The notes under the pieces: generated by a model
Seen by the model: the letters and a program-made list of their open reading frames with translations, nothing else
Told to the model about the DNA's origin: nothing
Database searches by the model: none
DNA from: Rhodospirillaceae bacterium
GTDB lineage: Bacteria; Pseudomonadota; Alphaproteobacteria; SHVP01
Length of the DNA: 64,000 bases
NCBI GenBank assembly: GCA_002722055.1
Contig: PBKD01000014.1
Span: forward strand, 266,533 to 330,532
Direction: 5' to 3'
Program-made: the position numbers and the translations under genes
Part shown: positions 1 to 64,000 of the stretch, in pieces
Position numbering within the stretch: position 1 is the stretch's first letter
How the letters are laid out: the number at the start of each line of letters is the position of its first letter

Positions 1-113
1 TCATAACCAACAATTTTATTAGTTATTCTATATTTTTTTAAAGCTCGACAAATTGAAGAACCAATTAACCCCAAGCCTATAACTGTTATTTTCTTGAAAG
101 TTTTATTATCCAT
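1..113 (-). CDS. tyrC: prephenate/arogenate dehydrogenase, N-terminal part (runs off the window)
   Basis: Only the first 37 codons lie in the window. They read from an ATG at 113 and contain a Rossmann dinucleotide-binding loop, GLGLIGSS, at residues 13-20. This glycine loop followed by SS is typical of the TyrA/TyrC dehydrogenases, which oxidatively decarboxylate prephenate or arogenate in tyrosine synthesis. The start overlaps the last 8 bases of hisC, and a chorismate mutase gene lies two genes upstream, an order common in alphaproteobacteria. The short visible part would also fit another Rossmann dehydrogenase, so the name rests on the neighbourhood. Prephenate versus arogenate preference cannot be told. 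Confidence 0.75.
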   Translation of the reverse strand, partial: MDNKTFKKITVIGLGLIGSSICRALKKYRITNKIVGY

Positions 114-1215
114 TATAAATACTTTTAAAGTCTTGCATAGCTTGAAGCAAAAGATCTATTTCCTCTTTTTTTCCAACGGTTATCCTAAGATAATCTGGTA
201 ACCCATAAGCTGCAACTTTTCTAACTAAAACTTTTCTACTGATCAAGAAGTCATGCATTGAAGTAGAGTAATTAGAATTTTCAAATTTTACTAAGACAAA
301 ATTTGCAACACTAGGCATTACTTGAAAACCTAAGCATTCAATACCATTCCTTAATTTAGATAGGTTTTCTTTGTTTTTTGTAATTATAAAATTTTCATGT
401 TCTAAATCACCTAGCGCCTCAATTCCAGCTACTTGTGCTAATGAATTTACATTAAATGGCTGCCTAACTTTATCTATAATTTCAGATATATATTTTGACG
501 AATAAGACCAACCTAATCTGAGAGATGCAAGACCATATAATTTGGAGAAAGTTCTTGTCATTACAACATTATCGAAATTATTTACAAACATTATACCAGA
601 TTCATAGTCTTCATCTGTTACAAACTCTGCATAAGCTGAGTCTATAACTAATAATATATTTTTTGGAACTTCTCTACATAATAACTCTAGCTCAATTTTG
701 TTTAAATAGCTTCCTGTAGGGTTATTTGGATTTGCTATTAAAATAACTTTAGTGTTATCAGATATAGATGATAAGATAGAATGCACATCGGTTTTAAAAT
801 TATATTCTGGCGCAGCAATAGGAATAGAACCATTTGATTTTGCTGCTATAGAGTACATTAGAAATCCATACTGGCTAAACAAAACTTCGTCTGATGGCCC
901 TGAGAAACAACGAACCAAAATATCAATTAATTCATCTGAACCGCAGCCACAAGCAATCCTATCAACATCTATATTGTATTTCTCTGATATCGCTCGTCTT
1001 AGAAACAATGTCGAACCATCTGGATATCTATTGATTGAGTGACTAAAACTATTTAATGATTTAATAACCCTCGGACTTGGACCAACAAAAGACTCATTAG
1101 ACGCAAGGTTTATTATATTAGCATCCGAAAAATTATGATTTCCTCCTTTATAGGGCTCTATTGAGGAAATACCTGGTTTTGGTTCAATATGTCTAAATGA
1201 ATTCTTCTTATTCAT
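106..1215 (-). CDS. hisC: histidinol-phosphate aminotransferase
   Basis: This 369-residue fold-type I PLP enzyme transaminates imidazole-acetol phosphate to histidinol phosphate, and in many bacteria also acts on aromatic keto acids. Visible motifs are ASNESFVGPSP near 38-48, the cofactor-binding GCGSDE at 90-95, ANPNNPTG at 161-168, D192, and the Schiff-base lysine K225 in SKLYGLA followed by RLGW at 233-236. Length is normal for HisC. It sits between a chorismate mutase (4-base ATGA overlap) and tyrC (8-base overlap), so it is probably translated with both. That context suggests it may also serve as the aromatic aminotransferase for Phe/Tyr, which is inference. Confidence 0.9.
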   Translation of the reverse strand: MNKKNSFRHIEPKPGISSIEPYKGGNHNFSDANIINLASNESFVGPSPRVIKSLNSFSHSINRYPDGSTLFLRRAISEKYNIDVDRIACGCGSDELIDILVRCFSGPSDEVLFSQYGFLMYSIAAKSNGSIPIAAPEYNFKTDVHSILSSISDNTKVILIANPNNPTGSYLNKIELELLCREVPKNILLVIDSAYAEFVTDEDYESGIMFVNNFDNVVMTRTFSKLYGLASLRLGWSYSSKYISEIIDKVRQPFNVNSLAQVAGIEALGDLEHENFIITKNKENLSKLRNGIECLGFQVMPSVANFVLVKFENSNYSTSMHDFLISRKVLVRKVAAYGLPDYLRITVGKKEEIDLLLQAMQDFKSIYNG

Positions 1216-2042
1216 AATGCGTAACTTCCAATAGATCTTATACTAACTATACCATCTTCGTTATTTAATAAACTCTCAAAGACTTTTGAGCCAACTTCAA
1301 AAAAACCCTCAACATCGAGCAAATAAAGAAATATATTTTCACTCTCCTCAAGTTGACCGACTAATTCACCAAAAATTCCTAATTTACCTGCAATTTTTAC
1401 CAATAAATCTTTACTCTTCTTCTTATTAAGTTCAAAAATCAACCAACTTCTATCTTTACCTGATATTTCTGATGGAAAACTTGCAACTGCTATGGCTTCA
1501 AGTTCTTCAAATTGATCGATTGACTTTCCTCCATATGGAAGCCTCGCAATAATATTTGTCTGATTGTTTGACCCAATCCCAATATTTTTCCACCAATCAG
1601 CCTCAGAATTATTAGATGGATGAGGAAAAACTCCTATAAAAGATCGATCATCTGAAATTTTTTGTAGTAAAACCTTTGATGATTTATAGAGTTCGATATT
1701 GGATGCAGATCCAAAATAATCTCTTGTAATATCCCAATAGCCAACAGAATGAGTTGGGGCACACAAGCCAACCGAATAACTACTCTGCATCTGGCTATAA
1801 GCAGAAACTAACTCCCTCCATATTCTTACTATAGATCTCTTTGAAAAATTAGTAGGTGCTTTACAAAGAATTTTCCTCAGAACCTCTGCTTCTCTACCAG
1901 TCCTAATTGCAGGTCCAATAGCTTTATTTTTAGAAATTTCCTGAACAATCTCAGTTCTCAGGTTAATGAGATCAATAATTTGAGAATCTATTTCATCAAT
2001 TTTTTTACGTAGATTATTTATTTTCGTCTCTTTATCTTGCAT
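1212..2042 (-). CDS. chorismate mutase with degenerate prephenate dehydratase-like C-terminal region
   Basis: Residues 1-90 form an AroQ-type chorismate mutase helix bundle, which rearranges chorismate to prephenate. The expected basic residues are present: R12, R29, K40, and R50-E51 in the GRE motif. Residues 90-276 have the size and general pattern of the dehydratase plus ACT regions of P-proteins. However, I cannot find the dehydratase TRF-type motif or the ACT ESRP motif, so dehydratase activity is unlikely. It is the first gene of the CM-hisC-tyrC operon and diverges from metX. A symbol is withheld because pheA would imply a dehydratase. Confidence 0.8.
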   Translation of the reverse strand: MQDKETKINNLRKKIDEIDSQIIDLINLRTEIVQEISKNKAIGPAIRTGREAEVLRKILCKAPTNFSKRSIVRIWRELVSAYSQMQSSYSVGLCAPTHSVGYWDITRDYFGSASNIELYKSSKVLLQKISDDRSFIGVFPHPSNNSEADWWKNIGIGSNNQTNIIARLPYGGKSIDQFEELEAIAVASFPSEISGKDRSWLIFELNKKKSKDLLVKIAGKLGIFGELVGQLEESENIFLYLLDVEGFFEVGSKVFESLLNNEDGIVSIRSIGSYAL

Positions 2043-2205
2043 TTTTAAAAAGCCTTAAATTAGAATAAAAAACCGATCGATTTAGATTAATTTGACATTT
2101 GGGAAATAAAGTAACCATTTTTTTAATATTTTATATATATTGCCTATTCATTAATATCTTAAATTAATATAATCATAAAACATTTTTTAACAATTTAAAT
2201 ATACT

Positions 2206-3339
2206 ATGAAAAAAAACGAATTGAATGGATATTCTGTTGAACTTGGCTCAAATCAAGCTTTGAACCTCGATTGTGGTGTCGAATTGAATCATTTTATAAT
2301 GGCTTTTCAAACCTATGGGAGGTTAAATAAAAATAAAACAAATGCAATACTTGTATGCCATGCATTAACAGGTGACCAACATGCTGCTAACACCCATCCT
2401 TTAACTGGGAAGCCTGGGTGGTGGGAAAATATGATTGGTTCAGGAAAACCATTAGATACAGATAGGTTTCTGGTAATATGTATTAATGTTTTAGGCGGTT
2501 GTATGGGGTCAACAGGGCCTGGAGAAATCAACCCACAAAATGGTGAGCCGTGGGGTCTAAGCTTCCCAGTTGTTACTATTGCAGACATGGTCAGAGCTCA
2601 AGCAAGAGTAATAGAATACCTTGGTATAAAAAAACTATTTTCTGTTATTGGCGGTTCTATGGGTGGAATGCAGACTCTTCAATGGGCATCTCTATACCCA
2701 GATAAAATTTGTACTGCTATACCTATAGCCTCAGCTGCAAGACACTCTGCTCAGAATATAGCTTTTCATGAAGTAGGGAGACAAGCAATTATAGCAGACC
2801 CAAAATGGGAAAACGGAAATTATTCTTATAAAAGCAGCACTCCTAAATCTGGATTAGCAGTAGCAAGAATGGCCGCACATGTTACATACTTATCTCAAGC
2901 AGCACTCAGAAGAAAGTTTGGTAGAAGATTACAAAATAGACAAGAAAAAACATATGGTTTTGGAGCTGACTTTCAGGTAGAAAGTTACTTGAGACACCAA
3001 GGTATTACTTTTGTCGACCGGTTTGATGCAAATTCATATTTGTATATGACAAGAGCAATGGACTATTTTGACTTAGCCCATGAAAATAAAGGCTCACTTG
3101 CAAATGCTTTCAAAAATACTCCTGTAAGATTCTGTATATTTTCATTCACTAGCGATTGGCTCTTTCCTACAAGTGAGAGCCGAGAAATTGTTCATGCATT
3201 AAATGCCGAAGCAGCAAACGTAAGTTTTGTTGAAATTGAGTCAGATAAGGGTCATGATGCTTTTTTATTAGATGAACCAGAATTTCATAAAATTCTATCA
3301 GGGTTTATAAATGGTGCTGCTCCACAATTTGGGTTATAA
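2206..3339 (+). CDS. metX: homoserine O-acyltransferase (MetX family)
   Basis: This 377-residue alpha/beta-hydrolase acylates homoserine in the first committed step of methionine synthesis. The nucleophile elbow GGSMGG places the catalytic serine at S151, and the triad is completed by D317 (FTSDWLFPT) and H350 ([10 protein letters not shown]). The oxyanion region around residues 52-57 (HALTGD) is also typical. Family members use acetyl-CoA or succinyl-CoA and the sequence alone does not settle which. It is divergent from chorismate mutase and followed after 2 bases by metW, the usual pairing. No Shine-Dalgarno is obvious upstream of the ATG. Confidence 0.92.
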
Positions 3340-3341
3340 TT

Positions 3342-3959
3342 TTGAAAAAAAGTAATAGAAATCTAAGACCAGATGAATATGCAATTGCAAATCTGGTTAG
3401 GCCATCAACTCGAGTGCTTGATATAGGATGCGGAGACGGATCTCTTCTTATTCACCTTACTAGAGAAAAAAATGTAGTGGGAAGAGGAATTGAATTGAGT
3501 CAAGAAGGAGTGAACTTCTGCGTAAGCAAAGGCCTGTCAGTAATTCAAGGGAATGCTGATACCGATTTAAATTTTTACCCTAAAAAAAGTTTTGATTATG
3601 TTATTTTGAGCCAAACTTTACAAGCCACTCATGACCCAAAAAACGTACTATTAAATTTAAATAGGATAGGCAAAAGATCTATTGTGTCTCTGCCTAATTT
3701 TGGTCACTTTAAAATTAGACTTAAATTATTAACTACAGGCCAAATGCCAAAAACAAATTTATTAAATGAACCATGGTTCTCAACTCCAAATATTCATTTA
3801 TGCACAATACTTGATTTTGTTAATTTATGTAAGGATTTAGATCTTCACCTAGAGTCAGTAATAGTGCTAAATGAAAAAGGCAAAGTAAGTTTCTTTAGTA
3901 AAAACCTTTACTTAGCTAACTTATTTGGACAACAAGTTCTTTTTGTAATTAAAAATTAA
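3342..3959 (+). CDS. metW: methionine biosynthesis protein MetW
   Basis: This 205-residue class I SAM-dependent methyltransferase-fold protein always accompanies metX in proteobacteria. Its exact chemistry is not well established, and it is thought to assist homoserine acylation. The SAM-binding motif I, VLDIGCGDGSLL, lies at residues 25-36. The downstream segments SQTLQATHDP and SIVSLPNFGHF are typical of MetW. The start is TTG, 2 bases after the metX stop, so translation is probably coupled. Length is normal for the family. Confidence 0.92.
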   Translation: MKKSNRNLRPDEYAIANLVRPSTRVLDIGCGDGSLLIHLTREKNVVGRGIELSQEGVNFCVSKGLSVIQGNADTDLNFYPKKSFDYVILSQTLQATHDPKNVLLNLNRIGKRSIVSLPNFGHFKIRLKLLTTGQMPKTNLLNEPWFSTPNIHLCTILDFVNLCKDLDLHLESVIVLNEKGKVSFFSKNLYLANLFGQQVLFVIKN

Positions 3960-4058
3960 AAAAATGTTAACTATAAAAATTAATTTATTATTTTAATAAT
4001 TTGATTCATTGTTTTTTAACTTTTCTAATTTATCTAATTTATATTAGAGGAAACTTGG

Positions 4059-4400
4059 ATGGATATATCAAATAATCTTGGTAACAAGAATTACAACATA
4101 AAGAATGGTGAAGCTAGTTTTTATAAAAGTAAAAAAACTGATTTATTAAAAAGGGATTCTCTAAAAAAAATAAGTTCAAGTTTAAGTATTAATGATTTAT
4201 TTATAGAAGAATCTAGGGAAGAATTCTTAAAAAAACTAAAATCAAAAAACTCACTACCTTTTTTAACGCAACTTTTATCTCAGAAAAACGGGGTTTTTTC
4301 GGAAAAATCGACCTTTACTGCTAATAATGCATATACAAAATCAAATAAAATCAGTGATTTAATCTATGGAAATTTAGAATATATACAATTCTTTGCTTAG
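4059..4400 (+). CDS. small hypothetical protein, 113 aa
   Basis: I do not recognise this protein. It has a good Shine-Dalgarno (AGAGGAAA, about 6-8 bases before the ATG), which supports real translation. The N-terminal 60 residues are rich in Lys, Ser and Asn. Residues 44-60 look like an amphipathic charged helix. A hydrophobic segment PFLTQLLSQ follows, and the C-terminus ends in aromatic residues (YIQFFA). There are no cysteines, signal peptide or membrane span. It lies 99 bases after metW on the same strand and just before a small membrane protein. The PFLTQLLSQ block is the best handle for a homology search. Confidence 0.6.
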   Translation: MDISNNLGNKNYNIKNGEASFYKSKKTDLLKRDSLKKISSSLSINDLFIEESREEFLKKLKSKNSLPFLTQLLSQKNGVFSEKSTFTANNAYTKSNKISDLIYGNLEYIQFFA

Positions 4401-4448
4401 TCCTCATATTTATGTTTATTATAATGTTTTTCTACTAATGGCAAAAAA

Positions 4449-4604
4449 ATGAAATGGTTACCTCTTATCTTAGCAATTCTAGTTATAATTTTTGCAGTAC
4501 TAAGTTCAAGAATTTTGACATTTCCATCTTTAGAAGATAGTTCTAACTTGCCCTCAGATACAAAAATTAATGAAGCAGTAAATATCATTGCACCAAAAAA
4601 ATAA
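4449..4604 (+). CDS. small single-span membrane protein, 51 aa
   Basis: The ATG at 4449 opens a 51-codon frame. It begins MKWLPLILAILVIIFAVL, one clear hydrophobic helix at residues 3-18, followed by a polar tail with several Ser/Asp and ending in APKK. This is the layout of a small inner-membrane protein or an uncleaved signal anchor. No strong Shine-Dalgarno is seen. It lies 48 bases after the preceding small gene and 232 bases before rplU. The antisense frame covering the same bases has less protein-like composition. Function unknown; expression is unproven. Confidence 0.45.
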   Translation: MKWLPLILAILVIIFAVLSSRILTFPSLEDSSNLPSDTKINEAVNIIAPKK

Positions 4605-4714
4605 TCGTTTATTTTCAGTAACTTATAAAGTATATTGATTTTTTGCTACGTAAATATTTTTTTAATTGTATTTTTCATTAATAATAAAATTTTTCAAATA
4701 TTTGATTAAATTGC

Positions 4715-4734
4715 TAATTTTGCATAATTTTCGC
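4715..4734. repeat. short direct repeat upstream of rplU
   Basis: Two near-identical units, TAATTTTGC at 4715-4723 and TAATTTTCGC at 4725-4734, end 9 bases before the candidate -35 box of rplU. AT-rich repeats there could act as an UP element or a regulator site. In DNA this AT-rich, chance is also plausible. Confidence 0.25.
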
Positions 4735-4743
4735 TTCTCAGGA

Positions 4744-4772
4744 TTGACAGCAAAAACCGTTAGTTATAGGTT
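4744..4772 (+). promoter_or_regulatory. candidate sigma-70 promoter for rplU-rpmA
   Basis: A perfect TTGACA -35 hexamer lies at 4744-4749. With 17-base spacing the -10 would be TAGGTT at 4767-4772; with 15-base spacing it would be TATAGG at 4765-4770. It sits about 65-90 bases before the rplU ATG in a region without a gene. A similarly spaced TTG...TAGGT pair occurs before atpH. The weak -10 keeps confidence low. Confidence 0.35.
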
Positions 4773-4836
4773 CGATTTTTTGATATGTTTAATCATAGTA
4801 TTTATGAAATAAACTTCTTATTTTGTAGGCCGTATC

Positions 4837-5307
4837 ATGTATGCAATAATTAGAACTGGTGGTAAACAATATTCTGTAAACCCTAATGAAATACTTAGGG
4901 TTGGGAAGATAGATATGAAAGAGGGCTCTTCTTTAGAAATAAATGAGGTTCTGATGATTAAAAACGGTGATGACATCACGAGTGGAAATCCTTTTGTATC
5001 AGGCGCAACTGTAAAGGCTGAAATTCTCGAACAAAAAAAATCAAAATTGATTACTGTTTTCAAAAAAAAACGTAGACATAATTATCGAAGGACCCGTGGG
5101 CATAAACAAGATGAAACAGTAATCAAAGTAGTCGATATATTACTTGATAAAAAAAGTATTGCTTCTGAATCAACAGATACAAAGAAGATAAAGAAAAAAA
5201 CCGACTCAAAAGAAACAAAAAAATCCTCAAAAAAAGCTAAAGATCCTTCTAGCTCAAAAGAAAAATCCCCCTCAAAACCTAAAAAAAAGGTTACAAAAAA
5301 GGAGTAA
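4837..5307 (+). CDS. rplU: 50S ribosomal protein L21 with long lysine-rich tail
   Basis: Residues 1-103 are a standard L21 (MYAIIRTGGKQY start; FKKKRRHNYRRTRGHKQ near 75-91, the 23S rRNA-binding basic segment). The usual protein ends near residue 103, but this one runs on to 156 with a low-complexity tail of Lys, Ser, Asp and Pro, presumably disordered. Tails on L21 are seen in other alphaproteobacteria, yet it stands out in such compact DNA. It is the first gene of a run on the plus strand, with rpmA starting 6 bases after the stop and a TTGACA box upstream. Confidence 0.95.
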   Translation: MYAIIRTGGKQYSVNPNEILRVGKIDMKEGSSLEINEVLMIKNGDDITSGNPFVSGATVKAEILEQKKSKLITVFKKKRRHNYRRTRGHKQDETVIKVVDILLDKKSIASESTDTKKIKKKTDSKETKKSSKKAKDPSSSKEKSPSKPKKKVTKKE

Positions 5308-5313
5308 TTCATA

Positions 5314-5562
5314 ATGGCACATAAAAAAGCTGGAGGTAGCTCTAGGAACGGTCGAGATTCTGTTGGAAGAAGACTTGGAGTAAAAAAATTTGGTGGAGAA
5401 AATGTAATACCAGGTAATATTATCATTCGTCAGAGAGGCACTAAATGGCATCCAGGGGAAAATGTAGGTATTGGCAAAGACCACACAATATTTTCACTTG
5501 TTGAGGGTAAAGTAGTTTTTTCTGAAAAATCTGGAAAAAAAATATTTGTTTCTGTGGAATAA
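5314..5562 (+). CDS. rpmA: 50S ribosomal protein L27
   Basis: This 82-residue L27 has the canonical N-terminus [16 protein letters not shown], which reaches toward the peptidyl transferase centre, and the signature [15 protein letters not shown] at about residues 30-44. There is no N-terminal cleavable extension of the Firmicute type. AAGGAG just upstream of the ATG overlaps the rplU stop region, and the pairing with rplU and obgE is nearly universal in bacteria. Confidence 0.96.
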
Positions 5563-5621
5563 TCTGCATCTTAAATTGTAGTACCTTTAAATCAATATTA
5601 TAATTATCATCTGAGAGAAAA

Positions 5622-6659
5622 ATGAAATTTCTAGATGAAGCAAAGATATTCATTCGATCGGGTAATGGAGGTCATGGTTGCCTTAGCTTTAGAAGGGAGG
5701 CAAACGTACCATTAGGCGGGCCTGATGGCGGAAATGGAGGTGTAGGGGGTGATATATTATTTAAGGTACAAAACAACCTAAACACACTTATTGATTTCAG
5801 GTATAAACAACATTTTAAAGCAAAAAGTGGCTTGCCTGGAATGGGGAAAAATAGAACCGGTCAAACAGGACAAGATTTGGTTATAAAGGTTCCTCAGGGC
5901 ACACAAATTTTTACTCATGATAAAAAATCACTAATTGCTGACCTAAAAGATATAGATCAGGAGCTTTTAATTTTAAAAGGTGGAAAAGGTGGAAGAGGTA
6001 ATGCATCTTTTAAATCTTCAACTAATCGAGCACCAAGAAATATTCAAAAAGGGGAAGAAGGTGAAGAACTCTGGGTTTGGTTAAGACTAAAACTGATAGC
6101 CGACGTTGGAATAGTAGGCTTGCCAAACGCAGGAAAATCCTCTCTTTTATCAAAAATTACTGCCGCAAAACCTAAAGTAGCTGATTACCCATTTACTACA
6201 CTAACTCCACAGATTGGTGTAGTATATGATAATGAAAGAGATTTTGTCATAGCAGATATCCCAGGACTAATAGAAGGAGCGCACATTGGTGTGGGTCTTG
6301 GAACAAAATTTCTAGGGCATATAGAGCGTTGTAGTATTTTGCTTCACCTTATTGATGGAAATTGTAAAAATATAGTGAGTTCTTATTTTGCCATTAGAAA
6401 TGAAATTAATCTTTATGGATTTGACTTAGATAAAAAAATTGAAATAGTTGTAATCAGTAAATCTGACTCAATCACTGAAGAACAGGTTGAAATGCAAATA
6501 AATAACCTAGTATCTAGAACTAATAAAAAACCATTAGTAATATCCTCTTTAACCGGACAAGGCTGTAAAAAATTAATAAATAAAATTAATAATACTCTTT
6601 TTGAAGTAAAACAAAATAAACAAGACGAACAAGAAATTAAAAATGAATCCTTTATCTAA
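5622..6659 (+). CDS. obgE: GTPase ObgE/CgtA
   Basis: This 345-residue ribosome-assembly GTPase binds the 50S subunit and links growth to the stringent response. The glycine-rich OBG domain covers residues 1-158 (many GG repeats, e.g. GGPDGGNGG at 32-40). The G domain begins at about 160, with the P-loop GLPNAGKSS at 166-174 and DIPG at 212-215. The G4 motif reads SKSD in place of the usual NKxD, a tolerated variant in some GTPases. Length is typical, with no long C-terminal extension. The 3' end overlaps proB by 17 bases. Confidence 0.95.
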   Translation: MKFLDEAKIFIRSGNGGHGCLSFRREANVPLGGPDGGNGGVGGDILFKVQNNLNTLIDFRYKQHFKAKSGLPGMGKNRTGQTGQDLVIKVPQGTQIFTHDKKSLIADLKDIDQELLILKGGKGGRGNASFKSSTNRAPRNIQKGEEGEELWVWLRLKLIADVGIVGLPNAGKSSLLSKITAAKPKVADYPFTTLTPQIGVVYDNERDFVIADIPGLIEGAHIGVGLGTKFLGHIERCSILLHLIDGNCKNIVSSYFAIRNEINLYGFDLDKKIEIVVISKSDSITEEQVEMQINNLVSRTNKKPLVISSLTGQGCKKLINKINNTLFEVKQNKQDEQEIKNESFI

Positions 6660-7758
6660 AACAAGAAGAATAGTGATAAAAATTGGATCAAGTTTATTAA
6701 TCGATAAAAATGATGGCAAGATTAATAATGATTGGCTATCTATACTTAGTAAAGAAATTAGTAATTTAGTAAGTTCTGGTAAAGAAATAATTTTAGTATC
6801 TTCAGGTTCAATAGCTTTAGGTAAAAAATATTTAGATATTTATAGCAAAAACCTCAAACTTGAAGAAAGCCAGGCAGCGGCAGCTGCTGGACAATCAATG
6901 TTAATTCATGCTTATAAGCAAAAACTCGAAAAATATAATATTAAAATAGCTCAAATTCTTCTTACACCAGATGACACCGAAGAAAGAAGAAGGTATTTAA
7001 ATGCTAAAAATACTTTTGATATGCTTTTAAAACTTAATGTGCTACCAATTGTCAATGAAAATGATACAGTTGCAACTTCTGAGATTAGATTCGGTGATAA
7101 TGACACTCTTTCAGCAAGAGTTGCTATTATGATGTCTGCTGATTGTCTAATACTACTCTCTGATGTAGATGGCTTATATTCTGATGGCCCTAATTTTAAA
7201 GACAAACCAACACTAATAAAAAATATAGATAATATAACTCCCGAAATTGAACAAATGGCTGGTAAAGCATCTGGTTATGGAAAAGGAGGTATGATAACTA
7301 AAATTAATGCAGCGAAACTAGCTACAAATTCTGGATGTAAGACTATAATTGCTAAAGGTTCATTAAATAAACCAATTGAAAATATTACTAATGGTGGGAA
7401 TTTTACCTCATTTGAGCCACATGGAACTCCTAATTCTGCAAGAAAAAAATGGATTGCTAGCTCACTCAAACCTTTAGGAAAAATTACAATTGACAACGGG
7501 GCAAAAGATGCTTTGCAAAAAAATAAAAGTCTTCTGCCAGCTGGTGTGATTAAAGTCTCTGGAAACTTTGATAGAGGTGATCCTGTGCTAATTATTGATA
7601 ACGAAGAAAATATATTAGCTAGGGGGCTAGTAACTTACTCATTTAAGGATACTCAATTAATTATTGGTCATAAAAGTAGTGAAATTGAAAAAATTTTAGG
7701 CTACCGTGGAAGAAATGAATTAATTCATAAAGATGACCTTGTAATGCTTGATAGTTAA
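6643..7758 (+). CDS. proB: glutamate 5-kinase
   Basis: This enzyme phosphorylates glutamate to glutamyl-5-phosphate, the first step of proline synthesis. The amino acid kinase domain begins RRIVIKIGSSLL and contains SSGSIALG, NENDTVAT and FGDNDTLSARVA. A C-terminal PUA domain occupies about residues 280-365, giving the usual two-domain length of 371. It overlaps the end of obgE by 17 bases and precedes proA, so proline synthesis is embedded in the ribosome/GTPase run. Feedback inhibition by proline is known for the family, but not visible here. Confidence 0.95.
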   Translation: MNPLSKTRRIVIKIGSSLLIDKNDGKINNDWLSILSKEISNLVSSGKEIILVSSGSIALGKKYLDIYSKNLKLEESQAAAAAGQSMLIHAYKQKLEKYNIKIAQILLTPDDTEERRRYLNAKNTFDMLLKLNVLPIVNENDTVATSEIRFGDNDTLSARVAIMMSADCLILLSDVDGLYSDGPNFKDKPTLIKNIDNITPEIEQMAGKASGYGKGGMITKINAAKLATNSGCKTIIAKGSLNKPIENITNGGNFTSFEPHGTPNSARKKWIASSLKPLGKITIDNGAKDALQKNKSLLPAGVIKVSGNFDRGDPVLIIDNEENILARGLVTYSFKDTQLIIGHKSSEIEKILGYRGRNELIHKDDLVMLDS

Positions 7759-7777
7759 ATTATAAGCGAGAAAAAAT

Positions 7778-9040
7778 TTGAATATGCAGGTTAAAGAAAC
7801 AGTTAATAATATTGCCATCAAAGCTAAGATTGCACTTAAATCTCTCAGAAAAATAAGTTCAAATCAAAAAAATGATGCACTTAAGTTTTCCGCAGAAAGT
7901 ATTATAAAAAACCTTGGAAAGATACTTATTGCTAACCAAGAGGATATTAAGTTTGCTAATCAGAAAGGTATAAAGAAATCTTTACTTAAGAGATTAGAAC
8001 TTGATGAAGGCAAGATTAGAAATATATCTAAAAGCCTTAATGACGTAGCAGATTTAGAGGATCCAGTAGGTAAAATAATTGATTCTAGATATAGGCCTAA
8101 TGGGTTAACTGTGAAGAAAATAAGTGTTCCAATTGGGGTAATTGGGATAATATATGAATCAAGACCAAATGTTACATCAGATGCTGCTAGTCTTTGCCTT
8201 AAATCTGGTAATGCCTGTATATTGAGATGTGGAAGTGAAAGTTTTAATTCTAGCAAGGCAATTTTAGAAAGCCTTTATTTTGGCCTTAACAAAGCTAAAA
8301 TTTCCCTAGATAGTATTCAAATGATACCTACAAGATCAAGAGATGCTGTAAGTGAATTATTAAAACTCAATAATTCTGTTGATATAATTATTCCTCGTGG
8401 AGGCAAAAATCTAATTGAAAAAATAAATAATGGGACCAAAATACCAGTGATTTCTCATCTAGATGGAAATTGCCATACCTATATTCATAAAGATGCAGAT
8501 ATACAAAAATCTATAGATTTGATTATTAATGCAAAATTCAGAAATATATCAATTTGTGGTGCAACTGAGTCTCTTTTAATTGATTCTTCAATTCTATTAA
8601 CCCACCTGCCTAAAATTATTGAAAATTTAATATCAAATGGATGTAAAATTTATGGAGATGATAATTGTGTATCTGTTGATAAAAGAATTCATAATGCCAG
8701 CGAAGATGACTGGTATACTGAATATCTTGATTCGAAAATCTCAGTTAAATCTGTAAAAGATATCAATCAAGCTATTACACATATACAAAAATATGGATCT
8801 GGTCATACCGATTGTATTATTACAGAAAATAAAGTAGCTGCATCAAAATTTTTTAATGAAATTGATAGCGCAATTGTAATGCATAATACATCAACTCAAT
8901 TCGCAGATGGTGGTGAATTTGGCCTTGGAAGTGAAATAGGAATTTCTACCAATAGACTTCATGCAAGAGGACCAGTTGGACTAGAAGAACTAACTACATA
9001 TAAATGGCTTGTAGAAAGCGATGGACAAGTTAGAAAATAA
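7778..9040 (+). CDS. proA: gamma-glutamyl phosphate reductase
   Basis: This is the NADPH-dependent aldehyde dehydrogenase-fold enzyme that reduces glutamyl-5-phosphate to the semialdehyde in proline synthesis. Visible motifs are GVIGIIYESRPNVTSD near 120-134 and the catalytic cysteine C260 in NISICGATESLL. The C-terminal segment EFGLGSEIGISTNRLHARGP is characteristic. Length is 420 from a TTG at 7778, or 418 from the ATG at 7784. A weak purine run (GCGAGAAAAA) precedes both, and the choice is open. It follows proB by 19 bases. Confidence 0.95.
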   Translation: MNMQVKETVNNIAIKAKIALKSLRKISSNQKNDALKFSAESIIKNLGKILIANQEDIKFANQKGIKKSLLKRLELDEGKIRNISKSLNDVADLEDPVGKIIDSRYRPNGLTVKKISVPIGVIGIIYESRPNVTSDAASLCLKSGNACILRCGSESFNSSKAILESLYFGLNKAKISLDSIQMIPTRSRDAVSELLKLNNSVDIIIPRGGKNLIEKINNGTKIPVISHLDGNCHTYIHKDADIQKSIDLIINAKFRNISICGATESLLIDSSILLTHLPKIIENLISNGCKIYGDDNCVSVDKRIHNASEDDWYTEYLDSKISVKSVKDINQAITHIQKYGSGHTDCIITENKVAASKFFNEIDSAIVMHNTSTQFADGGEFGLGSEIGISTNRLHARGPVGLEELTTYKWLVESDGQVRK

Positions 9041-9071
9041 TTAACTCGAGAAGAATGGTTTTTATTTGTAA

Positions 9072-9650
9072 ATGAAAAAAAGAGTAGGTTTACTTGGAGG
9101 CACGTTTGATCCTCCACACATAGGTCATTTAAAAATTAGCACTAAAGCAATTAAGAAATTGAGACTTTTTGAGGTATGGTGGATAGTTGCATTACAAAAC
9201 CCTCTAAAGTTTAGACAAAATAAAGAAAACTTTACAGAACGATTTAAAAAGTCGGAAATATATACAAAAGAATATAGCAATATTAAAATATCATGCTTAG
9301 AAAAAAAATATAATATAAATTTTTCAATTGATACAATACATTCACTAAAGAAAAATTTTAAAGATATTGATTTTATTTGGCTTATGGGAGCAGATAATTT
9401 TGTCAAACTTCATTATTGGAAAAAATGGCATAATTTTATGAAAGAAGTGCCTGTAGCAGTATTTAACCGACCTGGTTATTCTCATCAAGCGCTTACAAGT
9501 ATGGCAGCATATTATTATAGAAAATATAGGTATATCAATTATAAAAAGCCTATGATGGATTTATCTTCGCCAAAATGGGTTTTTATTTGGGATGTAAATG
9601 AGAAAGTTTCATCAAGTTATATAAGAAATATTGGGAAGGATAAAAGTTAA
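9072..9650 (+). CDS. nadD: nicotinate-nucleotide adenylyltransferase
   Basis: This enzyme adenylylates nicotinate mononucleotide in NAD synthesis. The nucleotidyltransferase motif GGTFDPPHIGHL lies at residues 9-20, and the C-terminal SSSYIRN at about 182-188 corresponds to the ISSTxIR motif that binds ATP phosphates. The central LMGADNFVKLHYWKKW is also typical of NadD. At 192 residues it is slightly short. The stop lies 1 base before the preferred start of rsfS, matching the conserved nadD-rsfS-rlmH order. Confidence 0.94.
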   Translation: MKKRVGLLGGTFDPPHIGHLKISTKAIKKLRLFEVWWIVALQNPLKFRQNKENFTERFKKSEIYTKEYSNIKISCLEKKYNINFSIDTIHSLKKNFKDIDFIWLMGADNFVKLHYWKKWHNFMKEVPVAVFNRPGYSHQALTSMAAYYYRKYRYINYKKPMMDLSSPKWVFIWDVNEKVSSSYIRNIGKDKS

Positions 9651-9651
9651 T

Positions 9652-9993
9652 TTGTTAAAAGATGAAATAATAATTTCACTTGAAAGTGATAAAGCAATCG
9701 AAGTGAAAGCAATAGATCTAAGAGAAAAAACCTTTATTGCCGACCAAATGATAATAGCAAGCGGATCATCTAAAAGACACATAGCCTCAATGGCAGAACA
9801 TATAAAAGAAAAATTAAGTAAAAAAAATATTAAAGTTAAAATTGAAGGAATAGAGCAGTCCGAGTGGGTTTTGATTGATTGTAATAGTGTAATTGTCCAC
9901 ATTTTTTTACCAGAAATTAGAAGTTATTATAATCTTGAAAAAATTTGGGATTTCCAAATTGACAATAAATTTGTTTCTCAGGAGAAAAATTGA
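9652..9993 (+). CDS. rsfS: ribosome silencing factor RsfS
   Basis: RsfS binds L14 on the large subunit and blocks subunit joining when nutrients are scarce. The 113-residue protein shows the DUF143 pattern: DLREKTFIADQMIIASGSS, then the conserved region around GIEQSEWVLIDCNSVIVHIF, ending in an acidic/aromatic segment (YYNLEKIW). I prefer the TTG at 9652, because GGGAAGGA lies at 9633-9640, 11 bases upstream. An upstream TTG at 9631 is in frame but would place that Shine-Dalgarno inside the gene. The stop overlaps the rlmH start. Confidence 0.9.
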   Translation: MLKDEIIISLESDKAIEVKAIDLREKTFIADQMIIASGSSKRHIASMAEHIKEKLSKKNIKVKIEGIEQSEWVLIDCNSVIVHIFLPEIRSYYNLEKIWDFQIDNKFVSQEKN

Positions 9994-10445
9994 ATATAAA
10001 TATAGTATCAATAGGTCAATTTAAAAATAGTGAATATAAACCTATTTTTTTTAATTATATTTCAAAATTACCTTGGGAAGTTAAACTTACAGAGCTAAAA
10101 CCATACAAACATAAGAATCAACAGGTAAGAAAAGAAAAAGACTCTGACAAGCTTATAGAAAAAGTGAACGAAAATCAGATGATCATTTCTCTAGATAAGT
10201 CTGGAAATACTATAACAAGTGAAGAATTTACACAGTTAATTACTCAACAAAAACAAGATAACAAAAATATATCTTTCCTTATTGGCGGCGCAGATGGTAT
10301 ATCAGCCAGCTGCTTAAAAAAGTCAAATATAATTATTTCTTTTGGAAAAATGACTTGGCCCCACCTTTTAGCTAGACTTCTATTAGCTGAGCAACTGTAT
10401 AGAGCATCATCTATCATTTCTAACCATCCTTATCATAGAAATTAA
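9990..10445 (+). CDS. rlmH: 23S rRNA (pseudouridine1915-N3)-methyltransferase
   Basis: This SPOUT-family enzyme methylates pseudouridine 1915 of 23S rRNA. The trefoil-knot signatures FLIGGADGIS (about 96-105) and MTWPHLLARLLLAEQLYRA (about 121-139) are clear, and the protein ends in the invariant YHRN. Length is 151. The start is TTG at 9990, overlapping the rsfS TGA stop as TTGA, with AGGAG just upstream at 9980-9984. This suggests translational coupling with rsfS. Confidence 0.95.
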   Translation: MNINIVSIGQFKNSEYKPIFFNYISKLPWEVKLTELKPYKHKNQQVRKEKDSDKLIEKVNENQMIISLDKSGNTITSEEFTQLITQQKQDNKNISFLIGGADGISASCLKKSNIIISFGKMTWPHLLARLLLAEQLYRASSIISNHPYHRN

Positions 10446-10525
10446 TAGACAAAGAATTTAAGTTCTTGCGTTTAATGTAATTTCAGTCCATTTATATAGT
10501 CTGGAATTTTTTTAAATGTAATCGA

Positions 10526-12052
10526 ATGAAAAAAATTAATCAAAAAGTTATACTATGCATTTTAGACGGTTGGGGTCATAGTAATGATTCAAGAAATAAT
10601 GCAATTTATTCTGCAAATACAGAAACATATGATGGTTTATTAAAAAAATATCCGAACTCTCTTCTTAAAACGTCAGGTTCTGATGTGGGTCTTCCTGATG
10701 GGCAAATGGGTAACTCTGAAGTAGGTCACCTGAATCTTGGTGCCGGAAGAATTATTAAACAAGATTTAGTGAAAATTGATGAATCTATAAATAAAAACCA
10801 ACTAAGAAATAATCAGATAATTAAAAATTTAATTATAAAGTTAAAAAAAAATAATAAGCAATGTCACTTAATCGGGCTAATGTCTCCAGGTGGAGTGCAT
10901 TCAAAACAAAAGCATATTCTGGAATTAGCAGAAATATTAGCAGAAAATAAGGTTAAAACAAATATTCACGCTATACTTGATGGCAGAGATACGCCCCCAA
11001 TGAGTGCGTATGATTACTTAAGTGATTTTATGAGCAGAATGCCTAAACTTTCTAAAATTTCTTCTATATCTGGAAGATATTATGCAATGGATCGTGATAA
11101 CAGATGGGAAAGAACAAAGCTTTATTATGAAACAATAATGAATATTAATTCACAAAAATTTGAATCAAGTTTGGATGTAATTAAAAATTCTTATAATAAT
11201 GAAATATTTGACGAATTTATTCTGCCCTGCTCAAATATTGAATATCAAGGGATTGAAGACGGAGATGGTTTTTTAGTAGCTAACTTTAGAGCAGATAGAA
11301 TTAGACAAATTCTTAGTGCTCTTGTAACTGACAACTTCAGCGACTTTGATAGAAAATTAAAACCTAACTTCTGTTCAAAAAATATTATGACTTCGTGCTC
11401 TTCAAATATAGATAGGTATTGCGATATTCTTTTCCCCCCTAACGATATTGTTGATACTTTAGGAGAGATTTTTGAAAAAAATGATTTAAGACAATTTCGA
11501 ATTGCAGAAACAGAAAAATATGCACATGTGACATTTTTTTTTAATGGTGGACGAGAAGAACCTTTCAAATTTGAGGAAAGAGAATTAATTCCTTCACCAA
11601 AAGTAGAAACTTACGACCAAAAACCAGAAATGTCAGCGCATGAGGTCACTAATAGTTTATTAGAGGCTATAACAATTGATAAAAATGATTTAATAATTGT
11701 TAATTATGCAAATCCAGATATGGTAGGACACACAGGAAACTTCAAAGCAGCTATATCTGCCGTAGAAGTAATAGATAATTGCCTTAAAAAAATTGTTAGT
11801 AAAGTTGAGGAAAAAAATTCAATACTTATAATCACCGCCGATCATGGCAATGTAGAATGTATGAAAAATTATGAGAATCAGCAACCTCATACAGCTCATA
11901 CCACTAAAGATGTACCTTTAATAATTATAAACGCGAAAAATGTAAAATCATTGTCTAATGGACGTCTATGTGATGTTTCACCTACAATATTAGATCTATG
12001 TGGAATAAATAAACCCTCAGTTATGACGGGGAAAACATTGATAAATAATTAA
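10526..12052 (+). CDS. gpmI: 2,3-bisphosphoglycerate-independent phosphoglycerate mutase
   Basis: This Mn-dependent enzyme interconverts 3- and 2-phosphoglycerate in glycolysis and gluconeogenesis. The 508-residue protein belongs to the alkaline-phosphatase superfamily. DGWG at 14-17 supplies a metal ligand, S64 in MGNSEVGHLNLG is the phosphoserine nucleophile, LDGRDTPP is in the transferase domain, and TADHGN near the C-terminus supplies further metal ligands. Length is normal. It follows rlmH after 80 bases and precedes an envC-like gene, a typical alphaproteobacterial order. Confidence 0.95.
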   Translation: MKKINQKVILCILDGWGHSNDSRNNAIYSANTETYDGLLKKYPNSLLKTSGSDVGLPDGQMGNSEVGHLNLGAGRIIKQDLVKIDESINKNQLRNNQIIKNLIIKLKKNNKQCHLIGLMSPGGVHSKQKHILELAEILAENKVKTNIHAILDGRDTPPMSAYDYLSDFMSRMPKLSKISSISGRYYAMDRDNRWERTKLYYETIMNINSQKFESSLDVIKNSYNNEIFDEFILPCSNIEYQGIEDGDGFLVANFRADRIRQILSALVTDNFSDFDRKLKPNFCSKNIMTSCSSNIDRYCDILFPPNDIVDTLGEIFEKNDLRQFRIAETEKYAHVTFFFNGGREEPFKFEERELIPSPKVETYDQKPEMSAHEVTNSLLEAITIDKNDLIIVNYANPDMVGHTGNFKAAISAVEVIDNCLKKIVSKVEEKNSILIITADHGNVECMKNYENQQPHTAHTTKDVPLIIINAKNVKSLSNGRLCDVSPTILDLCGINKPSVMTGKTLINN

Positions 12053-12066
12053 AGATAAATAGATAA

Positions 12067-13248
12067 ATGAATTTTAAAATTATACCTCACTTTATTTTTA
12101 AAAGTCTTTTTTTATTTATATTTTTATTATTTTTACAAAACTCTTTTGCTAATGAAGTATCTAAGAATGCACTAGAAAAATTAAAAGAAGTTGAAAAAGC
12201 AATTGAACAAAACAAAGTACGAGGGAAAGAACTAACTAAAGTTAAATCTGAATTAAATAAAGATATTACTAAGCTGAGAGAAACTTTGCTTAAAACATCA
12301 ATTAATGTTATGAATCAAGAACAAGTAGTAGATACCATTTCTGATAAAATAAGAATTTATAGTTCTGAGGAAAAAACTATTAGAAATAACCTAAATGATA
12401 AAAAAATAGATATAGATAAAATACTAATCACATTGCAAAGAATACAAAGATTTCAATTAAATAAATTACAGATAAGTGAAGATAAAATATTTAAGGATAT
12501 AAATACTTCACATTTACTATCTGCTATTCTCCCTCAAATTACTGATATTTCTAACAATCTTAAATCAGAATTAACGGCACTAAATCAGCTAAAAAAAGAA
12601 ATATATAAAGAACAACAAAACTTAAATTCTGCAAAAAAATTAATGAGTAGAGAAAAAATCGCTTTAAATAGGCTTATTGATAGAAAATCTGAATTAAGAG
12701 GAAAGCTTATTATTGAAACTAAGGAGAATAAAGAAAAAATAAAAAAATTGGCTCAAAATGCTCAAAGTCTTAAAATTCTGATAAAAAAACTTAGCTCTAA
12801 TAATAAATCACTATTAAAGAGAAGTTCTAAATTAAATAAACTAGATAATAATAGTTTTCCTTCATCTAAAGGGAAATTACCACTACCAGTAAAAGGTATT
12901 ATAAAAACCACATATGGTGAAAAAAATAGATTAGGAACTAGATCAAAAGGTTTAACTGTTGAAACTATTACTAAAGCAAGTGTAATAAGCCCACATGAAG
13001 GTGAAATAGTCTTTGCTGGACCATTTAGAAATTATGGTAACCTCTTGATTATTTCATATGGAAGCGGATATCATATTTTATTTTCTGGGTTAGACTCTAT
13101 AAATGGTTATGTAGGAAAATGGATTATGGCTGGCGAGCCAATTGGAAGAATGGGCAACAATTCTAAAGATTTTAAACCAGAGTTATATATTGAATTGAGA
13201 AAAAATGGCGAACCGGTAGATCCAAATAAATGGATAGTCATAAATTAA
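12067..13248 (+). CDS. EnvC-like murein hydrolase activator (degenerate M23/LytM domain)
   Basis: The N-terminus has a hydrophobic signal segment (residues about 7-28, ending FANEVS). Residues about 30-255 are strongly charged and heptad-like, a long coiled coil. The C-terminal 115 residues are a LytM/M23 fold (PLPVKGIIKTTYGE; GYHILFSGL; PELYIELRKNGEPVDP). The zinc-binding His/Asp set of active M23 peptidases is not visible, as in EnvC, which activates amidases during septal splitting rather than cutting murein itself. It is periplasmic by signal peptide and overlaps the next gene region upstream of ctpA. Confidence 0.82.
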   Translation: MNFKIIPHFIFKSLFLFIFLLFLQNSFANEVSKNALEKLKEVEKAIEQNKVRGKELTKVKSELNKDITKLRETLLKTSINVMNQEQVVDTISDKIRIYSSEEKTIRNNLNDKKIDIDKILITLQRIQRFQLNKLQISEDKIFKDINTSHLLSAILPQITDISNNLKSELTALNQLKKEIYKEQQNLNSAKKLMSREKIALNRLIDRKSELRGKLIIETKENKEKIKKLAQNAQSLKILIKKLSSNNKSLLKRSSKLNKLDNNSFPSSKGKLPLPVKGIIKTTYGEKNRLGTRSKGLTVETITKASVISPHEGEIVFAGPFRNYGNLLIISYGSGYHILFSGLDSINGYVGKWIMAGEPIGRMGNNSKDFKPELYIELRKNGEPVDPNKWIVIN

Positions 13249-13265
13249 ATGAAGGTAAGAGGATA

Positions 13266-14525
13266 ATGAAATATTTAATAAAGTATGCTTTTTTAATCGT
13301 ATTATTTAGTATCCAAGTAAATATAGCAGCTCAAGCAACTGAACTAGAAAAAACATATAAACAGCTGGATTTTTTTGGAAAAGTTTTTGATAAAGTGAAG
13401 AAAAACTACGTCGATGAAGTATCTGACGAAAAGCTAATGGAAGCAGCTATTAACGGAATGCTGCAGTCACTTGATCCACACTCCGGATATTTAAATGAAA
13501 AAAATTTTAAAGAAATGCAAATCCAAACAAGAGGCCAGTTTGGTGGTCTAGGTATCGAAGTAACAATGGAAAAAGGTTTTGTTAAAGTAATAGCGCCAAT
13601 TGAAGATACTCCTGCATTTAAAGCAGGGTTAAAAACTAATGATCTTATAACACATATTGATGGTAAACCTGTGCAAGGTTTATCATTATCTCAAGCTGTT
13701 GAAAAAATGAGAGGCCCAGTTAATAGTAAAATTATTTTGACTATTTCAAGAACTGAAGAAAAAAAATCTTTTGATGTTGAGATTATTAGAAAAGTTATCA
13801 AAATTGCTTCAGTAAAAGGAAGAATAGAAGGTAAAACAATCTATATCAGGATTTCTTCATTTAGTGAACAAACTTTTTCGGGGTTAAAAAAGGAAGTAAA
13901 AAAACTAAATGCAGAACTTAATAAAGAATCTAACGGGGTTATATTAGATCTAAGGGGAAACCCTGGAGGACTTTTAAGTCAAGCTATAAAGGTTAGTGAT
14001 GCATTTCTTGATAAAGGAGAAATAGTCTCAACACGTGGAAGAAAAAAAAATGACTCACAAAGATATAATGCAAGGAAGGGCGATATAATTACTGGGTTAC
14101 CAATGATTGTTTTAATAAATAGTGGATCTGCATCTGCCTCAGAAATAGTTGCAGGAGCCTTACAAGATCATGGCCGGGCTGTAATAATGGGCACAAAATC
14201 ATTTGGAAAAGGATCAGTTCAAACAATAATGCCAATATCAGGTTTTGGAGCGTTGCGACTTACTACATCTCTGTATTATACACCTTCTGGTATATCCATC
14301 CAAGCAAAGGGAATAACTCCTGATATTACAGTAGAACAAGTAAGGCTTAATACTGAAGACAGTTCTAAGTTTAGAAGCGAAGCAAATTTAAGGAATCATA
14401 TTGAAGCTGATAAAAAGGGTGATAAACAAAAAAGTCAGGATAACCTAGATATAATGAAAGATTATCAATTATCACGAGCTTTAGATATGTTAAAGGGGAT
14501 AAAAATATTTAAAAAAGCAAATTAA
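13266..14525 (+). CDS. ctpA: carboxyl-terminal processing peptidase, S41 family
   Basis: This is a periplasmic serine protease that trims or degrades exported proteins from their C-termini. From the ATG at 13266 it has 419 residues: a signal peptide (MKYLIKYAFLIVLFSIQ, cleaved near residue 20), a PDZ domain at about 85-165, and the S41 core. The catalytic serine is about S290 in SGSASASE and the lysine about K315 in SFGKGSVQ. An upstream in-frame ATG at 13230 lies inside the previous gene and would bury the signal peptide. AAGGTAAGAGG just before 13266 supports the later start. Confidence 0.92.
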   Translation: MKYLIKYAFLIVLFSIQVNIAAQATELEKTYKQLDFFGKVFDKVKKNYVDEVSDEKLMEAAINGMLQSLDPHSGYLNEKNFKEMQIQTRGQFGGLGIEVTMEKGFVKVIAPIEDTPAFKAGLKTNDLITHIDGKPVQGLSLSQAVEKMRGPVNSKIILTISRTEEKKSFDVEIIRKVIKIASVKGRIEGKTIYIRISSFSEQTFSGLKKEVKKLNAELNKESNGVILDLRGNPGGLLSQAIKVSDAFLDKGEIVSTRGRKKNDSQRYNARKGDIITGLPMIVLINSGSASASEIVAGALQDHGRAVIMGTKSFGKGSVQTIMPISGFGALRLTTSLYYTPSGISIQAKGITPDITVEQVRLNTEDSSKFRSEANLRNHIEADKKGDKQKSQDNLDIMKDYQLSRALDMLKGIKIFKKAN

Positions 14526-14561
14526 GCTTAGATTGAATAAAAAAAATTTAGAGAAACTATT

Positions 14562-15890
14562 ATGGCTAGAAGAAAAAATGATGAAAAACTAGAAAAAATT
14601 GATGAACAGGAAGAGAACACAATTTCATCAAGCGATAGTAACGATCTTGATATTAAAAATGAAAAAAATGAGAGCGAACAAGATCAAATTGATGATGACG
14701 ATGAGTACGAAGGTGATGACGATGACGATGATGATGACGATGATGATGATGACGATGATGATGATGATGATGCCGAAGCAGCTAAGAAGAAATTTTTTCT
14801 TATCAGAAAACCTATAGTCAGTCTTTTAGTAGTATTTATAATTTTAATAGGAGTTTATATAGGTTGGCTACAATATAATTATGCACCCCCAACCGAAAAA
14901 GATATCGCAAGTAAACCATCAAACTCAGTTTCATTTTCAATAAAAAAAGATGATACTGATGATAAAGATAAAACTGAAATTTCAGAAGAAGAAAAAATCA
15001 TAAAAAAGAAAAAAGAAAAAAAGAAAAAAATTGAAAAAGGTATATCACCTGATGCTCCAGTAGAAATGGCCTCCTCACCAGATCCGGACTTAGTTACAGA
15101 AAGTGATTTTGGCCCACTACCAATAATAAGTGAGGATGGGAAAGAACCCTGGAAAGTCTATGCGAGACCTTACAATATTAAAAATAAAAGACCAAAAATA
15201 GCTATCCTTCTTGCCGGTTTAGGATTATCTGAGGGTGCAACTAATTCTGCTATACAGGAATTACCGGGTAGTGTTACATTAAGTTTTACACCCTATGCAC
15301 CAAGGCTTGAAGAATGGATAGATTTATCCCGAGCAGCAGGACATGAAGTAATTCTTGAGCTACCTATGGAATCATACGACTATCCTTCCAGCGACCCCGG
15401 GCCACATACTTTACTTACAACTTTAGATCCCGAAAAAAATATAGAAAGACTCAATTTTTTATTAAGTAGGTTTACCGGTTACGTTGGTGTAACAAATTTT
15501 TTAGGTGATAAATTTAGTGATGACTCAACTAGTCTTAAACCAATATTAGAAGAGATAAGGAAACGAGGGCTATTAATTTTAGAGTCTAAAATAGAAGATA
15601 GTAATAATACATCTTTCATAGCTTCAGAAATTGATCTACCCCATGCAAAAAATAATCACTTCCTTGATATAAAAGCATCTAGGGTTTCAATAGATTCCAA
15701 ACTCTTTGAACTAGAAAAAATTGCTGAAAAAAATGGAACCGCAGTAGGTATAGGTTTTTCTTATCCGGTTACAATGGAACGAATTGCTAAATGGTCTACT
15801 TCACTATCAGAAAAAGGGATAGACTTAGTTCCTATCTCTAGCATTGCAATAATTAAACTTGCAGATAAGAAATCAGAACAAAATGAATAG
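14562..15890 (+). CDS. divergent polysaccharide deacetylase family protein with acidic cytoplasmic head
   Basis: The 442-residue protein has three parts. Residues 1-75 are very acidic and include an unbroken run of 19 Asp (52-70). A transmembrane helix follows at about 84-103, preceded by Lys/Arg residues that place the head in the cytoplasm. The C-terminal domain, about 210-435, matches the YibQ-like deacetylase family: AILLAGLGLS, LELPMES, YVGVTNFLGDKF. The first metal-binding Asp of true deacetylases is not seen (LLAGLGL), so activity is doubtful. It sits between ctpA and rppH, as in many alphaproteobacteria; the role is presumably in the cell envelope. Confidence 0.85.
   Translation: MARRKNDEKLEKIDEQEENTISSSDSNDLDIKNEKNESEQDQIDDDDEYEGDDDDDDDDDDDDDDDDDDDAEAAKKKFFLIRKPIVSLLVVFIILIGVYIGWLQYNYAPPTEKDIASKPSNSVSFSIKKDDTDDKDKTEISEEEKIIKKKKEKKKKIEKGISPDAPVEMASSPDPDLVTESDFGPLPIISEDGKEPWKVYARPYNIKNKRPKIAILLAGLGLSEGATNSAIQELPGSVTLSFTPYAPRLEEWIDLSRAAGHEVILELPMESYDYPSSDPGPHTLLTTLDPEKNIERLNFLLSRFTGYVGVTNFLGDKFSDDSTSLKPILEEIRKRGLLILESKIEDSNNTSFIASEIDLPHAKNNHFLDIKASRVSIDSKLFELEKIAEKNGTAVGIGFSYPVTMERIAKWSTSLSEKGIDLVPISSIAIIKLADKKSEQNE
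14715..14771 (+). repeat. GAT/GAC trinucleotide microsatellite (19 codons of Asp)
   Basis: Nineteen consecutive GAT or GAC codons encode residues 52-70 of the deacetylase-like protein. The unit is 3 bases, so slippage would change the length of the acidic run without breaking the frame. The mix of GAT and GAC makes the repeat imperfect, which lowers slippage. Confidence 0.9.
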
Positions 15891-16356
15891 TTACAGGCCC
15901 TGTGTAGGAATAATGTTATTAAATTCTGAAAATTTAATTTTAGTTGGTAAAAGGTTAAAATCTAATGAAGATACAAAAACTGCATGGCAAATGCCTCAGG
16001 GAGGAATAGATAAACTTGAAAAACCAATTGATGCAGCACTTAGAGAGTTAAAGGAAGAAATAGGAACAAATAATGCCAATATAATTTGTGAGCACAAAGA
16101 ATGGTTGAGATACGATCTCCCAGAAGAATTAAGAAAAAATTTATGGGAAGGTAAATATAAAGGGCAAGAGCAAAAGTGGTTTGCAATGAGATTTCTAGGT
16201 AAAGACTCAGATATAGATATAAATACTTCTGAACCAGAATTTAGAGATTGGAAATGGATTAAGGCTGATGAACTTCTATCAGTTGTTGTGCCATTTAAAT
16301 ATGATATCTATCAAACTTTAATCAAAAAATTATACTCTAACGCAGTAAGAAATTAG
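15883..16356 (+). CDS. rppH: RNA pyrophosphohydrolase (NUDIX)
   Basis: RppH removes pyrophosphate from mRNA 5' ends and so starts RNA decay. From the ATG at 15883 the protein has 157 residues and begins MNSYRPCVGIMLLN, the usual start of alphaproteobacterial RppH. The NUDIX box starts at GGIDKLEKPIDAALRELKEE. The segment around KGQEQKWFAMRF is also typical. A TTG 24 bases upstream is in frame but would add residues that homologues lack. The ATG overlaps the stop of the previous gene (AATGAATAG), implying coupled translation. Confidence 0.92.
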   Translation: MNSYRPCVGIMLLNSENLILVGKRLKSNEDTKTAWQMPQGGIDKLEKPIDAALRELKEEIGTNNANIICEHKEWLRYDLPEELRKNLWEGKYKGQEQKWFAMRFLGKDSDIDINTSEPEFRDWKWIKADELLSVVVPFKYDIYQTLIKKLYSNAVRN

Positions 16357-16358
16357 AT

Positions 16359-17174
16359 TTAGCTTATGCGTAATTCAATTATTTGGAGTTTTATTTTTAA
16401 AAAAATAAATACAAACTTAGTTAGTATCCTTTCGAATATATATTTAGATGAAAAACCAAGAGCTTTTAGTAGCATTTTAATACCCTTATTTATATGTATC
16501 TCCTTATAAAGTTTTAATGCATAATAAGCATATTCATTGCTTGCTTTTTTTCTATTATATTTGCCATTAAGTCTATTACCAAAATAGAATGCGGATGCAA
16601 GCTCATCATCAGTTGCCTCAAAAACTCTTCCTATTGCAATAAAAATTTTATTTTTAAGATTTATTCTTTCATTTTTTTGATATGTTTTCATACCTCTTCT
16701 AAAAAGTGAGTAATGAGAGAACTCATCTCTTGCAATCAATAAACAAATTTGTTTTAAGACTGGCTCATCACAACAATCAGCAATCGCAGTATAAAACGAA
16801 CTAGTTCCAATTTCCACAACACACCTTGACAATAATTCACCTGTTCGTGAGCCTCTAACGGATTCATCTGCATTTATATTAATAGAATAATTTTTGTAGA
16901 ATTCTTTATAGGATTCATCAAAATTAAATTTAGAATCAGCCAATGAAAGCCATTTAGCTAAAGCTTTACCATGAAGTTTTTCCTCGTTTCCCCAATTTTC
17001 AATCAGAGGGATAAATTCTTTATCGTCATAAAAAACTTTTTTTAGATAAAGGACATAATCTCCACTTCGATACTCGACCAAGCTAGCTGCACGTATGATC
17101 TTAAGCAAACTATCATCTACTTTATTTTTTTGAAAATTTTCCCAATTTATGTTATCTAAATTCCAACCAGCCAA
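16359..17174 (-). CDS. ferritin-like diiron protein of unknown function
   Basis: The 271-residue protein carries a full set of carboxylate-bridged diiron ligands in the spacing of the ferritin/rubrerythrin/acyl-ACP desaturase fold: E34, E65-x2-H68, E121, and E151-x2-H154 (ARDEFSHYSLF). The family includes iron oxidases, hydroxylases and desaturases, and I cannot choose between them. The C-terminal 40 residues are hydrophobic and basic (FERILTKFVFIFLKIKLQ), possibly membrane-associated. It lies 19 bases downstream of atpC on the same strand, so it may be read from the atp transcript. Its stop is 2 bases from that of rppH. Confidence 0.75.
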   Translation of the reverse strand: MAGWNLDNINWENFQKNKVDDSLLKIIRAASLVEYRSGDYVLYLKKVFYDDKEFIPLIENWGNEEKLHGKALAKWLSLADSKFNFDESYKEFYKNYSININADESVRGSRTGELLSRCVVEIGTSSFYTAIADCCDEPVLKQICLLIARDEFSHYSLFRRGMKTYQKNERINLKNKIFIAIGRVFEATDDELASAFYFGNRLNGKYNRKKASNEYAYYALKLYKEIHINKGIKMLLKALGFSSKYIFERILTKFVFIFLKIKLQIIELRIS

Positions 17175-17193
17175 TTTATTACCCGTAGCAATT

Positions 17194-17592
17194 CTATATC
17201 TCGATTAAAATCTTTTTTAGAACCTCTAGTCTAGTATGATTTAATGAAATATCTAAATCATTTGTTAAGTCGTCAAAGTTGTTTTCAGCTTCATGTATTC
17301 TTTTATCAATGTCTTCCTTTTTAAAATCTGAGATAGCAATAGCATCTTCAGCTAATACAGAACATTCAGTATTTGTTATTTCAGCAAACCCTCCGTCGAC
17401 ATAGAACCTGGAAATCTCACCTTTTTCAGTTTCAGTTTCAATAACACCTGGACGAATAGTTGTTATCATTGGCTGGTGACCAAACATAACTCCATAATCA
17501 CCTTCGCCACCAGGAATAGTAACCATAACTACATCACCTGATATAAGAATATTATCAGGCGAAACTAAATCAAACTTAATTTTTTCAGACAT
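17194..17592 (-). CDS. atpC: ATP synthase F1 epsilon subunit
   Basis: This 132-residue subunit forms part of the central rotor stalk and can inhibit ATP hydrolysis. The N-terminal beta-sandwich shows DLVSPDNILISGDVVMV and GGEGDYGVMFGHQPMITTIRPG, and the C-terminal helices are short and charged. It follows atpD with a 16-base gap and is the last F1 gene of the operon. Confidence 0.95.
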   Translation of the reverse strand: MSEKIKFDLVSPDNILISGDVVMVTIPGGEGDYGVMFGHQPMITTIRPGVIETETEKGEISRFYVDGGFAEITNTECSVLAEDAIAISDFKKEDIDKRIHEAENNFDDLTNDLDISLNHTRLEVLKKILIEI

Positions 17593-17608
17593 CTATTAAA
17601 TCACAACT

Positions 17609-19045
<1,437 letters not shown>

Positions 19046-19055
19046 TTAAATTAAA

Positions 19056-19952
19056 TTAAATTGCTTCAGCCCCAGAAATTATTTCAATCAACTCACTAGT
19101 GATAACAGCCTGTCTAGTTCGATTATAGACTAAGGTTAGATGATCAATCATTTCACCAGCATTTCTAGTAGCATTATCCATAGCTGCCATTCTTGCACCT
19201 TGTTCTGATGCTGCATTCTCTAGTAATGCCTGAAAAATTTGTACATTAATATTTTTAGGAAGCAAAACATCTAAAATCTCATCTTGATCCGGCTCGTAAT
19301 CATAGTAAATGTTTTCAATAGAAATATCTTGATCATTTTCTCTTGACACATCATCTTCAATATTTGCTGGTATTAATTGGCTTGATGTTACAATTTGAGA
19401 CATTACTGATTTAAATCTATTAAAATATACCTTACATATATCAAACTCATTATTTCCAAAGAGATCTATTATTTTTTTACCAATATCTTGTATGTCTTTA
19501 AATTGAATATTCTTATTTTCAGAAAAATCAAAAGTCTCTATTATAAGACTTCCATATTCCCTTCTAAGCATGTCTCTGCCTTTTTTTCCAATACATAAAA
19601 GCTTAACATTTTTATTATCTGCCTGCAGAAAAGTTATTTCTTTTCTTACCGCTCTAACAATTGAGGAATTAAACGCACCACATAGGCCTCTCTCTGAAGT
19701 TGCAACAACTAGAAGATAAGTTTCATTCTTGCCAGTGCCTACTAAAATTGGGGACAAACCAAGATTTTCACCTGATCCAGAGCTAAGAGATTTTAAAATT
19801 TTTCTCATCCTTGAGGCATATGGCCTGGAAGCCTCAACTGATTCTTGAGCTTTTCGTAGTTTTGAGGCAGCAACCATTTGCATAGCCTTAGTAATCTTTT
19901 GCGTGGACTTTACACTTCCAATCCTATTTCTAAGCTCTTTTAAACCAGACAT
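19056..19952 (-). CDS. atpG: ATP synthase F1 gamma subunit
   Basis: Gamma is the rotating shaft of F1. The 298-residue protein has the conserved N-terminal coiled coil (MSGLKELRNRIGSVKSTQKI, ITKAMQMVAASKLRKAQ), the central ERGLCGAFNSS, and the C-terminal coil with MAAMDNATRNAGEMI and RTRQAVITSELIEIISGAEAI. Length is in the usual range for alphaproteobacteria. It lies in order between atpA and atpD. Confidence 0.97.
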   Translation of the reverse strand: MSGLKELRNRIGSVKSTQKITKAMQMVAASKLRKAQESVEASRPYASRMRKILKSLSSGSGENLGLSPILVGTGKNETYLLVVATSERGLCGAFNSSIVRAVRKEITFLQADNKNVKLLCIGKKGRDMLRREYGSLIIETFDFSENKNIQFKDIQDIGKKIIDLFGNNEFDICKVYFNRFKSVMSQIVTSSQLIPANIEDDVSRENDQDISIENIYYDYEPDQDEILDVLLPKNINVQIFQALLENAASEQGARMAAMDNATRNAGEMIDHLTLVYNRTRQAVITSELIEIISGAEAI

Positions 19953-19992
19953 AAGTACCTATCACTTTATTATATAACTTTATTTAACATTT

Positions 19993-22079
<2,087 letters not shown>

Positions 22080-22198
22080 TTTATCCGTCCCTAATATTCT
22101 TTGTCTATCCCTAATAATAACTTTTATTTTTTGTTTGTTGACCTCAGTGTATAAAAATACATAAGTTATATATAGTCCTAATTGACTTTTAATTGGGA

Positions 22199-22227
22199 TA
22201 CCTAGCACAGAGGGATATACTTCGCAA
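22199..22227 (-). promoter_or_regulatory. candidate promoter of the atp operon
   Basis: Read on the minus strand, TTGCGA (22222-22227) and TAGGTA (22199-22204) are separated by 17 bases. The pair is spaced like the TTGACA...TAGGTT pair before rplU. A CCTAG...CTAGG inverted pair (22201-22205 and 22228-22232) brackets the element and could be an operator or chance. It would give a leader of about 110 bases before the atpH TTG. The hexamers are far from consensus, so confidence is low. Confidence 0.25.
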
Positions 22228-22332
22228 CTAGGTCATCACTCAAATTTTAACACATAAATAGGAATAATCATATTATTTTTTCTATACAAGTAACTGATTT
22301 TTAATAATAATTTTAATGAAAAACCTCAAATT

Positions 22333-23289
22333 ATGCAAAAAAAAGAAATAGCAATAAATGTAGAAAACCTCTCTAAAATTTACAAAAATGGCGTAAAAGC
22401 TATTTCTGGCGTTTCTTTTTCTGTAAATTTTGGAGAGATATTTGGTCTTCTAGGGCCAAATGGTGCAGGAAAAAGCAGTACCGTTAGAATATTATCAACA
22501 TTATCTAATCTTTCAGATGGAAGCGCACACATAGCAGGACAAAATGTAACTAAATCTCCAACAGAGGTAAGACTCTTAACAGGATATGTGGCTCAATCAA
22601 CAGGGGTGGATGCTTGGGCAACAGGAAAAGAAAATCTACTTCTTCAGGCACAATTAGAACGAGTTCCAAGAAAAAAGATTAATAAAAGGGTAGACAATCT
22701 ACTAGAATGGGTTGGCTTAAGCTCTGTGTCAAGAAAGTTAGTTAAAACATACTCAGGTGGAATGAAAAGGCGGTTAGAAATAGCTATGGGTCTAGTTCAT
22801 GAGCCAAAAGTTCTTTTTCTTGATGAGCCGTCTACCGGCTTAGACCCAGAATCAAGAAGGAAACTCTGGAATGATCTTAAATACCTTCAAAAACAAAAAA
22901 AAATTACAGTTCTTCTAACTACTCACTACCTGGAAGAAGCTGACTATCTTTGTGATAGAATAGCAATAATTGATAAAGGCAAAATTGTTGCCAAAGGGAC
23001 ACCATCAGATCTAAAATCAAAGATCTCAAGTGATATAGTAACTTTAGAGATAGATAATCAAATTGATTTAGCTTCAAATATTTTAACGAATTTACATGGT
23101 GTAAATTCAACCAATGTAGAAGACGATAAAATTGTTCTTCAAGTCAATAATGGAAAGAAAATTCTCCCTTCACTTGTTTTAGAGCTTCAAAAAAAATCCA
23201 TTAATATAGTATCTTTTAGTTTTAATTCACCATCACTTGATGATGTTTACCTTAAATTTACTGGACACAGGTTTGAAAAGGATAATTAA
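22333..23289 (+). CDS. ABC transporter ATP-binding protein (DrrA/NodI type)
   Basis: This is the ATPase of an ABC-2 exporter. In 318 residues it has Walker A GPNGAGKS at 41-48, the signature YSGGMKRR at about 140-147, Walker B VLFLDEP at 160-166, and the switch histidine in LLTTHYLEEAD. The C-terminal 90 residues are the extra domain typical of DrrA-like drug and polysaccharide exporters. The permease gene follows after 29 bases. The substrate cannot be inferred. It diverges from the atp operon across about 250 bases of AT-rich DNA. Confidence 0.9.
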   Translation: MQKKEIAINVENLSKIYKNGVKAISGVSFSVNFGEIFGLLGPNGAGKSSTVRILSTLSNLSDGSAHIAGQNVTKSPTEVRLLTGYVAQSTGVDAWATGKENLLLQAQLERVPRKKINKRVDNLLEWVGLSSVSRKLVKTYSGGMKRRLEIAMGLVHEPKVLFLDEPSTGLDPESRRKLWNDLKYLQKQKKITVLLTTHYLEEADYLCDRIAIIDKGKIVAKGTPSDLKSKISSDIVTLEIDNQIDLASNILTNLHGVNSTNVEDDKIVLQVNNGKKILPSLVLELQKKSINIVSFSFNSPSLDDVYLKFTGHRFEKDN

Positions 23290-23318
23290 TTAATTAATTA
23301 ATAAATCATATAGGAAAA

Positions 23319-24092
23319 ATGTATATATTCATATTTGATACGTTACAACTATTAAAAAGACATACGCTAGCAACATTGAGGCTACCTATATGGATTGCTG
23401 TAACTCTTATTCAACCTGTAATATGGCTAACTATTTTTGGGCAATTATTCCAAAAAGTTGTAGAAATACCAGGCTTCGATAGTAACTCATATATAGCCTT
23501 TCTTACCCCAGGTGTAGTCATAATGACAGCAATGTTTGGATCGGCTTGGTCAGGAATGGGCCTTATTTATGACTTGAACTTAGGAGTAATGGATAGACTT
23601 CTCTCAACACCTGTTTATAGAGGCGCCATTATTGCGGCCAGAGTACTCCATGCTTCTTTGACTGTACTAGTTCAATCTATAATAATATTAGTATTAGGGT
23701 ATATTTTAGGAGCAAAAATCGAAAGTGGTATTTTTGGAATACTTGGAATTTTAGTTTCAGCTATTTTAATTGGTTCGGGGTTTTCAGCTTTATCAAGTGG
23801 TTTAGCATTACTAACAAAAAGGGAGGAGAATCTTATTGCTATTATTAATTTCTTTGGATTACCTCTTACGTTTTTATCAGCAGCTTTTATGTCTGAAGCT
23901 CTAATTCCAAATTGGGTAAAAATAATTTCTATTTTTAACCCTGTAAACTGGGCAGTAAGTGCTGCTAGAAATTCTATTTCAGGTGATAATTGGTCTGCAG
24001 TAACATTTAATTGCTTTTTACTCTTAGTTTTTGCATTGTTAACATACTTTTTTGCTACGTTAGCTTTTAAAATATATCAAAAAACTCATTAA
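23319..24092 (+). CDS. ABC-2 type transporter permease (DrrB/NodJ type)
   Basis: This 257-residue inner-membrane protein has about six hydrophobic spans, as in ABC-2 permeases. The region FLTPGVVIMTAMFGSAWSGM followed by MDRLLSTPVYRGAIIAARVL is the hallmark of the DrrB family. The C-terminal NPVNWAVSAARNSISG is also conserved. It pairs with the ATPase gene 29 bases upstream to form one exporter of unknown substrate. Its stop lies 7 bases from the convergent end of priA. Confidence 0.9.
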   Translation: MYIFIFDTLQLLKRHTLATLRLPIWIAVTLIQPVIWLTIFGQLFQKVVEIPGFDSNSYIAFLTPGVVIMTAMFGSAWSGMGLIYDLNLGVMDRLLSTPVYRGAIIAARVLHASLTVLVQSIIILVLGYILGAKIESGIFGILGILVSAILIGSGFSALSSGLALLTKREENLIAIINFFGLPLTFLSAAFMSEALIPNWVKIISIFNPVNWAVSAARNSISGDNWSAVTFNCFLLLVFALLTYFFATLAFKIYQKTH

Positions 24093-24099
24093 TTAAATC

Positions 24100-26292
24100 T
24101 TATAAAAAAGTATAAGGGTCTATATCTATTTGTACTTTCACTCTCTTTGGATATCTATTAAATAAAATCCAATTTTTGATATAAGATTGCAATTTAGCAC
24201 TTCTGCTTGCTTTTAAAAGAATTCTAAATCTATACCGTCCTCTTAGAAATTTAATTGGGGCTGCAACTGGTCCAAATAGCTGAATATCTTCTATTTTGGG
24301 AGCAATTTTTGATAATTTTTGGGCAAGTGCCATCGCTTCATTCTCATCTGAGGAAGAGATAATCACAGAAGCTAATTTTCCAAATGGAGGCATAAGATTT
24401 GACTTTCTGTTATCTAACTCATTATCAAGAAATTGATCCCTTAAACCTTTTTTTATTGATTCCATAACCGGATAATTTGGATAATAAGTTTGAATAAACG
24501 CTGAGCCACCAAGTTTTTCTCTGCCAGCTCTTCCAGAAACTTGATAAAGCAATTGAAAAGTTTTTTCATTGGCTCTTATGTCCCCACCAACCAAACCAAT
24601 ATCACCATCTATAACTCCGACAAGAGTTAAATAAGGAAAATGATGACCTTTAGACATAACTTGAGTTCCAATAATTATATCAACCTCACCTTTTTTTATT
24701 CTCTCAAAGGAATTTGATGTTTCTTTATGATTTACTAATAAATCACTAGAGAGCAACTCTTGTTTTGCTTCAGGAAAAACTTGACTTACCTCTTCTGACA
24801 GCCTTTCAATTCCAGGCCCAATTAATACCAATGAATTTTCTGTATCACATTTTGGGCATTTTTCAGGATAATTGATTGAATAACCACAATGATGACATAA
24901 TAATTTATTTAGTGATTGATGCATTACAAGCCACGAGCTGCAATTATTACACTCTAATCTATAACCACATTTTTTACATAGAGTAAGTGGAGCATAACCC
25001 CTTCTATTAAGAAATAGCATGGCTTGCTCTTTATTTATTAAGCATTTTTTTATTTCTTCTATGAGACTATTAGAAATCCATTTCTTAGGAGTTTTTTTTT
25101 CGTTATTTAAATCAATTATTGAAATACTGGGAAGTTTGGCGCCCCCATATCTTTCCTTTAGTTTTACTAAACTATATTTTTTTATCTTTACGTTATAAAG
25201 TGTTTCTAATGATGGAGTAGCTGATACTAATATTATTGGTTTATTTAATATATTGGCTCTAACTATAGCCATATCCCTAGCATTGTAGATGACATTCTCT
25301 TGCTGCTTATAAGATGGGTCATGTTCTTCATCTACAATAATTAAATCTAAATTTTTGAAAGGAAGGAAAAGTGAAGATCTAGCTCCTACTACAACTTTTA
25401 CTTGCCCAGTTGAAATTTTTTTCCAAGCATTAACTCTGTCTTTCTTTCCAATACTTGAATGCCATAAAATCGGCTCCACACCAAATCTTTGATAAAATTT
25501 TTGTAACCACTGCTCAGTTAAAGAAATCTCAGGTAACATAATAAGAGCTTGATTACCTTTCTTAATTACCTTAGAGATTGCTTCAAAATAAACCTCAGTC
25601 TTTCCGGATCCAGTAACTCCATCAAGAAGTATAACAGAAAAGTTATTTTTATTTATTTCATTCATAATTTTCCCAGAAACTAATAATTGCTCTTTCGTAA
25701 GTTCAGGTATAGTTTCATTAAAATTTTCCTCAAAGAGTAATTCATTTTCTTTAATAATTTTTTCCTTTACGTAACCTTGCTTTATTAAAACTTTTAAAAT
25801 ATTTTTTGATACATTAGTAAATTTAATCACTTCTTCTAAGGTGCAACCTGGTTCTTTCTCGATGAAATTTATTATCTTTGATCTCCCTTCTGTTAATCTT
25901 TTTGGAATATGCCCACTGAAAAATAATGTTTTTTTTATATCATGATTTTTTGAAAAATTTAATGGGGGCATCGCTAGCTTTAATACTGATCCAAGAGGAG
26001 CTAAGGTATAATTAGAAACCCACTCAATGAGCAATAATAAGCTTTTTGACATAGGAGGTATATTTTGTTTTTCTATTACTTTTTTTAATTTTATTGAATC
26101 AACTGTTTTTTTAGGGTGCTTGTCCCAGACAACCCCTATAATAATTTTTTGACCAAGAGGGACACTAACGAAATCTCCAAGCGATAAAGAAGAATTCTGT
26201 GAAGCAAAATACTGAAAAGGCTCATCTATTTTATAAGGAACCATTACAGAAATAATCTTTTGTTGATTGGATCTAGATTTATTTATTCCCAT
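24100..26292 (-). CDS. priA: primosomal replication restart helicase PriA
   Basis: PriA reloads the replisome at stalled forks. The 730-residue protein has an N-terminal DNA-binding domain (about 1-110), a helicase core with Walker A GVTGSGKT at 225-232 and DEEH at 321-324, and the zinc insert with eight cysteines at 439, 442, 448, 451, 466, 469, 479 and 482. Helicase motifs near the C-terminal lobe (GTQVMSKGHHFPYLTLVGV; QVSGRAGR) are intact. Length is normal. It is a single-gene unit, convergent with the ABC exporter. Confidence 0.95.
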   Translation of the reverse strand: MGINKSRSNQQKIISVMVPYKIDEPFQYFASQNSSLSLGDFVSVPLGQKIIIGVVWDKHPKKTVDSIKLKKVIEKQNIPPMSKSLLLLIEWVSNYTLAPLGSVLKLAMPPLNFSKNHDIKKTLFFSGHIPKRLTEGRSKIINFIEKEPGCTLEEVIKFTNVSKNILKVLIKQGYVKEKIIKENELLFEENFNETIPELTKEQLLVSGKIMNEINKNNFSVILLDGVTGSGKTEVYFEAISKVIKKGNQALIMLPEISLTEQWLQKFYQRFGVEPILWHSSIGKKDRVNAWKKISTGQVKVVVGARSSLFLPFKNLDLIIVDEEHDPSYKQQENVIYNARDMAIVRANILNKPIILVSATPSLETLYNVKIKKYSLVKLKERYGGAKLPSISIIDLNNEKKTPKKWISNSLIEEIKKCLINKEQAMLFLNRRGYAPLTLCKKCGYRLECNNCSSWLVMHQSLNKLLCHHCGYSINYPEKCPKCDTENSLVLIGPGIERLSEEVSQVFPEAKQELLSSDLLVNHKETSNSFERIKKGEVDIIIGTQVMSKGHHFPYLTLVGVIDGDIGLVGGDIRANEKTFQLLYQVSGRAGREKLGGSAFIQTYYPNYPVMESIKKGLRDQFLDNELDNRKSNLMPPFGKLASVIISSSDENEAMALAQKLSKIAPKIEDIQLFGPVAAPIKFLRGRYRFRILLKASRSAKLQSYIKNWILFNRYPKRVKVQIDIDPYTFL

Positions 26293-26387
26293 AGAGTATT
26301 ATTCAAATCAGAAATTAATATTATATTTTATTCTACAATAATCATACTGTTCATAAATCTAAAAATTAGATAAAGCGATAAAATTTT

Positions 26388-27050
26388 ATGAAGTTTTTTA
26401 TAGATACTGCAAATATTGAAGAAATTAAAGAGCTTATTCCATTCGGTATTATAGATGGAGTTACTACAAACCCATCTTTAATTGCTGCTAGTAATAGAGA
26501 TATATTTGAAGTGCTGGATGAAATATGTGGTCTTGTTTCTGGTCCTATAAGTGCTGAAGTTACAGCAACTGATTATAATGAAATGATAAAAGAGGCTAAA
26601 AAATTAGTCTCTATTTCAAAAAATATCGTCATAAAAGTACCATTAACTAAGGATGGTCTAAAAGCTTGTTCTGAGTTGAGAAATAAAGATATAAATGTAA
26701 ATGTTACTTTGTGTTTTAGCCCATCTCAGGCACTTATAGCTGCAAAATGCGGAGCAAGCTATATTTCCCCATTCATTGGAAGACTTGACGACATTAGCCA
26801 TGATGGAATGCAACTTATTCAGGACATAAGGTCTATCTATGATAATTACCCTGAGTATGATACTCAAATTCTTGCAGCCTCTTTAAGGCATCCTAATCAC
26901 TTAGTGGAAGCTGCTTTAGTAGGTGCAGATGTCAGCACTCTTCCGCCTAACATAATTCATAAATTGTTTAATCATCCCCTTACTGACCTCGGCCTTAAAA
27001 GCTTTTTAGATGACTGGGCAAAAAGCAAACAAATAATCAATCCAAAATAA
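26388..27050 (+). CDS. transaldolase / fructose-6-phosphate aldolase (TalC family)
   Basis: This 220-residue small class I aldolase has the Schiff-base lysine K83 in [11 protein letters not shown], the acid residue D6 in FFIDTAN, and the VTTNPSL motif at 25-31. The C-terminal region [20 protein letters not shown] is typical. The short family includes both true transaldolases of the pentose phosphate pathway and F6P aldolases; I favour transaldolase from metabolic need, which is inference. DUF484 starts 4 bases after the stop. Confidence 0.88.
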
Positions 27051-27054
27051 TAAA

Positions 27055-27759
27055 ATGACTAAGAATCAAACAAATAAAAAAAATAATCTTAAAATTAAGA
27101 TTGATGATATTAAAGATTTTTTGGAAAAAAATCCTAAAATTTTCAGAGATAAACCTGAGCTATATGAATTTATTTCACCCCCATCAAGAAGTAAAAATAA
27201 CATAATAGATATACAACAGCATATGATTGAATCACTGCAAAAAAATATTTCTAAATTAAAAAAAAGTAACTCTGAATTAATTTCTCTAAGTAAAGAAAAT
27301 CAAATAAGCCAAGAGAAAATTAATAACGTTGTGCTAGAAACTCTTAAGGCAAGGTCTTTAGATGAATTATTTAAATTTATCCTGTATAACTCTGAAAAGC
27401 TATTAGACATTGATTATGTTAATATCATTTTTGAGAAAACAGAAAACAGTGAAGAATATAATTTTGATAAAAAGATTGTATTTGTTGAATCAAAACAACT
27501 TAAACCATTCATTAAAGAAGATGATTATGTATTTCTATCTAAAACTTCAAGAAATAATGAGTTTTTTTTCACAGGCGCCCAAGAAAAAATTCTCTCAAGT
27601 GCTATTATTAAATTAAAATTATATAAAAATTCACCGGCTGTTTTCTTAGTTTTAGGATCAAAAGAATCAGAAAAATTTAACGAAAGACAAGGAACAGAAC
27701 TACTAAAGTTCCTTAGGGAAGCCTTGAACTCATATTTTAAATTATGGTTAAATCAATAG
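27055..27759 (+). CDS. DUF484 family protein
   Basis: The 234-residue protein starts with the DUF484 pattern: IDDIKDFLEKNPKIF, then a segment near HMIESLQKNISKLK that looks like a coiled coil. A GAF-like region covers about 95-230, ending GTELLKFLREALNSYF. The biochemical role is not established. It is commonly found next to xerC in gamma- and alphaproteobacteria, and here the xerC ATG overlaps its 3' end by 16 bases. This suggests co-translation and a link to chromosome resolution, which is inference. Confidence 0.82.
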   Translation: MTKNQTNKKNNLKIKIDDIKDFLEKNPKIFRDKPELYEFISPPSRSKNNIIDIQQHMIESLQKNISKLKKSNSELISLSKENQISQEKINNVVLETLKARSLDELFKFILYNSEKLLDIDYVNIIFEKTENSEEYNFDKKIVFVESKQLKPFIKEDDYVFLSKTSRNNEFFFTGAQEKILSSAIIKLKLYKNSPAVFLVLGSKESEKFNERQGTELLKFLREALNSYFKLWLNQ

Positions 27760-28718
27760 AAAAAAATTATATTAAACCCTACACAGTACGTCTAAATAAA
27801 ATAGTCAAAAATGATTTATTATCTGAGATCAATAATTTTTTTGATTGGGTATTATTTGAAAAGGGTCTTGCTGTAAACACATTAAAAAGCTATTCCAATG
27901 ATTTAACAATATTTTTTCTTTTTTTATCAGATTTTTTAGGAAAAGAAATTTCTAAGGATGATTTAGAAAAAATAACATTAATGGAGCTCCGTTCTTATCT
28001 TGCAAAAAGAAAAAAGGACGGGTCTATTAATGCTTCATTAGCTAGATCTATTTCGACAATTAAAAGTTTTTTTAAATTTCTAAACAAAAATAAAGTTATA
28101 TCAAATACTAATATCTTCCAACTTAGATCTCCTAAAAGAAAAAATAACTTTCCAAAACCCTTGTCTGAAAATGAAGCAAAATCTTTTGAAAATGAAATAA
28201 ATAATTACAATCAAAATGAATGCTGGTTAGTTAAGCGTGATATAGCATTATTTTTTATTTTATATGGCTGCGGCCTAAGGATTGATGAAGCATTACAATT
28301 AAATCAGAATATTTTGCCTATTAAGGACTCTATTAAAGTTATTGGAAAAGGAAAAAAAGAGAGACTTATCCCTGTTTTACCAGTTATCTCTGAACAGGTT
28401 CAATCATACATGGATAATTGTCCTCACAAAAAATCTCCAGAAAGTCCAATTTTTTATGGTAAATACGGAAAGAGGCTTAATCCAGGAGTTGTTCAAAGAA
28501 AATTTAGAGAAGTAAGAAAAAAGTTAGATTTACCAAAATCCGCAACACCTCACTCACTAAGACATAGCTTTGCAACACATCTAATGGTGAAAGGTGGTGA
28601 TTTAAGAACTATTCAAGAGTTGTTGGGACACTCATCGCTATCAACAACACAGCTATATGCTGAAGCAGATAATGATTATCTTTATAAAGTGCATTCTTCC
28701 AAACATCCAAGAGCTTAG
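27744..28718 (+). CDS. xerC: tyrosine recombinase XerC
   Basis: With XerD at dif, this recombinase resolves chromosome dimers. The 324-residue protein has the SAM-like N-terminal domain (about 28-115) and a complete catalytic set: R179 (GCGLRIDEAL), K203, H270-x2-R273 (HSLRHSFATH), H296 and Y305 (LGHSSLSTTQLY). It reads as a housekeeping XerC rather than a phage or integron integrase, given the DUF484 partner and the lack of any attachment site or mobile genes. The first 25 residues are unconserved and a slightly later start is possible. Its stop is 2 bases from that of sucD. Confidence 0.9.
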   Translation: MVKSIEKNYIKPYTVRLNKIVKNDLLSEINNFFDWVLFEKGLAVNTLKSYSNDLTIFFLFLSDFLGKEISKDDLEKITLMELRSYLAKRKKDGSINASLARSISTIKSFFKFLNKNKVISNTNIFQLRSPKRKNNFPKPLSENEAKSFENEINNYNQNECWLVKRDIALFFILYGCGLRIDEALQLNQNILPIKDSIKVIGKGKKERLIPVLPVISEQVQSYMDNCPHKKSPESPIFYGKYGKRLNPGVVQRKFREVRKKLDLPKSATPHSLRHSFATHLMVKGGDLRTIQELLGHSSLSTTQLYAEADNDYLYKVHSSKHPRA

Positions 28719-28720
28719 AA

Positions 28721-29593
28721 TCAACTTATATGATTGAGTAAAGTTTTACCTATATTTGCAGGTGAGTCCGCAATAATGATTCCAGCAGACATCATTGCAG
28801 CAATTTTTTCTTCTGCACCACCCTCTCCGCCAGAGATAATTGCTCCAGCATGACCCATCCTCCTTCCAGGAGGAGCTGTCAAGCCAGCGACAAAACCAAC
28901 AGTTGGTTTTTTAATCTGTGACTTTTTTACCAACTCTGCTGCCTCCTCTTCTGCACTTCCACCAATCTCACCAATCATAATAATCGAGTCAGTTTCATCG
29001 TCGTTAAGAAACATTTTTATACAATCTACAAAACTAGTTCCATTTATCGGATCTCCACCAATACCCACACATGTTGATTGACCTAATCCAACCGCAGAAG
29101 TTTGAGCAACAGCCTCATAAGTAAGAGTTCCAGATCTTGAAACTATTCCAGTTTTACCTTTTTTATGAATATGCCCAGGCATAATCCCGATTTTACATTC
29201 ATCTGGTGTGATTATACCAGGACAATTAGGCCCTATTAACCTAGAACGGGAATTAAGAAGAGATTTTTTTACTGCTATCATATCTATTACCGGAATGCCT
29301 TCAGTTATACAAATGATTAAACTAATTTCTGCATCAATTGCCTCAAGAATTGCATCTGCTGCAAAAGGTGGAGGAACATATATAACAGTTGCATCTGCCT
29401 CAGTAGAAAATTTAGCTTCATGAACAGTATTAAATACTGGCAAACCTAAATGCTTTGAACCACCTTTACCAGGAGTGACCCCTCCTACAACCTTAGTTCC
29501 ATATTTTAGAGCTTGCTCAGAATGAAACGTGCCTTGAGAGCCAGTAAAACCCTGACAAATAACTTTTGTTTTTGAGTTAACAAGAATACTCAT
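28721..29593 (-). CDS. sucD: succinyl-CoA synthetase alpha subunit
   Basis: This subunit binds CoA and carries the phosphohistidine in the TCA step from succinyl-CoA to succinate. In 290 residues it shows [10 protein letters not shown] near 15-24, GPNCPG at 121-126, SRSGTLTYE at about 152-160, and the active histidine H248 in RRMGHAGAI. The ATG overlaps the sucC stop by one base. It ends the mdh-sucC-sucD operon, which lacks the downstream sucAB/lpd genes often present in relatives. Confidence 0.97.
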
Positions 29594-30759
29594 TAATTCT
29601 TTCCGATTGATTGAACAATTTTTTTCGCTGCATCACCAAGATTATCAGCAGAAATTATCTGAAGATTAGAATTCTTTAGAATTTCTTTACCTTCTTCCAC
29701 GTTTGTCCCCTCTAGCCTAACAACTAAGGGAACTTCTAAATTTATTTCTCTTGCAGCAGATACAACCCCATTTGCAACAATATCACATCTCATAATACCA
29801 CCAAAAATATTAACTAAAATTCCTTTAACATTTTTGTCAGACATAATTAGTTTAAATGCCTCAGTTACTTTCTCTTTGGTTGCTCCACCGCCCACATCTA
29901 AAAAATTAGCAGGTTCTCCTCCGTTCAATTTTATTATATCCATCGTAGCCATTGCCAGACCAGCACCGTTTACCATGCAACCTATGGAACCATCTAACTT
30001 TATATAACTTAGATCATACTTAGATGCTATTAACTCAACTGGATCCTCTTCAGTTTCATCCCTATAATTTAGAATATCTTTCTGGCGAAATAGAGCATTA
30101 TCATCAAAATTCATTTTTGCATCAAGAGCAATTAGTGAATTTTGCGAAGTAACTACTAATGGGTTTATCTCCAATAGACTGGCATCCGATGATTTAAATG
30201 CATTATAAGCAGAAGATAAAAAAGACTGTAGCTCTTTAAAAAAACTTCTATCCAATTGCAGAAAATAGGCTAACCTTCTAACATGATACGGCATCACTCC
30301 CTCAGAGTTATCCAGGTGGATTCTGAGAATTTTATCTGGCGAATTATTTGCTACTTCTTCTATATCCATCCCTCCTTCGGTTGAAGCAAGACAAATAATA
30401 CTCGATGATTTTCTATCAATTAGAATACTAAAATATAATTCTCTAAGTATTTCCGCACCTTGTTCAATATAAATTTTATTAACTTTTTTTCCCTTTGGAC
30501 CAGTTTGCGGAGTAACTAAATTCATTCCAAGAATTTTTGAAGATTTCTCAATTAATTCAGATTTAGACTTCGCAACCTGAACACCTCCTCCTTTTCCCCT
30601 TCCACCAGCATGAATCTGAGCTTTAACTACCCATATTTTGCCACCTAAGGTATCAGCAATTTCATCAACATCATCCAGAGTAGAGGTAGCTTTACCTTCA
30701 AGGATTCTCACTCCATATTTTTTTAAGATCTCTTTGGCTTGATACTCATGAATATTCAT
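29593..30759 (-). CDS. sucC: succinyl-CoA synthetase beta subunit
   Basis: This is the nucleotide-binding subunit of succinyl-CoA synthetase, with an N-terminal ATP-grasp domain. The start [17 protein letters not shown] is canonical and lies 4 bases after the mdh stop. A longer frame reaching to 30795 would run back into mdh and add residues absent from the family. Motifs include [18 protein letters not shown], and [12 protein letters not shown] with [10 protein letters not shown]. Length is 388, as usual. Nucleotide preference (ATP or GTP) is not determined. Confidence 0.96.
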
Positions 30760-30763
30760 AGCT

Positions 30764-31747
<984 letters not shown>

Positions 31748-31787
31748 TCAAAAACAAAAACATTTGAAAATAATTTTTTAAAAAACT

Positions 31788-31822
31788 ATTGATTTTTTTA
31801 GTAATTTAAATACCTATATGAT
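31788..31822 (+). promoter_or_regulatory. candidate heat-shock (sigma-32 type) promoter of htpG
   Basis: ATTGATTT (31788-31795) and CCTATATGAT (31813-31822) are separated by 17 bases, about 65 bases before the htpG ATG. As I recall it, the alphaproteobacterial sigma-32 consensus is CTTGATNT with a -10 of CYTATNTNNG. Each element differs from that by one position, and the spacing is slightly long. Placement before a heat-shock chaperone supports the reading. Confidence 0.4.
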
Positions 31823-31888
31823 CTGGTTTAATTGGTAAATAAATAAAATCTCTGTATATGTAAGATTAACCAATTTTAGGGAAAAAAT

Positions 31889-33781
31889 ATGAATAAAAAG
31901 TCCGATATAAGTGAAGAAAAGCACAATTTTCAAGCTGAAGTTAGCAAACTTCTGCATATAGTAGCTAACTCTCTGTATAGTGACAAAGAGGTTTTTCTTA
32001 GGGAATTAATATCAAATAGCTCTGATGCATGCGATAAATTACGCTACGAGAGTGTCACAAAACCTGAGCTTATCTCCAATGATGCAAAATTTAGAATAGA
32101 AATAGAGGTTAATGAAAAAAATAACACTCTAGAAATTTCTGATAATGGAATTGGAATGAATAAAGCCGAACTTACCGAGAATTTGGGGACAATTGCAAGA
32201 TCCGGTACAAGTGCATTTGTAGAAAAAGCATCAGAAAATGAAAACCATGATAATGTATCATTAATCGGACAGTTTGGAGTGGGTTTTTATGCCACCTTCA
32301 TGGTCTCAAAGAAAGTTGAAGTAATATCAAAAAAAGCAGGTGTTGATGAAGCTTGGAAGTGGACATCTGATGGGCTTGGTAATTTTACTATTCAAAAATC
32401 AGATAGGGAAATAAGAGGGACAACAGTAGTCCTTCATTTAAAGAAAGAAGAAAAAAAATTCCTCGATAAGTCGGAACTAAAAGTTATAATTAAAAAGTAC
32501 TCAGATCATATTGGAGTGCCAATTATAATTAAGGGAGAAAAAGAAGAGGAGATAAATTCCGCCTCGGCATTGTGGACAAGGCAGAAATCTGAAATATCTA
32601 ATGAACAGTATAAAGAATTTTATCATCACGTTGGCCAAAGCTATGATGATCCTTGGCTGACTTTACACACAAAAGTTGAGGGAAAAATAGAATATACTTT
32701 ACTTTTATTCATACCCTCAGTTAAACCGTTTGATTTGTTTGATCCTGCTAGAAAGCATAACGTCAAACTTTATGTAAAAAAAGTTTTTGTCACAGATGAA
32801 ATGCCTGGGCTTGTTCCGCCCTACTTAAGATTTTTAAAGGGTGTAGTAGATTCCGAAGATTTAAATCTTAATATCAGCAGAGAAGTTTTACAGTCGAGCC
32901 CATTAGTCCAGAAAATTCGCAAAGATATTATAAAAAGAATATTTAAAGATTTAAAAAAGAAATCTGAGAAAGAGTCTGACCACTTTTTAAGTTTTTGGAA
33001 GAATTTTGGTGCTGTTTTAAAAGAAGGACTTTACGAAGATCCAGATATGCGTGAAGAAATATTTAATATAGCTAAATTTAAGACAACAAATAAAAGCGAG
33101 TGGACTACTCTAGATGAGTACATAAAAAGAAAGAAAGAAACACAAAATGACATTTTTTATATTACTGGAGAAAATGAACAAACAATTATAAAAAGCCCAC
33201 AACTTGAAGCTTTCATTTCAAATAATATCGAGGTTTTACTCCTAACAGAATCGATAGATAGTTTTTGGACTAATATTATCACTGAACATAAAGGAATAAA
33301 ATTTAAATCTGTAACTCAGTCCTCACAAGAGTTAAACTCAATAATTGAAAACAATTCTGAAAAAGACGAAGGTAATGAGAATAATACAGACCAAGATAAT
33401 AATAGCTTAGTAGCTTTATTAAAAATAAACTTACAAGATCAAGTTAAGGATGTCAGAATTTCCAAAAGACTAGTTGAAAGTCCTGTATGCCTTATAGCTG
33501 ATGAAGATAGTATGGATATGAATGTAGAAAAATTATTACAACAACAAGGCAGAATAAATGAGATTTCTAAAAAAATTCTTGAAATAAACCCTAATCATGA
33601 ATTGCTAAAATCAATAACCATGATTTCAAAGGAAAAAGGTGGGGCTGAAAAACTAAAAGATATATCATTCCTCCTGCTTGATCAGGCAAGAATTCTGGAG
33701 GGAGATCCTCCTTTAGATCCTCAACTTTTTGCTAAAAGACTTAGTAGGACCATGCTTTCTGGTATATCTGCTAAAAAATAA
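31889..33781 (+). CDS. htpG: molecular chaperone HtpG (Hsp90)
   Basis: This is bacterial Hsp90, an ATP-driven cytoplasmic chaperone. The 630-residue protein has the GHKL ATPase domain with E39 (FLRELISNSSDA), DNGIGM at 85-90, and GQFGVGFYA at about 128-136. The middle domain carries SREVLQSSPLVQKIRKDI, and a C-terminal dimerisation domain follows from about 510. A low-complexity acidic segment near 485-505 joins middle and C-terminal domains. The gene is monocistronic and has a candidate sigma-32 promoter upstream. Its stop is 5 bases from that of acnA. Confidence 0.96.
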   Translation: MNKKSDISEEKHNFQAEVSKLLHIVANSLYSDKEVFLRELISNSSDACDKLRYESVTKPELISNDAKFRIEIEVNEKNNTLEISDNGIGMNKAELTENLGTIARSGTSAFVEKASENENHDNVSLIGQFGVGFYATFMVSKKVEVISKKAGVDEAWKWTSDGLGNFTIQKSDREIRGTTVVLHLKKEEKKFLDKSELKVIIKKYSDHIGVPIIIKGEKEEEINSASALWTRQKSEISNEQYKEFYHHVGQSYDDPWLTLHTKVEGKIEYTLLLFIPSVKPFDLFDPARKHNVKLYVKKVFVTDEMPGLVPPYLRFLKGVVDSEDLNLNISREVLQSSPLVQKIRKDIIKRIFKDLKKKSEKESDHFLSFWKNFGAVLKEGLYEDPDMREEIFNIAKFKTTNKSEWTTLDEYIKRKKETQNDIFYITGENEQTIIKSPQLEAFISNNIEVLLLTESIDSFWTNIITEHKGIKFKSVTQSSQELNSIIENNSEKDEGNENNTDQDNNSLVALLKINLQDQVKDVRISKRLVESPVCLIADEDSMDMNVEKLLQQQGRINEISKKILEINPNHELLKSITMISKEKGGAEKLKDISFLLLDQARILEGDPPLDPQLFAKRLSRTMLSGISAKK

Positions 33782-33786
33782 AATAA

Positions 33787-36498
33787 TCAATTATTTTTTT
33801 TACTATCCTTAATCATATTTCTTAGAACATAGTGAAGGATTCCACCATTATTAAAATACTCAACCTCATTTGAAGTATCAATTCTGCAGAGAGTTTCAAT
33901 AGTTTTTGTTTTACCAGACAGATATTTTATCTTGCAATGTATCTTCATACTAGGTGATATACCCTTGTCTAAACCATAAAAATCAATCAATTCGTCCCCC
34001 CTTAGAGATAATTTTTTTCTACTCTGACCACCAATGAACTGAAGAGGTAATATTCCCATTCCTACAAGATTTGACCGGTGGATCCTCTCAAAACTCTCAG
34101 CTAAAACTATTGATATGCCCAATAAAGAAGTCCCCTTAGCAGCCCAGTCCCTTGATGATCCGGTTCCGTATTCTTTACCAGCAATTACAACAAGAGGTGT
34201 ATTCTCTTTTTTATATTCCATTGCAGCATCGTAAATTGATACTTCTTTTTTGCTAGGATAATGAACAGTATATCCACCTTCTGTTTTAGGGACCATCTCA
34301 TTTCTGAGCCTAATGTTAGCAAAGGTCCCTCTCATCATCACTTCATGATTGCCTCTTCTTGATCCGTAAGAGTTAAAATCAACTAACTTTACTTTATTCT
34401 TTTTCAAGTACTTTCCAGCAGGGCTATCTTCTTTAATAGCACCAGCTGGTGATATATGATCGGTCGTAATAGAATCTCCTAAGAGGGCTAAAATTCTTGA
34501 ATTATTTATATTAGTTTTCAATTCAATTTTTTTATCAATATTTTTGAAATAAGGAGGCTTCTTTACATAGGTTGATTTTGATGACCAGTTATAAGTCTTA
34601 GATTTAATTGTTTTAACTTTTTTCCATTTTGCATCGCCTTCAAAAACACTCTTGTACTGGCTTTTAAACATTGATGGTTTAATAACTTTTTTAATCATTT
34701 TATTTATATCTGAGTTATTGGGCCATATGTCTTTTAGAAAAACATTTTCACCTGATTTATTAACTCCAATAGGTTCTTTTAATAAATTTTTATTCACGTT
34801 ACCAGCAATAGCATAAGCCACTACTAATATTGGTGACGCTAAATAATTGGTTCGTGTAAGGGGGCTTACTCGACCTTCAAAATTTCTATTACCTGACAAA
34901 ACTGATGATGTAACCAAGTCACCCTCAATAATCGCTCTTGATATTTCTTCAGATAAAGGGCCAGAGTTTCCAATACAGGTTGTACATCCATAACCGACAA
35001 GATTAAAACCTAGTTTATTAAAATATTTCTGAAGATCTGCCTGTCGCAAATACTCCGTAACAACTTTAGATCCAGGAGCTAAAGATGTTTTAACCCATGG
35101 TTTTACTCTCAAGCCAATTTTAATAGCATTTTTTGCTAATAACCCAGCACCTAACATTACAGCAGGATTAGAGGTATTTGTACAACTTGTTATTGCAGCA
35201 ATTACTACATCTCCATTGCTTAACTTATAATTAGTACCACTTACTTTAGCGCTATTTAATTTTTTATTATTTTTTTTATTAGAGAGAAAAGCTTCTTCTG
35301 CAGATTTAAAAGATTTTTTAACGTCTGATAATAAAACTCTATCTTGAGGTCTTTTGGGGCCCGCTAGACTTGGCTGAACCGAAGATATATCTATCTCCAA
35401 AACATCTGTATAAATAGGATCAGGAGAATTGCTAGACCTCCACATACCTTGTGCCTTATAATATTTTTCAACTAATTTTATGAGTTTATTTGGCCTAGCA
35501 GTCGATCTCAAATAATTAATTGTTTCATTATCTACTGGAAAAAACCCGCATGTTGCTCCATACTCTGGAGCCATATTCGAAATAGTGGCCCGATCTGCAA
35601 GTGTGAGAAAGTTAAGTCCTTTGCCAAAGAACTCAACAAACTTTCCTACAACACCTTTCTTCCTTAACATTTCAGTTATTGTTAAAACTAAATCAGTTGC
35701 AGTAGTCCCTTCCCTTAATTTACCTAATAATTTACAACCAACAACATTTGGAACAAGCATAGAAATTGGCTGGCCAAGCATAGCAGCTTCAGCTTCAATT
35801 CCACCTACGCCCCATCCTAAAACGGCTAAACCATTTATCATTGTTGTATGACTATCAGTGCCCACTAAAGTATCTGGATAAATATAATTTTTATTATTAA
35901 TTTTAGAACTCCAAACGACTTTAGCCAAATATTCTAAATTGACTTGATGGCATATACCTGTGCCAGGAGGGACAACTCTAAAGTTATTTGAAGCCGCTTG
36001 GCCCCATTTTAGAAATTCGTATCTTTCAATATTTCTAATATACTCTAAGTCAACATTTTTTTTAAATGCTTGAGGGTTTCCATAGTTATCTACCATAACA
36101 GAATGATCAATAACTAAATCAACAGGTGACAATGGGTTTATTCTATCAGGGTTTCCACCTTGAAAATCTACAGCGTCTCTCATTGCAGCCAAGTCAACTA
36201 CTGCAGGAACCCCTGTAAAATCTTGCATCAATACTCTTGCAGGCCTGTAAGCTATCTCTCCGCTATTTCTTTTTTTATTTCCCCAATTTGAAAGGCTTTT
36301 GATATCTTTTAAAAAAACAGTTTCTCCATCCTCAAACCTGAGAAGGTTCTCTAATATTACTTTTAATGAAAATGGCAGCCTGGAAAGATCTTTGTTAAGC
36401 GATTTTTCTAGCTTTTTAAGACTGAAGTAAAAGTAATCACTATTTCCTATTGATAATTTAGTTTTAGTTTTAAGTGTATCCTGGCCTATTGAAATCAC
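33787..36498 (-). CDS. acnA: aconitate hydratase A
   Basis: This [4Fe-4S] enzyme isomerises citrate to isocitrate in the TCA cycle. The 903-residue length and domain order match the AcnA/IRP1 type. The cluster cysteines are C439 (ITSCTNTSNP), C505 and C508 (YGCTTCIGNSGP). Other motifs are GTDSHTTMINGL near 213-224 and, in the C-terminal swivel domain, KEYGTGSSRDWAAKG. The start is GTG at 36498, behind a strong GGGGGTCAGGG stretch. It is transcribed alone, convergent with htpG and divergent from ccmA. Confidence 0.97.
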   Translation of the reverse strand: MISIGQDTLKTKTKLSIGNSDYFYFSLKKLEKSLNKDLSRLPFSLKVILENLLRFEDGETVFLKDIKSLSNWGNKKRNSGEIAYRPARVLMQDFTGVPAVVDLAAMRDAVDFQGGNPDRINPLSPVDLVIDHSVMVDNYGNPQAFKKNVDLEYIRNIERYEFLKWGQAASNNFRVVPPGTGICHQVNLEYLAKVVWSSKINNKNYIYPDTLVGTDSHTTMINGLAVLGWGVGGIEAEAAMLGQPISMLVPNVVGCKLLGKLREGTTATDLVLTITEMLRKKGVVGKFVEFFGKGLNFLTLADRATISNMAPEYGATCGFFPVDNETINYLRSTARPNKLIKLVEKYYKAQGMWRSSNSPDPIYTDVLEIDISSVQPSLAGPKRPQDRVLLSDVKKSFKSAEEAFLSNKKNNKKLNSAKVSGTNYKLSNGDVVIAAITSCTNTSNPAVMLGAGLLAKNAIKIGLRVKPWVKTSLAPGSKVVTEYLRQADLQKYFNKLGFNLVGYGCTTCIGNSGPLSEEISRAIIEGDLVTSSVLSGNRNFEGRVSPLTRTNYLASPILVVAYAIAGNVNKNLLKEPIGVNKSGENVFLKDIWPNNSDINKMIKKVIKPSMFKSQYKSVFEGDAKWKKVKTIKSKTYNWSSKSTYVKKPPYFKNIDKKIELKTNINNSRILALLGDSITTDHISPAGAIKEDSPAGKYLKKNKVKLVDFNSYGSRRGNHEVMMRGTFANIRLRNEMVPKTEGGYTVHYPSKKEVSIYDAAMEYKKENTPLVVIAGKEYGTGSSRDWAAKGTSLLGISIVLAESFERIHRSNLVGMGILPLQFIGGQSRKKLSLRGDELIDFYGLDKGISPSMKIHCKIKYLSGKTKTIETLCRIDTSNEVEYFNNGGILHYVLRNMIKDSKKNN

Positions 36499-36683
36499 CC
36501 CTGACCCCCTTGAATATATAGTTTAAATCCATCAAAATTAGTTTTTAAAGCAAATTTATGAAGTTTGAAAGATAATACTATTAATTTTTTCAAAATTACC
36601 TTTAAGTAGATTTTATTTTTAAAATAACTTTATTTAAGTTAGGTTTTATATCAAAGATTAATACATATAAGCAAAGTGCAAGA

Positions 36684-37295
36684 ATGAAAAATCATGAAAA
36701 CTCAATAATATTGGAAAATGTATCCTGTGCAAGAGGGAATAGAACTGTAATTAATAATGTGTCATTAAAAATCACTTCAGGTAAAAACTTTATTATTAAA
36801 GGGCAAAATGGATCAGGTAAATCTACTTTCTTGAGAATGCTGGCAGGCTTCCAAAAAAATGTTAATGGCAAAATACTCTTTAACGGAGAAAGTATTTTTA
36901 CTAATCAGCAAGAGTATCAAAATAATATTTTTTATTTAAGCGAGAACAACCCAATTAAGAATACTTTCTCATGCTATGAAAATCTTTTCTTCTGGGCTGA
37001 AATTGAAGGAATGGAAAATAATATTCAAGAAGCTCTAAAATTTCAAAAATTAGAAAATCTAAAAAATTTACCAGCTAAATTTTTATCAATGGGACAAAAA
37101 AGAAGACTGAACTTATCCAGATTAGCTATTACTCAGAAGAAAATTTGGCTTTTAGATGAACCCGTAAATGGATTAGATGAAGAGTCTATTTTGAGGCTTT
37201 GTGAGCTAATTAAAAAACATTTAGCCAACAAAGGAATTGTTGTAATTGCCACTCATGTGGATTTAAATTTAGAAACAGATACTTTTTATTTATAA
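36684..37295 (+). CDS. ccmA: cytochrome c biogenesis ABC transporter ATP-binding protein CcmA
   Basis: CcmA powers release of holo-CcmE from the CcmABCD complex during cytochrome c maturation. The compact 203-residue ATPase has Walker A GQNGSGKS at 40-47, the signature LSMGQKRRL, Walker B WLLDEP and a switch His in ATHVDL. Short length and position before ccmB separate it from general ABC ATPases. It starts the ccm operon after 185 bases of AT-rich DNA without a recognised promoter. Confidence 0.93.
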   Translation: MKNHENSIILENVSCARGNRTVINNVSLKITSGKNFIIKGQNGSGKSTFLRMLAGFQKNVNGKILFNGESIFTNQQEYQNNIFYLSENNPIKNTFSCYENLFFWAEIEGMENNIQEALKFQKLENLKNLPAKFLSMGQKRRLNLSRLAITQKKIWLLDEPVNGLDEESILRLCELIKKHLANKGIVVIATHVDLNLETDTFYL

Positions 37296-37302
37296 TATTT
37301 AA

Positions 37303-37971
37303 ATGTTTAAAATATTCTTATCTATAGTTAAACGAGATTTAAAACTCTCATACAAACAAGGCAATACAAGTTTAAATATTGTAATCTATTTCTTTCTGTC
37401 TGTGAGCCTTTTCCCTTTGGGCGTTGGCCCTGAAACTGAATTATTGTCTAAGATTGGGCCTGGTATAGTTTGGGTATCTGCTTTATTTTCAAGTGTTTTA
37501 TCTCTTGATAAAATCTTTCAAGCTGATTTTGAGGATGGTAGCCTTGAAATATTTAATTTAACTGCAATTCCTCTCGAGTTTTTAGTATTGGCTAAGGCTC
37601 TTGCCTATTGGCTTACCTCAGGTCTTTTACTAGTAATTTTATGCCCAATATTCGGTTTAATTCTCTCTATGAGTTCAAAAAGTATACTTTATTTAACTAT
37701 TACTATGTTATTAGGCACACCCACACTAATACTAGTTGGTTCAATTGGCGCTTCCCTAACGGTAGGTTTAAAAAGGGGCAGTATGTTAATTTCTTTATTA
37801 ATTTTACCATTGTATATTCCTATTCTTATATTTGGAGTTAGCGCTATAGACGCATCAATTAATGATGTAAGCGCTAAACCACAGTTGCTTCTTTTAGGCT
37901 CTTTGTTATGCTTCTCGCTGGTTCTTTCACCAATTGCTTCAGCAGCAGGATTAAGGATTAATATGGAATAG
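37303..37971 (+). CDS. ccmB: heme exporter protein CcmB
   Basis: This is the membrane partner of CcmA in the system I cytochrome c maturation complex. The 222-residue protein has about six hydrophobic helices and the family pattern FFLSVSLFPLGVGPE near the start, followed by ALFSSVLSLDKIFQADFEDGSLE. It lies 7 bases after ccmA and 65 bases before the preferred ccmC start. Confidence 0.93.
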   Translation: MFKIFLSIVKRDLKLSYKQGNTSLNIVIYFFLSVSLFPLGVGPETELLSKIGPGIVWVSALFSSVLSLDKIFQADFEDGSLEIFNLTAIPLEFLVLAKALAYWLTSGLLLVILCPIFGLILSMSSKSILYLTITMLLGTPTLILVGSIGASLTVGLKRGSMLISLLILPLYIPILIFGVSAIDASINDVSAKPQLLLLGSLLCFSLVLSPIASAAGLRINME

Positions 37972-38036
37972 ATTAATTTAAATTATTTTGAATTAATGTT
38001 TTAATGCTAGAAAATCGATTGGATATTAGAAATTAT

Positions 38037-38768
38037 ATGAAAAAATTACATAAACTTGCTAACCCTGGAAAGTTTTATAGACTTTCAGAAAAAATTCTTC
38101 CTTGGAGTAATCTTCTTGCTATTTCCTTGTGTGCTTTAGGACTATATCTTGGTTTATTTATTGCCCCACCAGATTATCAACAAGGCGAATCAGTTCGAAT
38201 AATATACGTACATGTGCCCGCAGCTACTTTAGCTTCTTTTGTCTATGCAATCATGGCTGTAGCAAGCGCAATATCATTTATTTGGAAAAACCCATTAGGA
38301 AATTTTATAGCTAAATCAGCTGCTCCAATTGGTGCAGTATTTACAATTATTGCCATTATAACAGGTGCACTGTGGGGGAAACCTACTTGGGGAACTTGGT
38401 GGATATGGGATGCGAGACTAACTTCAGTTTTAATATTATTTTTTCTTTATCTTGGATATATTGCAATTTGGCAAGTATTTGAAGACCAAAATAAAGCGGC
38501 CAAGGCTGCAGCGATAATTGCTATAGTAGGAGCAATAAACTTACCAATTATAAGATTTTCAGTTGATTGGTGGAATACTTTGCATCAAGGAGCAAGTATT
38601 ATTCGATTGGATGGGCCTTCAATCCATCAAGATATTCTCATACCATTAATTTTTATGTGGTTGGGATTCTTAAGTTATTTAATATCATTATTAATTATTA
38701 GAATTCAATCTGAAATTACCCTACAAAAAATTAGAGCCATCCAGATATTGATATCTGAACAAAAATAA
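38037..38768 (+). CDS. ccmC: heme handling protein CcmC
   Basis: CcmC passes heme to CcmE at the periplasmic face. The protein has six membrane helices and the heme-binding WWD loop WGTWWIWDARLTS, flanked by histidines (VHVPAA and TLHQGASI). From the ATG at 38037 it has 243 residues and starts MKKLHKLANPGKFYRLS, aligning with homologues. An ATG at 38004 would add 11 unconserved residues. Neither start has a strong Shine-Dalgarno. Confidence 0.93.
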   Translation: MKKLHKLANPGKFYRLSEKILPWSNLLAISLCALGLYLGLFIAPPDYQQGESVRIIYVHVPAATLASFVYAIMAVASAISFIWKNPLGNFIAKSAAPIGAVFTIIAIITGALWGKPTWGTWWIWDARLTSVLILFFLYLGYIAIWQVFEDQNKAAKAAAIIAIVGAINLPIIRFSVDWWNTLHQGASIIRLDGPSIHQDILIPLIFMWLGFLSYLISLLIIRIQSEITLQKIRAIQILISEQK

Positions 38769-38787
38769 TGAAGAAATAGGAAATATT

Positions 38788-38988
38788 ATGAAAGAAATAT
38801 ATAATTTTTTTGAAATGGGAGGTTATGCTCTATATGTATGGTCTTCATTCGGTTTCACATTTATAATTATGCTAATACTTCTTGTAAAATCATATAAAGA
38901 TAATAGATATAATAGGAAGATCTATCAAGATCTGAAATCTAACTCAATAAAACCAAATGAAAAAAATGTTAAAAAACCTCAAACCTAA
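38788..38988 (+). CDS. ccmD: heme exporter subunit CcmD
   Basis: CcmD is a small single-span protein that binds CcmABC and helps release holo-CcmE. The 66-residue product has the family pattern FFEMGGYALYVWSSFGF followed by a hydrophobic helix (about 24-36) and a charged cytoplasmic tail. It is identified by this pattern and by position between ccmC and ccmE. AATAGGAAA precedes the ATG. It overlaps ccmE by 32 bases. Confidence 0.9.
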   Translation: MKEIYNFFEMGGYALYVWSSFGFTFIIMLILLVKSYKDNRYNRKIYQDLKSNSIKPNEKNVKKPQT

Positions 38989-39415
38989 AAGAAGAAGGCT
39001 TCTATTTCTATTATCTGGCCTTTTTATTTTAGGTATCTCTCTTGGTTTAGCACTCTTGGCTTTAAATGAGCAAGTTGATTTATTTTTAACCCCAACTTCT
39101 TTATCTGAAAAAGAAATTGAAACTAATAAAAGGTTTAAATTGGGCGGTCTTGTTCAAAAAAACTCTATAAAAAAATTGAAAGATGGAGTTACAACTCTGT
39201 TTATAATCACTGATAATAATATGAGTATAGATGCTCAATTCAAAGGTGTCTTGCCTAATTTATTTAGAGAAGGACAAGGAGTAGTTGCTGAAGGAAAATT
39301 AAATAGCAAAAAAATATTTATTGCTAATAAAATTTTTGCTAAACATGATGAAAATTACTTGCCTCCAGAAATAGCTGATGCAATAAAAAAAGAGGGGCAA
39401 TGGAAAGGAAACTAA
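38957..39415 (+). CDS. ccmE: heme chaperone CcmE
   Basis: CcmE carries heme covalently on a histidine to the CcmF/H ligase. The 152-residue protein has a basic N-terminus (KPKRRRLLFLLSG), one membrane anchor at about 14-36, and an OB-fold. The heme-binding site is H130 with Y134 in AKHDENYLPPE. The frame starts 32 bases inside the 3' end of ccmD; a second ATG 9 bases later is an alternative start. Confidence 0.95.
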   Translation: MKKMLKNLKPKRRRLLFLLSGLFILGISLGLALLALNEQVDLFLTPTSLSEKEIETNKRFKLGGLVQKNSIKKLKDGVTTLFIITDNNMSIDAQFKGVLPNLFREGQGVVAEGKLNSKKIFIANKIFAKHDENYLPPEIADAIKKEGQWKGN

Positions 39416-39423
39416 GATTTTAA

Positions 39424-41412
39424 ATGACTGCTGAAATTGGACAATTTTGCATGATACTAGCACTTATCGTTGCCGCAACTCAGATTATAATCCCGCAAAT
39501 TGGAGCGAGCAAGAAAGACTATGGTTTAATATTATTTGGCAAATATGCAGCAATTATTCAACTTTTTTTAATCTTAGCCGCTTTTTTATGTTTAATGTAT
39601 CTTTATATTACATCTGATTTTAGCGTTTTAAATGTTTGGCAAAACTCACACAGCGAAAAACCTTTACTCTACAAAATATCTGGAGTTTGGGGAAATCACG
39701 AGGGATCTTTACTTCTCTGGGTTCTAATTCTTGCTCTATTTGGAGCTGCTGTAGCTGGATTTGCAAAAAACTTACCACCAACTCTTGTAGGAAGAGTAAT
39801 TTCTATTCAAGCTGCTATCGGTTTTGGTTTTTTAATCTTGTTAATTTTTCTTTCAAATCCATTTGCCAGAATATCTCCAACACCAATAAACGGAAATGGT
39901 TTAAACCCTTTACTACAAGATCCAGGCTTAGCTTTCCACCCCCCTTTTCTATACCTTGGCTATGTAGGATTCTCTGTTGCCTTTTCTTTTGCAATCGCTG
40001 CTTTGATAGAAGGCAAAGTAGATGCGGCATGGGCACGATGGGTTAGGCCTTGGACATTAGCTGCATGGTGTTTTTTGACAATTGGAATATCCTTAGGTAG
40101 TTGGTGGGCATATTATGAGTTGGGATGGGGTGGTTGGTGGTTTTGGGATCCAGTAGAAAATGCTTCTTTTATGCCGTGGTTAATTGGAACAGCCCTTCTG
40201 CATTCCGCTATAGTTGTTGAGAAAAGAGATACTCTTAAAAGCTGGACAGTTCTACTTGCTATTCTTGCGTTCTCATTTAGTTTATTAGGAACCTTTATTG
40301 TTAGATCAGGTATTTTAAATTCAGTTCATTCATTCGCGTCTGACCCTGGAAGAGGTGTATTTATTTTAGGGTTTTTAATTTTAACAATTGGAGGCTCTCT
40401 CTCTTTATATACCTGGAGAGCTCCAAAACTCAAAGGCGGAGGCCTTTTCGCTCCTATTAGTAGAGAAGCTTCACTAGTAATTAATAATCTTCTTTTAATG
40501 TCTGCAACCGCTACAGTTCTTTTAGGTACTTTATATCCATTAATTCTTGATGCTATTTCTGGGGAAAAAGTTTCTGTTGGCCCACCTTATTATATCGGAA
40601 CCTTCATTCCTATAATGACTCCACTAGTAGTTGTGATGGGTATTGCTCCAATGATTTCTTGGAAAAGATCTGACCTTCCAGGAGTTTTATCTAGGTTCAA
40701 GGCATGCATCTTAATTACAATAGCCGCAGGTATGATTACATTATTTTTTACATATAAAGGACCGATTTTAGCTGTCCTTGGTATTATACTTTCTGTATGG
40801 CTTATTAGTGGTTCTATTGCTGATTTTGTTGAGAGAATTAAATTGTTTAAAGTTTCTTATCGTGACTCTTTAATGAGAATAATTAATTACCCTAGATCTG
40901 CAATAGGAGGAACAATCGCACACGCGGGTGTAGGTATTTTGATATTTGGGATTACTATTTCATCTGCATTTGAAATAGAAAAAATTCAATCTGTTAAAAA
41001 TGGTGACAGAGTCCAAGTTGGAGATTATATTTTTGAATTTAAAGGCACTGAAATATTCAAAGGACCGAATTATGATGCTATAAGAGGTAATTTTGATGTT
41101 TATAAAGGAAAAAATTTAATTATTAAGATGCAGCCAGAAAACCGTAAGTTCATTAATCCTGAAATGATTACTACTGAGGCCGCCATCTACCCAAAGAACC
41201 TAGGCGACTTATATGCTGTTCTTGGAGAAGAAAATTCTAACAATACCTTTTCAACTAGATTATATTACAAACCTATGATCAACTGTTTATGGATTGGATG
41301 CCTGTTAATGGCTTTAGGAGGGTTTGTATCACTTTCAGACAGAAAATATAGAATTGGTGCTCCTAGAAAAAAGCATACAGTTAAAAATAAAACACTTGGA
41401 ATAACTAATTGA
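39424..41412 (+). CDS. ccmF: cytochrome c heme lyase subunit CcmF
   Basis: CcmF is the large membrane subunit of the ligase that attaches heme to apocytochrome c. The 662-residue protein has many hydrophobic spans, the WWD motif WGGWWFWDPVENASFMPWL, and the conserved SVWGNHEGSLLLW region (here SGVWGNHEGSLLLW). Conserved histidines flank the heme-binding region (AFHPP, LLHSA). Length is normal. Its TGA stop overlaps the TTG start of ccmG as TTGA. Confidence 0.96.
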   Translation: MTAEIGQFCMILALIVAATQIIIPQIGASKKDYGLILFGKYAAIIQLFLILAAFLCLMYLYITSDFSVLNVWQNSHSEKPLLYKISGVWGNHEGSLLLWVLILALFGAAVAGFAKNLPPTLVGRVISIQAAIGFGFLILLIFLSNPFARISPTPINGNGLNPLLQDPGLAFHPPFLYLGYVGFSVAFSFAIAALIEGKVDAAWARWVRPWTLAAWCFLTIGISLGSWWAYYELGWGGWWFWDPVENASFMPWLIGTALLHSAIVVEKRDTLKSWTVLLAILAFSFSLLGTFIVRSGILNSVHSFASDPGRGVFILGFLILTIGGSLSLYTWRAPKLKGGGLFAPISREASLVINNLLLMSATATVLLGTLYPLILDAISGEKVSVGPPYYIGTFIPIMTPLVVVMGIAPMISWKRSDLPGVLSRFKACILITIAAGMITLFFTYKGPILAVLGIILSVWLISGSIADFVERIKLFKVSYRDSLMRIINYPRSAIGGTIAHAGVGILIFGITISSAFEIEKIQSVKNGDRVQVGDYIFEFKGTEIFKGPNYDAIRGNFDVYKGKNLIIKMQPENRKFINPEMITTEAAIYPKNLGDLYAVLGEENSNNTFSTRLYYKPMINCLWIGCLLMALGGFVSLSDRKYRIGAPRKKHTVKNKTLGITN

Positions 41413-41963
41413 AAAAAAATTTACTTTTTATCATACCAATAATTACCTTTTTTTTATTATCAATTTTCCTAGCTATAGGCCTGTTCTTAAAGCCCAGAGA
41501 AATTCCCTCAGCATTGATAGGTAAACATGTCCCTTTATTTAACCTCCAACCTGTATCTGAGAAATTAAATGGATTGAAAGATTCAGACTTAGCAATAGGA
41601 AAACCAGTCTTAGTAAATGTATTTGCGTCTTGGTGTGGACCTTGTAGAATTGAACACCCTTTGTTTATGGAATTGTCAAGAAATCCTGATATAACAATTT
41701 TTGCTATTAATCATAAAGATAACCCATCTAATGCAATTAGATGGTTAGATTTATATGGAAACCCATATAAAAAAATTGGTTCAGATTTAGATGGAAGGAT
41801 AAGCATAGATTTTGGGGTTTATGGTGTTCCAGAGACTTTTGTTATTGATGGAAATGGCTGTGTTCAGTATAAGCATATTAGCGTACTTACTAAAGATATT
41901 TTAGATAATGAGATTATTCCAAGACTTAAAGGTAAGAAACACGTAAAATGCAAAATAAAATAA
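41409..41963 (+). CDS. ccmG: thiol:disulfide interchange protein CcmG/DsbE
   Basis: This periplasmic, membrane-anchored thioredoxin reduces apocytochrome c cysteines before heme attachment. In 184 residues there is an N-terminal anchor at about 5-26, the active site WCGPC with C76 and C79, and the cis-proline region GVPETFVID. The acidic residue typical of CcmG follows the active site (RIEHP). The start is TTG, overlapping the ccmF stop, so coupling is likely. The 3' end overlaps ccmH by 16 bases. Confidence 0.95.
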   Translation: MKKNLLFIIPIITFFLLSIFLAIGLFLKPREIPSALIGKHVPLFNLQPVSEKLNGLKDSDLAIGKPVLVNVFASWCGPCRIEHPLFMELSRNPDITIFAINHKDNPSNAIRWLDLYGNPYKKIGSDLDGRISIDFGVYGVPETFVIDGNGCVQYKHISVLTKDILDNEIIPRLKGKKHVKCKIK

Positions 41964-42433
41964 CTCAAAAATCTAAAATTTTTCTGATGCTAATATTCAT
42001 ATTTGTTCTTATAGAGAACAAGGTGCATTCAGAAGATAAAATTATTCAAATCGAAGTGTTAGAGGAAAGATCACAAAAAATTTATAAAGAAATAAGGTGT
42101 TTAGTTTGTCAAAATCAATCTATAGAAGACTCTAACGCTGGTTTAGCAAAACAAATTAAATTAATAGTCAAAGAGTTAATTATAAAAGGATATACCGATA
42201 AAGAGGTTCATAATTATTTAGTTGATAGATATGGTAATTGGATATTATTGAAACCACCATTTAATACTTCAACAGCAGCATTATGGCTCTTACCTTTTGC
42301 AATACTTTTATTAGCTATTTTTTCAGGAACATTCTATATTTTGAAAAAAAATAAGTTTAAAAAAAAGATGCCTGTTATTCCATTAGAACATGATGAACAA
42401 AAAAAATTAAATAAAATATTAGATGATTTTTAA
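41948..42433 (+). CDS. ccmH: cytochrome c-type biogenesis protein CcmH
   Basis: CcmH works with CcmG and CcmF in thiol reduction and heme ligation. The 161-residue protein has a signal or anchor segment at about 10-25, the active-site motif RCLVCQNQSI with C51 and C54, and a second membrane helix at about 112-132. It is the short form without the fused TPR domain, which is encoded separately by ccmI. The start overlaps the end of ccmG by 16 bases. Confidence 0.94.
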   Translation: MQNKITQKSKIFLMLIFIFVLIENKVHSEDKIIQIEVLEERSQKIYKEIRCLVCQNQSIEDSNAGLAKQIKLIVKELIIKGYTDKEVHNYLVDRYGNWILLKPPFNTSTAALWLLPFAILLLAIFSGTFYILKKNKFKKKMPVIPLEHDEQKKLNKILDDF

Positions 42434-42444
42434 TTAGGTTTGTT

Positions 42445-43575
42445 ATGTCGATTTGGATTCTCATTAGTTCTATTACTGTTTTAACTGTCTTAATTCTAAT
42501 TTTTCCTTTAATTTTTTATGATTTTAAAAAGAAAGATTTAGAAAATGAAAATGACTACGATATTAATATTTATAAAGATCAATTAAATGAAATTGAAAAG
42601 GATATTTATAGAGGCGTTTTATCAGAGGAAGAGTCGGCGTCAGCAAAAGATGAGGTATCAAGGAGAATTCTGACACAAATAGATTCAAGTAAGCTTGATC
42701 AAAAAAAACATGTTCATAATGCCCAAAAATTTAAATTAATTTCAATTACATTCTTGACACTTATGATTCCAATAATTGCGCTTAATTTATATTATATATT
42801 AGGGAACCCCTCATTGCCTAACAGTCCTTTTATAGAAAGCCCTAGTAACGAGAAGAACCTTGCTAAAAATAAAAATAACGCGGCTTCAAGTATTGAAGAT
42901 TCTATTGTTCAATTAAAAGAACGTCTAAGTCAAAATGAAAAAGATAAAGACGGATGGCTTCTTCTAGGGCGCTCATATTTAGTAACTAGAGAACCTGACC
43001 AAGCAATTGTAGCATTTAAAAAAATAATAGATTTGGATCCATCATATAAAGAAGTATATTCATTTATAGGTGAGGCATTAGTTTTTAAGTCAGAAGGCGT
43101 GGTTAATGATGAAGCTATTAATTATTTCAATATAGCTCTTGATGATGATGATAAGAACCCAGCAAGCCGCTACTACTTATCTTTAGCGAAATTTCAAAGA
43201 GGAAAAATAAATATTGCATTTAATGAATGGCTTGAACTTGCAAGAGAAACTCCACCTAATACACCATGGTATCCATTATTACAAAAACAAATAGAAAATG
43301 CTGCAAATATATTAGGTGTCAAGTTAGAAAAAAATAATACTAATCAAGAAAATCTGTCAGGGCCGACTCAGGAGGATATTCAAGCTGCAGAAGAAATGTC
43401 TTCTGAGGATAGGAAAGAAATGATTACGGGTATGGTCAATAGCTTAGCTGAAAGACTGAAAAACAACCCAAATGATATTAATGGTTGGAAGATGCTAGCT
43501 AGATCTTACAGAGTTTTGGGACAGAACAAGAAAGCTGAAGAAGCTGAGAAAATGATAAAAAAATTAGAAAAATAA
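42445..43575 (+). CDS. ccmI: cytochrome c maturation TPR protein CcmI
   Basis: CcmI is the apocytochrome c chaperone of the heme ligation complex. The 376-residue protein has a membrane helix at about 4-24, a charged loop beginning YKDQLNEIEKDIYRGVLSEEE, a second helix at about 92-113, and periplasmic TPR repeats (around 165-290, e.g. GWLLLGRSYLV, ASRYYLSLAKFQRG). The C-terminal GWKMLARSYRVLGQ is another TPR-like unit. It ends the ccm operon. Confidence 0.92.
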   Translation: MSIWILISSITVLTVLILIFPLIFYDFKKKDLENENDYDINIYKDQLNEIEKDIYRGVLSEEESASAKDEVSRRILTQIDSSKLDQKKHVHNAQKFKLISITFLTLMIPIIALNLYYILGNPSLPNSPFIESPSNEKNLAKNKNNAASSIEDSIVQLKERLSQNEKDKDGWLLLGRSYLVTREPDQAIVAFKKIIDLDPSYKEVYSFIGEALVFKSEGVVNDEAINYFNIALDDDDKNPASRYYLSLAKFQRGKINIAFNEWLELARETPPNTPWYPLLQKQIENAANILGVKLEKNNTNQENLSGPTQEDIQAAEEMSSEDRKEMITGMVNSLAERLKNNPNDINGWKMLARSYRVLGQNKKAEEAEKMIKKLEK

Positions 43576-43674
43576 ATTAATAATAATAATTTAAAATGCT
43601 TAATTTATTTTGTTAACCATGATTGGCTTAGGAAAAGGCCATATATTTAGGTTTTTCTATCTAAATAATTATGA

Positions 43675-43703
43675 TTGACAAATAGTAAACAAAAAGTTTA
43701 TTT
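43675..43703 (+). promoter_or_regulatory. candidate promoter upstream of the 91-aa protein
   Basis: A perfect TTGACA at 43675-43680 is followed after 17 bases by TTATTT (43698-43703). It lies about 20 bases before the ATG at 43726, so the leader would be very short. It falls in the only sizeable gap after the ccm operon. Confidence 0.3.
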
Positions 43704-43725
43704 TAAATTAACAAGAGGTAATACA

Positions 43726-44001
43726 ATGGCACAAATAGGATTAGCAGGAGTCGGGGCTACCTTACCTTATGTAACAGGCCCATCACCTTCCGAAGTTCCT
43801 TCTAGAAGAGTTCAGGATCAACAATCAGCAAGGCCTGTGAAAGAAACTGAAGAATCTGATGATGGTGGAAGTAACTCTGGTCAAGTTGTTACAGAAGACG
43901 AAAAAATTCTTAGAGCTGAAGATGGTAACCGAAGGGCTGAGGAAGAAATTGACGCTGATAGGGAGCCACAAGTTGGCGACCAAGTAGATATCAGTATATA
44001 A
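43726..44001 (+). CDS. small acidic hypothetical protein, 91 aa
   Basis: I do not recognise this protein. The start is taken as the ATG at 43726, because AGAGGT lies 6 bases upstream. A longer frame from TTG at 43675 would use the TTGACA promoter box as its first codons. The sequence begins MAQIGLAGVGATLPYVTGP and then becomes strongly polar and acidic (EETEESDDGGS-like, then DEKILRAEDGNRRAEEEIDADRE), probably disordered with a short helix. There is no Cys, signal peptide or membrane span. Base composition looks richer in G+C than its surroundings. Function unknown. Confidence 0.65.
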   Translation: MAQIGLAGVGATLPYVTGPSPSEVPSRRVQDQQSARPVKETEESDDGGSNSGQVVTEDEKILRAEDGNRRAEEEIDADREPQVGDQVDISI

Positions 44002-44045
44002 ATAAAGCACCTTTTCCCGAATCAAAAAATATCTAAGGCACTATA

Positions 44046-44573
44046 ATTAGCAGCAGTGATAATAATTTTCCTTCAAATTACCGTCTTGAAACCCCTAAAG
44101 GCGATAATAAACAGAGAATAATTTGTAATAAATGTAATTATATACATTATATAAATCCAAAAATAGTAGTTGGTGGAGTTATAAGCTATAAAAAATCAAT
44201 TTTATTATGCAAAAGAGCGATTGAGCCCCAAAAAGGGTATTGGACAATTCCTGCAGGCTACCTTGAAGAGAATGAAAGTACCGAAGAGGGCGCACTAAGA
44301 GAGATATATGAAGAGTCTGGCGTTAAACCGCAAATACAGGGCTTGCTTGCAATCTATAGTTTGAAACATATCAGTCAAATTCAGCTGATATATAAGTTTT
44401 TATCAATAAATAAAGATTTAAACCCAGGAGTAGAAACTGAAGAAGCTGATTACTTTGATTGGGAAAATATACCATGGAATGAACTTGCATTTCCAAGTGT
44501 CCGATGGGCATTAAATCACTTTAAAGAAGCTGAAGGAAAAGAATTTTTTATTCCAAAATCAAATCCCGATTAA
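44046..44573 (+). CDS. NUDIX hydrolase with zinc-ribbon-like N-terminus, probable ATT start
   Basis: The frame encodes a complete NUDIX protein of 175 residues. The N-terminal segment TPKGDNKQRIICNKC then HYINPKIVVG matches the short N-terminal domain of a common proteobacterial NUDIX family. The NUDIX box is perfect at residues 71-93 (GYLEENE, then REIYEESGV). No ATG, GTG or TTG occurs in frame between the upstream stop at 44034-44036 and codon 99, beyond the box. ATT at 44046 has AAGG 7 bases upstream at 44035-44038, so ATT is the best start; ATA at 44043 is the alternative. Substrate unknown, probably a nucleoside diphosphate derivative. Confidence 0.75.
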   Translation: MSSSDNNFPSNYRLETPKGDNKQRIICNKCNYIHYINPKIVVGGVISYKKSILLCKRAIEPQKGYWTIPAGYLEENESTEEGALREIYEESGVKPQIQGLLAIYSLKHISQIQLIYKFLSINKDLNPGVETEEADYFDWENIPWNELAFPSVRWALNHFKEAEGKEFFIPKSNPD

Positions 44574-44578
44574 ATAAT

Positions 44579-45139
44579 TTAATCATTTTTTTTATATTTA
44601 TTAACCACCGAGAGTTGAAATAAAGAAAAAATTATTGTGATAGGCATAATTGCAAAAACCTTGAAGTTTACCCACATATCTGTACTCACAGTCCGCCAAA
44701 CTATTTCATTCAAAATAGCCAGAAAAATAAAAAAAGATCCCCATCTATAGGTTAGAATCTTCCACCCAGCATCTTGAAGATTAAAAGCACCTTGAAATAC
44801 AATTTTAAGGAAAAGTTTTTTAAAAGCCAGACCAGTAAATAATGCAAACGCAAACAGAAGATTTACAATAGTAGGTTTAATTTTGATAAATAATGCATCA
44901 TTTAATAGAAGAGTTAAGCCCCCAAATATCAGAACAACAAAAGCAGTAACTAATGCAAGAATTGGGATTTTTCTCTCAATCAAATAAGAGCAACAAACTG
45001 ATATTACAATTGCAACCATAAATACACTTGTTGCAGTAAAAATACCCCATCTAGAATTTGCAATAAAGAATAAAGCTAAAGGGCCAATTTCAATAGCTAA
45101 TTTTACTAATTGATTTGGTAAAGTTTTTTGTTCATTCAT
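44579..45139 (-). CDS. yciB: inner membrane-spanning protein YciB / septation protein A family
   Basis: This 186-residue polytopic protein (about five to six helices) belongs to the YciB/IspA family, linked to cell division and envelope integrity. Family patterns visible are IEIGPLALFFIAN at about 16-28, LTLLLNDALFIKIKPTIVNLLFA, and GWKILTYRWGSFFIFLAILNEIVWR. It is the last gene of dapF-mtaB-ftsY-yciB, its ATG overlapping the ftsY stop by 4 bases. It is convergent with the NUDIX gene, 5 bases apart. Confidence 0.93.
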   Translation of the reverse strand: MNEQKTLPNQLVKLAIEIGPLALFFIANSRWGIFTATSVFMVAIVISVCCSYLIERKIPILALVTAFVVLIFGGLTLLLNDALFIKIKPTIVNLLFAFALFTGLAFKKLFLKIVFQGAFNLQDAGWKILTYRWGSFFIFLAILNEIVWRTVSTDMWVNFKVFAIMPITIIFSLFQLSVVNKYKKND

Positions 45140-46047
45140 AATAAACCTAATAATGCTCGAGAATAACTCTCCGGTTCAAATTCTTGCAAATCATCAATAC
45201 CCTCACCAACGCCAATCGCATGAATAGGAATCGGATACCTCTCAGCTATAGAGACCAATACACCCCCTTTTGCTGTACCATCTAATTTAGTCATAATCAA
45301 GCCAGTTACTCCACAACTTTTATTAAATAATTCAACCTGGCTAATTGCATTTTGTCCTGTTGAAGCATCTAATACTAATAAAACCGAGTGAGGGCTTGTT
45401 TCATCAATCTTCTTTAATACTCTTGGTATTTTTTCTAGTTGATTCATTAGATCAGTTTTATTCTGTAATCGTCCAGCAGTATCAATTATTAATATATCTT
45501 TTTTTTCTTCTTTTGCAGTGACTAATGCTTCATAAGATAAAGCAGCAGCATCTGTTCCAGTAGGTTTTGTGATTATTTCAGACTTAGATCTATCGCTCCA
45601 AATTTTCAATTGGTCAATAGCTGCTGCTCTAAAAGTATCTCCAGCAGCAATTAAAACATTTTTATTTTTTTTTACAAAATTATTTGCTAACTTACCTATT
45701 GTAGTTGTTTTGCCAACACCATTAACTCCAACGACAAGAATAACATAAGGATCTCCATTATTCTCTGTATTTAAAGGTAAATACCGTAACTTTAAAATTT
45801 CGCTGACTTTTTTTGATAAGAACTCTCTTACTTTATTGGTGTCAAAATCGTTGAATTTTTCTTTAGATATCGAATCTACTATCTTCTTGGATATGCTTAC
45901 ACCAAAATCAGACGATATTAATAAATCCTCAAGATCCTCTAGGGTTTGAGGGTCTAATTTTTTTCCTTTAAACACTGTACTAAGGTTTTTACTTAAACCT
46001 GATGCAGTTTTATTAAGACCATTATTAAGTTTAGATACCCATTCCAT
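45136..46047 (-). CDS. ftsY: signal recognition particle receptor FtsY
   Basis: FtsY docks SRP-ribosome complexes at the membrane. The 303-residue protein consists of N and G domains with almost no acidic A domain, as in many alphaproteobacteria. Motifs are the P-loop GVNGVGKTT at 107-115, GDTFRAAA, DTAGRLQNK and TKLDGTAKGG. The partner ffh lies divergently 2.3 kb away. It overlaps yciB by 4 bases and follows mtaB by 6. Confidence 0.96.
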   Translation of the reverse strand: MEWVSKLNNGLNKTASGLSKNLSTVFKGKKLDPQTLEDLEDLLISSDFGVSISKKIVDSISKEKFNDFDTNKVREFLSKKVSEILKLRYLPLNTENNGDPYVILVVGVNGVGKTTTIGKLANNFVKKNKNVLIAAGDTFRAAAIDQLKIWSDRSKSEIITKPTGTDAAALSYEALVTAKEEKKDILIIDTAGRLQNKTDLMNQLEKIPRVLKKIDETSPHSVLLVLDASTGQNAISQVELFNKSCGVTGLIMTKLDGTAKGGVLVSIAERYPIPIHAIGVGEGIDDLQEFEPESYSRALLGLL

Positions 46048-46053
46048 ATTATG

Positions 46054-47322
46054 CTACTTGGTTTTTTCCAATATCCCATTTAGTTTAAGTTGATCGGATG
46101 AAATTATTTTAAAATTGTGTATGGTGCCAGTTTCTAAATTAGAATTAAACTTAACGGGTATAAAACCCTCTGTATAACCTGCATTATCATCTTCAACAAG
46201 CACTTTTACTTTTTTGCCAACTAATGAATTAAAAAGCTTTTCTTTAGCAAAATTGCCAAAAAGCCTTAGAATTTTTGCTCTTTTTTTCCTTACATTCAAT
46301 TCAATTTGAGGATATTTACTGGCATCTGTTCCCTCTCTAATAGAGTATGGAAAAACGTGTAAAAAGGTAAGCCCACACTCTTCAATAAGATCAAGCGTAT
46401 TTTCAAACATTTCTTCATCTTCAAAGGGGAAACCGGCAATTAAATCAGCACCAAAAACTAAGTCAGATCTATCTCTCTTCAATTCTTTGCAAAGATTTAT
46501 TATATCTTTACGCCTATGACGTCTTCTCATTTTTTTTAATATATTATCGTCTCCCGACTGAGCACTAAAATGAATGTAGGGCATTAATCTCTTTTCATTT
46601 ATAATTAAATTAAAAAGTTCATTATCTATTTCCTTCGGGTCAATTGAAGAAAGCCTAAGACGAGATAAGTTTGGGACTCCACTTAAAATATATTTAATAA
46701 GCTTACTAAGAGTTATTTTATTTTTTAAATCTTTACCATAGTCTCCAATATCAACCCCAGTAAGAACAACTTCCTTGAATCCTTCTTTAACTAATAACAC
46801 AATATTTTCTACTATATCCAAAGGATCAATACTTCTTGAATTACCTCTAGCAAAAGGGATAATACAGAATGAGCACCTATGGTTACATCCATTTTGTATT
46901 TCTAAGAAAACTCTCGCTCTATTATTAAAAGCATGAAGCATGTGGCTAGTATTTTCCTGAACTTTCATAATATCATCTACTTGATAAGAAGATTTATTTT
47001 CATGAAAAATATTTTTCTTAAGTTTATCTTTATTACCAACAACACCAGATACTTCAGGCATATCAAACCAAGATTTTGGATTAATTTGAGCCGAACAACC
47101 TGTAACAATTATTCTAGATGTAGGCTGTTCTTTTTTGTATCTCCTAACGGCTTGCCTAGCTTGTCTTTCAGCTTCACTAGTTACAGCACAGGTATTAAAA
47201 ACTAAAGTATTAGTATCAACATTATTATTATTTTTAATTACTTCAGATTCAAAAGTATTAAGCCTACAACCAAAGGTCACAATATTTAGCTTATCATTTC
47301 TCACATTTTTATTTTTAATCAT
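46054..47322 (-). CDS. mtaB: tRNA t6A methylthiotransferase (MtaB)
   Basis: This radical-SAM enzyme adds a methylthio group to t6A37 of tRNA. The UPF0004 domain carries cluster cysteines C19 (GCRLNTFESE), C45 and C76. The radical-SAM CxxxCxxC is C146, C150, C153 (NGCNHRCSFCIIP). A TRAM-like domain ends the 422-residue protein. The GCRLN form of the first motif points to MtaB rather than MiaB (GCQMN) or RimO (GCPKN). It overlaps dapF by 8 bases. Confidence 0.92.
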   Translation of the reverse strand: MIKNKNVRNDKLNIVTFGCRLNTFESEVIKNNNNVDTNTLVFNTCAVTSEAERQARQAVRRYKKEQPTSRIIVTGCSAQINPKSWFDMPEVSGVVGNKDKLKKNIFHENKSSYQVDDIMKVQENTSHMLHAFNNRARVFLEIQNGCNHRCSFCIIPFARGNSRSIDPLDIVENIVLLVKEGFKEVVLTGVDIGDYGKDLKNKITLSKLIKYILSGVPNLSRLRLSSIDPKEIDNELFNLIINEKRLMPYIHFSAQSGDDNILKKMRRRHRRKDIINLCKELKRDRSDLVFGADLIAGFPFEDEEMFENTLDLIEECGLTFLHVFPYSIREGTDASKYPQIELNVRKKRAKILRLFGNFAKEKLFNSLVGKKVKVLVEDDNAGYTEGFIPVKFNSNLETGTIHNFKIISSDQLKLNGILEKTK

Positions 47323-48145
47323 TAATCAACTTTCCTGAAAAGGAATACTCTGCTGGACCAGTCATAAAAATTTGTTCATTTTTATCAACATATATATTCA
47401 ATTTACCACCAGGAAGGTTTACCTCAACATTTTTGTCACAATATTTTCTATAAATAGCCGCTACAACAGTTGCACATGCTCCTGTCCCACAAGCTAAAGT
47501 AATTCCAGATCCCCTCTCCCATACCCTTAATTTTATTGAAGATTTAGATTGCACATAGGCTAGATTAAAATTAATTTTCTTAGGAAATAATGGGTAATTT
47601 TCAACTACTGGACCTAGGTTTTCTAAATCAATTCTATAGGGGTCATCAACAAAATAAACGATGTGGGGATTGCCAACATTTAATACTACAGGGTTAGATA
47701 TTATATTTCCTAAATTATCTTCAAAACTTAAATCTAAATTTAGAGGATCAAGTGGTTTCAATATAGGAATCTTATCCCACTTAAATTCTGGAATTCCCAT
47801 ACAAATTGAAACAGTTCCATGTAATTGTATATCACAATACAATATTTTATTTTCAGAAAATAACTGTATTTTTGATTTACTTATTCTATCCGCTAGGTAT
47901 TTAGCAACACACCTTGCTCCGTTGCCACATGCTTCTGACTTAGTGCCATCAGAATTGAACACCACCATCTCTGCATCAGCAATATCAGATTTTCTAATTA
48001 GTAAAACTTGGTCACAACCAATACCTTTTCTTCTCTCGGATAGTTTAAGAATTAAATCTTTATCTAACGACAAATTATCTTCAATGGCATCAATAATGAT
48101 AAAATCGTTGCCCAAACCATGCATCTTAGTAAAATTAATTCCCAT
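47315..48145 (-). CDS. dapF: diaminopimelate epimerase
   Basis: DapF converts LL- to meso-diaminopimelate for lysine and peptidoglycan. The 276-residue two-lobed protein has the catalytic cysteines C73 (EACGNGARC) and C219 (LACGTGACAT). The N-terminus FTKMHGLGNDFIIID is canonical. It is first in the dapF-mtaB-ftsY-yciB operon and divergent from ffh across 201 bases that hold the ffh leader. Confidence 0.97.
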   Translation of the reverse strand: MGINFTKMHGLGNDFIIIDAIEDNLSLDKDLILKLSERRKGIGCDQVLLIRKSDIADAEMVVFNSDGTKSEACGNGARCVAKYLADRISKSKIQLFSENKILYCDIQLHGTVSICMGIPEFKWDKIPILKPLDPLNLDLSFEDNLGNIISNPVVLNVGNPHIVYFVDDPYRIDLENLGPVVENYPLFPKKINFNLAYVQSKSSIKLRVWERGSGITLACGTGACATVVAAIYRKYCDKNVEVNLPGGKLNIYVDKNEQIFMTGPAEYSFSGKLIND

Positions 48146-48200
48146 AATACCCTTAAAAAATTAGAAAAACTTATAAATAAACTCCGTATTTGATTCTGCC

Positions 48201-48229
48201 TTGACTAAAAGCTGATAGCAAATTAATCT
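48201..48229 (+). promoter_or_regulatory. candidate promoter of the ffh-rpsP operon
   Basis: TTGACT at 48201-48206 and TAATCT at 48224-48229 are 17 bases apart. The expected start site is near 48236, giving a leader of about 110 bases that includes the hairpin at 48282-48310. The -10 is weak. Confidence 0.35.
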
Positions 48230-48281
48230 AATAACATAATCAAAAGTATAACTAAATACCGCTTTTTATATAAATAGCGAA

Positions 48282-48317
48282 CACTAGTCCACGAGTTTCG
48301 TGCACTGGTGGTTTTTT
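48282..48317 (+). terminator. terminator-like hairpin in the ffh leader (possible attenuator)
   Basis: CACTAGTCCACG (48282-48293) can pair with CGTGCACTGGTG (48299-48310) across a 5-base AGTTT loop. That gives 11 pairs with one C-C mismatch and one G-T wobble. A G and six T residues follow (48311-48317), the form of an intrinsic terminator. It lies about 30 bases before the ffh ATG on the sense strand and after the candidate promoter. It is either an attenuator or the end of a short leader RNA. Confidence 0.6.
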
Positions 48318-48346
48318 GTTTGAATATTTATGAGGAAAAAACTTAG

Positions 48347-49720
48347 ATGTTTCAAGGGTTACAAGATAAATTTGGTGAAATTTTAGGCAACTTAAAAAAA
48401 AGAGGATCTTTAAAAGAGTCAGACGTTAAAGAAGCTCTTCGGCAAGTAAGAATTGCTCTCTTAGAGGCTGATGTAGCATTACCTGTAGTAAAAAAACTTA
48501 TTAAAGACATAGAAACAAAGGCTATTGGCCAAGAAATATTACGAAGTATATCCCCAGCTCAGATGGTCATTAAGATTGTAAATGATCATATGATTGAGGT
48601 CTTAGGAACCAAATCAGAGGATATCAATCTTAAAACGAGCCCCCCTGCAATTATATTAGTAGCTGGACTTCAAGGTTCAGGCAAAACAACTACAGTTATT
48701 AAACTTGCTCATAAGATTAAGAGTAAAATGAATAAAAAAGTCTTAGTCGCATCTTTAGATGTTTACAGACCTGCTGCTCAACAACAACTAAAAATCCTTG
48801 GAGAACAAGCAGATATTTCTTCTTTACCAATAATTGATGGCCAACTTCCCCTAGATATTGCAAAAAGAAGTATTAAGGCAGGAGCCCTACAAGGAACCGA
48901 TGTCATCATTCTTGATACAGCTGGGAGAATGAATGTTGATGAAGCGTTAATGACAGAGCTCTCTCAAATTCATGCTACTGTTAAACCAATTGAAACATTG
49001 TTAGTTGCTGATTCCTTAACAGGTCAAGATGCAGTTAATATTGCAAAAGCTTTCAAGGAGAGAATAAATATTACTGGTATAGCATTGACAAGGATAGATG
49101 GTGATGCCAGGGGGGGTGCTGCAATAAGTATGAAGTCTGTAACAGGATGTCCAATAAAAGTTCTTGGTACAGGAGAAAAAATAGATGACTTAGAAAATTT
49201 TCATCCAGATAGAATTGTATCGAGAATTCTTGGAATGGGTGATGTTGTTAGTTTAGTTGAGAAAGCTAAAGAGACTATTGATGAAGAAGACGCGCAAAAA
49301 TTAGAGAAAAAAATTCTTAAAGGTCAATTTGATCTCAATGATCTTCGTGATCAACTCCGACAGATGAAAAAAATGGGTGGAATGAGTGGGTTGATGACAA
49401 TGCTTCCAGGGATATCTAAAGTTAAAAAACAGATGTCACAATCTAATATAGATGAAAAAATGTTACTTCATCAAGAGGCTATTATTAATTCAATGACTCC
49501 TAAAGAAAGGATTCATGTGAAAGTATTGAATGCCTCTAGAAAGAGAAGAATTGCTGCTGGTGCTGGAGTTGAGATACAAGATGTCAACAGAGTTCTCAAG
49601 CAATATAAACAAATGAGTTTAGTTATGAAGAAAATGAAAAAAATGGGGAAGAAAGGAAAAAATATCAACCCTGAAGCAATAAATAATTTGATACCAAATC
49701 AAAATTTTTTTAAACATTAA
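48347..49720 (+). CDS. ffh: signal recognition particle protein Ffh
   Basis: Ffh binds 4.5S RNA and signal peptides to target membrane proteins co-translationally. The 457-residue protein has N and G domains with P-loop GLQGSGKTT at 107-115, DTAGRMNVD and TRIDGDARGG, and a methionine-rich M domain from about 320 (RQMKKMGGMSGLMTMLPG; SLVMKKMKKMGKKGK). AGGAAAAA precedes the ATG. It heads the ffh-rpsP-rimM-trmD-rplS run. No 4.5S RNA gene was recognised in this window. Confidence 0.97.
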   Translation: MFQGLQDKFGEILGNLKKRGSLKESDVKEALRQVRIALLEADVALPVVKKLIKDIETKAIGQEILRSISPAQMVIKIVNDHMIEVLGTKSEDINLKTSPPAIILVAGLQGSGKTTTVIKLAHKIKSKMNKKVLVASLDVYRPAAQQQLKILGEQADISSLPIIDGQLPLDIAKRSIKAGALQGTDVIILDTAGRMNVDEALMTELSQIHATVKPIETLLVADSLTGQDAVNIAKAFKERINITGIALTRIDGDARGGAAISMKSVTGCPIKVLGTGEKIDDLENFHPDRIVSRILGMGDVVSLVEKAKETIDEEDAQKLEKKILKGQFDLNDLRDQLRQMKKMGGMSGLMTMLPGISKVKKQMSQSNIDEKMLLHQEAIINSMTPKERIHVKVLNASRKRRIAAGAGVEIQDVNRVLKQYKQMSLVMKKMKKMGKKGKNINPEAINNLIPNQNFFKH

Positions 49721-49741
49721 TTAATATAAAGGATTTATACA

Positions 49742-50245
49742 TTGTCTATTAAAATACGATTATCAAGAGGTGGAACAAAAAAGCGGCCTCACTATAGAGT
49801 TGTTGTAGCCGATACACGTAGCCCAAGAGATGGGCGATTCATCGAACGTTTAGGTACCTATAACCCACTTTTACCCAAAGATGACCCAAAACGGGTAACT
49901 CTAAATGCTGACAGGATTAAACATTGGATTGGAATGGGAGCTAAACCAACAGATAGAGTTTCTAAATTCCTTGGAATGGCAGATATAACTGAAATGCCAA
50001 AGCAAAAAAATAACCCTATTAAAGCTAAGCCAAAGGCAAAGGCTCAAGAGAGAGCAGCAAAATTAGCAGAAGCTAATAAAAAAGATGCGCCTCCTGTAGA
50101 AGAAAATCCCGATATAGAAAATAATAAAGCTGAAACAAAACCTGAAGAGGATACTAAACAAGAGAACCAATCTTCTGATGAAAAAGAAATAAATAAAAAA
50201 GAACAGAAGAATGATGAAACTGAAGTTGTAGCCAAGGATAAATAA
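49742..50245 (+). CDS. rpsP: 30S ribosomal protein S16 with long charged tail
   Basis: Residues 1-85 are a standard S16 ([34 protein letters not shown]). The protein continues to 167 residues, roughly twice the bacterial norm, with a tail that is first Lys/Ala-rich and then Glu/Asp/Asn/Lys-rich, presumably disordered. The start is TTG with AAGGA about 8 bases upstream. It lies 21 bases after ffh. Tails on S16 occur in other alphaproteobacteria; their role is unknown. Confidence 0.95.
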
Positions 50246-50303
50246 TAAGAATTTAATGATACTAATAACAATAAAGATTAATAATCGATAGTATGGTCTC
50301 TTT

Positions 50304-50804
50304 GTGGTTGAGAACTTAATATATATCGCAAAGATTATATCAACCCATGGAATTAAAGGTGAGTTTAAAATTTTCACATTCCTAGATAAGCCAACATCGA
50401 TTGTTAATTATAAAAAACTATTTGATGAAAATGGTGATGAAATTAATGCTATTAATAAAGCCAGGATACATAAGAAGAATATAGTCATTGGTAGTATTTT
50501 AAATATTTCAACTAAAGCTAGCGCCGCAAACCTTTTAGGAAGAAAAATTTATATTAGTAAAGAAGAATTAAATAAAACAAAAGAAAACGAATATTATTAT
50601 AATGAATTAATTAAGCTAAAAGTAGAAGATGAAGACGGAAATTTTATAGGAGAAATCATTAATGTTTACAACTTTGGGGCTGGTAATGTTATTGAAATAA
50701 AAAAACATTCTAACTCTGAAACATTTATGCTTCCATTTGATAAGTCGTTTTTTCCCAAAGTAATTTTAGGAGAAAAAATAATTGTTTCTCTTCCAATAGT
50801 TTAA
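50304..50804 (+). CDS. rimM: 16S rRNA processing protein RimM
   Basis: RimM helps mature the 30S head and binds S19. The 166-residue protein has the N-terminal RimM barrel (IAKIISTHGIKGEFKIF; LGRKIYIS) and a C-terminal PRC-barrel (GEIINVYNFGAGNVIEI; MLPFDKSFFPKV). The start is GTG at 50304. It lies between rpsP and trmD as usual. Confidence 0.94.
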   Translation: MVENLIYIAKIISTHGIKGEFKIFTFLDKPTSIVNYKKLFDENGDEINAINKARIHKKNIVIGSILNISTKASAANLLGRKIYISKEELNKTKENEYYYNELIKLKVEDEDGNFIGEIINVYNFGAGNVIEIKKHSNSETFMLPFDKSFFPKVILGEKIIVSLPIV

Positions 50805-50821
50805 ATAGAGATAAAGATGTT

Positions 50822-51565
50822 ATGAATAATGAAAATTATGAGAATAAACTGACTAGGATTGAGTTTAATATACTCACTCTTTTTCCCGAACTTTTTCCTG
50901 GCTCTGCAGGCATATCTATATTAGGAAAGGCTCTTGAAAATGGTTTATGGAAATTAAACACAGTAAATATAAGGCAGTTTTCTCAAAATAAATACTGCTC
51001 AGTTGATGATCCTCCTTTTGGAGGAGGACCAGGCTTGATAATGAGACCAGACATTCTTGGGCGAGCACTAGATCACGTAAACTCTAGTATAAATGATGAT
51101 AAAAATCATAGAACCTTGTGCTTATCACCAAAAGGAAAAAGATTTCATCAAAATATTGCAAAAGATTTGTTAAATTCGGATGTAATCACTATTATATGTG
51201 GTCGGTATGAGGGCATTGATGAAAGGTTTGTATCTACAAGGAATATAGAAGAGATAAGTCTTGGAGATTTCATAACCTCTGGAGGAGAGCAAGCTGCATT
51301 AGTAATTATTGATGCTATAGTAAGACTAATCCCAGGAGTTTTAGGAAGAAAAGAAAGCTTAGAAAAAGAAAGTTTTGAAGAAAATTTGTTAGAGTACCCT
51401 CAGTATACTAGACCGGAGATATGGGAGGGAAAAAAAGTTCCTTCAATATTATTATCTGGGAATCATAAAGAAATAAAAAATTGGAGATTAAAAGAATCAG
51501 AAAGTATAACAAAATTACGAAGACCAGATTTATGGCAAGAATATATCGCACAAAAAAAGGTTTAG
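50822..51565 (+). CDS. trmD: tRNA (guanine37-N1)-methyltransferase
   Basis: TrmD makes m1G37, which prevents frameshifting. The 247-residue SPOUT enzyme shows [12 protein letters not shown] at the N-terminus, the active-site [34 protein letters not shown] in the deep trefoil knot, and [16 protein letters not shown]. The ATG at 50822 gives a short N-terminal extension of about 15 residues, and no better start is visible. rplS follows 4 bases after the stop. Confidence 0.97.
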
Positions 51566-51569
51566 AAAA

Positions 51570-52016
51570 ATGAATACCATAGAAGAAATTGAAAAAGAAA
51601 ATATAGAGAACTTAACAAAAGAAAAAGAAATACCTGATTTTAACCCAGGAGATACTGTTAAAGTCCAAGTAAAAGTTGTTGAAGGACAACGTGAACGACT
51701 TCAGGCATTTGAAGGGGTTTGTATTGCTAAAAAAAATAGAGGCATAAACTCATCCTTTACAATAAGAAAGATTTCCTACGGGGAAGGTGTAGAAAGGGTT
51801 TTTCCTCTATACTCTCCTAAGAACGCTTCTATAGAGGTTATTAGAAAAGGTTCAGTAAGAAGATCAAAACTTTACTACCTGAGAGGAAGGACAGGGAAAA
51901 AAGCTAGAATAGCTGAAAAAATTGATAATACTAAAAATAAAAAATTACAAAGTAATTCTTCTAATAAAGGAATTTCAACTGAAAATACTAAGGAAAAAGA
52001 TTCAAAAAATGACTGA
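51570..52016 (+). CDS. rplS: 50S ribosomal protein L19
   Basis: L19 lies at the subunit interface. The core (residues about 1-115) contains [26 protein letters not shown] and [22 protein letters not shown], then the [18 protein letters not shown] block. A tail of about 30 polar residues brings the length to 148, a little over normal. The last 8 bases overlap the leuC start, linking translation machinery to leucine synthesis in one transcript. Confidence 0.96.
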
Positions 52017-53412
52017 CAAAACATTATTCGACAAAATTTGGGAGGCGCATATTGTTCATCAAAGAGATGATGGGACTTGCCTAATATATATTGATAGACA
52101 CTTAACTCATGAGGTTACTAGTCCCCAAGCTTTTGAAGGTCTCAGTTTAGCAAATAGAAAAGTTCGACAACCAAAAAGGACAATTGCAGTACCTGATCAC
52201 AACGTACCTACAACCTCAGATAGACTTGAACTGATAGAAGACGAAGAGTCCAGAATTCAACTAGATACTCTTAAAAAGAACGCTGAAATCTTCAATGTTC
52301 CATATATTCCTATGGAAGATATAAGACAAGGAATAGTACATATAATTGGCCCTGAACAAGGTCTTACCCAACCTGGAATGACAGTTGTATGCGGTGATTC
52401 TCACACTGCTACTCATGGAGCTTTTGGTGCTCTTGCATTTGGGATAGGAACTTCAGAAGTAGAGCATGTTCTAGCTACACAAACACTTCCTATGAAAAGA
52501 CCTCAAAATATGAGAATTACAATTGAGGGGAATCTCGGAATAGGTGTCGAGCCAAAAGATTTAATTTTAGCTATAATCGGTGAGATTGGAACAGCAGGAG
52601 GTACTGGTCACGTTATAGAATATACAGGACAAGCAATAAAGTCTCTTTCCATGGAAGGTAGAATGACTGTTTGCAACATGACAATTGAGGCTGGAGCTCG
52701 AGCCGGTTTGATTGCCCCAGACGAAACAACATTTGACTATGTAAAAGGAAGGCCTATGGCTCCTAAATCAGAAAATTGGGAAAAAGCCATTGAATATTGG
52801 ACTTCTCTTCCTTCAGACCCGTCAGCAACATACGACCGTGAAAGAGTTATTGATGCAAACAATATCGCGCCACAAGTTACCTGGGGTACCAGCCCTGAAG
52901 ATGTTGTTGCTATAGACCAATTAGTGCCTGATCCTAACAAGGAAACTAATTTAGCAAAAAAACAAGCCATGGAAAGAGCTATAGATTACATGGGACTTAG
53001 GCCAGGTATGAAAATGACAGATATCGAGATAAATAAAGTTTTTATAGGTTCCTGTACAAATGCTAGAATAGAAGACCTTAGAAATGCAGCCCAAATAATT
53101 AATGGAAACAAGATTTCTGATCATGTGAAAGCAATTGTTGTTCCAGGTTCTGGTTTAGTTAAAAAACAAGCAGAGGATGAAGGCTTAGATAAAATTTTTC
53201 TATCAGCAGGATGGGAATGGAGAGAGCCTGGTTGTTCAATGTGTATAGGTATGAATCCTGATAAGGTTAATTCAAAAGAGCGATGCGCCTCAACATCAAA
53301 TCGTAATTTTGAAGGCAGGCAAGGAGATAATGCTAGAACACACCTTGTTAGTCCAGCAATGGCTGCTGCTGCATCGATTACAGGAAAATTAACAGACATA
53401 AGAAAATTTTAA
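52009..53412 (+). CDS. leuC: 3-isopropylmalate dehydratase large subunit
   Basis: With LeuD it isomerises 2- to 3-isopropylmalate in leucine synthesis. From the ATG at 52009 ([16 protein letters not shown]) it has 467 residues. The [4Fe-4S] cysteines are C349 ([11 protein letters not shown]), C409 and C412 (GCSMCIGMN). [21 protein letters not shown] near 128-148 is the substrate-binding segment. A longer frame from 51922 lies inside rplS and is not used. It overlaps rplS by 8 bases. Confidence 0.97.
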
Positions 53413-53434
53413 TTTTTAGAGAAAAGTTTTAGAT

Positions 53435-54034
53435 ATGGAAAAGTTTACAAAGATTACAGAAATTGCAGCGCCTATGCCGCTTCCAAATATTGATACAGAT
53501 ATGATATTTCCTGGTAGGTTTTTAAAAACAGTCCAACGAACTGGCTTAGGCTCAATAGCTTTTTATAGATTAAGGTACAATGAAGATGGTTCAGAAAATC
53601 CTGACTTTGTTTTAAATAATCACGATTATCGTGAATCAAAAATAATTATAGCTGGAGATAACTTTGGGTGCGGTTCAAGTAGAGAGCACGCTCCATGGGC
53701 TCTATTAGACTTTGGAATAAGATGTATAATTTCTACAAGTTTTGCAGATATTTTTTTCAATAATTCCTTCAAAAATGGAATACTCTGTATTCCGATGTTG
53801 AAAAAAAATGTAGACATTCTAATGCAAGACGCTGAGAATAATCATAAACTAACAGTTGACCTAATAGAAAAAAATATTATTAGATATGATAACACAAGTA
53901 TACCTTTTGAAATTGATCAACATCGTAGGCATAATTTACTTAACGGTTTAGATGAGATAGGAATAACATTAGAAAGTGAGGAAAAAATTGCAAATTTTGA
54001 GTCAAAACTTTCTTATGAAAAACCTTGGATATAA
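53435..54034 (+). CDS. leuD: 3-isopropylmalate dehydratase small subunit
   Basis: This is the swivel-domain partner of LeuC. The 199-residue protein has [17 protein letters not shown] near 16-32 and the conserved [17 protein letters not shown] at about 75-91. Length is normal. It lies 22 bases after leuC and 11 bases before leuB. Confidence 0.96.
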
Positions 54035-54045
54035 TCTGGTAACAA

Positions 54046-55155
54046 ATGTTCTCTAATAAAAAAATTTTAGTTTTACCTGGAGACGGTGTTGGCCCTGAAT
54101 GTGTTGCTGAAGCAATAAAAGTTCTTGAGTGGTTAAATTCCAAACTTAATATAAAATTCACATTAATGGAGGGATTAGTTGGTGGCTCTTCATACGATGC
54201 TCATGGTATTCCACTTACTGATAAAACACTAGAAGTTGCGAGACAGTCTGACGCTATTCTTTTTGGATCAGTTGGAGGCCCCAAATGGGATAATGTGGAA
54301 AGAGTGAATAGGCCAGAAAATGGTTTACTAAAATTAAGAAAGGAACTCGACCTTTTTGCAAATTTAAGGCCAGCTAACATTTTTACAGCCTTAATTGATT
54401 CCTCTCCAATAAAGAAAGAGATAGTTGAAGGATTGGATATACTAATTATTAGAGAACTAACTAGCGGTGTTTATTTTGGAGAACCAAAGAAAATTGAGAC
54501 TTTAGATGACGGTTCAAAAGTTGCAATTGATACTCAACGATATACCTCTATGGAAATTGAGAGGGTCGCAAAGGTAGCTTTTGATTTATCTCTAAAAAGA
54601 AATAAAAGGGTCTGTTCGACAGAAAAAGCAAATGTAATGGAAAGTGGAGTGCTTTGGAGAGAGGTTGTTTCAAAATTACATAATGAAAAATATAAAGAAA
54701 TAGAATTAAATCACATGTATGCTGATGCATGTTCAATGGAGTTAGTTCGTAACCCTAAACAATTTGATGTTATTTTAACTGATAATTTATTTGGTGATAT
54801 GCTATCTGATCAAGCATCTATGCTTACTGGATCAATTGGAATGCTTCCATCAGCCTCCCTTGGAGAAAAAAAAATCTCCGATAGACAGCATGCGCTTTAC
54901 GAACCAATTCATGGAAGTGCCCCTGATATAGCTGGAAAAGGGATAGCTAATCCAATAGCACAGATACTAAGTTTATCAATGATGTTAAAATACTCATTTG
55001 ACCTTAACAAAGAACAAATACTTATATCGAAAGCGATTTCTAATTGTCTTTATAAAGGATATAGAACTAAAGATATAATGCAAGAAAACTGTACAGAGGT
55101 TTCTACTTCAGGAATTACAAATCATATTATTGACGAACTTAATAATCTAATCTAA
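54046..55155 (+). CDS. leuB: 3-isopropylmalate dehydrogenase
   Basis: This enzyme oxidatively decarboxylates 3-isopropylmalate to the leucine keto acid using NAD. In 369 residues it shows LPGDGVGPE near 7-15, LLKLRKELDLFANLRPA, the metal-binding DNLFGDMLSDQASMLTGS, and HGSAPDIAGKGIANP. These distinguish it from isocitrate and tartrate dehydrogenases of the same superfamily. It follows leuD and precedes asd. Confidence 0.97.
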   Translation: MFSNKKILVLPGDGVGPECVAEAIKVLEWLNSKLNIKFTLMEGLVGGSSYDAHGIPLTDKTLEVARQSDAILFGSVGGPKWDNVERVNRPENGLLKLRKELDLFANLRPANIFTALIDSSPIKKEIVEGLDILIIRELTSGVYFGEPKKIETLDDGSKVAIDTQRYTSMEIERVAKVAFDLSLKRNKRVCSTEKANVMESGVLWREVVSKLHNEKYKEIELNHMYADACSMELVRNPKQFDVILTDNLFGDMLSDQASMLTGSIGMLPSASLGEKKISDRQHALYEPIHGSAPDIAGKGIANPIAQILSLSMMLKYSFDLNKEQILISKAISNCLYKGYRTKDIMQENCTEVSTSGITNHIIDELNNLI

Positions 55156-55172
55156 ATAAATTAGAGGTATAA

Positions 55173-56195
55173 ATGGAATTTAATGTAGCCGTAATTGGAG
55201 CAACAGGTGCTGTAGGTAGAGAAATTATAAATATCTTATATGAAAGAAAATTTCCTATTAAAAATATTTTTCCAATAGCCTCAGATAAGTCTGTGGGAAA
55301 AGAAATATATTTTGGTGACAGCAAACTTAAACTTGGGAAACTTGAAAACCTTGATTTTAGTGATCTTGATTTTGCTTTATTTTCAGCTGGAAGCGAGATA
55401 TCTAAACAGTATGCTTCATCGGCTGCAAAAAAAAATTGTATTGTAATTGACAATTCTTCTGCTTGGAGAATGAATCCAGAAGTTCCATTGATTGTTCCCG
55501 AAGTAAATGCATCAGCTTTGGAATTACTAAGTGATAAGAAAATTATTGCAAATCCAAATTGCTCCACTGCACAGCTGGTTGTTGCTTTAAAGCCCCTTCA
55601 TGATGAAGCTAACATTAAAAGAGTTGTAGTATCTACGTACCAATCAACTTCCGGCGCTGGACAAAAAGCAATGGATGAGCTTTTCAATCAAACTAAATCA
55701 ATATTTGTTAATGACCCGATTAAAATTGAAAATTTTACCAAACAAATAGCATTTAATGTTATTCCACATATTGATGTATTTCTTGATGATAAATCAACTA
55801 AAGAAGAATGGAAAATGGTGGTTGAAACTAAAAAAATCTTAGACCCTAAAATAAAATTAACAGCTACCTGCGTTAGAGTTCCAACATTTGTTGGTCATGC
55901 TGAATCTGTAAATATAGAGTTTAATAAATCAATTTCGGCAGAAAAGGCTATAGAAATTCTTAGAGAATCTCCTGGAATTATGGTAATAGATAAAGATGAA
56001 GATGGAGGCTACTCCACTCCTATAGATTGTGTTGGTGATTACGCTACATTTGTATCCAGAATTAGAGAAGATTCTTCAATTGAAAATGGGTTAAATATTT
56101 GGATTGTATCAGATAATCTCAGAAAAGGAGCAGCTTTGAATGCTGTTCAAATAGCAGAGTCTGTAATAAATAGAGGGTTAATAAAAAAGGTTTAG
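55173..56195 (+). CDS. asd: aspartate-semialdehyde dehydrogenase
   Basis: Asd reduces aspartyl phosphate to the semialdehyde, the branch point for lysine/DAP, Met and Thr. The 340-residue protein has GATGAVG at 9-15 and the catalytic cysteine C130 in NPNCSTAQL, with STYQSTSGAGQKAM and VPTFVGHAESVNIEF in the C-terminal domain. It ends the leu cluster. Its stop overlaps the convergent pyridoxal kinase gene by 4 bases. Confidence 0.97.
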   Translation: MEFNVAVIGATGAVGREIINILYERKFPIKNIFPIASDKSVGKEIYFGDSKLKLGKLENLDFSDLDFALFSAGSEISKQYASSAAKKNCIVIDNSSAWRMNPEVPLIVPEVNASALELLSDKKIIANPNCSTAQLVVALKPLHDEANIKRVVVSTYQSTSGAGQKAMDELFNQTKSIFVNDPIKIENFTKQIAFNVIPHIDVFLDDKSTKEEWKMVVETKKILDPKIKLTATCVRVPTFVGHAESVNIEFNKSISAEKAIEILRESPGIMVIDKDEDGGYSTPIDCVGDYATFVSRIREDSSIENGLNIWIVSDNLRKGAALNAVQIAESVINRGLIKKV

Positions 56196-57025
56196 AAAAT
56201 TTGCTCAACATACATCTGTATTTTTTCATCTAAACCTTTATTTAAAAATTTAACAACATCGAGATACTCAATATTATCAGAGTATTTAATTACTGACCAA
56301 CAAACCATAGATGCTTTCTTTACACTATCTATCAAACTTAGATTTTTTATGCAAAAATTATATGCTAAAAGTGCACTAAAAAGATCCCCTGCTCCATTGC
56401 TGTTTGATGAGAGCAAAGGAAGCTTTAAGATCCATGAACCATTTTTATTAGAACAAAAGATAGATACTATTTGATTTTCTATATAGCTTGACGTTACTAC
56501 TATTGCTTTTGCCCCCATATCACTAATTATAGATGAAGCAGATATAAGATCACTCAAGGTATTAATTTTCTTTCCCGAAAGAAACTCCAATTCAAACTGA
56601 TTAGGGGTAACTACATCAGCTAATGGTACTAAGTTTGTTTTAATATTCTCTGCAAGATCTTTCTCTACAAACATTCCCTTTTCATTCCCAATTACAGGAT
56701 CACATATATATAATTTCTTTGTATTTTTTTTTATATCAATAATTATATTTTTTATAACCTCTACCTGGGTTTCACTGCCTAAATACCCTGATAGCGCTAA
56801 TTTCAAGTTATTTATGTTATTAGTTGTCTTAAATTCTTCAAAGAATGCGGCCAAATCAGACGCTTGAATTGAAAAACCGGAATAAGAACTATTTCCTGGG
56901 TGGTTAGAAAAAATAACTGTTGGGAGAGCTATAACCTCCTCACCCAAAGACTCAAGTGCAAATGAAATAGCTCGGTTACCGACATAACCTCTGGAAACGT
57001 ATGAAGAAATTGATAAAACTGCCAT
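56192..57025 (-). CDS. pyridoxal kinase-like (PdxY/PdxK type)
   Basis: This ribokinase-superfamily enzyme most resembles pyridoxal kinases, which phosphorylate B6 vitamers to PLP. From the ATG at 57025 (MAVLSISSYVSRGYVGNRA) it has 277 residues. Supporting blocks are TVIFSNHPG, SGYLGS, CDPVIG, DVVTPNQFELE and the anion hole and catalytic base SNGAGDLFSA (D214). A frame 14 residues longer exists but starts upstream of the conserved region. PdxY and PdxK cannot be separated by eye. Confidence 0.85.
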   Translation of the reverse strand: MAVLSISSYVSRGYVGNRAISFALESLGEEVIALPTVIFSNHPGNSSYSGFSIQASDLAAFFEEFKTTNNINNLKLALSGYLGSETQVEVIKNIIIDIKKNTKKLYICDPVIGNEKGMFVEKDLAENIKTNLVPLADVVTPNQFELEFLSGKKINTLSDLISASSIISDMGAKAIVVTSSYIENQIVSIFCSNKNGSWILKLPLLSSNSNGAGDLFSALLAYNFCIKNLSLIDSVKKASMVCWSVIKYSDNIEYLDVVKFLNKGLDEKIQMYVEQIF

Positions 57026-57226
57026 ATTTAAGAAAGTCTCCAAATTAATTAATACAATGATAAACAAAAAAATGATGTATTTTTTCCATTTATAGTTCTA
57101 AATTATATCTCTATACCTAGATATTTATTTATAACTATATATATATCATGTATATATTTCGTACTTAATAGATAGATTTATACAGCCTAAAAATAAATGG
57201 TTTTCTTAAGAGGACAAAAATAAAAT

Positions 57227-57622
57227 ATGGAAAAAACAAGACCACTCTCTCCTCACCTCTCAATATACCGGTGGCAAATCTCCATGATATTATCGATATT
57301 ACACAGAATAACTGGTGTAGGATTAGGTATTGGAACACTCATGATATCATATTGGTTTATTTCTATAGCATCAGGACCAAAGTCATACAGTACCGCTCAA
57401 TGGTTTTTTGATAGTATTTTGGGAAAAATATTAATATTTGGATTTACTTTATCTTTAGTTTTTCATTTACTGAATGGTATTAGACACCTTTTTTGGGATA
57501 TAGGTCTTGGTTTTGAAATAAGTACAAGTAAAAAAAGTGGCTGGACAGTTGTAATGCTCACCTTCATTTTTACTCTAATTATCTGGCTTTCTGCTTATAT
57601 AATCAAAAATACATATGAGTAA
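57227..57622 (+). CDS. sdhC: succinate dehydrogenase cytochrome b556 subunit
   Basis: SdhC is a membrane anchor of complex II that binds heme b and ubiquinone. The 131-residue protein has three helices. Family patterns are PLSPHLSIYRWQISMILSILHRITG (in pieces, residues 7-30) and FHLLNGIRHLFWDIG, with H80 as the likely heme ligand. AGAGGAC about 12 bases upstream is the Shine-Dalgarno. It heads sdhCDAB and overlaps sdhD by 8 bases. Confidence 0.95.
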   Translation: MEKTRPLSPHLSIYRWQISMILSILHRITGVGLGIGTLMISYWFISIASGPKSYSTAQWFFDSILGKILIFGFTLSLVFHLLNGIRHLFWDIGLGFEISTSKKSGWTVVMLTFIFTLIIWLSAYIIKNTYE

Positions 57623-57995
57623 TAAAATGAAAGAAAGTAAAAAAAATCTTGGATCTGCTAAATATGGAGCTCATCACTGGTGGCACCAAAGAGTTACAGC
57701 AGTAGCACTCACATTCCTATGTATCTGGTTAATAATCTCACTCACACTTTTAACCGGCTCTTCTTATGATGCTGCTTATAACTGGTTAAAACATCCATTG
57801 GTAACAGGTTTATCAATTCTAGTAGTTGTATTTACAATATACCACCTAAGCCTTGGATTGCAGGTAATTGTTGAAGATTATATTCATACAGAGATTACAA
57901 AAGTTATAACCTTGATGCTTATAAATTTTTCATGCCTGCTATTAGGGTTAACTTGTTGTCTATCTATTCTTTTTGTATTTTTTGGAGGAAACTAA
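57615..57995 (+). CDS. sdhD: succinate dehydrogenase membrane anchor subunit
   Basis: SdhD is the second anchor of complex II. The 126-residue protein has three helices and the family features GAHHWWHQRVTAVAL near 19-33 and YHLSLGLQVIVEDYIH, which holds a quinone-site His and Asp-Tyr pair. It overlaps sdhC by 8 bases and lies 5 bases before sdhA. Confidence 0.93.
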   Translation: MSNKMKESKKNLGSAKYGAHHWWHQRVTAVALTFLCIWLIISLTLLTGSSYDAAYNWLKHPLVTGLSILVVVFTIYHLSLGLQVIVEDYIHTEITKVITLMLINFSCLLLGLTCCLSILFVFFGGN

Positions 57996-58000
57996 TTTAA

Positions 58001-59791
58001 ATGAACAGCTCATATACATATACTGAACATTTCTATGACGTTGTAGTGGTAGGCGCAGGTGGCGCCGGGTTAAGGTCTGTAGTTGGAATGGCAGAGAGTG
58101 GTTTGAAAACGGCTTGTATAAGTAAAGTTTTTCCAACTCGATCTCATACAGTTGCAGCTCAGGGAGGTGTTTCCGCTGCTCTAGGAAATATGGGCCCAGA
58201 TGATTGGCGCTGGCATATGTATGATACTGTAAAGGGTGCTGACTGGCTTGGTGATCAAGATGCAATTGAATACATGTGCAAAGAGGGGCCAGAAGCAATT
58301 GTTGAACTTGAACATTACGGCGTACCTTTTTCTAGAACAGATGATGGAAAAATATATCAAAGAGCTTTTGGGGGAATGACGACCAACTTTGGTGAAGGAA
58401 CTGCTCAAAGAACATGTGCGGCTGCAGATCGAACTGGCCATGCAATGCTTCATACACTATATCAACAGAGTCTTAAACGAAAAGCAGAGTTTTTCATAGA
58501 ATATTTTGCACTTGATCTCCTTATGGATGATGAAGGGAGATGTGTTGGAATAATTGCCTGGAATTTAGACGATGGCTCAATGCATGTATTTCGTGCTCAA
58601 CTAGTTGTTTTAGCAACTGGTGGCTATGGTAGAGCATATTTTAGTTGTACATCCGCACACACATGTACCGGAGATGGAAATGCAATGGTATTGAGAGCTG
58701 GTCTACCACTCCAAGATATGGAATTTGTTCAATTCCATCCATCTGGTATTTATGGAGCTGGTGTTCTAATAACTGAAGGTGCTAGAGGTGAAGGGGGATA
58801 CCTTTTAAACTCTGAAGGGGAGAGATTTATGGAGCGGTATGCACCAAGTGCTAAAGATCTTGCCTCAAGAGATGTAGTTAGCAGAGCTATGACCATAGAA
58901 ATAAGAGAAGGTAGGGGTGTAGGATCAAATAAAGATCATATTCATCTTCACCTTGATCACCTTGACGCTAGTATACTGCAAGAGAGACTTCCTGGAATTT
59001 CTGAAAGTGCCAAAGTTTTCTCTGGTGTAGATGTGACAAAGGAACCTATTCCTGTTTTGCCAACTGTACATTATAATATGGGAGGTATACCTACAAATTA
59101 TCAAGGCGAGGTTCTCAATCCATCAACCAAAAATGACAAAGAGACAGTTCCAGGACTTATGGCAGCAGGAGAAGCAGCTTGTGTTTCAGTTCATGGTGCA
59201 AACAGATTAGGTTCAAATTCTTTACTAGACCTTGTAGTATTTGGAAGGTCAGTTGCAAAAAGAGCAACTGAAATTGTTGAGAAAAACTCAGCACACAGAC
59301 CATTACCAAAAAATTCACTGGAAAAAGCATTGGATAGGTTTGATAAATTCCGAAATGCTAACGGATCAACTCCTACTGCATCTATACGGCTTGAAATGCA
59401 GAAAACAATGCAAAATAATTGTGCTGTTTTTAGAACAGGTGAAGTATTGGAAGAAGGAAAAAAGCTAATGGATAAAGCCTTTCAACCCATGTCAGATATA
59501 TCCGTAAGTGATCGTTCCTTGATATGGAATTCAGACTTAGTTGAAACTTTAGAATTAGATAACTTAATGGGTCAGGCATTAACCACTGTACATAGCGCTG
59601 CAAATAGAAAAGAAAGTAGAGGAGCACATGCCCGAGAAGACTTCCCTGAAAGAGATGATAAAAATTGGATGGTACATTCATTAAGCTGGGTTGATCAGAG
59701 TGGAAATGTACGTTTGGGTGAGAGAAAAGTACATGACTATACTCTTACAAATGAAATACAATATATTGCTCCAAAAGCAAGAGTCTATTAG
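58001..59791 (+). CDS. sdhA: succinate dehydrogenase flavoprotein subunit
   Basis: SdhA oxidises succinate to fumarate with covalently bound FAD. The 596-residue protein has GAGGAG at 18-23, the FAD-linked histidine H49 in [21 protein letters not shown], the catalytic Arg region [11 protein letters not shown], and [18 protein letters not shown]. Length and motifs are normal for complex II SdhA, and the adjacent anchors exclude a soluble fumarate reductase. Confidence 0.98.
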
Positions 59792-59808
59792 TCAGAAAGA
59801 GGATTTCA

Positions 59809-60585
59809 ATGGTTGAATTTACTTTACCTAAAAACTCAAAAATTAAAAAAGGGAAAAAACATCCATCTAAAGGTGTTGGAAAGACAAATAAAAATTTTAA
59901 AGTTTATAGGTGGAACCCTGATGATGAGAAAAATCCCCAGTTAGATACTTTTGAAATCAATTTAGATGATTGTGGGCCTATGGTATTAGATGCATTAATA
60001 AAAATTAAAAATGAAATTGATCCAACTTTAACTTTTAGAAGATCATGTAGAGAAGGTGTGTGTGGTTCATGTGCTATGAATATAGATGGGACTAATACAC
60101 TTGCATGCACTAAATCTATTGAAGAAGTAAAAGGGGAAGTAAGTATTTTTCCATTACCTCATATGCACGTAGTTAAAGATTTAGTCACAGATATGAAAAA
60201 ACTTTACGAGCAATATGCTTCGATTAAACCTTGGCTTCAATCAAACTCAACAAATCCTTCTAAAGAGAGATCTCAATCTAAACAGGAACGGGCTAAACTT
60301 GATGGTCTTTGGGAATGTATATTATGTGCATGTTGTTCTACAAGTTGTCCAAGCTACTGGTGGAACCCTGATAGGTATCTTGGTCCAGCTGTACTTCTCC
60401 AAGCTTATAGATGGATTGCTGACTCTAGAGATGAGAAAACTGGTGAAAGACTAGATAACCTTGAAGATCCATTTAGACTATATAGGTGTCATACCATTAT
60501 GAATTGCACATCAGCTTGCCCAAAAGGACTTAATCCTGCAAAGGCAATTGCTGAGACTAAAAAACTCATGCATGAAAGAAGATAG
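59809..60585 (+). CDS. sdhB: succinate dehydrogenase iron-sulfur subunit
   Basis: SdhB passes electrons from FAD to quinone through three clusters. In 258 residues, C80, C85, C88 and C100 ([12 protein letters not shown]...TLAC) hold the [2Fe-2S] cluster. [12 protein letters not shown] and [14 protein letters not shown] hold the [4Fe-4S] and [3Fe-4S] clusters. The Lys-rich first 28 residues are a common alphaproteobacterial feature. It ends the sdhCDAB operon. Confidence 0.98.
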
Positions 60586-60627
60586 GTATTTTTATTTTTT
60601 TTTGATTTTTTTATAAATGACTTTTTT

Positions 60628-61722
60628 ATGAATAGACCAATATCCTATTACAATTCTTTGATAAAAAATAGAATTTTGGAGCATGACAATAGTCAAGAAA
60701 ATCTAGTAATGTCCCTAGATAAACTTTATCTAGAAATAAAACATTTTCAAGAATCTCAAAAAAATTTAATTAAAAAAGTATTTTCCTCAAACAATAAAAC
60801 CCCTCTTGGCCTTTATATATTTGGAAATGTGGGCCGGGGTAAATCTATGTTAATGGATATGTTTTGCAATACAAATGATATAGAAAAAATTAAAAGATTC
60901 CACTTTCATGCATTCATGCAAGATACTCATCTTAAAATCCGAGAGCAAAGAAATAAATCAAAAGCAGGTGATCCAATAAGCTATGTAGCCAAGTCTATTT
61001 TCTCTGAAATAAAGGTTTTATGTTTTGATGAGTTTCAGGTTAATGATGCAGCTGACGCAATGATTCTTAAAAGATTATTCCAGAAGTTATTTGAAATGGG
61101 ACTAATTATAATTACGACATCAAACCAGCACCCAGACGATCTATATGAAGGTGGCATTAATCGTGAATTATTTTTGCCTTTTATAGATCTTCTCAAAGAA
61201 AAATGTAATATTTTTGAAATTGAAGGAGGTCGTGACTTTCGTTTAGAAAAACTTATTACCAATAAAGTATATTTTTTTCCTATCAATCCCAAGAATAAAT
61301 CTGAATTCCATACACTTTTTGAAGAAATAAGTGGGAATAAAAATGCTGGCATTACTCAAATAAATTTACAAAGCAGGGTTATAGATATTGAGAAGTACTC
61401 AAATGGTATTGGTTTAATGAGTTTTGATAACTTATGTAATAAACCTCTAGGAACTCAAGAGTACATAGCAATAGCAAAAAACTTTAAAACTTTTTTTATT
61501 TCAGATATACCTATAATTGATAATCAACAAATTAATCAAATAAAAAGATTTATTAACCTAATTGATGTTCTGTATGATAATAATATTAGAGTAGTTTTTT
61601 TAGCCTCAGAGAGACCAGAAAAGCTTTACAAAGAAGGTTCGTTTCTTGCTGAATTTAAAAGAACATCATCTAGGTTATATGAGATGCAATCAGAGTCTTA
61701 TCTAAAAAAAAATCACTCTTAA
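60628..61722 (+). CDS. zapE: cell division ATPase ZapE (AFG1 family)
   Basis: ZapE is an AAA-type ATPase that acts at the Z-ring. Mitochondrial relatives (AFG1) are linked to respiratory complex quality control. The 364-residue protein has Walker A GNVGRGKS at 66-73 and Walker B LCFDEFQV with D134 and E135, then sensor region ITTSNQHPDDLYEGG. It follows sdhB by 42 bases, an arrangement frequent in alphaproteobacteria (usually sdh/mdh neighbours). Its stop is 7 bases from the convergent HAD gene. Confidence 0.92.
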   Translation: MNRPISYYNSLIKNRILEHDNSQENLVMSLDKLYLEIKHFQESQKNLIKKVFSSNNKTPLGLYIFGNVGRGKSMLMDMFCNTNDIEKIKRFHFHAFMQDTHLKIREQRNKSKAGDPISYVAKSIFSEIKVLCFDEFQVNDAADAMILKRLFQKLFEMGLIIITTSNQHPDDLYEGGINRELFLPFIDLLKEKCNIFEIEGGRDFRLEKLITNKVYFFPINPKNKSEFHTLFEEISGNKNAGITQINLQSRVIDIEKYSNGIGLMSFDNLCNKPLGTQEYIAIAKNFKTFFISDIPIIDNQQINQIKRFINLIDVLYDNNIRVVFLASERPEKLYKEGSFLAEFKRTSSRLYEMQSESYLKKNHS

Positions 61723-61729
61723 GAAAGGC

Positions 61730-62614
61730 TCAAGATACAAGACTAGTCATAATTGCAGTTGGGTAATCAATATTATTTTTCTGAAATAAATTTTTAATTA
61801 ATTCATAATTTAATTTGTTATTTAAATACACATCTTTTCTATGCATCCCATTAAGAATAAATATAGAATCTATACCACTTTGATTAGCTCCTTTTATATC
61901 AGTTAGTGGGCTATCTCCGATTGCAACGAAATCACTTAAATCATAATTTTCAAACATACTTAAACACTCCAAGTAAGCAGCTTGATTAGGTTTACCTAAA
62001 GAAATTACCTCTCCTCCCATTTCCTTATATTTTTGAGCTATTGACCCGGCACAAAGGACATACTTTTCACCTCGCATAACAGATAGATCAGGGTTTGCAC
62101 AAACAAGCTTTAGAGAAAGATCAATTCCTGATCTTAAGATAGCATTATAATCATCCACCATATCAGTTTCATCGTTTTGTGGACCAATTATTAAGATATA
62201 ATCCGCATTTTTTATATTAACAGTTTCATTATCAATTAAATCATCTGTTAAATAATCATTACCTAGGGGTGAGATTTTATAGTATGACTTAGTTCCTGAG
62301 TTTTTTGAGGAATAGTTTAAATAATTAAAAATTAGTTCTCCAGACGTTATTACCTTATCATAAAGATGATTAGAAATACCTATTTTTCTAATTTGTTCAA
62401 TTACTGCATCAGATCTTCTAGGTGAATTAGATAACAAAATAATTTTTTTTCCAGAGGATCTAAGTATTTGCATTGATTCTACTACCCCTGGATAAGGCTT
62501 CTGACCATTATGCACTACTCCCCATAGGTCCAAAATAATTACTGAATAATTATCTAGCATTCTTATCGTTTTAAATATTTTTAACTCATCAAAAACTTTA
62601 TTGTCTTTTGCCAT
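61730..62614 (-). CDS. HAD-superfamily hydrolase, subfamily IIA (TIGR01459-like)
   Basis: The 294-residue protein belongs to the NagD-like HAD subfamily found widely in alphaproteobacteria. The nucleophile motif is LDLWGVVHNG with D29. Motif II is the LLSNSP segment near 56-61. GDSPLTDIKGANQSG is motif IV. The physiological substrate is not known; relatives act on small phosphorylated metabolites or nucleotides. It lies 9 bases after pyrD on the same strand. Confidence 0.85.
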   Translation of the reverse strand: MAKDNKVFDELKIFKTIRMLDNYSVIILDLWGVVHNGQKPYPGVVESMQILRSSGKKIILLSNSPRRSDAVIEQIRKIGISNHLYDKVITSGELIFNYLNYSSKNSGTKSYYKISPLGNDYLTDDLIDNETVNIKNADYILIIGPQNDETDMVDDYNAILRSGIDLSLKLVCANPDLSVMRGEKYVLCAGSIAQKYKEMGGEVISLGKPNQAAYLECLSMFENYDLSDFVAIGDSPLTDIKGANQSGIDSIFILNGMHRKDVYLNNKLNYELIKNLFQKNNIDYPTAIMTSLVS

Positions 62615-62623
62615 ATTTTTTCC

Positions 62624-63700
62624 CTAGCTTAAGTACTTAGAATTTTTACTTCCAACTGCTTCAGATATATTATTAAATCTATCTTTTTTCATATTAATAA
62701 TAATTTGTTTTTTTATTAATTCGACTATTTTAGGACCTTTAAAAATTAAAGCACTATAAATTTGCAAAGCCGTCGCTCCTGCACAAATTTTTTCATAAGC
62801 ATCCTCACCTGAGCTGATTCCACCTACACCTATAATTGGTATTTTCCCTTTTGAATATTTATAAGCTATAGCTAGCTTCTTGGTAGATAAATTAAAAATA
62901 GGCTTACCCGAAAGACCTCCAGTTTGATTTCTATTTTTATTTTTTAAATTTAATCTTCTTTCAGAGGTTGTATTTCCAATTATTAATGCATCTACTTTAT
63001 ATTTAAGTGATAAATCAACAACTCTATTAATATGTAAGTCAGATAAATCAGGAGATATTTTTAAAATAATTGGAATTTTTTTTAATTCTAACGGGAATAG
63101 TTGCCTCTCTTTTCTAACTTTATCAAGAAGATTTTTCAGATTATTTTCATCCTGTAAATCTCTTAGGCCAGGTGTATTTGGTGAAGAAATATTTATTACT
63201 ATATAGTCAACAGAATTTATAAATGTTTTTAAGCCCTTTACATAGTCATTAAAAAAATCTTTTGTATCTCTGTTAGCGCCCAAATTTACACCTACAATTA
63301 TTGGCTTATCTCTTACTTTATTAATATTCTTTAATACCGAAAAATGACCTGCATTATTAAAGCCCATTCTATTAATTACAGCTTCATCTTCCTTTAGCCT
63401 ATATAATCTTGGTTTTGGGTTTCCATCTTGAGGTATTGGTGTCACAGAACCTACTTCAATAAAACCAAATCCAAGCTTATGAATACCATGAATAGCTTCA
63501 CCATTTTTGTCTAAGCCTGCAGCTACTCCTATTGGGTTTGATAAATTTAGACCTGCAATAGAGGTTCTTAACCTTATGTCATCATTAAGATTTTTATAAA
63601 AAAAATTCCTTAACTTAAAGTATCTGATTGTAAATTTATGAATTAACTCTGGATCGAATAAAAAAAGAACTGATCTTAAAATTGGATATAAATTAAACAT
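62624..63700 (-). CDS. pyrD: dihydroorotate dehydrogenase (quinone), class 2
   Basis: This membrane-associated FMN enzyme feeds electrons from dihydroorotate to quinone in pyrimidine synthesis. The N-terminal helical segment (MFNLYPILRSVLFLFDPELIHKF-like, in the first 23 residues) is the class 2 membrane-binding hairpin. The catalytic serine lies in NISSPNTPGLRDLQ near residue 172. VAAGLDKNGEAI and the C-terminal GVGGISSGEDAYEKICAGA bind FMN. It lies 10 bases after lysK. Confidence 0.96.
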   Translation of the reverse strand: MFNLYPILRSVLFLFDPELIHKFTIRYFKLRNFFYKNLNDDIRLRTSIAGLNLSNPIGVAAGLDKNGEAIHGIHKLGFGFIEVGSVTPIPQDGNPKPRLYRLKEDEAVINRMGFNNAGHFSVLKNINKVRDKPIIVGVNLGANRDTKDFFNDYVKGLKTFINSVDYIVINISSPNTPGLRDLQDENNLKNLLDKVRKERQLFPLELKKIPIILKISPDLSDLHINRVVDLSLKYKVDALIIGNTTSERRLNLKNKNRNQTGGLSGKPIFNLSTKKLAIAYKYSKGKIPIIGVGGISSGEDAYEKICAGATALQIYSALIFKGPKIVELIKKQIIINMKKDRFNNISEAVGSKNSKYLS

Positions 63701-63710
63701 ATTAACAGCA

Positions 63711-64000
63711 TTAGTTATTAGTTATTAATTTTCCTTCTACAGCCTTCATAATCAAATCTGAGTATCTGTCTTTACCATATAATTCTATAAATGAGCCTAT
63801 CCTAGGGCCCTCAGTTTGACCAAATAAAATCTCATATTGTGCTTTGAACCAATCTTTTAAATTATCGAAACCAGATGTTTTTCCTATTTCATATACTTTT
63901 GTTTGTATAGAATCAGAGTCGTCATTTGTTGAATTATCCATTAGAGACTTGCTAAGTTTTAGTAAAGCCTCAAGTTCTTTTTCATTAGGTGTTCTATATT
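63711..64000 (-). CDS. lysK: lysyl-tRNA synthetase, class I, C-terminal part (runs off the window)
   Basis: The visible 95 codons (stop at 63711) are open to the window edge. They match the anticodon-binding end of class I LysRS: a helical segment beginning YRTPNEKELEALLKLSK, then DNLKDWFKAQYEILFGQ followed by EGPRIGSFIELYGKDRY. Class I LysRS is usual in alphaproteobacteria, in contrast to the class II LysS of most bacteria. An ATG at 63941 is internal, not the start. The catalytic domain lies outside the window. Confidence 0.88.
   Translation of the reverse strand, partial: YRTPNEKELEALLKLSKSLMDNSTNDDSDSIQTKVYEIGKTSGFDNLKDWFKAQYEILFGQTEGPRIGSFIELYGKDRYSDLIMKAVEGKLITNN

Follow-up and report, generated by a model that had tools for sequence, protein, structure and literature searches.

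The leader upstream of ffh in an alphaproteobacterial genome probably acts in cis on an (ffh-)rpsP-rimM-trmD-rplS operon of which the rpsP operon is the lasting client and ffh a passenger, through pausing or termination controlled by an operon product, with S16 as the first candidate and L19 as the second. The leader, a small hairpin (P1), a main hairpin (P2) and a 3' tail, was analyzed within a 64,000-nt stretch of genomic DNA (the window). It has a covarying RNA structure and a conserved tail, and it precedes and stays with a ribosomal protein operon. A preliminary description had proposed attenuation of the ffh-rpsP transcript by a terminator-like hairpin in the leader. A conserved cis leader is indeed present, the terminator idea survives in part (the T tract is genus-wide, while 43 of 137 class copies have three or fewer T's after the stem), and a purely local attenuator is contradicted, as the hairpin is a copy of the class-wide alphaproteobacterial ffh motif by the model comparisons given below.

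Transcription would start near 48236, after a candidate sigma-70-type promoter (TTGACT, 17 nt, TAATCT; 48201 to 48229, plus strand) whose boxes and spacing are, by eye, identical in both same-genus genomes (loci L003 and L032). P1 (48260 to 48279, plus strand) folds as 4 + 3 pairs around a U·U with an AUAU loop, and 2 nt separate it from P2 (48282 to 48310, plus strand). P2, supported by sequence, folding, covariance model R2 and covariation, reads CACTAGT-C-CACGA-GTT-TCGTG-C-ACTGGTG and forms 7 outer and 5 inner pairs, 12 in all with one G·U, under a GUU loop. Its single mismatch sets a C at 48289 opposite a C at 48303, and this C·C is what stays constant in the family among 137 copies. The 3' tail (48311 to 48324, plus strand) comprises one G, six T's at 48312 to 48317, TT at +10/+11 (48320 to 48321), and then G, and a Shine-Dalgarno-like GAGG of ffh stands at 48332 to 48335 on the same strand. 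The fold of the 146-nt leader had a z score of −2.21, with 3 of 200 shuffles equally good. The stem ends 36 nt and the T tract 29 nt before the ffh ATG at 48347, as the earlier placement of the hairpin on the sense strand about 30 bases before the ATG had it; the stem and its six-T tract are likewise real, but the 11 pairs first counted are 12 around the C·C mismatch.

The window thus has, as an intrinsic terminator would, a stable stem with a U tract after it. P2 was not listed by a simple terminator scan of the window, presumably owing to the mismatch. Our own hairpin scan, covering both strands of the 64 kb (−8 kcal/mol or lower, at least 5 T's in the next 8 bases), found 97 T-tailed hairpins, with P2 third by energy (−15.3 kcal/mol). 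P2 alone among the 25 best of the 97 has a tail starting with six T's; several others have five, and the initial impression of DNA with almost no other intrinsic terminators is therefore only roughly right. The strongest T-tailed hairpin of the window lies on the minus strand, with its tail starting at 18212 (−17.2 kcal/mol).

All genes of the putative transcript are on the plus strand, with ffh, encoding the signal recognition particle (SRP) GTPase, first (48347 to 49720), followed by rpsP, encoding ribosomal protein S16 and proposed as the lasting client (49742 to 50245); rimM (50304 to 50804); trmD (50822 to 51565); and rplS, encoding L19, the second candidate ligand (51570 to 52016). All five are open reading frames, and the last three were named from their sequences. 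The divergent neighbor dapF (47315 to 48145, minus strand) is also the neighbor in four genomes of family f49, discussed below. A gene recognized from its sequence as ftsY (SRP receptor) lies at 45136 to 46047 on the minus strand, about 2.3 kb from ffh and on the opposite strand; a MiaB/MtaB-like gene and dapF separate the two. The window Ffh is 90% identical to that of MarineAlpha2_Bin1, its nearest named relative; in the part of a paper on mitochondrial SRP that was available, mitochondrial Ffh adjoins "MarineAlpha2" Ffh in one tree (PMC8321541).

Judged by covariance models, the window hairpin is a diverged homologue of the alphaproteobacterial ffh motif that falls below the formal cut-off of Rfam family RF01793. 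Rfam at gathering scores returned nothing at the leader, and RF01793 aligned to the window over its full 52 positions at 19.4 bits (cut-off, 35; E = 0.17), which by itself is not significant. The window shares two features of RF01793, a hairpin with two C's in its internal loop and a place ahead of ffh in the same orientation. R2, a covariance model built from 39 other alphaproteobacterial leaders that include no sequence of the window's genus and no locus lacking ffh, matched positions 48277 to 48329 at 47.8 bits (E = 1.7e−11 in 98 kb, under a rough model calibration). Homology follows because leaders that pass RF01793 (G018, G047, and G050) belong to the R2 training set, and R2 matches the window. 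A simple pattern search also found the hairpin core upstream of ffh in 23 of the 29 ffh loci returned from relatives. Elsewhere in the window, RF02800 (Rickettsia sRNA47) scored above its cut-off at 14098 to 14236 on the minus strand, antisense within a carboxy-terminal-peptidase-like open reading frame (13230 to 14525, plus strand); this match probably reflects coding conservation.

RF01793 is taken here to be the ffh motif of Meyer et al. (2009) on the basis of name and structure. In the available portions of that paper, the motif is one bulged hairpin before ffh with two C's in nearly all examples and always a C-G at the stem base, offered as a possible control of the SRP protein gene ffh (PMC2704228). 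Its range there is Rhodobacterales, Sphingomonadales, Rhizobiales, and Pelagibacter, and it is reported missing from sequenced Rhodospirillales and Caulobacterales (PMC2704228); a copy is present in our data in a metagenome-assembled genome labeled Rhodospirillales (L042). The mismatched hairpin, the two C's, and the genomic context are common to that motif and the present family, in which the stem base is C-G in 130 of 137 copies. What the present family adds is the upstream hairpin P1, a fixed 3' tail extending to +14, a "bulge" reduced to one constant mismatch, and rpsP as the putative lasting client, including a link to rpsP in genomes without detectable SRP. A full-text literature search returned no text linking the ffh motif with rpsP in the portions of articles that it covered.

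A second covariance model, R1, was built from 41 sequences and used at a threshold of E ≤ 0.01 with strict filters on. It matched at least 253 of 385 genomes of the class, mostly once per genome; the count is a lower bound, as G012 passes RF01793 yet is missed by R1. RF01793 itself exceeded its cut-off in 13 of 60, a different sample from the 385. In the window's own genome, blastn found no second copy and R1 gave 1 match only. Two R1 matches each occurred in G016, G058, G147, G178, G247, G332, G353, G359, and G361; the second was weak in G058, G178, G247, and G361 (E = 0.0018 to 0.0092), strong but at a contig edge in G016 (contig C63), and one of two strong copies on two contigs in G359. In a sample of the phylum, 74 of 299 genomes matched R1, of which 67, the window's own included, belong to the class. 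The 7 matches outside the class were weak (E = 4.2e−4 to 0.00986), and four of them fall in one genus (G444, G547, G592, and G607; E = 6.5e−4 to 0.0022), where the hairpin may be either an unrelated conserved element or a distant relative. A plasmid collection searched with the leader gave no match, and no viral contigs with Ffh were found.

Conservation was measured in 137 nonredundant copies, obtained from 248 ffh loci by excluding 10 in which the motif was absent or unsure (L054, L079, L063, L013, L015, L024, L029, L048, L030, and L073) and by removing copies with more than 80% similarity to a preceding copy. Of the 137, 132 have C·C as the mismatch and the other 5 have U·C, and the pair next to the mismatch is free (C-G in 81 copies, A·C in 32, G·U in 11, G-C in 5, U-A in 4, U·U in 3, and A·A in 1). 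The apical letters, GUC.GCGA and UCGC.CAC on the two sides, are nearly constant across these copies, and the outer stem covaries. The preliminary description had pointed to covariation among relatives as a check of the stem, and P2 passed: with 41 leaders aligned by MAFFT, both partners vary in 9 of 12 pairs, a level that 0 of 500 shuffles reached. G-U cells outnumber A-C cells (54 versus 6 of 1,507), which argues for an RNA of the sense strand, with the qualification that this count and the pair percentages are biased toward the motif because the finder behind the 137 copies gave credit for base pairs, G-U among them, and for core letters. The MAFFT-based counts do not depend on this finder, but a core pattern served to locate their rows.

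P1 is, on the evidence of covariation, a real hairpin at least in SAR11. Across the 137 copies the signal was modest, with 39% of windows at the P1 position folding at p ≤ 0.05 compared to 12% of control windows. When 29 SAR11 leaders were aligned with one from another genome (29 distinct rows), both partners varied in 5 of 6 P1 pairs, and 99.4% of P1 cells were paired; of five overall measures, four lay above all shuffles, and the number of pair types lay below them. Because P1 covaries, two hairpins would describe the motif better than one.

The T tract varies among copies. The 8 bases after the stem hold between 0 and 7 T's, with three or fewer in 43 of 137 copies; in 40 of 137, no T run within the first 10 bases exceeds two, and a long T tract is lacking in most of the aligned SAR11 copies. 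T is enriched at +3 to +6 across the class, but the class-wide conservation of a U tract characteristic of intrinsic terminators was not found. The information peak falls instead at +10 and +11, where T occurs in 96% and 95% of the 137 copies (1.75 and 1.71 bits), and information is at background beyond +14. Even among the 43 copies with three or fewer T's, T is kept at +10 in 39 and at +11 in 42. The constant part of the element, as judged from the aligned copies, is thus the C·C, the TT at +10/+11, and, where tested, P1, rather than the U tract. Because six to seven T's follow the stem in the window and in both same-genus genomes, termination is possible in that genus. A U|G step lies 11/12 or 12/13 nt past the stem in 120 of 137 copies, putting the hairpin base 11 to 12 nt upstream of U|G, which we take to be the geometry of a hairpin-stabilized pause of the E. 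coli his type. A role for the tail as a Shine-Dalgarno sequence or promoter box was rejected, as the distance from stem to start codon ranges from 17 to 231 nt while the tail stays constant.

Which gene the motif serves was read from its downstream neighbors. Among the 150 R1 places listed, 92 adjoin ffh, 1 does not, and 57 come with no listed ffh; 140 of the 150, the window's own not among them, were read, together with part of the R1 matches outside this list. At these places in 191 genomes besides the window, ffh comes first in 183, rpsP comes first in 7, and 1 is unclassified at a contig end, in a reading that considered only ffh and rpsP within 700 nt, so that small genes may lie between. 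One of the 183 ffh-first genomes has a second copy at a contig end. In total, either ffh or rpsP lies no more than 700 nt past the motif in 190 of the 191. Of 130 nonredundant ffh-first loci long enough to show rpsP, 127 have it next, the exceptions being G182, G031, and G237; rpsP lies behind an insertion in G182, G277, and G031. Contig C222 of G237 (L153/L317) carries the motif and ffh up to codon 138, followed by unrelated sequence with, by eye, dnaA-dnaN-recF-like open reading frames, a break that may be either a misassembly or a broken ffh. No genome among the loci read has the motif before ffh yet demonstrably not upstream of rpsP. In the available text of one report, an RF01793 match occupies a plasmid intergenic region of Mesorhizobium huakuii, perhaps away from the operon (PMC5596092).

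The seven rpsP-first genomes span four families: G057, G181, G276, and G352 in f49, G076 in f68, G097 in f89, and G288 in f157. R2 matched both same-genus loci and all seven of these loci (E = 3.2e−12 to 4.7e−5 for the seven), the weakest being the degenerate copy of G076, which has lost one outer pair; in G288 the motif lies 281 to 299 nt from rpsP. Gene order in f49 is dapF, motif, rpsP, which is the order of the window minus ffh. In the f49 genomes and G076 (0.9 to 1.4 Mb, 93 to 100% complete), no SRP54 GTPase scored above the Pfam cut-off, while 14 of 14 control genomes were positive; G076 gave one sub-cut-off SRP54 match (19.3 bits versus 22.7). These five genomes likewise gave no Ffh match at E ≤ 0.01, no FtsY, and no 4.5S RNA at E ≤ 1, the last with an imperfectly sensitive model that matched 13 of 14 controls and placed 9 of 14 above its cut-off. 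The whole SRP has apparently been lost in f49 and G076. The loci from these genomes are L277, L287, L291, L292, L300, L322, and L323. In G097 and G288, ffh is on another contig, and R2 found no motif around it; G097 alone is informative, as the G288 contig begins inside ffh.

The two f49 genera differ on both sides of two P2 pairs (CATCC/GGGTG versus CGTTC/GAACG), which suggests that the P2 stem may still be selected now that ffh is gone, provided that the genera lost ffh in common. The sampling of rpsP-first genomes was not random: five of the seven came from 23 genomes added as small or ffh-less, G276 and G288 alone came from the unselected part, and 7 of 191 is accordingly no rate. In a tree of RpsP, TrmD, and RplS from 31 loci, the rpsP-first cases fall in three places at node support of 35 to 80, and independent origins are not claimed. 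Because the motif survives loss of ffh and SRP and stays with rpsP when ffh is elsewhere, it is best explained as a leader of the rpsP-rimM-trmD-rplS operon.

A plausible working of such a leader can be outlined. Nascent P2 would form when RNA polymerase is 11 to 12 nt past the hairpin base, at the U|G step. An operon product, S16 or failing that L19, would bind P2 in its nearly invariant apical half, around the C·C, and prolong the pause; where a U tract follows P2, as in the window's lineage, transcription would then end near 48317. Excess ribosomal protein would in this way lower expression of the operon. Control by one of their own products is common among ribosomal operons. This generality, the S16 leader proposed for Flavobacteria in the accessible part of one study (PMC7247131), and the statement in the accessible part of a 2024 review that there is no information on control of trmD operon expression (PMC10931766) are the grounds for ranking S16 first and L19 second; by position, S16 is indistinguishable from L19, RimM, and TrmD. 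The fullest form of the proposal, that the name "ffh motif" is a misnomer for a class-wide S16 (or L19) leader acting through a ligand-stabilized pause 11 to 12 nt after the C·C hairpin, is put forward tentatively, as possible rather than probable.

Three other readings account for parts of these data. A fixed intrinsic-terminator attenuator at 48312 to 48317, fixing the expression of ffh and the genes after it with no sensor involved, would fit the strong stem and six T's of the window, the six to seven T's of its genus, and the class-wide enrichment of T at +3 to +6. It is unlikely, however, given the many copies with T runs of two or less, the SAR11 copies mostly without a long tract, and conservation that continues to +14 with its peak at +10/+11; a simple terminator also needs neither an invariant mismatch nor a constant apical sequence. 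Linkage in cis to ffh or rpsP in all but one of the 191 genomes, and a P1 whose structure is kept while its sequence is free, unlike a seed region, make it quite unlikely that the leader gives rise to a short, stable RNA that acts in trans on other transcripts. That reading does draw on Rfam, which types RF01793 as an sRNA gene; on small transcripts in metatranscriptomes cited in the accessible text of Meyer et al. (PMC2704228); and, again from sources available in part, on an "ffH leader RNA" reported in Bartonella, the predicted Sinorhizobium sm5 between dapF and ffh, and the RF01793 match on the Mesorhizobium plasmid (PMC5596092).

The element could also be specific to SRP, with Ffh, alone or with 4.5S RNA, binding the hairpin in autorepression, a possibility raised by Meyer et al. 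Ffh binds RNA, and ffh lies directly downstream in 183 of 191 genomes, so that control of ffh at those loci is possible. Against this, the motif stands before rpsP in the five genomes without detected Ffh, FtsY, and 4.5S RNA and was not found around the G097 ffh on its other contig, and Meyer et al., in the portions available, saw no resemblance to the 4.5S site (PMC2704228); we regard this reading as very improbable. The occurrence of the motif before rpsP in genomes without detectable SRP moves the hypothesis from SRP to ribosome synthesis. If the fullest form of the proposal is correct, the element couples the level of a ribosomal protein to transcription of the operon, including ffh where present, and would be the first known control element of the trmD operon in Proteobacteria, kept in lineages without SRP. 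The occurrence before rpsP also leaves few candidate proteins to test against a short RNA, and the constant mismatch and fixed distance to TT define point mutations with clear predictions.

The proposed working has counterparts in well-known systems. The E. coli S10 operon is controlled by L4 through attenuation, and that system resembles the present proposal in combining a hairpin with a pause near a U-rich stretch of the leader that is prolonged by an operon product; no kinship of sequence or structure is claimed. A his-type pause is similar in having a hairpin about 11 nt upstream of U|G, and differs in that ordinary pause hairpins do not need a sequence constraint within the hairpin such as the one seen here across the class. 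The S16 leader proposed in Flavobacteria, as described in the accessible part of that study (PMC7247131) and likened here by position, belongs to another phylum and differs from the present leader, where ffh usually intervenes; both are structured RNAs before rpsP-rimM, each in one lineage.
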